In this document: piece after piece, positions 1 through 38,884 of the stretch
Layout of the letters: each line of letters opens with the position of its first letter
How positions within the stretch are numbered: the stretch's first letter is position 1
Assembly (NCBI GenBank): GCA_026415985.1
Contig: JAOAGA010000007.1
Span: forward strand, 1 to 38,884
Origin: Pseudomonadota bacterium
GTDB taxonomy: Bacteria > CALINM01
DNA: 38,884 nucleotides
Direction of reading: 5' to 3'
The notes under the pieces: model-generated
Told to the model about the DNA's origin: nothing
The model's database searches: none
Seen by the model: only the letters and a program-made list of their open reading frames with translations
Made by a program: the position numbers and the translations under genes

Positions 1-1
1 A

Positions 2-70
2 TCAAAATCAGATAAAATAAACCCAAAGATGCTTGACTACGTTAGAGAAAAACTGAGAAAAGGGGTTTAA
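2..70 (+). CDS. C-terminal tail of an unidentified upstream gene (partial)
   Basis: An open frame enters from the left edge and ends at a TAA that overlaps the pilM start by one base (TAATG). Only 22 residues are visible, ending KMLDYVREKLRKGV. They are basic and probably helical, with no motif that identifies a family. The tight overlap suggests it belongs to the pil operon, where a pilus ATPase, a platform protein or a regulator often sits, but that is inference from context only. Confidence 0.5.
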   Translation, partial: SKSDKINPKMLDYVREKLRKGV

Positions 71-1059
71 TGTCTTTTTTTAGAAGAGCTTTAACTGGGA
101 TAGATTTAGGTAATAATGTTGTTAAAATTGCTCTTTGTAAATACAGAGCGGGTAAGCCAGTTGTCATTAAAGCAATAAAGTTTGACCTGCCCAGTGACTA
201 TCAGATTAATGATGATTTGGATTTTTGTATAGAATCAGTAAGAAGAGTCTGTAATTCCTCAAAAATTCCTCTTAATAATACAGCCATCGTGGCAGATCAT
301 GAATGGTATAAAAATGTTATTATAACATTTCCCGAAATGCCAAAAAAAGAGCTTGAGCAGGCTATACTTTATGAGATAAAAAGACAATCTAATCTAAATT
401 TAGAAAATATAAGCTACGACTATTATCCTAACAGGGTAGTTGGAAAGGACAGAGAGTATTATATTTTCTACTCAGAAAAACCAAAAATCAAAGAAATAGT
501 CAATAAATTCAGAAAACATAATATCAATCTTAAAATTATTGACGTTAAGGAGATGGTATCTCTTGCGCTGTATAAAAATTTATATGCCGACGACAAAACA
601 GTCAAATGTTTTTTTGATTTTGGATATTTAAGCTCAAAAATTATTTTTACAAAGGGAGAAAGGCTTATTTTTGTTAGAACAACAGGTTATGGAGTTAAGT
701 CTATTTATGATATTCTAAAAAATAACTCAACGGAAACTAATCTTACAGAAGTGTTTGAGTTCAAGGGTATTAATGATGGTAAAATAGAAGAGCTCCTCAA
801 AGATTATTTTTCAGAAATATTTTATGATACTATTAGAACAATAAACTTCTTTTCAACTACCTATAAAGAAAGCAGTCCATCTAATATAATATACAGCGGA
901 GGAATCTTTGCTATCCCCGGAATTCATGAGTATTTCTGCCAGAACCTTCCGTATACCTGTATTCTCAATAATGTACTTGATCTGCTTGATTACAAAGATG
1001 AAGATATCAGAAAGAAAGGCTTCATGTTTAATTATGCTGTTGGAGTAGCCTTAAGATGA
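70..1059 (+). CDS. pilM: PilM, actin-like ATPase of the type IV pilus inner-membrane platform
   Basis: PilM is a cytoplasmic actin/FtsA-fold protein that binds the N-terminus of PilN and links the pilus motor to the periplasmic alignment complex. At 329 residues it is close to the usual length of about 350. The N-terminus carries the phosphate-1 motif of the fold (GIDLGNNVVKIAL, residues 10-22), and a second glycine-rich nucleotide loop (IIYSGGIFAIPGI) lies near the C-terminus. The start overlaps the preceding stop by one base and has GGGG a few bases upstream. The last four bases (ATGA) are shared with pilN, so translation is likely coupled. The order pilMNOPQ that follows supports the assignment. 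Confidence 0.93.
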   Translation: MSFFRRALTGIDLGNNVVKIALCKYRAGKPVVIKAIKFDLPSDYQINDDLDFCIESVRRVCNSSKIPLNNTAIVADHEWYKNVIITFPEMPKKELEQAILYEIKRQSNLNLENISYDYYPNRVVGKDREYYIFYSEKPKIKEIVNKFRKHNINLKIIDVKEMVSLALYKNLYADDKTVKCFFDFGYLSSKIIFTKGERLIFVRTTGYGVKSIYDILKNNSTETNLTEVFEFKGINDGKIEELLKDYFSEIFYDTIRTINFFSTTYKESSPSNIIYSGGIFAIPGIHEYFCQNLPYTCILNNVLDLLDYKDEDIRKKGFMFNYAVGVALR

Positions 1060-1592
1060 AAAGGATTAACCTTATCCCTAAAGAGCCTTTATTTCCCCTC
1101 TCAGAAAGCATTCAGAGAAAAATTGTTTATCCCATAATTTTAATAATAATTATCTTTTATTCCCTTAACTTTTATAGGGCAAGGAAAGATCTTGATAGTC
1201 TGAATGACACATTTAATAATCTGAAAGTTGAGATAGAAGCAATAAAAAAATCGTTAACAGAGAAAAATTTATATCTTGAAAAAAGCTCTGCAATAGAAAA
1301 GGAGTTTTTAACTATTAAAGACGATTATTACCTTTTGAAAAAGAACATAATTATAAAAGACATTTTTGAAAAACTTACAGGGATAGTTCCACAGCAGTTA
1401 TGGATAACCGCAATAAGTTATACAGAGGACTCAAATAGATCTGTAAATATTAACGGAAAATCTTTCAATAAGGATGCAATTTTTTTATTACTTAATAACT
1501 GTCTGATAATAGGTAAAAATCCCGAATTAATCGGGATAGACAAAGAAGACGGAAATGTTTATAGTTTCAGTATAAGAGTTGATATTATATGA
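1056..1592 (+). CDS. pilN: PilN, type IV pilus inner-membrane alignment protein
   Basis: PilN is a bitopic inner-membrane protein. Its short cytoplasmic N-terminus docks into PilM and its periplasmic domain pairs with PilO. The diagnostic INLIP motif is at residues 4-8 (MKRINLIPKEP), followed by one transmembrane helix (about residues 23-40) and a coiled-coil stretch (about 45-95). The C-terminal part should form the ferredoxin-like periplasmic domain. The length of 178 residues is typical. It overlaps both pilM and pilO by four bases (ATGA). Sequence conservation in this family is low, so the call rests on the N-terminal motif, topology and gene order together. Confidence 0.9.
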   Translation: MKRINLIPKEPLFPLSESIQRKIVYPIILIIIIFYSLNFYRARKDLDSLNDTFNNLKVEIEAIKKSLTEKNLYLEKSSAIEKEFLTIKDDYYLLKKNIIIKDIFEKLTGIVPQQLWITAISYTEDSNRSVNINGKSFNKDAIFLLLNNCLIIGKNPELIGIDKEDGNVYSFSIRVDII

Positions 1593-2125
1593 AAACCAGT
1601 TTGCCAATTAGAGAACACAAAATACTATTGATAGGATTTGCTATATCAGTATTTTTGATATATGTCGGGAAAATAGTAATTAACCCCATATATAATAAAA
1701 TTGCCTCCACTAAGTCTGAGATTGAAAAACTTAATATTGAAAAAAGCAATATACTGAAAGAGGTAGAACTAATCAGAGGAAAGGAAAGCGAGATTAAAGA
1801 AAAAGAAAAACAATTAACCGAATACTTTCTCTTAAAAAGTAAGTTAGCAAACTTATCAAATCCCTCAAAATTTTTTAAAGATATAACAGATTTCAAAAAG
1901 GTAAGATTTATATCAATAAAACCTGCCAAAAGAGAGAAGGTATCCCATTATCTCCGAATGGAACTTACCTTAAGTATAAGTGGAAGTTATGAAGATATTT
2001 ACAATTATCTTAAATATTTGGATAGTTTGCCCTATATTATAAGTATAAAAAAGCTCGATTTTTCAAAGGGCGAACAAAAAAGTTATAATAATGTCACCCT
2101 ATTATTAGAGATAGTGGGAAGATGA
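1589..2125 (+). CDS. pilO: PilO, type IV pilus inner-membrane alignment protein
   Basis: PilO forms a heterodimer with PilN in the periplasm and connects it to PilP. The protein has a short cytoplasmic N-terminus, one transmembrane helix (about residues 12-30), a charged coiled coil rich in Glu, Lys and Ile (about 37-75), and a C-terminal ferredoxin-like domain containing ISGSYEDIYNYLKYLDSLPY. That last pattern is the recognisable PilO region. The length of 178 residues is usual. Four-base ATGA overlaps join it to pilN upstream and pilP downstream, which suggests balanced, coupled synthesis of the N, O and P subunits. Confidence 0.9.
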   Translation: MKTSLPIREHKILLIGFAISVFLIYVGKIVINPIYNKIASTKSEIEKLNIEKSNILKEVELIRGKESEIKEKEKQLTEYFLLKSKLANLSNPSKFFKDITDFKKVRFISIKPAKREKVSHYLRMELTLSISGSYEDIYNYLKYLDSLPYIISIKKLDFSKGEQKSYNNVTLLLEIVGR

Positions 2126-2517
2126 AAAAACTATTATTTTTTATTATTCTCTTCTGTTTTTTTAATACTTCTCTTGCAGATGAGTTGTTTGTCGGCTATC
2201 TTAAACCCTATCAAAAAAAATCTGAAGACAGAACTCTTTTCAAGAGGAAGGATCCTACTGAAGAGCCCTATAAAATAGGAGAAAAATTTTTAAGCTCCGG
2301 CGCACTCAGAGATAGGGAAGAAAAAATTACAGGTATTGAGTTAAAGGCCATACTTTATAATCCTGTTCATAAAAAGGCTTATATAAACGAAAGCCTGGTA
2401 GCTGTTGGAGATAAAATTGGTGATGATATAATTATAAAAGATATAAAAGAAAATACCGTTATTCTTGAAAAAGACAAAAGGACTTTCATTTTAAAAATAG
2501 AAGAAGGGGAAAAATAA
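2122..2517 (+). CDS. pilP: PilP, periplasmic linker between PilNO and the secretin
   Basis: PilP bridges the PilN-PilO complex to the N0 domain of PilQ. It starts with a signal peptide (hydrophobic residues 4-17, likely cleaved after SLA at about residue 19). Many PilP proteins are lipoproteins, but there is no lipobox cysteine here, so a soluble periplasmic form or an uncleaved anchor is likely. The C-terminal half (about 70-131) is the beta-sandwich domain, with the pattern NESLVAVGDKIGDDIIIKDI. At 131 residues it is shorter than the roughly 170 of well-known homologues. The stop overlaps the pilQ start by one base (TAATG). Confidence 0.85.
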   Translation: MKKLLFFIILFCFFNTSLADELFVGYLKPYQKKSEDRTLFKRKDPTEEPYKIGEKFLSSGALRDREEKITGIELKAILYNPVHKKAYINESLVAVGDKIGDDIIIKDIKENTVILEKDKRTFILKIEEGEK

Positions 2518-3827
2518 TGAGGAAAGTATTAATTTTTCTGATATATTTTATTTTTGTACCAGTAACTTATGGTCAAACTACAAATACAGAAAAAATCTTA
2601 AACGACAGTGAAAAAAAGTATAATCTTATATTTAAAACACAACCTCTGTCAGATGTGCTTAAAGTTTTGACACAGGAAAGCGGGCTAAATATCGTGTTGC
2701 CAGATGGTATGACAGAAACGGTAAATTTAAACTTAAGAGATGTGACTTTAAAAAATGCCCTTGAAGTATTGTTATTATCGAGGGGATACAACTATAAGAT
2801 AGATGGCAATATAGTCAGAGTTTTTAAAGAGAGTGCAGAAAAGAAACCTCTTTTAATAGAAGTTATCCCCCTTAAGTTTGCCAATGCACAGACAGTAGGC
2901 TCAATGCTATCAAATATGTTTACCATAAACAATATTCAGATTAATGTTCCGACAAACTCTTTAATTATTAAGGCCGATAGCGAGGTTATATCTCAGATAA
3001 AAAAGATGATTGAAAACTTAGATGTCAAGACAAGACAAGTATTAATCGAAACAAGGATAGTTAATGCCACAGAATCATTCAGCAGAGATTTGGGAATCCA
3101 GTGGGGCGGGTTTTATACCTCAAAGGATGGTAACTTTAATATTTTTGGTACCAGTCAGGGAGGAACTTATGGCACCTCGGTTACCGGTCAGAACTTTGCA
3201 GTAAATCTTCCTTTACAAACTCAACCATTTGGCAATTTAGGTATTACCATAGGCAGTTTAGGCTCCAACAGAAGGCTCGACTTAGCTTTACAAATGGCAG
3301 AGGAAAAGGGTAAGGCGAAAATTGTATCTACACCAAAGATACTAACCCTTGACAATAAACGGGCAAATATCAGAAGTGGAGCAACATTAAGGATCAGATC
3401 CATACCTTTGGGTTCTACTGTTACAACAACAAGCGCAAGTATTACAGAAATCACAACCGGTGTAGAATTAGGAGTTACTCCACAGATCTCTGGCGATTCG
3501 GATATTATGCTTACCCTTGATGTTACTCAGAGTGAGCCAAACTACGCGAGGACAGTAGAAAATATACCTGAGATCAGGGATCAAAAGGCTACTACTACCA
3601 TTTTGCTAAAAGACGGAGAAACGGTTGTATTAGGCGGACTATATAAAACGGTAGAAGGGGAGACGGAGAGAAAAATTCCATTTTTAGCTGATATACCTTT
3701 AATTGGTTGGTTATTCAAATCAAAGACCAAAGAAAAAAGAAATGAAGAATTAATAATATTTATAACGCCTAAGATCGTTAAAGAAGAGATTATTCAGACA
3801 ACCGCAAATAAAGTAAATACAGAGTGA
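2517..3827 (+). CDS. pilQ: PilQ, compact type IV pilus secretin
   Basis: PilQ forms the outer-membrane channel through which the pilus leaves the cell. A signal peptide (residues 1-19, cleaved near TYG) is followed by an N0/STN domain (about 30-105), one N1 domain of the NolW type (about 113-170, LIIKADSEVISQIKKMIENL) and the C-terminal secretin domain (about 175-425). The secretin hallmark is the stretch with LKDGETVVLGGL and the end FITPKIV. At 436 residues it is much shorter than proteobacterial PilQ (about 700 or more) because it has no AMIN domains and only one N1 repeat. It is the last gene of the pil operon. I see no clear hairpin terminator in the 21 AT-rich bases before the convergent gene. 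Confidence 0.93.
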   Translation: MRKVLIFLIYFIFVPVTYGQTTNTEKILNDSEKKYNLIFKTQPLSDVLKVLTQESGLNIVLPDGMTETVNLNLRDVTLKNALEVLLLSRGYNYKIDGNIVRVFKESAEKKPLLIEVIPLKFANAQTVGSMLSNMFTINNIQINVPTNSLIIKADSEVISQIKKMIENLDVKTRQVLIETRIVNATESFSRDLGIQWGGFYTSKDGNFNIFGTSQGGTYGTSVTGQNFAVNLPLQTQPFGNLGITIGSLGSNRRLDLALQMAEEKGKAKIVSTPKILTLDNKRANIRSGATLRIRSIPLGSTVTTTSASITEITTGVELGVTPQISGDSDIMLTLDVTQSEPNYARTVENIPEIRDQKATTTILLKDGETVVLGGLYKTVEGETERKIPFLADIPLIGWLFKSKTKEKRNEELIIFITPKIVKEEIIQTTANKVNTE

Positions 3828-3848
3828 TTTAAGAATTTTTTTTAAATA

Positions 3849-5609
3849 TTAATTTTTTTCCAATACCGGTGCGGTTTTCTTACCAAAGAGCTTCTTAAAA
3901 GCAGACTTGCCAATGAGGGCTAAAATCTTAAAAATATTAAATTTATAGAAACTTACAGGCCAGTTAAGCTCATCTTTATAACAAATTGTATGGATATTAA
4001 TGTCTTTGATCTCTTTCGATATTTTTTTCCACTCATCGCCGTTAAAATCGCCTCTTTCAATTATGGAATCAATTTTTTCCAGATATGCAATGGCTGTTTT
4101 TGCTCTTTTTTCAACAAGCTCGGCAATTTTGGGTGAGATTAAACCATATTTTCTTTTGAGCTCATTAAGTCTGATCCCTGCTTCATAGGTACTATGGACG
4201 ATCTCATCTCTCGTCATCCAAATTGTTTCATAATTAAGAAAATATTTCCATGAAAGGGCGTTCTCCATCATAACCCTGTGTTCTTCAACGGTTCTTGCAA
4301 AAAACTTATAACCATATTTTTCCGGATACTCCCAAACCTCAGAGCCGGGATCGACAAAGGGGGCTAATGGTGATATGAATGGGTAAAGAGTTTTATCTTT
4401 TCCATATTTTTTAAGGAGATATTCACAATAATCTATCGTTTCCATAACAGATTTATAAGTCTGTTTAGGAAGGCCCGTCATAAAAAACAAATCAATTCTA
4501 TTGCAATTGTTTTTTACCAGTCCAGCAATTGCCCGTTCTATTTGCTCATTGTTAAAGGGTCTGCCGAAGGCTCTTCTTACTTCTTCATCATGGGACTCAG
4601 GTGATATCTCAACATTATATTTTGCAACGGCATTTTTCATCTTTACAATATATTCTTCAGAAGGGGGGACAAAAAACTCAAAAGCTAAGTGATTTTTAAA
4701 ATTAATATTTTTTATCTCTTTGAGAATTTCATCGGCATAGGCCTTTCCGTTTTGCAAAATGTCGCCTATAATAAATGCGGGTCCGTTTATTAAGCTTTCA
4801 ATGGATTTTAATTCCTCAGCAACCTTTTCAGGAGATTTAAATGCCAGTTCTTTCCTGTTAAAGGTATTTTCACAGGTGAACTTCGAACCACCACAGGTTC
4901 TACAATTATGAATACAACCCCTATATAAAAATATAGCAGTTACCGGATATTTCATCCATGTTTGAAAGGGTATATAACCATTTAAATCAAAGAATTTAAA
5001 TGTCTTTCTGATCGGAAAGGTATAATCTGTATATACATAGTCAGTTGAGTTAGGAACATAGGTTATCTCATTATGATATATATTTCCTTTGTTGTCTTTA
5101 TAAGTTAAGTTTGGAATACTGCTAAAATCTCCACCGTTAGCAATAGCTTTTATCAACATTACCATCGGGAGTTCGGTAGAATCACCTTTTAGTATAAAAT
5201 CGATAAAGGGATAATTAATAAGCTCTTTATGAAAATAGGTAGATGAATAACCACCAAATATTATAGGCACATCGGGATGATGTTTTTTTGTAATTTCAGC
5301 AATTTTAAGGCTACCTTGCACATGGGGAAACCAATGTAAATCAAAACAAAAGGCCTTTGGTTTTAAATTCTTTATTTCCTTTTCAGGATCATAATTAAGG
5401 GAGTTTAGCATCTTATTGGCTATATTTATTATTCTTGTTGAGAAACCGGCCTTTTCCAGATGTCCGCAGAGGCTTATAAACCCGATAGGATACATTTCAA
5501 AGATAGGTCCTGAGGGAACAACATCACTAATGGGGCCATGTATTACAGCCTTTTTTCTGAAATCGTAAATGCTGGGTGAATGTAAAAAAACCACATCTGC
5601 TTTTTTCAT
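3849..5609 (-). CDS. B12-binding domain / radical SAM protein of unknown substrate
   Basis: This 586-residue protein has a cobalamin-binding Rossmann-type domain (about residues 1-180, with DLHW at 90-93 and GG at 119-120). A radical SAM domain follows, carrying the cluster motif CIHNCRTC, that is C-x3-C-x2-C at 232, 236 and 239. The opening HSPSIYDFRK and the DLHW motif resemble the uncharacterised Ta0216-type B12/SAM family, though I cannot run a profile search. Such enzymes are methyltransferases or perform rearrangements, often on lipids or secondary metabolites. The function here is unknown. It stands alone between the pil and lpt operons and is transcribed divergently from lptC. The ATG lies seven bases after an extended -10 box and has no Shine-Dalgarno sequence. 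Confidence 0.8.
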   Translation of the reverse strand: MKKADVVFLHSPSIYDFRKKAVIHGPISDVVPSGPIFEMYPIGFISLCGHLEKAGFSTRIINIANKMLNSLNYDPEKEIKNLKPKAFCFDLHWFPHVQGSLKIAEITKKHHPDVPIIFGGYSSTYFHKELINYPFIDFILKGDSTELPMVMLIKAIANGGDFSSIPNLTYKDNKGNIYHNEITYVPNSTDYVYTDYTFPIRKTFKFFDLNGYIPFQTWMKYPVTAIFLYRGCIHNCRTCGGSKFTCENTFNRKELAFKSPEKVAEELKSIESLINGPAFIIGDILQNGKAYADEILKEIKNINFKNHLAFEFFVPPSEEYIVKMKNAVAKYNVEISPESHDEEVRRAFGRPFNNEQIERAIAGLVKNNCNRIDLFFMTGLPKQTYKSVMETIDYCEYLLKKYGKDKTLYPFISPLAPFVDPGSEVWEYPEKYGYKFFARTVEEHRVMMENALSWKYFLNYETIWMTRDEIVHSTYEAGIRLNELKRKYGLISPKIAELVEKRAKTAIAYLEKIDSIIERGDFNGDEWKKISKEIKDINIHTICYKDELNWPVSFYKFNIFKILALIGKSAFKKLFGKKTAPVLEKN

Positions 5610-5616
5610 AGATGTT

Positions 5617-5643
5617 AGAATATCATAAAAGTAATATTTGCAA
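5617..5643 (-). promoter_or_regulatory. Extended -10 promoter for the B12/radical SAM gene
   Basis: On the minus strand, TTGCAA (5643-5638) is followed after 15 bases by TATTCT (5622-5617), preceded by TGA, which makes an extended -10 (TGnTATTCT). Only seven bases separate the -10 from the ATG at 5609, so the transcript should start at or next to the start codon. The -35 hexamer is self-complementary and also serves the divergent lptC promoter. This is prediction from motif and spacing only. Confidence 0.5.
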
Positions 5644-5665
5644 AATATAAAAAAAATGCTATTCT
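5638..5665 (+). promoter_or_regulatory. Extended -10 promoter for lptC-lptA-lptB-rpoN
   Basis: TTGCAA (5638-5643), a 16-base spacer and TATTCT (5660-5665) with an upstream TGC form an extended -10 promoter. The lptC ATG follows only six bases later and has no Shine-Dalgarno sequence, so a leaderless mRNA is expected. The same palindromic TTGCAA acts as the -35 box for the divergent gene. This is prediction from motif and spacing only. Confidence 0.55.
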
Positions 5666-5671
5666 ATTGGT

Positions 5672-6175
5672 ATGAAAAATGCTATATACTTTTTCCTTTT
5701 TAACCTATTTCTCATATTAGTATATTTTTATGCCAATTCAGGTATAGTATCAACTAAAAGCAAGATATCTTATTCTCTGCCTGAACAAAAGGTCTCAAAC
5801 CTAAATCATACTATAATTTTAAAGGACAATGTTATAAATATATCAGCCAAAAGGCTTTTAAAGAATCAGGATGGTAGTTTTATCGATGAGCCACAGGGTT
5901 TTTATACTCAGAAAAATTATAAGATATCTTTTTCTGCTAAAAAAGGAGTTTATAGAGAGGATAACATCGTTATTTTAAAAGATGATGGAAAAATCATTAC
6001 CGATAATAATCAGGTTTTATCTGATGAGCTTATCTACGACTTTCAAAATGAAAAGATAATTTCAAAAGATAATACTGAAATCTTAATAGACGGTATTAAA
6101 ATTGTCGGCTTAAACTTTCAGTATGATCTAAAGAAGAAAAAGCTTACTGCAGAAAAAATAAAGGGACAGATATGA
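5672..6175 (+). CDS. lptC: LptC, inner-membrane component of the LPS transport bridge
   Basis: LptC receives lipopolysaccharide from the LptBFG extractor and passes it to LptA. One N-terminal transmembrane helix (about residues 4-22) is followed by a single periplasmic beta-jellyroll domain with the family pattern GxFIDEPQGF and the later KKGVYREDNIVILKDDGKI. The length of 167 residues is close to the usual 190. The next genes, lptA and lptB, confirm the assignment, because LptC alone is poorly conserved. It overlaps lptA by four bases (ATGA). Its start codon lies almost directly at the predicted transcription start. Confidence 0.87.
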   Translation: MKNAIYFFLFNLFLILVYFYANSGIVSTKSKISYSLPEQKVSNLNHTIILKDNVINISAKRLLKNQDGSFIDEPQGFYTQKNYKISFSAKKGVYREDNIVILKDDGKIITDNNQVLSDELIYDFQNEKIISKDNTEILIDGIKIVGLNFQYDLKKKKLTAEKIKGQI

Positions 6176-6633
6176 GAAGGGTAATAATTTTTTTTGTAAT
6201 ATTTTTTATGTCAAGTTCGGTTGGTTATTCACAAAAAGGTAAGACAATCGACATTAACTCAAACAGAATGGAGATGGAAAACAATAAAAACTTAATAACC
6301 TTTATTGACGATGTTGTTGTTAAGAGAGACGATTTAACATTATACTGCTCAAAACTATATGTATATTATACAGAAGATCAGAACAAAAAAAGAGATGTAG
6401 ACTATATAATAGCTCAGGGTAACATAAAAATCATTCAGGGACCGAAAACAGCAACCGGTGATGAAGCAAGATTTTACAAGGACAAGGAAATAATTATATT
6501 AACCGGTAATCCTGCAATTGTAAAAGAAGGGGATAATGTTGTCAACGGCAACAAGATAACCATATATCTAAATGAGAACAAAAGTGTTATAGAGGGTAAC
6601 AGACCGAGGGTTATTTTTAAAACGGGAGAATAA
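6172..6633 (+). CDS. lptA: LptA, periplasmic LPS transport protein (OstA domain)
   Basis: LptA oligomerises head to tail and forms the periplasmic bridge along which LPS travels from LptC to LptD. A signal peptide (residues 1-20, cleavage near GYS-Q) precedes one OstA/LptA jellyroll domain of about 130 residues, with the typical DINSNRMEMENNKNLITF opening and a repeated pattern of short beta strands. The length of 153 residues is slightly below the usual 170-185. It overlaps lptC by four bases, and the lptB GTG starts one base after its stop. Confidence 0.9.
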   Translation: MRRVIIFFVIFFMSSSVGYSQKGKTIDINSNRMEMENNKNLITFIDDVVVKRDDLTLYCSKLYVYYTEDQNKKRDVDYIIAQGNIKIIQGPKTATGDEARFYKDKEIIILTGNPAIVKEGDNVVNGNKITIYLNENKSVIEGNRPRVIFKTGE

Positions 6634-6634
6634 G

Positions 6635-7351
6635 GTGCTTATAGCTGAAAATATTAAAAAGAGTTATTCAAAAAGGTTGGTAGTTAATAATGTTTCCATC
6701 GGGGTATCAAGGGGAGAAATAGTTGGGCTTTTGGGACCTAACGGAGCAGGAAAGACCACAAGTTTTTATATAATCGCAGGAATAATAAAGGCTGATAGCG
6801 GAACGATAAAGATTGATAATGAAGACATTACAAATCTGCCTATTTATTTAAGGGCCAAAAAGGGGTTGTCATATCTTCCTCAGGAGCAATCTGTTTTCAG
6901 AAGATTATCAGTTGAAGACAATATAAAACTGGTCCTCGAAGAAAATGATTATTCTAAAGACGAAATAGAAAAAATAACTAATAACCTGTTAAAGGAGTTT
7001 AAAATAGATCACTTAAGAAAAGAAAAGGCTTCGGTTCTTTCAGGAGGAGAAAAGAGAAGGCTTGAGATTGCAAGAACACTATCATTATCACCGTCATTTA
7101 TTCTCCTTGATGAACCCTTTGCAGGGGTTGACCCGATACTTGTTGCTGATATACAGGAGATGGTGAGAGATCTAAAAAGAAAGAACATAGGTATTATAAT
7201 AACTGACCACAACGTTAGGGAAGCCCTTAAGATTTGTGACAGAGCTTATGTTATAAGCTCAGGGAGTATCATATCTGAAGGCTCTCCTGAACAGATATTA
7301 CAGGACGAAAAGGTGATAAAAAGCTACTTGGGTGAGGGGTATAGGGCATAA
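6635..7351 (+). CDS. lptB: LptB, ATPase of the LPS export ABC transporter
   Basis: LptB is the cytoplasmic ATPase that works with LptF and LptG to extract LPS from the inner membrane. The Walker A motif GPNGAGKTT is at residues 34-42, the signature is LSGGEKRR, Walker B is FILLDEPF, and the switch histidine lies in ITDHNVRE. The length of 238 residues is typical. It starts with GTG one base after lptA, and its stop overlaps the rpoN ATG by one base (TAATG). LptF, LptG, LptD and LptE are not in the window. Confidence 0.96.
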   Translation: MLIAENIKKSYSKRLVVNNVSIGVSRGEIVGLLGPNGAGKTTSFYIIAGIIKADSGTIKIDNEDITNLPIYLRAKKGLSYLPQEQSVFRRLSVEDNIKLVLEENDYSKDEIEKITNNLLKEFKIDHLRKEKASVLSGGEKRRLEIARTLSLSPSFILLDEPFAGVDPILVADIQEMVRDLKRKNIGIIITDHNVREALKICDRAYVISSGSIISEGSPEQILQDEKVIKSYLGEGYRA

Positions 7352-8754
7352 TGGCGTTATCGTTAAAATTACAACCTAAGCTAACTCAACAACTTGTCCT
7401 GACACCTCAATTGCAACTTTCCATTAAGATTCTGCAGTTAAATCATTTAGAACTGACAGATGTCATAAGTCAGGAACTACAGGAAAACCCGGTATTAGAG
7501 ATCAAGGATAATTTGAATGGCAAGGCAGAGAACGAAACGGATTTTGAATTTGAAAAGTTTCTTGATAACTATTCGAAAATAAATGAAGAATATTTTGAAA
7601 AGGAGAGATTTTACAGTCAGAAAGATTTAAATGAAGACGATGAAGAGAGTAGCAATATACTTGATATTTATTCAGCAAAACGTTCCAATCTCTATGATCA
7701 TTTGCTTTGGCAGTTAAACTTAGAGAAACTAACTGATGAAGAAATTAGAATTGGTGAAGAAATAATTGGTAACATCGATTCCGACGGGTATCTAAGAGTA
7801 GATATAAAGGATATTTCAGAATCATTAAATACAAGCGAAGATAATGTTTATGCGGTACTAAAAAAAATTCAGAAATTCGATCCCGTTGGTATTGCCTCAC
7901 GTAACTTAAAGGAATGTTTGCTTAATCAGATAGAAGTTTATGGTGCCCCGACGCCATATATTATTCCTATTATCGAGAATCATCTGGAGGATCTTGCAAA
8001 AAAAAGTTTTAAAAAAATATCAAAGGAACTTAATATTACCGAGGAAGAGGTAAAACTTGCTCTTGATTTTATAAGCAATCATCTTAACCCAAAACCCGGC
8101 AGCGGCTATGAGTTCTCTGAATATGAAAATCAATCCGTTCAGCCTGATGTTTATGTTATCAAAAGGGGAGATGATTACGATGTGGTTTTGAACTTTGATG
8201 AGATGCCCTTTCTAAGAATAAACAGATCCTATGAAAGGATGCTTAAAGATAAAAACTGTGATCCCCAGGTAAAAAGTTATCTTCAGGAAAAAATTAAATC
8301 TGCTTACTGGTTTATAAAAAGTATTCAGCAAAGAGGAAGCACCATACTTACTGTAGCCAAAGAAATAGTTGAAAGACAAAAAGAGTTCCTTGATAAAGGA
8401 CCAAGTTATATGAAACCATTAACACTAAAGGATATTGCTTATTCTTTAAACCTACATGAATCAACCATAAGTAGGGTTACCAGCAATAAGTATATAATGA
8501 CTCCGCAGGGACTTTTTGAAATGAAATATTTTTTTAGTGGTGGTATCAGAAAAATAGGTGTTGAAGACGTATCGACAACAAGTGTGAAAGAGCTAATAAA
8601 GGATATTATTAATCAAGAAAGTCCAAATAAACCGCTAAGCGATCAGGAGATTTCAGACATACTCAAATCAAAAGGTTACTGCATAGCGAGAAGAACCGTA
8701 ACCAAATACAGAGAAAGTATGGGAATACTTTCTTCAAGCATGAGAAAAAAATAA
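7351..8754 (+). CDS. rpoN: RNA polymerase sigma-54 factor
   Basis: RpoN directs RNA polymerase to -24/-12 promoters and depends on AAA+ activators. The Gln/Leu-rich region I (LKLQPKLTQQLVLTPQLQLS, residues 5-24) contacts activators. An acidic linker follows (about 50-105), then the core-binding region (about 110-300), and the C-terminal DNA-binding part ends with the RpoN box ARRTVTKYRE (about 446-455). The length of 467 residues is normal. The position directly after lptCAB is the common proteobacterial arrangement, but here the operon ends with a strong terminator and the usual followers (hpf, ptsN) are absent. The NtrX-like regulator in this window is unlikely to be its activator. Confidence 0.96.
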   Translation: MALSLKLQPKLTQQLVLTPQLQLSIKILQLNHLELTDVISQELQENPVLEIKDNLNGKAENETDFEFEKFLDNYSKINEEYFEKERFYSQKDLNEDDEESSNILDIYSAKRSNLYDHLLWQLNLEKLTDEEIRIGEEIIGNIDSDGYLRVDIKDISESLNTSEDNVYAVLKKIQKFDPVGIASRNLKECLLNQIEVYGAPTPYIIPIIENHLEDLAKKSFKKISKELNITEEEVKLALDFISNHLNPKPGSGYEFSEYENQSVQPDVYVIKRGDDYDVVLNFDEMPFLRINRSYERMLKDKNCDPQVKSYLQEKIKSAYWFIKSIQQRGSTILTVAKEIVERQKEFLDKGPSYMKPLTLKDIAYSLNLHESTISRVTSNKYIMTPQGLFEMKYFFSGGIRKIGVEDVSTTSVKELIKDIINQESPNKPLSDQEISDILKSKGYCIARRTVTKYRESMGILSSSMRKK

Positions 8755-8755
8755 A

Positions 8756-8804
8756 AAGGCAAAGGGAAGAGAGTTAAAGCAAAACTCTCAAAGCCCTTTG
8801 CCTT
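8756..8804 (+). terminator. Strong bidirectional terminator between rpoN and ppdK
   Basis: An 11-base perfect stem (AAGGCAAAGGG with CCCTTTGCCTT) encloses a second 7-base stem (GAGAGTT with AACTCTC) in the loop. On the minus strand it is followed by TTTTTAT; on the plus strand a T-rich stretch starts a few bases downstream. It starts two bases after the rpoN stop and ends nine bases from the ppdK stop, so it should end both convergent operons. Confidence 0.88.
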
Positions 8805-8813
8805 AAGAAGTTA

Positions 8814-11540
8814 TTATTTTTTTCTTGGGTATAATATGGCCGATTGAGCAGAGGCTAATCTTGCTACGGGAACCCTGAAAGGCGAACAACTCACGTAATC
8901 AAAGCCAACTTTATGACAGAATTCAACAGATTTAGGTTCTCCACCATGTTCTCCACAGATACCAATCTTTAAGTTTGGCTTTGTTTTCCTTCCTCTCTCA
9001 ACTCCAATCTTGATGAGCTCGCCAACCCCTTCCTGGTCTATGGTCTGAAAAGGATCTGCAGGCAGTATCTTTTTATCAAGATAATCGGGGAGAAATCCGC
9101 CTATATCATCTCTTGAGAAACCGAAGCCCATTTGAGTTAAATCATTGGTACCAAATGAGAAAAACTGCGCAGATTCTGCAATCTTATTGGCAGTTAATGC
9201 AGCACGTGGTATTTCTATCATCGTACCGAAAAGATAGTCAATCTTTTTTAACTTAAATTTTTTGCAAACTTCTTCATAAACTCTTTCAACAATAACTTTC
9301 TGATTATCCAGCTCAGCCTTTGTTGCTACAACTGGCACCATTATCTCCGGATAGACCTTTTTGCCTTCCTTTATTAATTCTGCAGATGCTTCAAATATTG
9401 CTCTTACCTGCATCTCCGTAATTTCCGGGTAGGTAATACCAAGCCTGACTCCTCTGTGTCCCATCATTGGGTTTGATTCGTGCAACTCTTCAGCTCTTTT
9501 GTTGAACTCTTCTAAAGAGATACCCAAACTCTCTGCTAATTTCTTTCTTTCATCTTCTCTGTTAGGGACAAACTCATGGAGAGGAGGATCTAAAAGTCTA
9601 ATCGTCACAGGCAGACCATCCATTACAGCGAGGGTATCTTTTATATCCTTTTTAACATAAGGGAAGAGCTCTTTAAGGGCCTGAACTCTCTCTTTCTCTG
9701 TCTTGGAAACAATCATCTTTCTTAATCTAAATAATGGTTTTTCTGAATTTTTACCATAAAACATATGTTCTGTCCTGAAAAGTCCAATTCCTTCCGCTCC
9801 AAACTCCTTTGCCTTCAGCGCATCTTCCGGAGTATCCGCATTAGTCCTAACTCCAATCTGTCTAAAGGAATCAACTATTTTCATAAACTCAACAAACCGA
9901 GGATTATGGGTTGAATCAACCATTTTCAGCTTGCCTTCATAAACATTTCCTTTAGTTCCGTTTAAAGTTAGATAATCTCCCTTTTTGAAAATTTTATCTC
10001 CTATTGTTAAAGTCCTTTCTTTAAGATTTATCTTTAAAGCACCACAACCAACTATACAACATTTTCCCCAGCCTCTTGCAACAAGCGCTGCGTGACTTGT
10101 CATACCACCTCTTGCTGTTAAAATACCAACAGCTGCGCGCATGCCTTCAACATCTTCAGGATTGGTTTCTTCTCTGACTAATATTACTTTTTTGCCTTTC
10201 TTCGTCTCTTCCACTGCTTCGTTGGCAGTGAAGACTATTTCTCCGCAGGCACCGCCGGGTCCAGCGGGCAAGCCTTTTGCAACTGGTTTATATTTTTTTT
10301 CTTCTTCTGGATCAACTATAGGATGAAGTAGTTCATCTAACTGTGCGGGAGATACCCTCATAACCGCTTCTTTTTTTGTTATGAGTTTCTCCTTTAGCAT
10401 GTCTATTGCCATATTAAGTGCTGCAGTCCCTGTTCTTTTTCCAACTCTGCACTGGAGCATCCAGAGTTTTCCTTCCTGAATAGTAAACTCAATATCTTGC
10501 ATGTCTTTATAATGTTTCTCTAAAACTGCTCTTATCTTTAATAAATCTTTATATACCTTAGGCATTGCCTTCTCTAAGGATGGTAAGTCCTTATTATGTT
10601 CATTTTTTGTATCATCATTAAGGGGGTTAGGGGTTCTGATACCTGCAACTACGTCTTCTCCCTGAGCGTTGGGTAGCCATTCACCATAAAACTTATTTTC
10701 TCCGGTAGCAGGATTTCTTGTGAAGGCAACACCGGTGGCGGAATTGTCTCCCATATTTCCAAAGACCATAGCCTGAACGTTTACCGCAGTACCCCAGTCA
10801 TCGGGAATACCCTCAATTCTTCTGTAGGATACAGCTCTCTTGCCGTTCCACGATGCGAAAACAGCACCTATACCACCCCAAAGTTGTTCGTAAGGATCGT
10901 CAGGAAAATCTTTTTTTAATACCTCTTTAATTTTTTTCTTAAACTTGTCACAGAGAGCCTTAAGATCTTCTTCAGTCAGATCGGCATCGGTAGAATACTT
11001 TTTCTTGTGCTTTACTTCTTCTAACATCTTGTCAAGTTGAACTCTGATTCCTTTACCTTCCTCGGGTTCAATTCCTGCCGCCTTTTCCATAACAACGTCA
11101 GAATACATCATAATAAGCCTTCTGTAAGCATCATAGACAAATCTGGGATTGTTGGTTTTCTTAATCAGACCGGGTATTGTCTTTGAGCAAAGCCCGATGT
11201 TTAGAACTGTTTCCATCATACCGGGCATAGATTTTCTTGCTCCCGACCTGACAGAAACAAGAAGAGGATTTTTAGGGTCACCAAACTTCATTGCCATTAT
11301 TTTTTCAACCTTAGATAGGGCTTCTTTAACCTGTTTTTCAAGCTCAGGAGGATATTTTTTATTATGTTTATAATAATATGTGCAAACCTCAGTTGTTATG
11401 GTAAAACCTGCAGGAACCGGTATCCCCAAAAGACACATCTCCGCCAAGTTAGCGCCTTTTCCACCCAAAAGCTCCTTCATATCCGCTTTACCATCAGCCT
11501 TTCCTTCGCCAAAGAAATAAACGTATTTTTTAACTGCCAT
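8814..11540 (-). CDS. ppdK: Pyruvate, phosphate dikinase
   Basis: PPDK interconverts pyruvate + ATP + phosphate and phosphoenolpyruvate + AMP + PPi in the cytoplasm. In anaerobes it can serve glycolysis or gluconeogenesis. The N-terminal nucleotide-binding domain has GGKGANLAEM and SVRSGARKSMPGMM. The central swivelling domain carries the phosphohistidine loop GGMTSHAALVARGWG, and the C-terminal PEP/pyruvate barrel has FGTNDLTQM and GICGEHGG. I choose the ATG of MAVKKYVYFF (908 residues) over the ORF-track start four codons earlier, because GGAGGG lies four bases before it and the earlier ATG sits inside the glyS stop. The gene closes the glyQ-glyS-ppdK operon and is followed by the shared terminator. 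Confidence 0.96.
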   Translation of the reverse strand: MAVKKYVYFFGEGKADGKADMKELLGGKGANLAEMCLLGIPVPAGFTITTEVCTYYYKHNKKYPPELEKQVKEALSKVEKIMAMKFGDPKNPLLVSVRSGARKSMPGMMETVLNIGLCSKTIPGLIKKTNNPRFVYDAYRRLIMMYSDVVMEKAAGIEPEEGKGIRVQLDKMLEEVKHKKKYSTDADLTEEDLKALCDKFKKKIKEVLKKDFPDDPYEQLWGGIGAVFASWNGKRAVSYRRIEGIPDDWGTAVNVQAMVFGNMGDNSATGVAFTRNPATGENKFYGEWLPNAQGEDVVAGIRTPNPLNDDTKNEHNKDLPSLEKAMPKVYKDLLKIRAVLEKHYKDMQDIEFTIQEGKLWMLQCRVGKRTGTAALNMAIDMLKEKLITKKEAVMRVSPAQLDELLHPIVDPEEEKKYKPVAKGLPAGPGGACGEIVFTANEAVEETKKGKKVILVREETNPEDVEGMRAAVGILTARGGMTSHAALVARGWGKCCIVGCGALKINLKERTLTIGDKIFKKGDYLTLNGTKGNVYEGKLKMVDSTHNPRFVEFMKIVDSFRQIGVRTNADTPEDALKAKEFGAEGIGLFRTEHMFYGKNSEKPLFRLRKMIVSKTEKERVQALKELFPYVKKDIKDTLAVMDGLPVTIRLLDPPLHEFVPNREDERKKLAESLGISLEEFNKRAEELHESNPMMGHRGVRLGITYPEITEMQVRAIFEASAELIKEGKKVYPEIMVPVVATKAELDNQKVIVERVYEEVCKKFKLKKIDYLFGTMIEIPRAALTANKIAESAQFFSFGTNDLTQMGFGFSRDDIGGFLPDYLDKKILPADPFQTIDQEGVGELIKIGVERGRKTKPNLKIGICGEHGGEPKSVEFCHKVGFDYVSCSPFRVPVARLASAQSAILYPRKK

Positions 11541-11544
11541 ATAA

Positions 11545-11550
11545 CCCTCC
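11545..11550 (-). promoter_or_regulatory. Ribosome binding site that decides the ppdK start
   Basis: GGAGGG on the minus strand ends four bases before the ATG of MAVKK. The upstream in-frame ATG reported in the ORF track overlaps this site and the glyS stop codon, so it cannot use this sequence. The start at 11540 is therefore preferred. Confidence 0.75.
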
Positions 11551-11551
11551 A

Positions 11552-13618
11552 TTATATCTGTATTTTTGAGAAATCTAAGATCTTTTCAAAGATTGCCTTT
11601 AGAGAGTTTAGAAAGCCGAGCCTGTTTCTCTTAACATCCTCTTGTTTATCCATAACAAGAACTTTATCAAAATACTCATCAAGATCCGGTTTAATAGAAA
11701 GAAGGACCGACGGAACTGATCTGATGTTATTTTGAGACAGAGCGTTTTCAATGTTAACTTTTACCTTTTTGTAAGATTCAAAAAGCTTAAACTCAGCTTC
11801 CTCTTTAAATAGAGACAAATCAAAATCAGTGTAATCAACACCTTTTGTTATATTTGATACCCTTTTGACAGAAAAGGCTAAGTCTTTAAACTCCGGCTTT
11901 TTATACTCTTCATTCATAACAACTATAATATCTCTGGCCATCGAGAGGTCTCTTGGGTGGAGGGCTGTTACAGAAGATATTATCTCCGGATTAAACCCCT
12001 GTTGTTCCATCTGATAGTAAAATCTGTTTTCAATAAACTCTGAAATAATTGAAATGAGTTTATCTAATGGCATAGTTAGTTTATCTTTTAGACAATCATA
12101 GGAAAACTTTAGCAATTCTGTGAAATCAACATATAGATTGTTTTCAGTGATTATTCGTATTATTCCTATGGCCTGTCTTCGTAATCCATAGGGGTCCGAT
12201 GCCCCCTTTGGCGACAAACCGATACCAAAGAACCCAACCAGATTATCAAGTTTATCGGCTAAACTTAATATTATTCCTGTTTTGCTTTGAGGCACACTAT
12301 CATCGGGAGATTGAGGAAGGTAATGTTCGTATATGGCATCAGCAACATCTTTATCTTCACCTTGAATTTTTGCTAACTCCCCACCAATAATACCCTGAAG
12401 TGATGGGAACTCATAAACCATTCCCGTTACTAAATCTGCCTTTGATAATAAGGCAGATCTTTCTGCCTTTTCTGTTAAATCGGGATAAAAAACTGAGCTT
12501 AGATATTTCGAAAGTTTAACCAATCTTTCTGTCTTTTCATAATAACTGCCGAGTTTAATCTGAAAAAGAACCTTCTTAAGTTTTTCTACATGTTCCGAGA
12601 GTTGGATTTTCTTGTCTTTTTCAAAATAATACTCCGCATCGGAAAATCTTGCCCTGATGACTCTGCTGTTACCATTAATAACCACCTTTTCATCTTCAAC
12701 TTTAGTGTTTGAAAAGGTAATGAAGTTAGGAAGCAACTTTCCATTTTTGTCCCTTAAAGGGATGTATTTCTGATGTTTCTTCATTGTATTTATAAGTATT
12801 TCCTGTGGAAGATTCAAAAACCTTTCTTCAAAATTTCCTAAAAGAGGGCAGGGATATTCACATAGAAAATTAATTGTATCAATGAGTTCTTCGTCTTCAT
12901 CTATAACTGCGTTGATACTTTCGGCAATTTTTCGAGCCTCTCTTTTGATTGTTTCTTTTCTTTGAATATTGTTCCATATAACAAAATTATCGTTAAGAGT
13001 TTTCTTATATTCATCAAAATTTTTTATCTTAAAGGCTCTGTTAGACATAAATCTATGACCATAGGTCAGATCAGAAGAGACTATCTCTCCTATATTAAAC
13101 TTAACAACTTCACCACCTAATAATGACAGTATCCAGTGAATAGGTCTTACAAATCTGATATCTCCTTCTTTCCATCTCATACTTTTGGGAAAGTTAATTG
13201 ATAATATTAGCTGAGCCAGGTTTTCAGAAAGTATCTGAGAGGTATCTCCTCCTATCCTTTTTTTAATGAAGCCAATATACTCCTTTTTGTCCCTTGTAAA
13301 AAATTTTATATCCTTTAAATCAACATTATTACTGTTGGCAAAGCCAATCCCTGCCTTTGTAAAATTACCATTATCATCGATCGCTACCTTTTTAGGTGGC
13401 CCTAAAACTTCTTCTTCAATGTCCGGTTGTTTATCAATTAATCCCTTGGCATAAAGGGTCATTCTGCGTGGCGTCCCAAAAACCTCAACATCATCAAAGG
13501 TAATTCTGTTTTCCTGTAATAAATTTATAAAACGCTCTTTTAAATTTTCCAGAGCGGGAATAACAAAACCAGCGGGTATCTCTTCTGTTCCTATTTCCAA
13601 CAAATAATCTTTTTTCAA
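11552..13618 (-). CDS. glyS: Glycyl-tRNA synthetase beta subunit
   Basis: GlyS is the tRNA-binding subunit of the bacterial alpha2-beta2 glycyl-tRNA synthetase. It opens with LLEIGTEEIPAGFV (residues 5-18), the hallmark of the family, and contains HRFMSNR and the HD-like region with GGELAKIQGEDKDVADAIYEHYLPQSPDD. The C-terminal anticodon-binding part includes PSVLLSIKPDLDEYFDKVLVM. The length of 688 residues is normal. It starts three bases after the glyQ stop, and the ppdK ribosome binding site lies directly behind its stop codon. Confidence 0.96.
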   Translation of the reverse strand: MKKDYLLEIGTEEIPAGFVIPALENLKERFINLLQENRITFDDVEVFGTPRRMTLYAKGLIDKQPDIEEEVLGPPKKVAIDDNGNFTKAGIGFANSNNVDLKDIKFFTRDKKEYIGFIKKRIGGDTSQILSENLAQLILSINFPKSMRWKEGDIRFVRPIHWILSLLGGEVVKFNIGEIVSSDLTYGHRFMSNRAFKIKNFDEYKKTLNDNFVIWNNIQRKETIKREARKIAESINAVIDEDEELIDTINFLCEYPCPLLGNFEERFLNLPQEILINTMKKHQKYIPLRDKNGKLLPNFITFSNTKVEDEKVVINGNSRVIRARFSDAEYYFEKDKKIQLSEHVEKLKKVLFQIKLGSYYEKTERLVKLSKYLSSVFYPDLTEKAERSALLSKADLVTGMVYEFPSLQGIIGGELAKIQGEDKDVADAIYEHYLPQSPDDSVPQSKTGIILSLADKLDNLVGFFGIGLSPKGASDPYGLRRQAIGIIRIITENNLYVDFTELLKFSYDCLKDKLTMPLDKLISIISEFIENRFYYQMEQQGFNPEIISSVTALHPRDLSMARDIIVVMNEEYKKPEFKDLAFSVKRVSNITKGVDYTDFDLSLFKEEAEFKLFESYKKVKVNIENALSQNNIRSVPSVLLSIKPDLDEYFDKVLVMDKQEDVKRNRLGFLNSLKAIFEKILDFSKIQI

Positions 13619-13621
13619 TGT

Positions 13622-14497
13622 TTATCTCCTTTCTTTTAACATGGGAAATCCAAGTTGTTCTCTCTGTTTTAGATATTCTTCCGCACACCTTTTTGCCAAA
13701 ACCCTTATTCTTCCGATAAGTCCTGTCCTTTCTGCTACTGATATGGCGTTTCTTGCATCCAAAACATTAAAAATATGAGAGCATTTCAGACAATAATCGT
13801 ATGCGGGAAGAACGAGTGGTATCTCAATAACTCTCAATGATTCCTTTTCAAATATATCAAAAAGCTTAAAAAGTGCTTCATTGTCGGCAATTTCAAAATT
13901 ATAATACGACCATTCTACTTCTCCCTTGTAATGGACATCTCTGTAAGTTACAGTGTCATTCCACTTAAGATCAAAAACATTATCCACGCCTTGCAGATAC
14001 ATTGCAATTCTCTCCAGACCGTAAGTTATTTCTGCAGAGATTGGTTTCAAATCTATGCCACCCGCCTGTTGAAAATAGGTAAACTGGGTTATCTCCATCC
14101 CGTCTAACCAGACTTCCCATCCAAGCCCCCAGGCACCAAGAGTAGGGGATTCCCAATCGTCTTCCACAAACCTGATGTCGTGCTTTAGCGGATCTATTCC
14201 AATAGCCCTTAAACTATCTAAATAAATCTCCTGAACATCAAGAGGAGAAGGTTTTAATATAACCTGATACTGATAATAATGTTGTAGTCTGTTTGGATTT
14301 TCGCCGTATCTGCCATCAGTAGGTCTTCTTGAAGGCTCCACATAGGCCACGTTCCATGGCTCAGGTCCTAAAACTCTTAGAAATGTGTGTGGATTTGATG
14401 TGCCCGCACCAACTTCAATGTCATAGGGTTGTCCTATTATACAGCCTCTGTCAGCCCAAAACCTTTCTAATGTTAAAATCAATTCCTGAAAAGTCAT
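13622..14497 (-). CDS. glyQ: Glycyl-tRNA synthetase alpha subunit
   Basis: GlyQ is the catalytic class II subunit that makes glycyl-adenylate. The sequence matches the highly conserved family closely: [19 protein letters not shown] at the start, [22 protein letters not shown] as motif 2 region, and [19 protein letters not shown]. The length of 291 residues is standard. A canonical AGGAGG lies five bases upstream of the ATG, and a sigma-70 type promoter is visible about 50 bases further upstream, so glyQ appears to start its own transcription unit behind recO. Confidence 0.97.
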
Positions 14498-14523
14498 CGT
14501 ATCCTCCTGAAAGATGACTGATT

Positions 14524-14552
14524 TTTTAACATAAAAAAGATTGAAAAGTCAA
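14524..14552 (-). promoter_or_regulatory. Promoter of glyQ-glyS-ppdK
   Basis: On the minus strand TTGACT (14552-14547), a 17-base spacer and TTAAAA (14529-14524) precede glyQ by about 26 bases. The leader contains AGGAGG five bases before the ATG. The whole 88-base gap between recO and glyQ is AT-rich and shows no T-box-like structure, so regulation by uncharged tRNA is not evident. Confidence 0.55.
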
Positions 14553-14585
14553 GGTTTTCCTTAATTTTAAAAAACTTAGAAAAAA

Positions 14586-15305
14586 TTAAAAAAGTAATTC
14601 TATATCAACATTAAAATATCTTTTTAGAAAAGGGTCAATAATTGATAGGATTTTTAGCAAAGCATCTTTCTTAAATTTTTGTTCAAGAAATGTCCTTGTG
14701 GGGTTCAATGCCTGTATGAAAAATTCTAAAAAAAACCCGTCAATCTTAACTAAAAGTTCTTTTTCGTTCGCACAACTTGGACATTTAAAATATATAGAAT
14801 TGTTGTCAGAGGCTATAAATAAAATCTTTTTGTCTTTACAGATATAACATATTTTCTGAGCATTTATTATTCCTTCTTTTTTTAAAAGGTAAAAACAGAA
14901 AATAAGATAAATTTTAATCCTGTCATTGTCTTCTTTGGCATCATTAAGGTTGGTTAGAAGAAAATATAATAGTTTGAACAAGTTAGTATCCCAATGGCCT
15001 CTCTGAGAGCAGAGAAGTGCTGAAACATTAAAAAGTATTTTTATATTAATTATACTTTTAGTTATCTCCGGAAAATATTTTATCACTCTTACTTCTTCAA
15101 TGGTAATGTAGTCCTTATGCCTTTTTAAATGAAAACTTGATAAGTTAAAGGGGACTAAATTGCCACCGAATCTTTTCTTGCTTTTTTTTGCTCCAAAGGC
15201 ATAGCTAATAATAAGCCCATTATCTTTAGTATAGATTTTTACTAACTTATCATTTTCTCTGAAATCCTCACTGCTGATAATAATTCCGTAATCTTTTATT
15301 TCCAT
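14586..15305 (-). CDS. recO: RecO, recombination mediator
   Basis: RecO works with RecR and RecF to load RecA on SSB-coated single-stranded DNA. The N-terminal OB fold (about residues 1-80) has the family opening DYGIIISSEDFRENDKLVKIYT and GLIISYAFGAKKSKKRFGG. A zinc site of four cysteines follows (CYIC and CPSC, about 155-178). The length of 239 residues is typical. The start codon overlaps the end of the ntrX frame by ten bases, so recO is likely translated from the ntrYX message. Confidence 0.88.
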   Translation of the reverse strand: MEIKDYGIIISSEDFRENDKLVKIYTKDNGLIISYAFGAKKSKKRFGGNLVPFNLSSFHLKRHKDYITIEEVRVIKYFPEITKSIINIKILFNVSALLCSQRGHWDTNLFKLLYFLLTNLNDAKEDNDRIKIYLIFCFYLLKKEGIINAQKICYICKDKKILFIASDNNSIYFKCPSCANEKELLVKIDGFFLEFFIQALNPTRTFLEQKFKKDALLKILSIIDPFLKRYFNVDIELLF

Positions 15306-16564
15306 CTATCTATTCCGTAATATTTCATCTTACATACCAAAAGCTTTTCTTTTACTCCCATGATTTCTGATGCTCGCTTTATATTACCGCCTGCCTCTAT
15401 CAGCCTCATTTTTATAAACTCCTTTTCAAATAATCTTTTTGCCTCTGACAAAAGATTGTGTTTAAAAATATCTTCTTCAAGAGAGCTTATTTTACTGTTA
15501 AGTCTGATATAATCAGGCAGGTCCTTTTGTGTAATTAAGTCAGTTTTTGAGGTTATGAACTCATACTCGAGAAAATTTTTTAACTCCTTTATATTACCAT
15601 TCCAGTTATAGTTATTTAGTATTTCCAATGCTTCTTTTGTAAGTTTAATCTTTTTACCATACTGTTTTGAAAAAAGTGACGAGTAAAAATCTATGAAAGC
15701 TTCTATATCTTCCTTTCTTTCCCTCAGTGGCGGGATTGAAAAAGATATTATCTCCATACCATAATAGAAGCTTGCAAAAGCCTTGTCAGATTCTATAAGC
15801 CTCTGAATATCAACGCTACTGGAAAAAATAAAGTTGATATGAGACTTCATTTTCAAGATCTCATATCGTAAATTTTGGGTTAGATTCTGAAACTCTTTTA
15901 TGAAAAGAGTTTTAAAATTTTTTGCATTTTTAAGGCTAAATAGCATTTCTAAATCTTCACTATTGGGGTTTGTAAGGTTAAGCTCATGAAAATCTTTTTC
16001 ATCTCCACCTTTTATATGGTGAAAATACCTTGAAAAAAATGATTTTCCAACCCCTTCTTCTCCTAAGAAAAGGATAGTTTTATCAGACTTGGAAAGATAT
16101 TTTAAGTCTTCAATAATTTTTTTTATTTTTTCGGATTTAGAAGCTATATCGAGACTTTTCCCGACTTTTTTCTTAAGAAATATATTTTCATTTAACAGCT
16201 CATAGTATCTGATAGCATTTTCAATTAGCAAGAATAATCTTTCTAAAGATATGGGCTTTTCTATAAAATCAAAGGCACCCAACTTGGTAGCACTTACCGC
16301 AATATCAATTGTTCCATGTCCAGACATTATTATAACCGGTATAAACGGTAACTCTTCTTTAAGCCTTTTAAGCACCTCTAAGCCATCAATCCCTTTCATC
16401 CAGATGTCTAAAAGCACCAGATCAGGAATGTTTTCACGGACAAGTCTTATACCACTCTCGCCATCTTCAGCGGTGAGTATTTGAAATCCTTCATCCTCAA
16501 GAACACCTTTCAGGCTTTCTCTGATAGGAGCCTCATCATCAATAACTGCTATCTTCTTTTTCAT
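15296..16564 (-). CDS. ntrX: NtrX-like response regulator with degenerate AAA+ domain
   Basis: Residue numbers here refer to the ORF-track protein. The receiver domain (about residues 5-122) has the acidic pair D11/D12, the phosphoacceptor D55 in LVLLDIWM, and the conserved lysine in EKP. The AAA+ domain (about 140-330) keeps a Walker A-like GEEGVGKS (170-177). It lacks the GAFTGA sigma-54 contact loop, has FIKEF where the Walker B FLDE should be, and has lost the FR arginine finger motif. A Fis-type helix-turn-helix ends the protein (about 385-424). It probably acts as a DNA-binding regulator that does not activate sigma-54. Three start codons are possible; I prefer the ATG at 16564, five bases after GAGG. 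NtrY lies directly upstream and recO overlaps downstream. Confidence 0.85.
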   Translation of the reverse strand: MKKKIAVIDDEAPIRESLKGVLEDEGFQILTAEDGESGIRLVRENIPDLVLLDIWMKGIDGLEVLKRLKEELPFIPVIIMSGHGTIDIAVSATKLGAFDFIEKPISLERLFLLIENAIRYYELLNENIFLKKKVGKSLDIASKSEKIKKIIEDLKYLSKSDKTILFLGEEGVGKSFFSRYFHHIKGGDEKDFHELNLTNPNSEDLEMLFSLKNAKNFKTLFIKEFQNLTQNLRYEILKMKSHINFIFSSSVDIQRLIESDKAFASFYYGMEIISFSIPPLRERKEDIEAFIDFYSSLFSKQYGKKIKLTKEALEILNNYNWNGNIKELKNFLEYEFITSKTDLITQKDLPDYIRLNSKISSLEEDIFKHNLLSEAKRLFEKEFIKMRLIEAGGNIKRASEIMGVKEKLLVCKMKYYGIDRWK

Positions 16565-16582
16565 CATCACCTCATTGTAATT

Positions 16583-18748
16583 TTATTTAACCGGTAAGGT
16601 TATAATAAACTCTGTTCCATCTTTCTTTTGTTCGTTTAGCCTGATCTCACCATTGTGTTCCTTTATTATGTTGTAAACAATATACAAACCAAGCCCGGTC
16701 CCGCCTTCTTTTCTTGTAAAATAGGGCTCGAAGAGTCGTGATTTGTATTCATCTTTAACACCAATTCCATTGTCAGAAACTATTATTATTACGGAATCAT
16801 CTTCTTGCTGATAAAAGGCCTTTATTTTTATTTCTCCGTCCTTTTTCTCTCCTATGGCATCAATCGAGTTATTTATCAAATTAATCATTGCCCTTTTGAT
16901 GGCCTCACTGTCAAAACTAAAAGGAGGTATGTTATTGTCAATGTCAAGCTCAAAACTAATGTTTTTATGTGTTTCCTTGAAAAGGAAGAAAAGCTCTTTC
17001 ATCACTTCATTGATAGAAAATATATTCTTATTTATAGATGGCATCTTGCCGTAATTGGAAAACTCATTTATCAGCGACTTTATATCTTCTACCTGATTTA
17101 TAATGGTTTTTATACATTCATTAAAAGTCTCTTTTTCATCATCGGATATATATTTTTCATATTTTTTCTTAATCCTGCTTGCAGAGAGCTGAATTGGTGT
17201 GAGAGGATTTTTAATTTCGTGGGCAACCTTTCTGGCAACCTCACGCCAGGCAAGCATTTTCTCATATCGGATATTTTCAGTTATATCATCAAATACTGCA
17301 ACAAATCCAAGAAGGTTTTTGGAATCATCAAACATAGGAATGATATCAATCTTTAAGAACTTTTCTTTTTCTTTTATCAACAGTTTAACAATTCTTTCTT
17401 TTGTTTTTGTCATCCCTTTTATATCAAATATTGATAGAAGTTCCTCTTTAGATGAAACATTTTCAAAGAGGGTTGAAAGCTCCTTTGACTTTTCTCCGTC
17501 ACCCAACGAAAAAACCTTTTTAAAGGCTTCATTAAAGGTCACAACAGCTCCCTCAGGAGAGAGAGCAAGTATTCCTGTTGAAACCTTGTTCATAAGAACT
17601 TTTAAGTAGTTAGACTGTGCCTCAATTATTACTCTTTTTTCTTTCAGATCTCTGAGCATCTTATTGAAAGCCTCGGAAAGAGTTCCTATCTCATCTTCCG
17701 ACTGAATATCAACCTGAACATCCATATTTCCTTCAGAAACGCTTTTTGCTGCCGAGGTCATCTCTTCCAGAGGTTCTGTAATGTGTCTTGCAAAATATAA
17801 GCCAAACCAAAGTGAGGTAAATATTATTACTAAAGTTGCTACAAGGAGCATTATAAATAAGACAGACTTTAAAGGTCTTTTAAAAAACATAAGCTTAGAA
17901 TATTTCTCATAGGTTTCTGAAATTATTTCCATTTTATTAACCATGCTGTGAGGTATGTGATAGCTTACCACAACACAACCAACCGCTTCGTCTTTTTTGA
18001 ATGTTGAAAAAATCGGCACCGAGGCTCTGACTATATCACCCGATGGACTATCATCAATAATTACATTTTCCTTTCCATTAAGTGCATCTTCAATGATATT
18101 GGAATTAATGTCCAAAGGTTTTGAGTTTTCGGGTATTTCAGAAAACAATCTCTCTTTCAGATAAGAAAAAACTTCTAATGACTCCAAATTATATTCCTTT
18201 TTTTTGATCTGTAAAAACGATGAGAGATATTTTAATCTGTCATGATCCAGTAACCTTTCTTCCCTGATAATGTTGCTTATTCTTCTCGAATGAAAGAGGG
18301 CATTATCTGAGGTATTTTTATAAAAGGTTTTGGCAACTTTAAGGGCTTCATTTAAAGACTTCTCTATCTGAACATTAAACCATCTTTCTATGCTTGTTGA
18401 GATAAAACTTGAAGACAAAAAGAATAATAATATGGAAGGAACAGTTGAGAAGATCAGAAAAAACAGGATTAATTTATATTTTATCTTTGAACCGACCCCT
18501 TTTTTATAATCCAAAATCAGTTTTGAGAAGTTTCTTATAACCAGGTAAAGCAGGAAAAGGAGCAACGCAAGGTTGAGATTGATTAAGACAAAGAAGGCAA
18601 TTTCGGATATTAATGGTTTTTCTGTTGATCCCTTTATTATATAGAGTTGGGTGGAGCCCAAAACAAAAAGCAGACTTATTAAAATAAATATTATCAGCTT
18701 TTCTCTTTTTCTCTTTTTAATCTCTTGAGTTTTTTTATCATCAGTCAT
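16583..18748 (-). CDS. ntrY: NtrY-like membrane sensor histidine kinase
   Basis: This 721-residue kinase has the NtrY layout. Three N-terminal transmembrane helices (about 18-38, 48-71, 91-117) come first, with the NtrY-like STVPSILLFFLSSSFI segment. An extracytoplasmic sensor region (about 118-290), a fourth helix (about 295-319), a HAMP linker (to about 370), a PAS domain (about 380-490), the dimerisation box with His510 in ARKVAHEIKNPLTP, and an ATPase domain ending with GTGLGLYIVYNI follow. NtrY-NtrX pairs respond to nitrogen or redox state in other bacteria; the signal here is unknown. The ntrX gene starts about 18 bases downstream. The ATG is eight bases from a -10 box and has no Shine-Dalgarno sequence. 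Confidence 0.88.
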   Translation of the reverse strand: MTDDKKTQEIKKRKREKLIIFILISLLFVLGSTQLYIIKGSTEKPLISEIAFFVLINLNLALLLFLLYLVIRNFSKLILDYKKGVGSKIKYKLILFFLIFSTVPSILLFFLSSSFISTSIERWFNVQIEKSLNEALKVAKTFYKNTSDNALFHSRRISNIIREERLLDHDRLKYLSSFLQIKKKEYNLESLEVFSYLKERLFSEIPENSKPLDINSNIIEDALNGKENVIIDDSPSGDIVRASVPIFSTFKKDEAVGCVVVSYHIPHSMVNKMEIISETYEKYSKLMFFKRPLKSVLFIMLLVATLVIIFTSLWFGLYFARHITEPLEEMTSAAKSVSEGNMDVQVDIQSEDEIGTLSEAFNKMLRDLKEKRVIIEAQSNYLKVLMNKVSTGILALSPEGAVVTFNEAFKKVFSLGDGEKSKELSTLFENVSSKEELLSIFDIKGMTKTKERIVKLLIKEKEKFLKIDIIPMFDDSKNLLGFVAVFDDITENIRYEKMLAWREVARKVAHEIKNPLTPIQLSASRIKKKYEKYISDDEKETFNECIKTIINQVEDIKSLINEFSNYGKMPSINKNIFSINEVMKELFFLFKETHKNISFELDIDNNIPPFSFDSEAIKRAMINLINNSIDAIGEKKDGEIKIKAFYQQEDDSVIIIVSDNGIGVKDEYKSRLFEPYFTRKEGGTGLGLYIVYNIIKEHNGEIRLNEQKKDGTEFIITLPVK

Positions 18749-18755
18749 ATCATTT

Positions 18756-18761
18756 TATAAT
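18756..18761 (+). promoter_or_regulatory. Possible -10 box for the beta-CASP RNase operon
   Basis: A perfect TATAAT lies 34 bases before the ATG at 18796 and would give a leader of about 28 bases. There is no good -35 hexamer at the right distance and no Shine-Dalgarno sequence before the ATG, so this promoter is less certain than the one for ntrY with which it overlaps. Confidence 0.35.
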
Positions 18762-18785
18762 ACATTTTTTTTTATTAGCTAACAA
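18757..18785 (-). promoter_or_regulatory. Promoter of ntrY-ntrX-recO
   Basis: On the minus strand TTGTTA (18785-18780), a 17-base spacer and TATTAT (18762-18757) point to a transcription start within about two bases of the ntrY ATG at 18748. No Shine-Dalgarno sequence is present, so the message may be leaderless. The -10 overlaps a perfect TATAAT on the opposite strand. Confidence 0.5.
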
Positions 18786-18795
18786 TTACAAAACT

Positions 18796-20181
18796 ATGAA
18801 AATTATACCTCTTGGAGCAGTAGAAAACGTTACCGGCTCTTGTTTCTTGATTGAAACAGAAGAAAAAACATTTTTAATCGATTGCGGGTTATTCCAGGGT
18901 GAGGATACAAATAACAACCAGAATAAATTCCCTTTTAATTCCAAGGAAGTAGACTTTTTAATTCTTACTCACGCCCACTTAGATCACTCAGGAAGAATAC
19001 CCTATTTGGTAAAGATGGGTTTTAAAGGCAAGATTTTCTGCACAAAAGCCACCTTTGAGCTTACAAAAATAATGCTACTTGACTCTGCAAAGGTTATGTA
19101 TGAAGACTATCTTTCCGCAAAGAGAAAGGCTTTAAGAAGGGGAGAAGAAGTCAGAGAACCGTTGTATTATGAAGAAGATGTGATTGATACTTATGATAGT
19201 TTTTTCATATTAGACTATGATCAGGAGGCAAGAATCAGCCCTAATATAGTTTTTAAACTCCGTGATGCAGGTCACATTATTGGTTCTTCCTATGTTGAAC
19301 TTACCGTTAGAGAAAAAGGTGAGAGTAAAAGAATAATTTTTTCAGGAGATTTAGGTAACAGAAATAAACCAATTGTCAGAGATCCCGCCTGTCCTTCAAA
19401 GGATATAAATTACTTGTTCATTGAGTCAACATACGGCGATAGGGAACATAAAAATTTTCAGAGTTCTTACAATGAGTTTAAATCGGCAATATTAGAAACC
19501 TTTCAGAGAGGAGGTAATGTAATAATTCCTTCTTTCGCATTAGAGAGAACTCAGGAACTTTTATATTTATTTCGCGAAATGTATGAAAAAAGGGAGTTAC
19601 CGCCATGCAGAGTTTTTCTTGATTCTCCGCTGGCAATCAAGGCAACTAATCTTTTTGCTCAATACTATGATTATTTTGATGAAGAAACAAAGAGAATTTA
19701 TGAAAGCGGTAAAAACCCTTTTTATTTTCCATACCTCATACTTACAAGCTCTGTAGAAGATTCAAAAAATATTAACAATATCAAAGAACGAGCTATTATA
19801 ATCGCCGGTTCAGGGATGTGTAACGGAGGCAGGATACTTCATCACCTTAAACACAATCTCTGGAGTGAGAAAAACAGTATAATATTTACTGGTTTTCAGG
19901 CTAAGGGGACGCTTGGCAGAAAAATTGTAGACGGTGAAAAATATGTATATATCTACGGAGAACATATACAAGTAAGAGCAAAGATATATACTATAAATGG
20001 TTTTTCATCCCACGCAGATAAAAATATTCTCCTTAATTTTATAAGCCACTTAACAAACTTAAAAAAAATCTTTTTAATACACGGCGAAAGAGAAGTCATG
20101 CTTCAATTCAAAAAGTTTATTGAAAATTCTAAGACAGTTGATGTATCTATTCCTAAAAAAACAGAAGATATAATATTATGA
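18796..20181 (+). CDS. Beta-CASP metallo-beta-lactamase RNase
   Basis: This protein belongs to the metallo-beta-lactamase/beta-CASP nucleases, related to the eukaryotic cleavage factor CPSF-73 and bacterial exoribonucleases of the same fold. The metal-binding HAHLDH motif is at residues 59-64, with further ligands in RDAGHIIGSS and FSGDLG. The beta-CASP part has FIESTYGDR, IPSFALERTQELLY and GSGMCNGGRILHHLKH, and SSHADK near the C-terminus supplies the last histidine. No KH domain is present. The length of 461 residues is typical. It most likely processes or degrades RNA in the cytoplasm. It overlaps the next gene by four bases (ATGA). Confidence 0.9.
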   Translation: MKIIPLGAVENVTGSCFLIETEEKTFLIDCGLFQGEDTNNNQNKFPFNSKEVDFLILTHAHLDHSGRIPYLVKMGFKGKIFCTKATFELTKIMLLDSAKVMYEDYLSAKRKALRRGEEVREPLYYEEDVIDTYDSFFILDYDQEARISPNIVFKLRDAGHIIGSSYVELTVREKGESKRIIFSGDLGNRNKPIVRDPACPSKDINYLFIESTYGDREHKNFQSSYNEFKSAILETFQRGGNVIIPSFALERTQELLYLFREMYEKRELPPCRVFLDSPLAIKATNLFAQYYDYFDEETKRIYESGKNPFYFPYLILTSSVEDSKNINNIKERAIIIAGSGMCNGGRILHHLKHNLWSEKNSIIFTGFQAKGTLGRKIVDGEKYVYIYGEHIQVRAKIYTINGFSSHADKNILLNFISHLTNLKKIFLIHGEREVMLQFKKFIENSKTVDVSIPKKTEDIIL

Positions 20182-21662
20182 AAGAGTTGAATTTTATAAT
20201 TATTAATAAACTGGCCATATTAGTATTCATCTTGGTTTTTTTTCTCGTAGTATTGGTTTTAAAGAGATTAACCAGATATAAAATCTCAATAAAGTTAGTA
20301 TCGGGTACAATAAAATTAACAATTTTAGGGTTAGTTTTGCTTCTTTTCTCGGTAGAACTCAAAGATATCCCAATTTATGGAAAAACCGCCCATATCATTC
20401 AAAATCTGATTGCTTTAATATGCGTAGCCAATTTTGTCAGGTATTTGATTATAGAAGTTTTTATAAACTTAAAATGGAAGGGCAATCCTCCGTCTTTTTT
20501 AAAAGATATAGCAACATTATTAATATACTTTTTGTTTGCTATAATATCTTTAAGGTTGGTATTTAATTTAGATTTGTCTTCCGTCGTAACCACTTCTGCT
20601 GTTTTAACAGCGGGTATTGCCTTTGCTATGCAAAATACCTTGGCTAATATAATTTCTGGGTTATCTATACAGTTAGATAAAAATCTCAAGCTGGGAAACT
20701 GGGTCTATGTAAAAGATAAAGATGTATATGGAGAAATAATTAATATAGGTTTCAGGTACACAACCTTAAGAACTCTTGAAAACACAATATATATAATACC
20801 TAATAACCAGTTACTGCAGAGCCCCATAAACATCTTTGAAAAGACGGTTGATGGTTTTGCATTATACACTAATATAGGATTAAGATACGAGATTCCTCCA
20901 GACGAAGCAAAAAAAATAATTACGGAGGTTATCTCCAACAACCAAAACATTTCCAAACATTTTGAACCTAAGGTTTTTCATAACAGATACGGAGATAGTG
21001 CCATCGAGTATAAACTCAAGTTTTACATTGATGATTTTTATAAAAAGGATATTACCATTGACAGCATTCATACTCAGATCTGGTATGCTATAAAAAGGGC
21101 TGGCTACGATTTTCCGTATCCCCACAGAGAAATTGTTCATAAAAAACGGCTCGAAGAAAAACAAGAAGAATTAAATTTAACTGCCTATCTTGACAAAACC
21201 ATAATTTTCTCATATCTTAATCAATCACAAAAAAACATAATTCTCAATAAATCAAAGAAAAAAACTTACGGCAGTGGAGAAATTGTAGTTAAGCAAGGTG
21301 AGGAGGGAGATTCTCTTTTTATAGTCTTGAAAGGCCTTCTGAATGTTTTAATTGATAACGAGAAAGTTGGAACCCTCAAAGAAGGCGATTTTTTTGGTGA
21401 ATACTCTCTTTTGACAGGAGAAAGCAGAAAAGCATCTGTTATTTCACAAACAGAGTCTTTATTGCTGGAAATTAATAAAGAATGTTTATCAGAAATTTTT
21501 CAATCCTCACCTGAATTAGTAGAACAGCTTGAAGAGGTAATAATAAAAAGAGATGAAATAAACAAGAATTTTATTGCTGAGAAAACCCCAAAGAATTTAT
21601 ACGAAGAAAAATTAAACTCTTTGTCATATAAGATAAAAAAATTTTTCGGACTTATAAAATGA
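20178..21662 (+). CDS. MscS-family channel with C-terminal cyclic-nucleotide-binding domain
   Basis: Several N-terminal hydrophobic helices (about residues 5-30, 39-60, 75-96, 106-128) lead into the MscS pore helix and its continuation (about 133-170; TAGIAFAMQNTLANIISGLS). The MscS beta domain (LGNWVYVKDKDVYGEI, then IIPNNQLLQSPI) follows. Residues of about 345-455 form a CRP-like cNMP-binding domain. Its phosphate-binding cassette FGEYSLLTGESRKASV retains the Glu and Arg that bind the nucleotide. This is the architecture of bacterial cyclic-nucleotide-gated (bCNG) channels, which are thought to open on ligand binding rather than tension. ATGA overlaps join it to the RNase gene and to ispG. 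Confidence 0.9.
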   Translation: MKELNFIIINKLAILVFILVFFLVVLVLKRLTRYKISIKLVSGTIKLTILGLVLLLFSVELKDIPIYGKTAHIIQNLIALICVANFVRYLIIEVFINLKWKGNPPSFLKDIATLLIYFLFAIISLRLVFNLDLSSVVTTSAVLTAGIAFAMQNTLANIISGLSIQLDKNLKLGNWVYVKDKDVYGEIINIGFRYTTLRTLENTIYIIPNNQLLQSPINIFEKTVDGFALYTNIGLRYEIPPDEAKKIITEVISNNQNISKHFEPKVFHNRYGDSAIEYKLKFYIDDFYKKDITIDSIHTQIWYAIKRAGYDFPYPHREIVHKKRLEEKQEELNLTAYLDKTIIFSYLNQSQKNIILNKSKKKTYGSGEIVVKQGEEGDSLFIVLKGLLNVLIDNEKVGTLKEGDFFGEYSLLTGESRKASVISQTESLLLEINKECLSEIFQSSPELVEQLEEVIIKRDEINKNFIAEKTPKNLYEEKLNSLSYKIKKFFGLIK

Positions 21663-22753
21663 TAATAAATAGGAAGAAAACCCGACAAATTTATGTTGGC
21701 AACGTGGCAGTTGGAGGAACCGCTCCAATTACTATACAATCAATGACCAATACCGATACCCGGGATATCTCTGCAACAGTAAGACAAATTAAACGATTAG
21801 AGAAAAGGGGTTGTGAAATAATAAGAGTGGCAATCCCAGACAATGAATCGGCAAGGGCAATTAAGGAGATTAAAAGAAGGATTAGCATACCATTGATTGC
21901 AGACATTCATTTCGATTATAAATTAGCCCTTGAATCTATTAAAAATGGCGCAGATTGTATAAGAATAAACCCAGGAAATATAAAAAACAAAGAAAAAATC
22001 AAAGAAATAATAAAAATATCAAAAGATTATAATACATCTATAAGAATTGGTGTTAATTCTGGTTCATTAGATTATAAAATAAGGGAAAAATTTAAAAATA
22101 ATATCGATGACGGAATAGTTTTTAGCGCCATAGAGTACATCAAATTTTTTGAAGACAATGATTTTTTTAATATTAAGGTTTCTTTAAAGTCTACAGATAT
22201 ACTGACAACTATTTCCGCTTATGAAAAGTTTTCACAAAAATCTGAGTATCCTCTTCATATCGGCATAACAGAGGCAGGAACAGAGTTTTCAGGAACAATC
22301 AAATCGGCAATTGGGATAGGCTATCTGCTCATAAAAGGTATTGGAGATACTTTAAGAGTATCATTAACGGCTAATCCGGAAAAGGAGATCGATACCGCCA
22401 AGGAAATCTTGAAATCATTGAATTTAAGGCGGTTAGGACCGATTTTAATATCCTGTCCAACCTGTGCAAGAAGAGAGATAGATGTTATTAAAATAACCAA
22501 AAAGATAGAAAAAGAGTTAAAAAACATTAAATCACCAATAAAAATAGCAATAATGGGTTGTGAAGTTAACGGTCCCGGTGAGGCACGAGATGCCGACATT
22601 GGAATTGCAGGAAGTATAACAGGAGGCATAATTTTTAAAGAGGGAAGGGTATTAAAAAGAATAGAACAAAGTGATAAATTAATAAAAGAGTTTATTATAG
22701 AGATAAAGAAACTTGATGAAAAATATTGGAGGGACAAAAAAAATGAGGTATAG
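21659..22753 (+). CDS. ispG: IspG, 4-hydroxy-3-methylbut-2-enyl diphosphate synthase
   Basis: IspG is the iron-sulfur enzyme that converts methylerythritol cyclodiphosphate to HMBPP in the MEP isoprenoid pathway. The N-terminal TIM barrel shows IQSMTNTDTRD (residues 26-36) and LIADIHFDYKLAL. The C-terminal domain carries the 4Fe-4S cysteines in SCPTCARREID and GCEVNGPGEA. The length of 364 residues is normal for the short bacterial form. It overlaps the channel gene by four bases. Its last 11 bases overlap the true proS start, whose ribosome binding site lies inside ispG. Confidence 0.97.
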   Translation: MIINRKKTRQIYVGNVAVGGTAPITIQSMTNTDTRDISATVRQIKRLEKRGCEIIRVAIPDNESARAIKEIKRRISIPLIADIHFDYKLALESIKNGADCIRINPGNIKNKEKIKEIIKISKDYNTSIRIGVNSGSLDYKIREKFKNNIDDGIVFSAIEYIKFFEDNDFFNIKVSLKSTDILTTISAYEKFSQKSEYPLHIGITEAGTEFSGTIKSAIGIGYLLIKGIGDTLRVSLTANPEKEIDTAKEILKSLNLRRLGPILISCPTCARREIDVIKITKKIEKELKNIKSPIKIAIMGCEVNGPGEARDADIGIAGSITGGIIFKEGRVLKRIEQSDKLIKEFIIEIKKLDEKYWRDKKNEV

Positions 22754-24437
22754 CAGGTATTTTATACCAACTCTGAAGGAAGATCCATCTGATGCAGAAG
22801 TTATAAGTCACAAACTAATGATCAGAGCGGGAATGATAAGAAAGCTCACAAGCGGAATCTACACTTACCTCCCATTAGGATTACGAGTTTTAAAAAAGGT
22901 TGAGAATATTATAAGAGAAGAGATGAATAGGGCAGGGGCTATTGAAATATTAATGCCTTCCGTTCAGCCTAAAGAGTTATGGGAGGAAAGTGGCAGGTGG
23001 AGCTTTTACGGTAAAGAACTTCTTAGATTTAAAGATCGGTTAGGCAGAGATTACTGTTATGGTCCGACACATGAAGAAGTAGTTACCGACATAGTAAGAA
23101 ATCATATTAAATCTTATCGCGAGTTACCTATAAATTTATATCAGATACAAACTAAGTTTAGGGATGAGATAAGGCCAAGATTCGGAGTAATGAGGTCAAG
23201 AGAGTTTATAATGAAAGATGGTTATAGCTTTGATATTGATGAAAAATCAGCAGAAGAAAGTTATCATAAAATGTATGTGGCCTACTGCAAAATTTTTGAA
23301 AGATGCGGGCTTGATTTTCGTGCAGTTGAAGCGGATACCGGTGCCATTGGAGGAAATTTTTCTCATGAGTTTATGGTTATGGCTGATACCGGTGAAGATA
23401 CAATACTTTTATGTGATAAGTGCAGTTATTCTGCTAACAGAGAAAAGGCTCAGGTGGGAGAAAAAATTAGTTCCATAAATACGGAGGAGCCTTTGGAAAG
23501 GTTGGAAAAAATAAATACTCCTGATATGAAAAGCATAGAGGAGGTTTCAAATTATTTAAAAGTTTCTCCTTTAAAAACAGCAAAGACATTAATTTATATG
23601 ATAGATTCAGTTTTTCACATGGTAATCCTTAGAGGAGACAGGGAAGGGAATGAGATAAAGATTAAAAACGCAGTAAACGGTAATGAGATAAGACCTGCTA
23701 CGGAAGAAGAGATAGAAAATCTGTTGAAACTACCGGTAGGCTTTATGGGACCTTATAATGTAAGCGGGCTGAAGGTTATAGCTGATATATCTTTAAAGGG
23801 GCTTAAAAATTTTGTTACCGGCGCTAACGAAAAGGACTATCATTTCATTAATGCTAACTTTGACAGAGATATAAAGGTAGATTTTTTTGCCGATATTTCA
23901 AATGCTGTAGACGGAGACCCCTGCCCACGTTGTGAGGAAGGCAAATTATATAGTAAAAAGGGGATAGAAGTAGGACATATTTTCAAATTAGGCACAAAAT
24001 ACAGTAAATCAATGAACGCTACCTATCTAAATGAAAAAGGGGAAGAGGTTTTAATCGTTATGGGGTGTTATGGCATAGGAGTTGGCAGAACAGTTGCTGC
24101 TGCAATTGAACAAAACCATGATAAAGACGGAATTGTTTTTCCGGAACCTATTGCACCTTTTAAATATATTATAGTTCCTACAAATATAAATGACAGTGAG
24201 ATAAAAGAGACCGCCTTCAAACTATATGATATAATAACTCAAAAAGGACATGAGGTAATAATAGACGATAGAGATGAGAGACCGGGAGTAAAATTTAAAG
24301 ACGCTGATTTAATAGGCATTCCCTACCGAATTACTGTTGGCAATACTTACAAAAAGGATGGAAAGATTGAGTATGTCAGAAGAAAGGATAAAACTTCTTT
24401 ATTGTATACATTTGAAGAAGTTATAAACCATATTTAA
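22743..24437 (+). CDS. proS: Prolyl-tRNA synthetase, bacterial type with editing insert
   Basis: ProS charges tRNA-Pro. Class II motif 1 lies in the N-terminal part, motif 2 near FRDEIRPRFGVMRSREFIMKD, and motif 3 in CYGIGVGRTVAAAIEQ. Between motifs 2 and 3 is the YbaK-like insert that edits alanyl-tRNA-Pro, and the C-terminal anticodon-binding domain starts around APFKYIIVPT. I choose the ATG of MRYSRYFIPT (564 residues) rather than the ORF-track start ten codons earlier, because GGAGG lies about seven bases before it and this is where the family sequence begins. It overlaps ispG by 11 bases and is followed by pyrF after 20 bases. Confidence 0.97.
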   Translation: MRYSRYFIPTLKEDPSDAEVISHKLMIRAGMIRKLTSGIYTYLPLGLRVLKKVENIIREEMNRAGAIEILMPSVQPKELWEESGRWSFYGKELLRFKDRLGRDYCYGPTHEEVVTDIVRNHIKSYRELPINLYQIQTKFRDEIRPRFGVMRSREFIMKDGYSFDIDEKSAEESYHKMYVAYCKIFERCGLDFRAVEADTGAIGGNFSHEFMVMADTGEDTILLCDKCSYSANREKAQVGEKISSINTEEPLERLEKINTPDMKSIEEVSNYLKVSPLKTAKTLIYMIDSVFHMVILRGDREGNEIKIKNAVNGNEIRPATEEEIENLLKLPVGFMGPYNVSGLKVIADISLKGLKNFVTGANEKDYHFINANFDRDIKVDFFADISNAVDGDPCPRCEEGKLYSKKGIEVGHIFKLGTKYSKSMNATYLNEKGEEVLIVMGCYGIGVGRTVAAAIEQNHDKDGIVFPEPIAPFKYIIVPTNINDSEIKETAFKLYDIITQKGHEVIIDDRDERPGVKFKDADLIGIPYRITVGNTYKKDGKIEYVRRKDKTSLLYTFEEVINHI

Positions 24438-24457
24438 TATAATCATTAGAGATTTTT

Positions 24458-25134
24458 ATGGATACTGATAAGGTAATAGTTGCCCTTGATACAATTGATT
24501 TAAACAAGACTGACAAAATCCTGCAGAGTCTGAAAGGGATGATTTCGGTATTTAAGATTGGTATGCAATCCTTTACAAGATATGGTGTAGATATAGTTAA
24601 AAGAGTTCAGGATTCGGGTTACAAGGTATTTCTTGATTTAAAATTTTTTGATATACCAAACACCGTAGAAAAGGCGGTTTTTTCTGCCATTGAAAATGAA
24701 ATTTATATGTTGACTCTCCATATTATGGGTGGAAAAGAGATGATTAAAAGGGCAAAGGAGGTTAAGGAAGAAAAGAAAACTCCTTTTCTGCTTGGTGTAA
24801 CAGTCTTAACAAGCATGGACGAATCAAACCTAAAAGATATTGGTATAGAGAAACCAATCGATGCCTATGTACCTTTTTTAGCTTCCTATGGCAAGTTAGC
24901 AGGACTTGACGGAGTCATATCTTCTCCTCATGAGATAAAATCAATCAGAAAAACCTGTGGTGATAATTTTTTAATTGTTACTCCTGGTATCAGAAAAGAG
25001 AAAGTACAAGATGATCAAAAAAGGGTATTAACCCCAAAGAGGCTTTGGAATCTGGGGCAAATTATATAGTGATTGGCAGACCAGTTTTAGATTCATCAGA
25101 TCCGAAAGGATATTTGGAAAATATTTTTTTATGA
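24458..25134 (+). CDS. pyrF: Orotidine 5'-phosphate decarboxylase, split by a -1 frameshift
   Basis: PyrF decarboxylates OMP to UMP, the last step of pyrimidine synthesis. The catalytic motif DLKFFDIPNTV is at residues 60-70 (Asp60, Lys62, Asp65). The zero frame ends at 25069 after 203 residues with the non-family tail RLWNLGQII. The -1 frame, from codon 25039 on, reads EALESGANYIVIGRPVLDSS and ends at TGA 25134. This matches the family C-terminus, including the phosphate-binding GRP motif, and gives a 225-residue protein of usual size. The combined frame overlaps rlmB by ATGA like other genes of this operon. The shift point is a perfect slippery heptamer. Without the shift the enzyme should be inactive. 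Sequencing error, mutation and programmed frameshifting all remain possible. Confidence 0.85.
25033..25048 (+). other. Candidate -1 slippery site and overlapping hairpin in pyrF
   Basis: C CCA AAG (25033-25039) fits X XXY YYZ in the zero frame of pyrF, and a slip to CCC AAA puts ribosomes in the frame that completes the enzyme. CCAAAG (25034-25039) can also pair with CTTTGG (25043-25048) over a three-base loop. An AAAAGGG stretch resembling a Shine-Dalgarno sequence ends seven bases upstream, as found before some bacterial frameshift sites. A missing C or A in this CCCCAAA run would explain the data equally well. Confidence 0.45.
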
Positions 25135-25823
25135 TTATATATGGACTTCATCCTGTAATTAGTTTTTTAAGAGAAAAGCCTCAGTTAGTTAAAAAAGTCT
25201 TCATTTCAAGAAGACCTGATGATAAGTTATTTAATAAAGTTAAATATGAACATGTAAGTTATGATGAACTTGATAAAATTACCAAAACTAAAGACCATCA
25301 AGGTATAGCCTGTGAGATTACAGGTTTTCCTTATGTTGATGCCGATGAAATTTTAAACCATGTAAAAAAGGTTCTAATTTTAGATCATTTAGAAGATCCA
25401 AGAAACTTTGGAGCTATTTTAAGAAATGCCCTTGCTTTTAATGTTGAACTAATTGTTATACCTAAAGATAGAGCCTGCGATGTAACCCCAACTGTCATTA
25501 AGGCATCTGCAGGAACCGCAGTTTATCTAAATATCTCCAAAGTTACAAATATTAATAATTTTATAAGAGATTTAAAAAATAACTTCTTTAAAATTTTTGG
25601 TTTTGAATCAAACGGAAAGATGGCTTTATCAGAAGTCAGATTTTCTGATAAAACTGCCATAGTTTTAGGAAGTGAGGGCAAAGGTATCAGAGAGCTTACT
25701 AAAAGTCTTTGCGATTATATTATCTCAATAGAATCTAATCCTAAAGCTCAATCATTGAACGTATCTTCGGCATCTGCTATAGTTTTGTATAAACTATATA
25801 CAGATTATCAAAACTTCGTATAA
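25131..25823 (+). CDS. rlmB: RlmB-type 23S rRNA 2'-O-ribose methyltransferase (SPOUT)
   Basis: TrmH-family SPOUT methyltransferases use S-adenosylmethionine; RlmB modifies G2251 of 23S rRNA in E. coli. The N-terminal substrate-binding domain (about residues 1-75) begins IIYGLHPVISFL. The catalytic knot domain has DHLEDPRNFGAILR, KASAGTA, LGSEGKGI and SLNVSSASAI, which are motifs 1 to 3 of the family. The length of 230 residues is normal. The ATG shares ATGA with the shifted pyrF frame, and no strong Shine-Dalgarno sequence precedes it, so coupling to pyrF translation is plausible. The related tRNA methyltransferase TrmH cannot be fully excluded. Confidence 0.88.
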   Translation: MIIYGLHPVISFLREKPQLVKKVFISRRPDDKLFNKVKYEHVSYDELDKITKTKDHQGIACEITGFPYVDADEILNHVKKVLILDHLEDPRNFGAILRNALAFNVELIVIPKDRACDVTPTVIKASAGTAVYLNISKVTNINNFIRDLKNNFFKIFGFESNGKMALSEVRFSDKTAIVLGSEGKGIRELTKSLCDYIISIESNPKAQSLNVSSASAIVLYKLYTDYQNFV

Positions 25824-25870
25824 GATATATTATGTAAACTAAAATTATAATAAAAATTTTTTTAATAAAA

Positions 25871-25899
25871 TTGTAATTTAATCAGAAATAAATTAGAAT
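25871..25899 (+). promoter_or_regulatory. Promoter of the small membrane protein / diheme cytochrome pair
   Basis: TTGTAA (25871-25876), a 17-base spacer and TAGAAT (25894-25899) lie eight bases before the ATG at 25908, again with no Shine-Dalgarno sequence, so the message may be leaderless. The rest of the 84-base gap after rlmB is AT-rich with no convincing terminator hairpin. Confidence 0.45.
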
Positions 25900-25907
25900 T
25901 TAGTATT

Positions 25908-26210
25908 ATGAATTTTCTAAAATATTTACAAAGTATTTTTTTGAATATACCTAAAAACCTTGATGAGTTTATAGCTAACCCCTATGTTACCCTATACTAT
26001 CTTTTTTTAATTTTGTTATTAATAACCGGAAGATTTAAATTATTTCTTAAAACTATTCTTGTAACCGTAATTTTCTTTTTTGGATTATATTATTCTTTGA
26101 TTAACCCATTTGGAGGAAATAAAATTATTAATATAATTATTTTCTCTGCAACTTCACTCATTGTTTTAATTATTTTTTTATTAAGTTTTATAACGAAAGG
26201 GACAAAATGA
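25908..26210 (+). CDS. Small integral membrane protein of unknown function
   Basis: This 100-residue protein has three hydrophobic segments (about residues 25-42, 46-65 and 73-95) and an amphipathic N-terminus of about 20 residues. No motif or family is recognised with certainty. It overlaps the diheme cytochrome gene by four bases (ATGA), so the two are probably made together, and it may be the membrane partner of that cytochrome. Similar pairs of a roughly 100-residue membrane protein and a small cytochrome seem familiar from anaerobic Desulfobacterota, but I cannot check this. Confidence 0.75.
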   Translation: MNFLKYLQSIFLNIPKNLDEFIANPYVTLYYLFLILLLITGRFKLFLKTILVTVIFFFGLYYSLINPFGGNKIINIIIFSATSLIVLIIFLLSFITKGTK

Positions 26211-26440
26211 AAGTAAAAAAGGTTGATATTTTTTTTCTTATAATTGGTATAACAGTATTAATTTTTTTGTTTTCCGCTCCACCTCAGACAACTCCGAGAG
26301 TTCCCGCTGATGATATCCACAGAGATTTAAAGGATGAAAAAAGATGTACCGAATGTCACGGCAAAGGAACTAACAAACCACTTCCTGAAAAACACCCTAA
26401 TAAAGAAAGGTGTTTACTCTGCCATAAAAGAAAATCATAA
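26207..26440 (+). CDS. Small membrane-anchored diheme c-type cytochrome
   Basis: The 77-residue protein has an N-terminal hydrophobic helix (about residues 8-24) that acts as anchor or uncleaved signal, a Pro-rich linker, and two heme-attachment motifs, CTECH (about 47-51) and CLLCH (about 70-74). Further histidines, in DIHRDL and EKHPNK, are candidates for the distal ligands, so both hemes could be bis-histidine and low potential. Such proteins move electrons in the periplasm. It overlaps the upstream membrane protein by four bases, and its last six bases overlap the end of the convergent cooC-like gene. The partner oxidoreductase is not in the window. Confidence 0.85.
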   Translation: MKVKKVDIFFLIIGITVLIFLFSAPPQTTPRVPADDIHRDLKDEKRCTECHGKGTNKPLPEKHPNKERCLLCHKRKS

Positions 26441-27205
26441 ATTATTAATGTTATTCCAGATTTCTTCAATTTCTTTTCTTAATCCATCAGACAGATCATA
26501 AGGTGATATACCGAGTTTATCTGATTCAATTATTTTATCGTTATAGGAAAGAAAACCAAGTATACTGAAATCTGATAACTCTTTTTTGATTAGATCTCTG
26601 TCTTCTTCGGACTTAATTTTATTCCCTACTATCCAAACATCTTTTACATTCAACTCTTTAGCTAAATCTCTGATTTGTCTTGCCGTCTGAAAGCTTCTTT
26701 GCCCCGGCTCAACTACTACAATGAATTTATTAACATATGCAGTTGTTCCTCTGCTTAAATGCTCAAGCCCTGCTTCCATATCTACTATAACCACTTCATC
26801 TCTTGCGACAAAGAGATGTCTTAAGAGTGCTTTTAGAAGTGTATTTTCCGGACAGAAACAACCTGTTCCTGCAGATTCTACAACTCCTAAAAGCATCATT
26901 TTAACGCCCTTATACTCAATGCTGAATTTTTCAGGAAGATCATCAACTTTGGGGTTTAAAATAAACATTCCACCAAAAGAGCCTGATTTAGCACCAGTTC
27001 TTTCCGATATAAGCTCTTTCATCTCCGAGATGGGCTTTACACCTTTTAAAAGCTCTTTAGATATTCCGATTGCAGAGGCTAAATTGGCATCGGGATCAGC
27101 ATCAATGGCTAAAACTTTATATTTTAAATCAGCTATGTATCTTGCCAAAGCACCAGCTAAAGTAGTCTTTCCCACCCCACCCTTACCTGATATTGCTATT
27201 TTCAT
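26435..27205 (-). CDS. cooC: CooC-type nickel-insertion ATPase for CO dehydrogenase
   Basis: CooC is a dimeric ATPase of the SIMIBI class that helps insert nickel into carbon monoxide dehydrogenase. The deviant Walker A motif GKGGVGKTT is at residues 7-15, with the signature lysine at position 8. IDADPDANLA (34-43) is the switch I region and VIVDMEAGLEHLSRGT the Walker B region. The pair C116/C118 in GCFCPEN matches the CxC metal site of characterised CooC proteins. The length of 256 residues is typical. The gene begins 22 bases after rpoC on the same strand with AAAGGGG before its ATG, so it may be cotranscribed with rpoBC. No CODH gene is in the window. Confidence 0.85.
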   Translation of the reverse strand: MKIAISGKGGVGKTTLAGALARYIADLKYKVLAIDADPDANLASAIGISKELLKGVKPISEMKELISERTGAKSGSFGGMFILNPKVDDLPEKFSIEYKGVKMMLLGVVESAGTGCFCPENTLLKALLRHLFVARDEVVIVDMEAGLEHLSRGTTAYVNKFIVVVEPGQRSFQTARQIRDLAKELNVKDVWIVGNKIKSEEDRDLIKKELSDFSILGFLSYNDKIIESDKLGISPYDLSDGLRKEIEEIWNNINNL

Positions 27206-27227
27206 TTAATCCCCTTTAAACCAATGT

Positions 27228-30200
27228 TTAGGCGCTTTCTCTAACCTCTTCCTCGGTATCAGTAGTAATCATAATCTTTCTATATTTTGACACACCCGTT
27301 CCCGCTGGGACAAGTCTTCCTACTATTACATTTTCTTTCAAACCTCTTAAATAGTCAATCTTGCCTTCTATGGCAGACTGGGTAAGTACTTTTGTTGTCT
27401 CCTGGAATGACGCTGCAGATATAAAGCTTTCTGTACTTAAGGATGCCTTAGTGATACCATAAAACATTGCTTCTGCCTTCGCAGGCTTTTTCCCTTCACT
27501 TACAACCCTTCTGTTTTCTTCCTCGAACACAAGTTTATCGACTATATCACCGATTATAAAATTAGTATCACCTGCATCTGTAATTTTTACCTTTTTAAGC
27601 ATCTGTCGTACAATAATCTCGAAATGTTTATCATTGATCTTAACTCCCTGAAGCCTGTAAACATTCTGAATCTCATCTACAAGGAACCTTGCTAACTCCT
27701 TTTCACCAAGTACTTTCAGTATATCATGGGGGTTGGGCGAGCCTTCGATCAACTTTTCTCCAGCCTTGATTCTTTCTCTCTCTCTAACTATGATATATTT
27801 GCCCTTAGGAATTTGATATACCTTCTCTTCACCCACATCAGGTTTGATAATTACCTGTCTCTTGCCTTTACTGTCTTTACCAAAAAATACTGTCCCATCA
27901 ATCTCTGAGATAATGGCAAATTTCTTTGGTTTTCTTGCTTCAAAAAGCTCGGCAACTCTTGGAAGTCCACCGGTTATATCGTGCTGTTTTGTAATTTCTC
28001 TTGGGTATTTAGCAATAATATCACCTGCTGAAACTTCCTGACCTTCAGTAACTATAATCATGGCACTTACAGGTAAATGGTATCTTGCTTCCATACCACT
28101 ATCGGGAATCCTCAAAGTCTTACCGGTGGTATCCTTTATTGATATTCTTGGTCTTAGTGTAACATCTTTGTGTTCTATAACAATCTTTTGAGACATTCCC
28201 GTTACTTCATCAACTTGATCTTTAATTGTAACCCCGTCTATTATATCACCAAACTTAATAATACCACCGACTTCTGTAATTATTGGTATGTAGTACGGAT
28301 CCCACTCAGCAACTCTTTGTCCACCTGTAACCTTTTCTCCATCTTTTATAAGCAATCTTGCACCGTAAATGATGGAATATTTTTCTCTTTCCCTGCCAAA
28401 ATTATCTACAACAGCAATTTCACCGTGTCTGTTGGTGATAACAAGATTTCCGTCCCTGTCTGTAACTGTCTGAACGTTAATAAGCTTTATTAAACCGTCA
28501 TTTCTGATTTCAAGGGTATTTTTCTCTGCCTTTGCTCCTGCAGTACCACCCAAATGGAACGTTCTCATTGTAAGCTGTGTGCCGGGTTCACCAATTGACT
28601 GTGCAGCAATTATACCTACCGCCTCACCAATATTTACCAAATGCCCTCTTGCTAAATCACGCCCATAACACTTTACACAGATTCCCCTTTTTGCCCTACA
28701 TGTAAGAGGAGATCTAACCTTAACTCTGTCAAATCCAGCCTCTTCGATTTTTGCCACAATATTTTCAGTAAATTCTTCACCAGATTTGATAATTATATCA
28801 TTAGTATATGGATCTCTTATATCTTCTATGGCTATTCTTCCCAAGATTCTTTCAGATAGTCTTTCTTCAATTTCTCCGGCAGAGTTAATCAAATGAGTTA
28901 GATAGATACCATCAATAGTATTGCAATCGTCAATAGTTATGCATACGTCTTGTGCGACATCAACAAGCCTTCTTGTAAGATACCCTGCATTGGCTGTTTT
29001 TAAAGCTGTATCGGCCAAACCTTTTCTGGCACCATGAGTTGAGATGAAGTACTGCAATACTGAAAGCCCCTCTTTAAAGTTAGCAGTAATGGGTGTTTCT
29101 ATTATCTGTCCCGATGGCTTTGCCATCAACCCTCTCATTCCTGCAAGCTGAACTATCTGTTGTGTACTACCTCTCGCTCCTGAGTCTGCCATTATATAAA
29201 TGGAGTTAAAACTTTCAGTAAGAATCTTTTTCCCGCCCCGTTCAACATATTCCATCTTAAGCTCATTCATCATTTCTCTTTTTATCTTATCTGTTACGGT
29301 CTGCCACAAATCGACCTTTTTGTTATATTTCTCACCTGCTGTAATATGACCATGGGCGTACTGATTTTCAATTTCTATGTCTTTTTTCATGCCTTCTTCA
29401 ATAATTTTATCTTTCTGAGTAGGAATTATAAGATGGTCGATACAGATTGATATGCCTGCTATTTTTGCCATTGAAAAGCCAAGATCTTTCAATCTGTCTG
29501 CCACAATAACAGTTGTTTTTTGACCAAAATTTCTGTAGGCATAATCTATAATGTTATTGAGTTCCTTTTTATTCAGGACCTTATTTACTACAGTAAATGG
29601 CATTTCTTTAGGCATAACCTCATAGACCAGACATCTTCCGACGGTTGTATCTACGAATTCTTTATTCATTCTTACCTTTATTTTCGCATGTAAATCAACC
29701 TCTCTTGTATCATAGGCGATTCTCACATCATCAATTCCTGAAAAGACTTTCCCCTCACCCTTTTCAAGAGGCCTTTCTCTTGTCATGTAATAAAGCCCTA
29801 AAACAATGTCCTGAGTGGGGCCGATAATTGGTTTTCCGTTGGCAGGAGAAAGTATATTATTTGTAGACATCATAAGAACCCGTGCTTCCGTCTGAGCTTC
29901 AATAGACAGAGGGATATGAACAGCCATCTGGTCACCATCGAAGTCTGCATTAAAGGCGGTACAGACAAGAGGATGAAGCTGAATTGCCTTTCCTTCAATC
30001 AGTATTGGTTCAAATGCCTGAATTCCTAATCTGTGCAAGGTGGGAGCTCTGTTTAGCAAAACAGGATGTTCCCTTGTTACCTCTTCCAAAGCATCCCAAA
30101 CCTCTGGCCTTTCTCTTTCAACAATTTTCTTTATAGATTTTATTGTTGTTGATACACCCTTTTGTTCGAGCTTCCAATAAATAAATGGTTTAAATAGTTC

Positions 30201-31325
30201 TAAAGCCATAACTTTCGGCAGTCCACATTGATGCATTCTCAGATGTGGCCCTACAACGATTACCGATCTTCCGGAATAGTCAACCCTTTTACCTAACAGA
30301 TTATGTCTGAATCTGCCTTGTTTACCTCTTATCATATCGCTTAAAGACTTTAATGGTCTCTTATGGCTACCGAGAACCGCCCTACCCCTCTTCCCGTTAT
30401 CGAAAAGAGCATCTACTGCCTCCTGTAGCATCCTCTTTTCATTTCTGATTATTATCTCCGGAGCGTTTAGTTCTATAAGTTTTTTCAATCTGTTGTTTCT
30501 GTTAATTACTCTTCTGTAAAGATCATTCAGATCTGAAGAACCAAATCTACCACCTTCTAACTGAACCAACGGCCTTAAGTCAGGAGGTAGAACAGGAATT
30601 ACATCAAGAATCATCCATTCAGGCTTATTACCGGATTTTATAAAGGCATCTATTATTTTCAGTCTTTTACCAATCTTTTTCTTCTTTGCATCAGATATTG
30701 TTTCTGCCATCTCAAGCCTAAGAGAATCGGCAAGTTCCTTTAAGTCTATTCGTTTCAGCATCTCCTTAATTGCTTCCGCACCCATTCCCGCATCGAAGGA
30801 GCCTTCTCCATACTTTGCTATAGCAGTCCTGTATTGCTCATCAGATAGTATCTCACCTTTGACAAGGTCTGTTTTCTTTGGGTCATAAACTATGTATGCC
30901 TCGAAATAAAGGACCCTTTCTAACTGTTTTAATTGTATATCAAGCAATGTACCTATTCTACTTGGCAGGCTTCTTAAAAACCATATATGAGCAACAGGCG
31001 CAGCAAGCTCAATATGCCCCATCCTTTCTCTTCTAACTCTTGAATGAATTACCTCAACTCCACACTTTTCACAAACTATGTTCCTGTGTTTCATTCTTTT
31101 ATATTTACCACAATTACACTCAAAGTCTTTTATGGGGCCAAAAATTCTGGCGCAGAAAAGTCCATCCTTTTCGGGTTTAAAGGTTCTGTAATTTATCGTC
31201 TCAGGCTTCTTGACCTCTCCGTGAGACCATTCCTTTATTTTTTCCGGTGATGCGATTGATATCTTGATTGAGTTAAAATCTTTTATCTCGTCGGTTTTAC
31301 TGTAAAAACCATAAATTGTATCCAA
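27228..31325 (-). CDS. rpoC: RNA polymerase beta' subunit
   Basis: RpoC forms the catalytic cleft of RNA polymerase with RpoB. The N-terminal zinc site has cysteines at 70, 72, 85 and 88 (CNCG and CEKC), and the active-site loop [12 protein letters not shown] binds the catalytic magnesium. The second zinc site uses [11 protein letters not shown], and the trigger-loop region follows with [16 protein letters not shown]. The length of 1365 residues is normal for the Gram-negative type without large insertions. It begins 12 bases after rpoB. The usual follower rpsL is absent; a cooC-like gene comes next. Confidence 0.98.
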
Positions 31326-31337
31326 TTTATACCTCCT

Positions 31338-34300
31338 TTAATCTTGTTCTTCTTCTATTTTAAGGAGCTCTATATCCAGGGCGAGGCTTCTAAGTTCCTT
31401 TAACAGAACATTAAAAGACTCCGGAATACCCGGTTCCGGAACATTATTACCTTTTACAATTGCCTGATAAACTGTGCTTCTGCCCACTAAATCATCTGAT
31501 TTGACAGTAAGAAATTCCTGAAGAGTATATGCCGCTCCATAGGCTTCTAATGCCCAAACTTCCATCTCTCCCAATCTCTGTCCACCAAAATGAGCCTTAC
31601 CACCTAAGGGCTGTTGAGTTACAAGAGAGTAAGGTCCTGTAGATCTTGCGTGAACCTTATCGTCTACTAAATGATGCAATTTAAGCATATACATATAACC
31701 TACTGTTACTTTTTGATGAAATGGTTCGCCGGTTTTTCCATCGTAAAGAGTAACCTGCCCTGATTCAGGCAATCCTGCTTTTTTTAACAATTTTTTAATC
31801 TCCTGCTCTGTGGCTCCTTCAAAAACAGGAGTTGACATAAATAACCCCTTTTTAGCAACTTCACGGGCAAAATTATAAAGTTCTTCTTCAGTCAGGGTAT
31901 CAATAATCTTTTTTGCCTGAGGTGTCTCATATAGCTCTTTTAAAAATTCTCTTAATTTTTTTGAGGTGCTGTTTAAGTAATCGTTTACCAAGTTGCCTAA
32001 CCCCTTTGCAGCCCAACCCAAATGAGTTTCTAAAATCTGTCCCACATTCATACGGGAAGGAACTCCAAGCGGATTAAGAACCATATCTACCGGTGAACCA
32101 TCTTTAAGAAAGGGCATATCCTCCTCAGGAACAACTATAGATACAACACCCTTATTACCATGTCTTCCTGCCATTTTATCACCGGGAGAGATCTTTCTTT
32201 TAATGGCAATATATATTTTAACTAACTTTAAAACACCCGGCGGAAGTTCATCGCCCTTTTTAAGCTTATTAATCTTATCTTTGAAAAGCATTTCCACGAG
32301 CTCTATCTGATCTCTTAACTTTTCAAAAAGATTTTTTATTTTATTTTCATAATCAACTTTTTGGTGGAGTGAGATATTTTCCCATTCATCAAAAGGAATT
32401 TTTTGTAGTACTTCTTCTGTTATCTCCTTACCTTTCTGTAGCAATACATTACCATCTTCGTCGACGATCTTATTTGCAACCTTTTTGCCAATAAGCAGTT
32501 TTTTTATTTTATCATAATAGGTATCTTTTAATATCCTGATTTCATCATCTCTGTCACGTGCTATCTTCTCGTATTCTTTCTCCTCAAGCTCCTTTAATCT
32601 GTCATCCTTTTCTACACCTTTTCTTGAGAAAACCTTTGTGTCTATAACAACGCCATGAATTCCTGATGGTACTTTAAGAGAAGTGTCCTTATAGTCAGAT
32701 CCCTTATCGGCAAATATGGCTTTCATTAATTTTTCTTCTGGGGTAAGCTGTGTTTCTCCCTTTGGTGTAATTTTCCCAACAAGTATATCATTGGGCTTAA
32801 TCTCCGCTCCAATCTTTACGATACCTGTTGTGTCAAGATTTTTAAGCACATCTTCACCGACATTCGGAATGTCTTTGGTAATTTCTTCTTTACCGAGCTT
32901 AGTATCTCTTGCAGCAACCTCAAACTCTTCAATGTGTATTGAGGTAAAAACATCTTCTTTTACCAATCTTTCACTAATGATTATGGAGTCTTCAAAGTTA
33001 TAACCCTCCCAGGGCATGAAAGCAACCAATACATTTCTACCTAAGGCAAGCTCCGGCCCATCGGTAGCAAAACCATTGGCTATGATTTGTCCTTTTTTTA
33101 CATACTGTCCTTTGTTGACTATTGGTTTCTGATTTATACAGGTATTTTGGTTAGTTTTTCTGAATTTTATAAGGTTATAAATATCTATTGAATCTTCCTT
33201 ATCATCTTTTACATTGTCGGGTTTGATAACAATTCTCGTTGCATCAACACTCTCAACAACACCATCTCTTTTGGCAATAACAACAGCTCCGGAGTCTCTG
33301 GCTACAATATACTCCATACCCGTGCCTACTATGGGTGCTTCAGGATTTAGTAGAGGTACTGCCTGCCTCTGCATATTCGAACCCATAAGAGCCCTGTTTG
33401 CGTCATCGTGCTCTAAAAAGGGGATCAATGAGGCCGCAACACTAACTACCTGTTTGGGCGAAACATCCATATAGGTTACTTCTTCTGGCTTTTTAGATAC
33501 AAACTCCCCACTTTGCCTTGCCAGTATCAACTCGCTTTTGAACCTTCCTTTTTCATCTAAAGAAGCATTTGCCTGGGCGATTATATGTCTTTCTTCCTCA
33601 AGGGCCGAAAGATATTTTACCTCATCGGTAACAACACCATCTTTCACAACCCTGTAGGGGGTTTCTATAAAGCCGTATTCATTTATTCTTGCGAAGGTGC
33701 TGATTGATGTTATTAATCCAATATTTTGACCTTCCGGGGTTTCTATCGGACATATTCTGCCATAATGTGTTGGATGGACATCTCTAACCTCAAACCCTGC
33801 CCTCTCTCTCTGTAAACCACCGGGACCCAATGCACTTAATCTTCTCTTGTGGGTTATTTCCGAAAGGGGGTTCGTCTGATCCATAAACTGAGACAACTGA
33901 CTGCTACCAAAAAACTCTTTAAGAACCGCCATTACGGGTTTTGGATTAACAACGTCCTGTGGCATAACCGTTTCCATATCAAGTATGCTCATTCTTTCTT
34001 TTACCATCTTTTCCATTCGGACTAATCCCATCCTAAACTGATTCTCTACAAGCTCGCCAACAGTTCTGACCCTTCTGTTGCCCAAGTTATCTATATCATC
34101 GGGACTACCTTTACCGTTTTTTAAGGCTACTAAGTGTTGGATAAGAAGCACAATATCTTCCTGACAGAGGATACAATTATCAACAGGAACATTAAGATTA
34201 AACTTAAAATTAAGTTTCAGTCTTCCAACAGGTGATAAATCGTATTTATCGGGATCAAAAAAGAGCCCGTAGAAAAACTCAGAGGCAACCGCTTCAGTAG

Positions 34301-35438
34301 CAGGCTCATTTGGTTTCATCTTTTTATATATTTCTAAAAGAGCATCTTTTTTTGTTCTTATTTTTTCATCCAGTATAAGGGTTTCACTAATGCAGTGAGA
34401 CATATTATAGCCATTGAAGGTTATTATTTTAAACTCTTTAATCCCCTTTTCAATCAAATCATCAAACAACTTTTCGGTAATTACGGTGTTACAGGGTATT
34501 TCCTCCCCTGTTACTTCATCCTTTATCGAGTTGGCAAGGACAGAACCTATTATTTCATCTGATTTTATCTGAATTTTATCAATTTTTGCGTTAAAAACCT
34601 TTTTTAGGTTTCCCCTCGTGAATTTCTGGGATTTTTTTATAACAACTTCACCTTTATCTGAAACTACATCGTAACTGGCCTTTAATCCTTCTAAAACTTC
34701 CGGAACTATTGTTTTATATATTTTCCCGTCTTCGATTATAATCTTTTCTGATTTATAAAAGGTGTTTAATATCTGCTCTGAAGTTAATCCTAAGGCCTTA
34801 AGAAAGGTTGTTACCAAAAATCTTTTTTTTCTGTCAATTCTAACAAAAAGAATATCCTTTTGATCGAACTCAAAGTCAAGCCAAGAACCTCTTATAGGGA
34901 TAATTCTTGCTGTAAACTGTCTTTTACCGGTGGCTATATTTGCCTGTTTATCTTCTTCGAAAAATACACCGGGTGATCTGTGGAGCTGATTCACGATTAC
35001 TCTTTCGGCTCCATTTATTATAAAAGTGCCGTTTTCCGTCATTAACGGAATTTCACCGAAATAAATTTCCTGTTCTTTAAAGGTTATAACATCTCCAACC
35101 TTTCCATCTTCTTCACTTCTAATAAGTAATCTTACTTTTATTTTTATGGGAGCAGCATAAGAAACTCCCTTAGTTCTTGCTTCCTCTTCATTAAATTTGG
35201 GCTCCATCAGTGTATAATCAACAAACTCTATAGTATATTTGCCACTATAATCAGTTATTGGAAAAACACTCAAGAAAGCTCCTAAAAGTCCTCTTTTTCT
35301 TTTGTTTTCTCCTAAATCTTTATCAATGAAATTTTGATATGATCTTTTTTGTATATCGAGTAAATATGGAACATCTAAGACACTTGGAATTTTACCAAAG
35401 TCTTTTCTGATTCTTCCGTAAAAAAGATTTTTTGTCAT
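31338..35438 (-). CDS. rpoB: RNA polymerase beta subunit
   Basis: RpoB is the second catalytic subunit. The opening [17 protein letters not shown] and the C-terminal [24 protein letters not shown] are diagnostic. The rifampicin pocket reads [19 protein letters not shown], with the Asp, His and Ser that are commonly changed in resistant mutants all in the susceptible state; Thr replaces the usual Asn after DQ. The length of 1366 residues is close to the proteobacterial subunit. AAGGAG lies about 11 bases before the ATG. A hairpin behind rplL probably reduces transcription into rpoB relative to the ribosomal genes. Confidence 0.98.
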
Positions 35439-35524
35439 AGATTATAGTACTCCTTATTTTTTTTTGGAGGTCAAAAAAATGAAAAACAAATGATGATTGT
35501 TCTTTGATTTATTCATAGGGAAAA

Positions 35525-35544
35525 GGGGGAGATAAAGCTCCCCC
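35525..35544 (-). terminator. Attenuator hairpin between rplL and rpoB
   Basis: On the minus strand GGGGGAG and CTCCCCC form a seven-base GC-rich stem with a six-base loop, followed by TTTTCCC. The short T run suggests partial termination, as known between rplL and rpoB in other bacteria, where L7/L12 is needed in excess over polymerase. The rest of the 111-base gap is AT-rich and shows only the rpoB ribosome binding site. Confidence 0.72.
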
Positions 35545-35549
35545 AACTT

Positions 35550-35936
35550 TTATTTAACTTCTGCCTTTGCTCCGACTTCTTCTAATTTTTTCTTACCTGC
35601 CAAGGCTTCGTCTTTGGGAACTGCCTGTTTTACAGGTTTTGGTGCACCTTCTACCAGATCTTTCGCTTCTTTAAGTCCTAAGTTTGTGAGCTCTCTGACA
35701 ACTTTAATAACTTTAATCTTATCAGCACCGGCATCGGTAAGTATTAAGTCAAACTCTGTCTTTTCCTCTTCCTGTGCTGCCTGAGGTGCTGCTGCGCCTG
35801 TTGCAACTGCTGCTACCGCCACAGGGGCTGCTGCAGAAACACCAAAAATCTCTTCTAACTCCTTAACAAAATCTGCAAGCTCAATAACAGTCATATTTTT
35901 AATAAACTCAATTACATCTGCCTTTGTTATAGCCAT
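35550..35936 (-). CDS. rplL: 50S ribosomal protein L7/L12
   Basis: L12 forms the mobile stalk of the large subunit and recruits GTPase factors. The N-terminal dimerisation domain (about residues 1-33) is followed by an Ala-rich hinge (about 35-58) and the C-terminal factor-binding domain, with [28 protein letters not shown]. The length of 128 residues is normal. It lies 23 bases after rplJ with a strong purine-rich ribosome binding site. The hairpin behind it should favour its expression over rpoB. Confidence 0.97.
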
Positions 35937-35959
35937 GAGTAAACGCCTCCTTGTTTTTT

Positions 35960-36478
35960 TTAATTTTGTTTTTGTTCTTTAATTGCATTTAAAACATTGA
36001 GAAAACTTCTTGGTATTCCTGCCAGAACATTTACGAAACCTGTTGTCGGTGATTTAAGAGAACCTAACATCTTTGATAAGAGTTCTTCCTTTGAAGGTAG
36101 AGTAGAAAGTTTGTTAATGTCATTGGCATTTAATAACTTATTACTTATTGCTCCTGCAATTATTTCGGCCTTTTGTTGCCCCTTGAGAAATTCTGTCAGA
36201 ATTTTTGCAAGAGTAACAGGGTCATTATAAGACCATACAGTAACAGTCGGACCTTTGTAATAATCTTTTAGCAAACTATATGAGCTTGCTTCTATAGATC
36301 TGATTGCAAGGGTATTTTTTACTACCTTAATATCAATCTTTTCTGCCCTAAGTTTATTTCTTAAGGTTGTAAACTCAGAAACGGTCAAACCGTTGTTTTT
36401 AATCAGAACAGCACAAGAAGCTTTTTCAAACTTTTCTCTTACTCCATCAATTATTTTTTGTTTTTCCTGTTTCTTCAA
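35960..36478 (-). CDS. rplJ: 50S ribosomal protein L10
   Basis: L10 is the base of the stalk and carries the L12 dimers; with L12 it represses its own operon by binding the mRNA leader. The N-terminal rRNA-binding domain has [24 protein letters not shown], followed by [11 protein letters not shown]. The C-terminal helix (about 140-172) binds L12. The length of 172 residues is normal. The start is TTG, seven bases after GGGAGG, a weak start codon that suits a tightly controlled gene. An L10 leader lies directly upstream. Confidence 0.96.
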
Positions 36479-36605
36479 ACTATCACCTCCCTTCTTTATT
36501 TTTAATAACTGACGGGAGGAATAAATTTTTTATCCTTAACCCGTCTCGGTAGGCTCCTATAAAGATTTAAACACTTTTGTGTACCTACTTTCTCAGACCA
36601 GGCGG
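36479..36605 (-). ncRNA. Ribosomal protein L10 leader
   Basis: The 127 bases between rplA and rplJ fold like the L10 leader. GTCT pairs with AGAC, an asymmetric internal loop (GAGAAA opposite CG) fits the L10-binding kink, and GTAGG pairs with CCTAC above it; ACAC-AAAA-GTGT forms a further hairpin. Downstream, CCTCCC (36519-36514) can pair either with GACGGG (36545-36540, as part of CCCGTC) or with the rplJ Shine-Dalgarno GGGAGG (36491-36486). The pairing was read by eye and no folding energy was calculated. Confidence 0.75.
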
Positions 36606-37310
36606 TTATTTAAACATGGTTCTTAAAGGAACTGGGTCTAATTTGATTCCTGGTCCCATTGTGGAACTAATTGTGCACTTTTTTAAATATATTCCCTTAC
36701 TTGTTGCTGGTTTAAGTTTAATAACCGTCTCTATGAGGCTTTTAAAGTTTTCAATCAAAGCTTCTTTGGAAAAGGATTTTTTTCCGATTGGTGCATGCAA
36801 AACTCCAGCTTTATCAACTTTAAACTCTATTTTACCGGCCTTTAAATCCTTAACAGCTTTAACAACATCAAAGGTAACGGTACCAACCTTTGGATTTGGC
36901 ATTAACCCTCTCGGTCCCAATATTTTCCCTAACTTACCTACTAACCCCATAATGTCTGGAGTTGCAACCGCTTTGTCAAACTCAAACCATCCCGATTGAA
37001 TTTTTTCAACTAAATCTTCCGCTCCTACATAATCTGCCCCTGCATCTCTTGCTTCCTTTTCCTTTTCACCTTTGGCAAAAACAAGAACCTTCACACTTTT
37101 TCCTGTTCCGTGTGGAAGAACCACCGCGCCTCTTACCATCTGATCGGAATGTTTCGGATCAACACCTAAATTTATGGCAACTTCTATTGTTTCGTCAAAA
37201 TTTGCATAGGCAAGCTCTTTTACCTTGTCAAAGGCTTCATCGATTCCATAAAGCTTTAAAGGTTCGTATTTTTCTAATGCCGATTTATACTTTTTTGCTA
37301 ACCTTGTCAT
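36606..37310 (-). CDS. rplA: 50S ribosomal protein L1
   Basis: L1 binds 23S rRNA at the exit site and represses the rplKA message in many bacteria. The sequence shows the family pattern throughout, for example [19 protein letters not shown] and [17 protein letters not shown]-like [21 protein letters not shown] choose the ATG of [10 protein letters not shown] (234 residues) instead of the TTG six codons upstream, because AAAGGAG lies five to eight bases before it and the TTG overlaps the rplK stop region. The length then matches the family. Confidence 0.97.
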
Positions 37311-37320
37311 AATCTCTCCT

Positions 37321-37746
37321 TTAATCAACTATTTGTATCCCCATACTTTTAGCTGTGCCTTCCACTGTCTTTATGGCAGCTTCAAGGCTATCGCAGTTTA
37401 AATCAGGTAATTTAATTTTAGCTATTTCAACAACCTGATCCTTTTTGATCTTACCTACGGTATCTTTTTTAGCTTTAGATGATCCCTTTTCTAATCCTGC
37501 ATACTTAAGAAGTAATATTGAAGTTGGTGGTGTCTTTGTAATAAAAGTAAAACTTCTGTCTGCGTAGATAGTAATCAGGGCGGGGATTATCATCCCTTCC
37601 TGTTTAGCAGTAGCCGCATTAAACGCTTTTACAAACTCCATTATATTTACACCATGCTGTCCTAACGCAGGACCTACCGGTGGGGCTGGAGTTGCCTTAC
37701 CCGCTGGTAATTGAATCTTGACTTGAGCTATTACCTTTTTTGCCAT
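37321..37746 (-). CDS. rplK: 50S ribosomal protein L11
   Basis: L11 binds the GTPase-associated centre of 23S rRNA and is needed for stringent-response signalling by RelA. The N-terminal domain contains [20 protein letters not shown] and QHGVNIMEF; the C-terminal RNA-binding domain ends with [17 protein letters not shown]. The length of 141 residues is standard. GGGAG lies shortly before the ATG. It sits 43 bases after nusG and ten bases before the rplA start. Confidence 0.98.
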
Positions 37747-37789
37747 TTATATTCTCCCAGTTTGTTATTGATTAATTTAATCGAAAAAA

Positions 37790-38326
37790 TTAAGTCTTTT
37801 CTACTTGATGAAACTCAACTTCTACAGGTGTAGATCTATTAAAAATGCTAATATATACTTTCAATTTACCGCTATCAAAGTTGACTTCATCAACAACCCC
37901 GTTGAAATTAGCAAAGGGACCATCAATAATCCTGACAGTGTCATTCTTGGAAAACTCGATTTTAGGTTTAGGCTTCTTAACCCCTTCCTGCATCTGGGTT
38001 ATAATTTTTTGGACCTCTTCATCGCTTAAAGGCATTGGCTTTGTCCCCTTTTCAGGGCCTACAAAACCTGTGACCTTAGGAACTGATTTTACAATGTGCC
38101 ATGTATCATCGTTTAATTCCATCTGAACAAGAATATAGCTGGGATAAAACTTTCTTGTACCGATCTTTTTTCCAGCTTTACCTTGCTCAACAACCTTTTC
38201 AACGGGAATTAATATTTCACCAAACAGATGGCCTAACTTGGAGTTTTTAATCTTTTCCTCTAAAAGTTGTTTTACCCTGTTTTCATAACCAGAATATGTA
38301 TTAACTATATACCATTTTAAAGACAT
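37790..38326 (-). CDS. nusG: Transcription elongation/antitermination factor NusG
   Basis: NusG binds RNA polymerase through its N-terminal domain and Rho or ribosomal protein S10 through its C-terminal KOW domain. The NGN domain begins KWYIVNTYSGYENRVKQLLE, and the KOW domain has DTVRIIDGPFANFNGVVDEV (about residues 125-144). I choose the ATG of MSLKWYIV (178 residues), which lies one base after the secE stop; the ORF-track start is a TTG inside secE. Its position between secE and rplK is the classic order. Confidence 0.96.
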   Translation of the reverse strand: MSLKWYIVNTYSGYENRVKQLLEEKIKNSKLGHLFGEILIPVEKVVEQGKAGKKIGTRKFYPSYILVQMELNDDTWHIVKSVPKVTGFVGPEKGTKPMPLSDEEVQKIITQMQEGVKKPKPKIEFSKNDTVRIIDGPFANFNGVVDEVNFDSGKLKVYISIFNRSTPVEVEFHQVEKT

Positions 38327-38327
38327 C

Positions 38328-38528
38328 TTAACCAACCATCCAGTTCACTAATTTTGCCAAAACAAAATCTACTATTCCTAAAAAGATCCCTAAAATAATC
38401 ATAAATATTATAACTGCATAAGAAGCCTTAATTGTCTCTTTCCTCGGTGGCCATGTTACCTTTTTTAATTCGACAATAGACTCTTCAATAAAAGACTTTA
38501 GTTTAACATAGATCTCTTGTATTTTCAT
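38328..38528 (-). CDS. secE: Preprotein translocase subunit SecE
   Basis: SecE is the small clamp subunit of the SecYEG channel. This is the short single-helix form of 66 residues: an amphipathic stretch with the conserved VELKKVTWPPRKET (about residues 19-32), followed by one transmembrane helix (about 38-60). It starts 26 bases after the tRNA-Trp gene and ends two bases before nusG. Confidence 0.94.
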   Translation of the reverse strand: MKIQEIYVKLKSFIEESIVELKKVTWPPRKETIKASYAVIIFMIILGIFLGIVDFVLAKLVNWMVG

Positions 38529-38554
38529 AATTCCTCATTATTTAAGTTTTAAAG

Positions 38555-38628
38555 CAGGACAGGAGGGATTCGAACCCCCAACCCTCGGTTTTGGAGACCG
38601 ATGCTCTAGCCGTTCGAGCTACTGTCCT
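38555..38628 (-). tRNA. tRNA-Trp (anticodon CCA)
   Basis: The acceptor stem AGGACAG pairs with CTGTCCT, followed by the discriminator G; the CCA end is not encoded. The anticodon arm TCGGT-CTCCAAA-ACCGA shows the anticodon CCA, and the T arm has the usual GGTTCGAATCC core. Tryptophan tRNA between rpmG and secE is a common arrangement next to tuf in bacteria. Confidence 0.95.
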
Positions 38629-38637
38629 CCAAGAATA

Positions 38638-38787
38638 TCATTTGCCTTCCTTGTGTAAAACATGAGTTTTACAAAAGGGGCAAAATTTTTTTACCTCTAA
38701 CTTTTCTGTATGTTTCTTTTTATTCTTTGTTGTGGAATAATTTTTTCTTTTACAACCTGTACAGGATAAATGAATTATCTCTCTCAT
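38638..38787 (-). CDS. rpmG: 50S ribosomal protein L33
   Basis: This gene is too short for the ORF track. The 49-residue product starts [20 protein letters not shown] and ends THVLHKEGK. Four cysteines (9, 12, 36, 39; CTGC and CPFC) form the zinc ribbon of the C+ type of L33. GGAGAG lies about eight bases before the ATG. It is placed between tuf and tRNA-Trp, as in many bacteria. Confidence 0.95.
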
Positions 38788-38800
38788 TTAAGTTTCTCTC

Positions 38801-38884
38801 CTACTCAATTACTTCTGTAACAACACCGGCACCTATGGTTCTTCCACCTTCACGAATAGCAAATCTAAGCTCCTTCTCCAACGC
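38801..38884 (-). CDS. tuf: Elongation factor Tu, C-terminal end (partial)
   Basis: The last 27 residues are visible before the window edge: ALEKELRFAIREGGRTIGAG, then VVTEVIE and a TAG stop. This is the highly conserved end of domain 3 of EF-Tu, which brings aminoacyl-tRNA to the ribosome. The rest lies outside the window. It is followed by rpmG after 13 bases. Confidence 0.96.
   Translation of the reverse strand, partial: ALEKELRFAIREGGRTIGAGVVTEVIE

Follow-up and report, generated by a model that had tools for sequence, protein, structure and literature searches.

In bacteria, the described systems closest to the locus studied here are the -1 frameshift sites of dnaX and the IS3 family, and the isolated frame breaks that surveys find in sequenced genomes. 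In Escherichia coli, the heptamer C_CCA_AAG combined with an IS3 pseudoknot gives 54% frameshifting and is the most shifty heptamer in the presence of a stimulator, whereas without stimulators the shift-prone motifs exceed the background, which is about 0.055%, just 2- to 10-fold (PMC4066793). Upstream stimulatory Shine-Dalgarno (SD) sequences have been listed as GAGG, GGAG, AGGA, GGNGG and AGGKG (PMC4066793). The shiftiness of E. coli dnaX is ascribed to the sole tRNA-Lys of this species, which is weak on AAG, and a second lysine tRNA, as found in Thermus, is expected to pair tightly with this codon (PMC5009743). The GeneTack survey requires at least five genes with a conserved site to call a programmed frameshift; singletons validated by homology it expects to reflect errors of sequencing and not true indels (PMC3711429). 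In a literature search combining pyrF and programmed frameshifting, the matches listed were all papers on pyrF genetics, and the term 'programmed frameshift' was absent among them.

The window (the whole stretch of DNA that was analysed, 38,884 nucleotides) contains a pyrF gene whose coding sequence is split between two frames. The relevant features are:

22713 to 24437, forward strand: proS, intact, upstream of pyrF
24458 to 25069, forward strand: zero frame of pyrF, 203 aa, lacking the C-terminal GRP motif (frame reading and profile matches)
25033 to 25039, forward strand: C_CCA_AAG heptamer, in phase, with the presumed one-base contraction in the CCCC-AAA run at 25032-25038 (comparison with relatives)
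25039 to 25134, forward strand: -1-frame remainder of pyrF, 31 codons plus stop codon, carrying the GRP motif
25131 to 25823, forward strand: rlmB (23S rRNA 2'-O-methyltransferase family), in ATGA overlap with the -1-frame stop of pyrF

The earlier note on this DNA had read the zero frame as stopping at 25069 before the GRP motif, and both the frames and the profiles bear this out. The zero-frame product ends in ..VLTPKRLWNLGQII at its stop codon. The -1 frame from 25039 begins EALESGANYIVIGRPV and reads in full EALESGANYIVIGRPVLDSSDPKGYLENIFL, up to a stop (25132-25134) that overlaps the rlmB ATG at 25131. Joining the two frames gives a composite of 225 aa, exactly as had been proposed together with the overlap, and this composite fits the family profiles better than the zero frame does. 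It scores 256.6 bits against NCBIfam PRK00230, covering profile positions 4-225 of 233, versus 217.8 bits and positions 4-197 for the zero frame; with Pfam OMPdecase the scores are 173.4 and 141.8 bits. Only the composite has the full-length match, including the GRP phosphate-binding motif, that defines an OMP decarboxylase (PyrF), and its alignment with the closest solved OMP decarboxylase (3tr2) is free of gaps over the junction. The junction peptide is TPKEALESG in the composite and TPKRLWNLGQII in the zero frame. The codons ACC CCA AAG at 25031-25039 place the switch on C CCA AAG in the phase that had been claimed. Near-invariant residues retained in the tail encoded by the -1 frame are A196, G200, V205, G207, R208, P209 and P216. 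At 0.425, the mean identity of this tail to relatives is close to that of the upstream part (0.429), the tails of intact relatives being somewhat higher. Since the tail is undecayed, the break is either not real or very young.

We compared the site in 109 relatives of pyrF, drawn from whole genomes and GTDB contigs. All of them (109/109) read through the site in a single frame, and alignment thus found the shift at the heptamer, for which conservation had been the suggested check, in 0/109. The sampling of the lineage comprises three genomes in the class and one in the genus, and the two nearest genomes (G001 and G002, from another genus of the family, at about 52% identity) carry an intact pyrF in the same order proS-pyrF-rlmB. 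This gene order is chromosomal, and megablast against the phage collection gave no match, which led us to reject a phage origin. The site codes for T-P-K-E-A, a motif of the family (T 83%, P 67%, E 55%, A 99%). Intact relatives carry the uncontracted codons, as ACC CCA AAA GAA in L011 and L049 or ACA CCA AAA GAG in L040 and L041; these four have the AAAA that the earlier note had named as the mark of an assembly error or a private mutation. The break is thus found in one genome alone with homology confirmed on both sides, the pattern of a singleton indel or error.

These comparisons suggest how the slippery site could arise. Ordinary Thr-Pro-Lys-Glu codons, ACC CCA AAA GAG, would lose one base and leave the heptamer as a by-product. 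As removal of one A from these codons gives C CCA AAG, the perfect heptamer can be an outcome of the contraction and does not count as separate evidence for design; removal of one C from ACC CCC AAA GAG gives the same heptamer. We infer that the break is very probably a contraction by one base, private to this genome, of the CCCC-AAA(A) run (25032-25038), in a gene for which we found no second copy in the window genome. In favour of a contraction are the uncontracted codons of relatives, the intact nearest genomes, the undecayed tail, the single copy of pyrF beside intact pyrB, pyrD and pyrE, and the GeneTack view of singletons (PMC3711429), together with the shuffle-like folding, the lack of avoidance of the heptamer, the tRNA-Lys(CUU) and the draft state of the assembly described below. 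Against it stand the type of the heptamer, the most shift-prone in E. coli, and its rarity as a by-product: among one-base contractions of homopolymers of at least four bases in the genes of this genome, 9.8% produce an in-phase X_XXY_YYZ and just 1.5% an X_XXA_AAG.

A competing view is that the heptamer is functional. If -1 ribosomal frameshifting, whether programmed or compensatory, took place here, some ribosomes would slip with their tRNA-Pro and tRNA-Lys from CCA AAG to CCC AAA and yield a PyrF of exact length. The site has the in-phase slippery X_XXY_YYZ expected at such a switch, of the kind that is most shifty in E. coli with a stimulator (PMC4066793), and the -1 tail and the remaining pathway are kept. 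Yet a programmed site is expected to be conserved, and this one is seen in none of the 109 relatives. The heptamer favours slippage a little, and is outweighed by the missing conservation. Two neighbouring elements had been put forward as possible stimulators:

25022 to 25025, forward strand: AGGG, proposed SD-like element, 7 nt before the heptamer, inside AAA AGG GTA (Lys-Arg-Val codons)
25034 to 25048, forward strand: CCAAAG-AGG-CTTTGG, perfect 6-bp hairpin, overlapping the heptamer rather than lying downstream as a stimulator would

Both are where they had been reported, but neither holds up as a stimulator. An upstream SD is not obligatory, and AGGGT fits none of the listed ones (GAGG, GGAG, AGGA, GGNGG, AGGKG). 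Its bases belong to conserved codons, with Arg in 99% and Lys in 67% of the relatives, and the same AAA AGG GTA occurs in the intact genes of L005 and L008. The hairpin sits on the heptamer itself, and would hence be melted by a ribosome positioned on the slip site; a 6-bp hairpin is found at 3.2% of random 7-nt coding sites. A structure a few nucleotides downstream, also not obligatory in bacteria, is not apparent, because segments spanning or following the site fold within the range of their dinucleotide shuffles (z of 0.04, -0.70, 0.18 and -0.78). The heptamer and hairpin are real and mildly lucky; having been noticed post hoc, they stay within what chance allows. With no stimulator beyond chance, the relevant benchmark is that of stimulator-free motifs in E. 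coli, at most 10 times the background of about 0.055% (PMC4066793).

The lysine tRNAs of the lineage point in the same direction. We found a tRNA-Lys(CUU) adjoining tRNA-His (L196 671-746, G000:C96), 100% identical in G001 and G002. AAG therefore has its own tRNA, expected to hold it tightly (PMC5009743), instead of being read by a sole, weakly pairing tRNA-Lys(UUU). The latter was not found in the 84% complete assembly; as AAA is the commoner lysine codon in the genome (27,407 against 15,457 AAG), it is presumably encoded in the missing part. The tRNA set argues against an E. coli-like slippage. ARAGORN also reported a selenocysteine tRNA (SeC-tca) in this assembly, given which the organism may make selenoproteins.

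The heptamer is also freely used in other genes. In-phase C_CCA_AAG occurs 29 times elsewhere in the genes of this genome, for 28.2 expected, and in-phase A_AAA_AAG 629 times for 501.5 expected, so that neither is avoided. Two examples lie in the window:

20328 to 21653, forward strand: gene with an in-phase C CCA AAG at 21587 and no frame break
27228 to 31325, reverse strand: rpoC, with an in-phase C CCA AAG at 30882 and no frame break

The same genome also offers a contrast. A ChlI-like AAA+ ORF in G000:C158 (L135 / L270, about 614-2547) is followed across an A9 run by a vWA ORF (Pfam) in the -1 frame, and the same switch lies at an A10 run in G001:C176 (L271, L274) and G002:C139 (L272, L275). 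This switch resembles the magnesium-chelatase class of frameshift (PMC5009743) and, being kept in 3/3 genomes of the class, is likely, judging from these sequences, a genuine recoding site, conserved precisely where the pyrF break is absent. Transcriptional slippage on its A-run is a candidate worth testing beside ribosomal slippage, since the host has tRNA-Lys(CUU). A known class of recoding site is thus conserved in these genomes and the pyrF site is not, and we regard programmed or compensatory frameshifting at pyrF as highly unlikely. It is just as improbable that the sequence is real and that low-level slippage at C_CCA_AAG gives enough PyrF for growth, the contraction being tolerated because it made its own slippery site. 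Were this true, a housekeeping gene would have been rescued by a slippery site created by its own mutation. The frame could also be restored in some cells by phase variation of the CCCC-AAA run, or in some transcripts by slippage during transcription, and the break does sit in two adjoining short homopolymers. However, known slippage tracts are far longer than runs of 4 and 3, and the conserved switch of this genome uses an A9 run (A10 in relatives), which makes this reading extremely improbable. More generally, we consider outcomes other than error, mutation or functional slippage very unlikely. Of the three options left by the earlier note, which had called the error the simplest, the indel error and the recent mutation both survive, whereas the programmed frameshift does not, given its absence from all 109 relatives, the lack of a stimulator, the unavoided heptamer and the tRNA set.

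Is the private contraction an artefact or a mutation? The assembly of the window genome is a draft in scaffolds, with N gaps and a completeness of 84%; our screens covered 1.54 of its 1.57 Mb, with N in place of some small contigs. Among about 150 of its loci screened by homology, no other gene was broken. Scanning about 1,455 genes for coding potential picked out three frame switches as well as one anomalous start; closer inspection traced these to a plain gene junction, a gap in a scaffold (L150), the ChlI/vWA pair and an infC-like gene. The scan is blind to 31-aa tails such as that of pyrF, which it left unflagged. The infC-like gene (L187 7478-7994, G000:C105) encodes an IF-3-like protein (..INEKIKVPKVRVVDEEGKQLGILDTGQAI) and lacks an ATG, GTG or TTG start, in keeping with the non-canonical initiation for which infC is known. 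Together, the two screens led us to reject the idea of an assembly generally full of frameshifts, and the assembly is fairly clean, though a scaffolded draft.

This cleanliness, with no other unexplained broken gene in both screens, counts against an error at pyrF. Short-read indel errors also typically affect longer runs than the 4 and 3 bases seen here. The few frame breaks in the remaining assembly fit better with a true recent frameshift mutation, in a population without PyrF that would live on salvaged pyrimidines. If the sequence is real, an inactive 203-aa fragment would be made, without the last barrel strand and the GRP phosphate-binding motif. There is a reasonable route to such a mutation: template switching could have dropped one A, turning the quasipalindrome CCAAA-AGAGG-CTTTGG into the perfect 6-bp hairpin now present, of a kind seen at few random coding sites. 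On the other hand, pyrB, pyrD and pyrE of the de novo pathway are intact, the 84% complete genome yielded no uracil phosphoribosyltransferase scoring above the curated cut-off, and the pyrF tail shows no decay. Weighing these points, we judge an error of sequencing or assembly consensus, in a draft metagenome-style assembly, to have slightly better than an even chance, and to be somewhat more probable than a genuine mutation of recent date, which we hold to be a serious possibility, if one short of even.

Our results show how easily a one-base contraction in Thr-Pro-Lys-Glu codons mimics a perfect recoding site. A claim of programmed frameshifting in a draft genome should hence wait for a check of conservation, stimulators and the lysine tRNAs of the host. 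The pyrF break resembles dnaX and the IS3 family in having an X_XXA_AAG in the correct phase; unlike them, it lacks conservation, a downstream structure and a listed SD, its host has tRNA-Lys(CUU), and its zero-frame product has no evident use. The magnesium-chelatase class of -1 switches (PMC5009743) joins two ORFs, as does the ChlI/vWA site of this genome, whose A9-A10 run is conserved in all three genomes of the class, in contrast to the unconserved break in pyrF. There is also a likeness to the singleton frameshifted genes of GeneTack (PMC3711429), which share with pyrF a one-base break in an otherwise intact gene, unshared by homologues and validated by protein and Pfam matches; the pyrF break differs from them in that it happens to leave an X_XXA_AAG heptamer.
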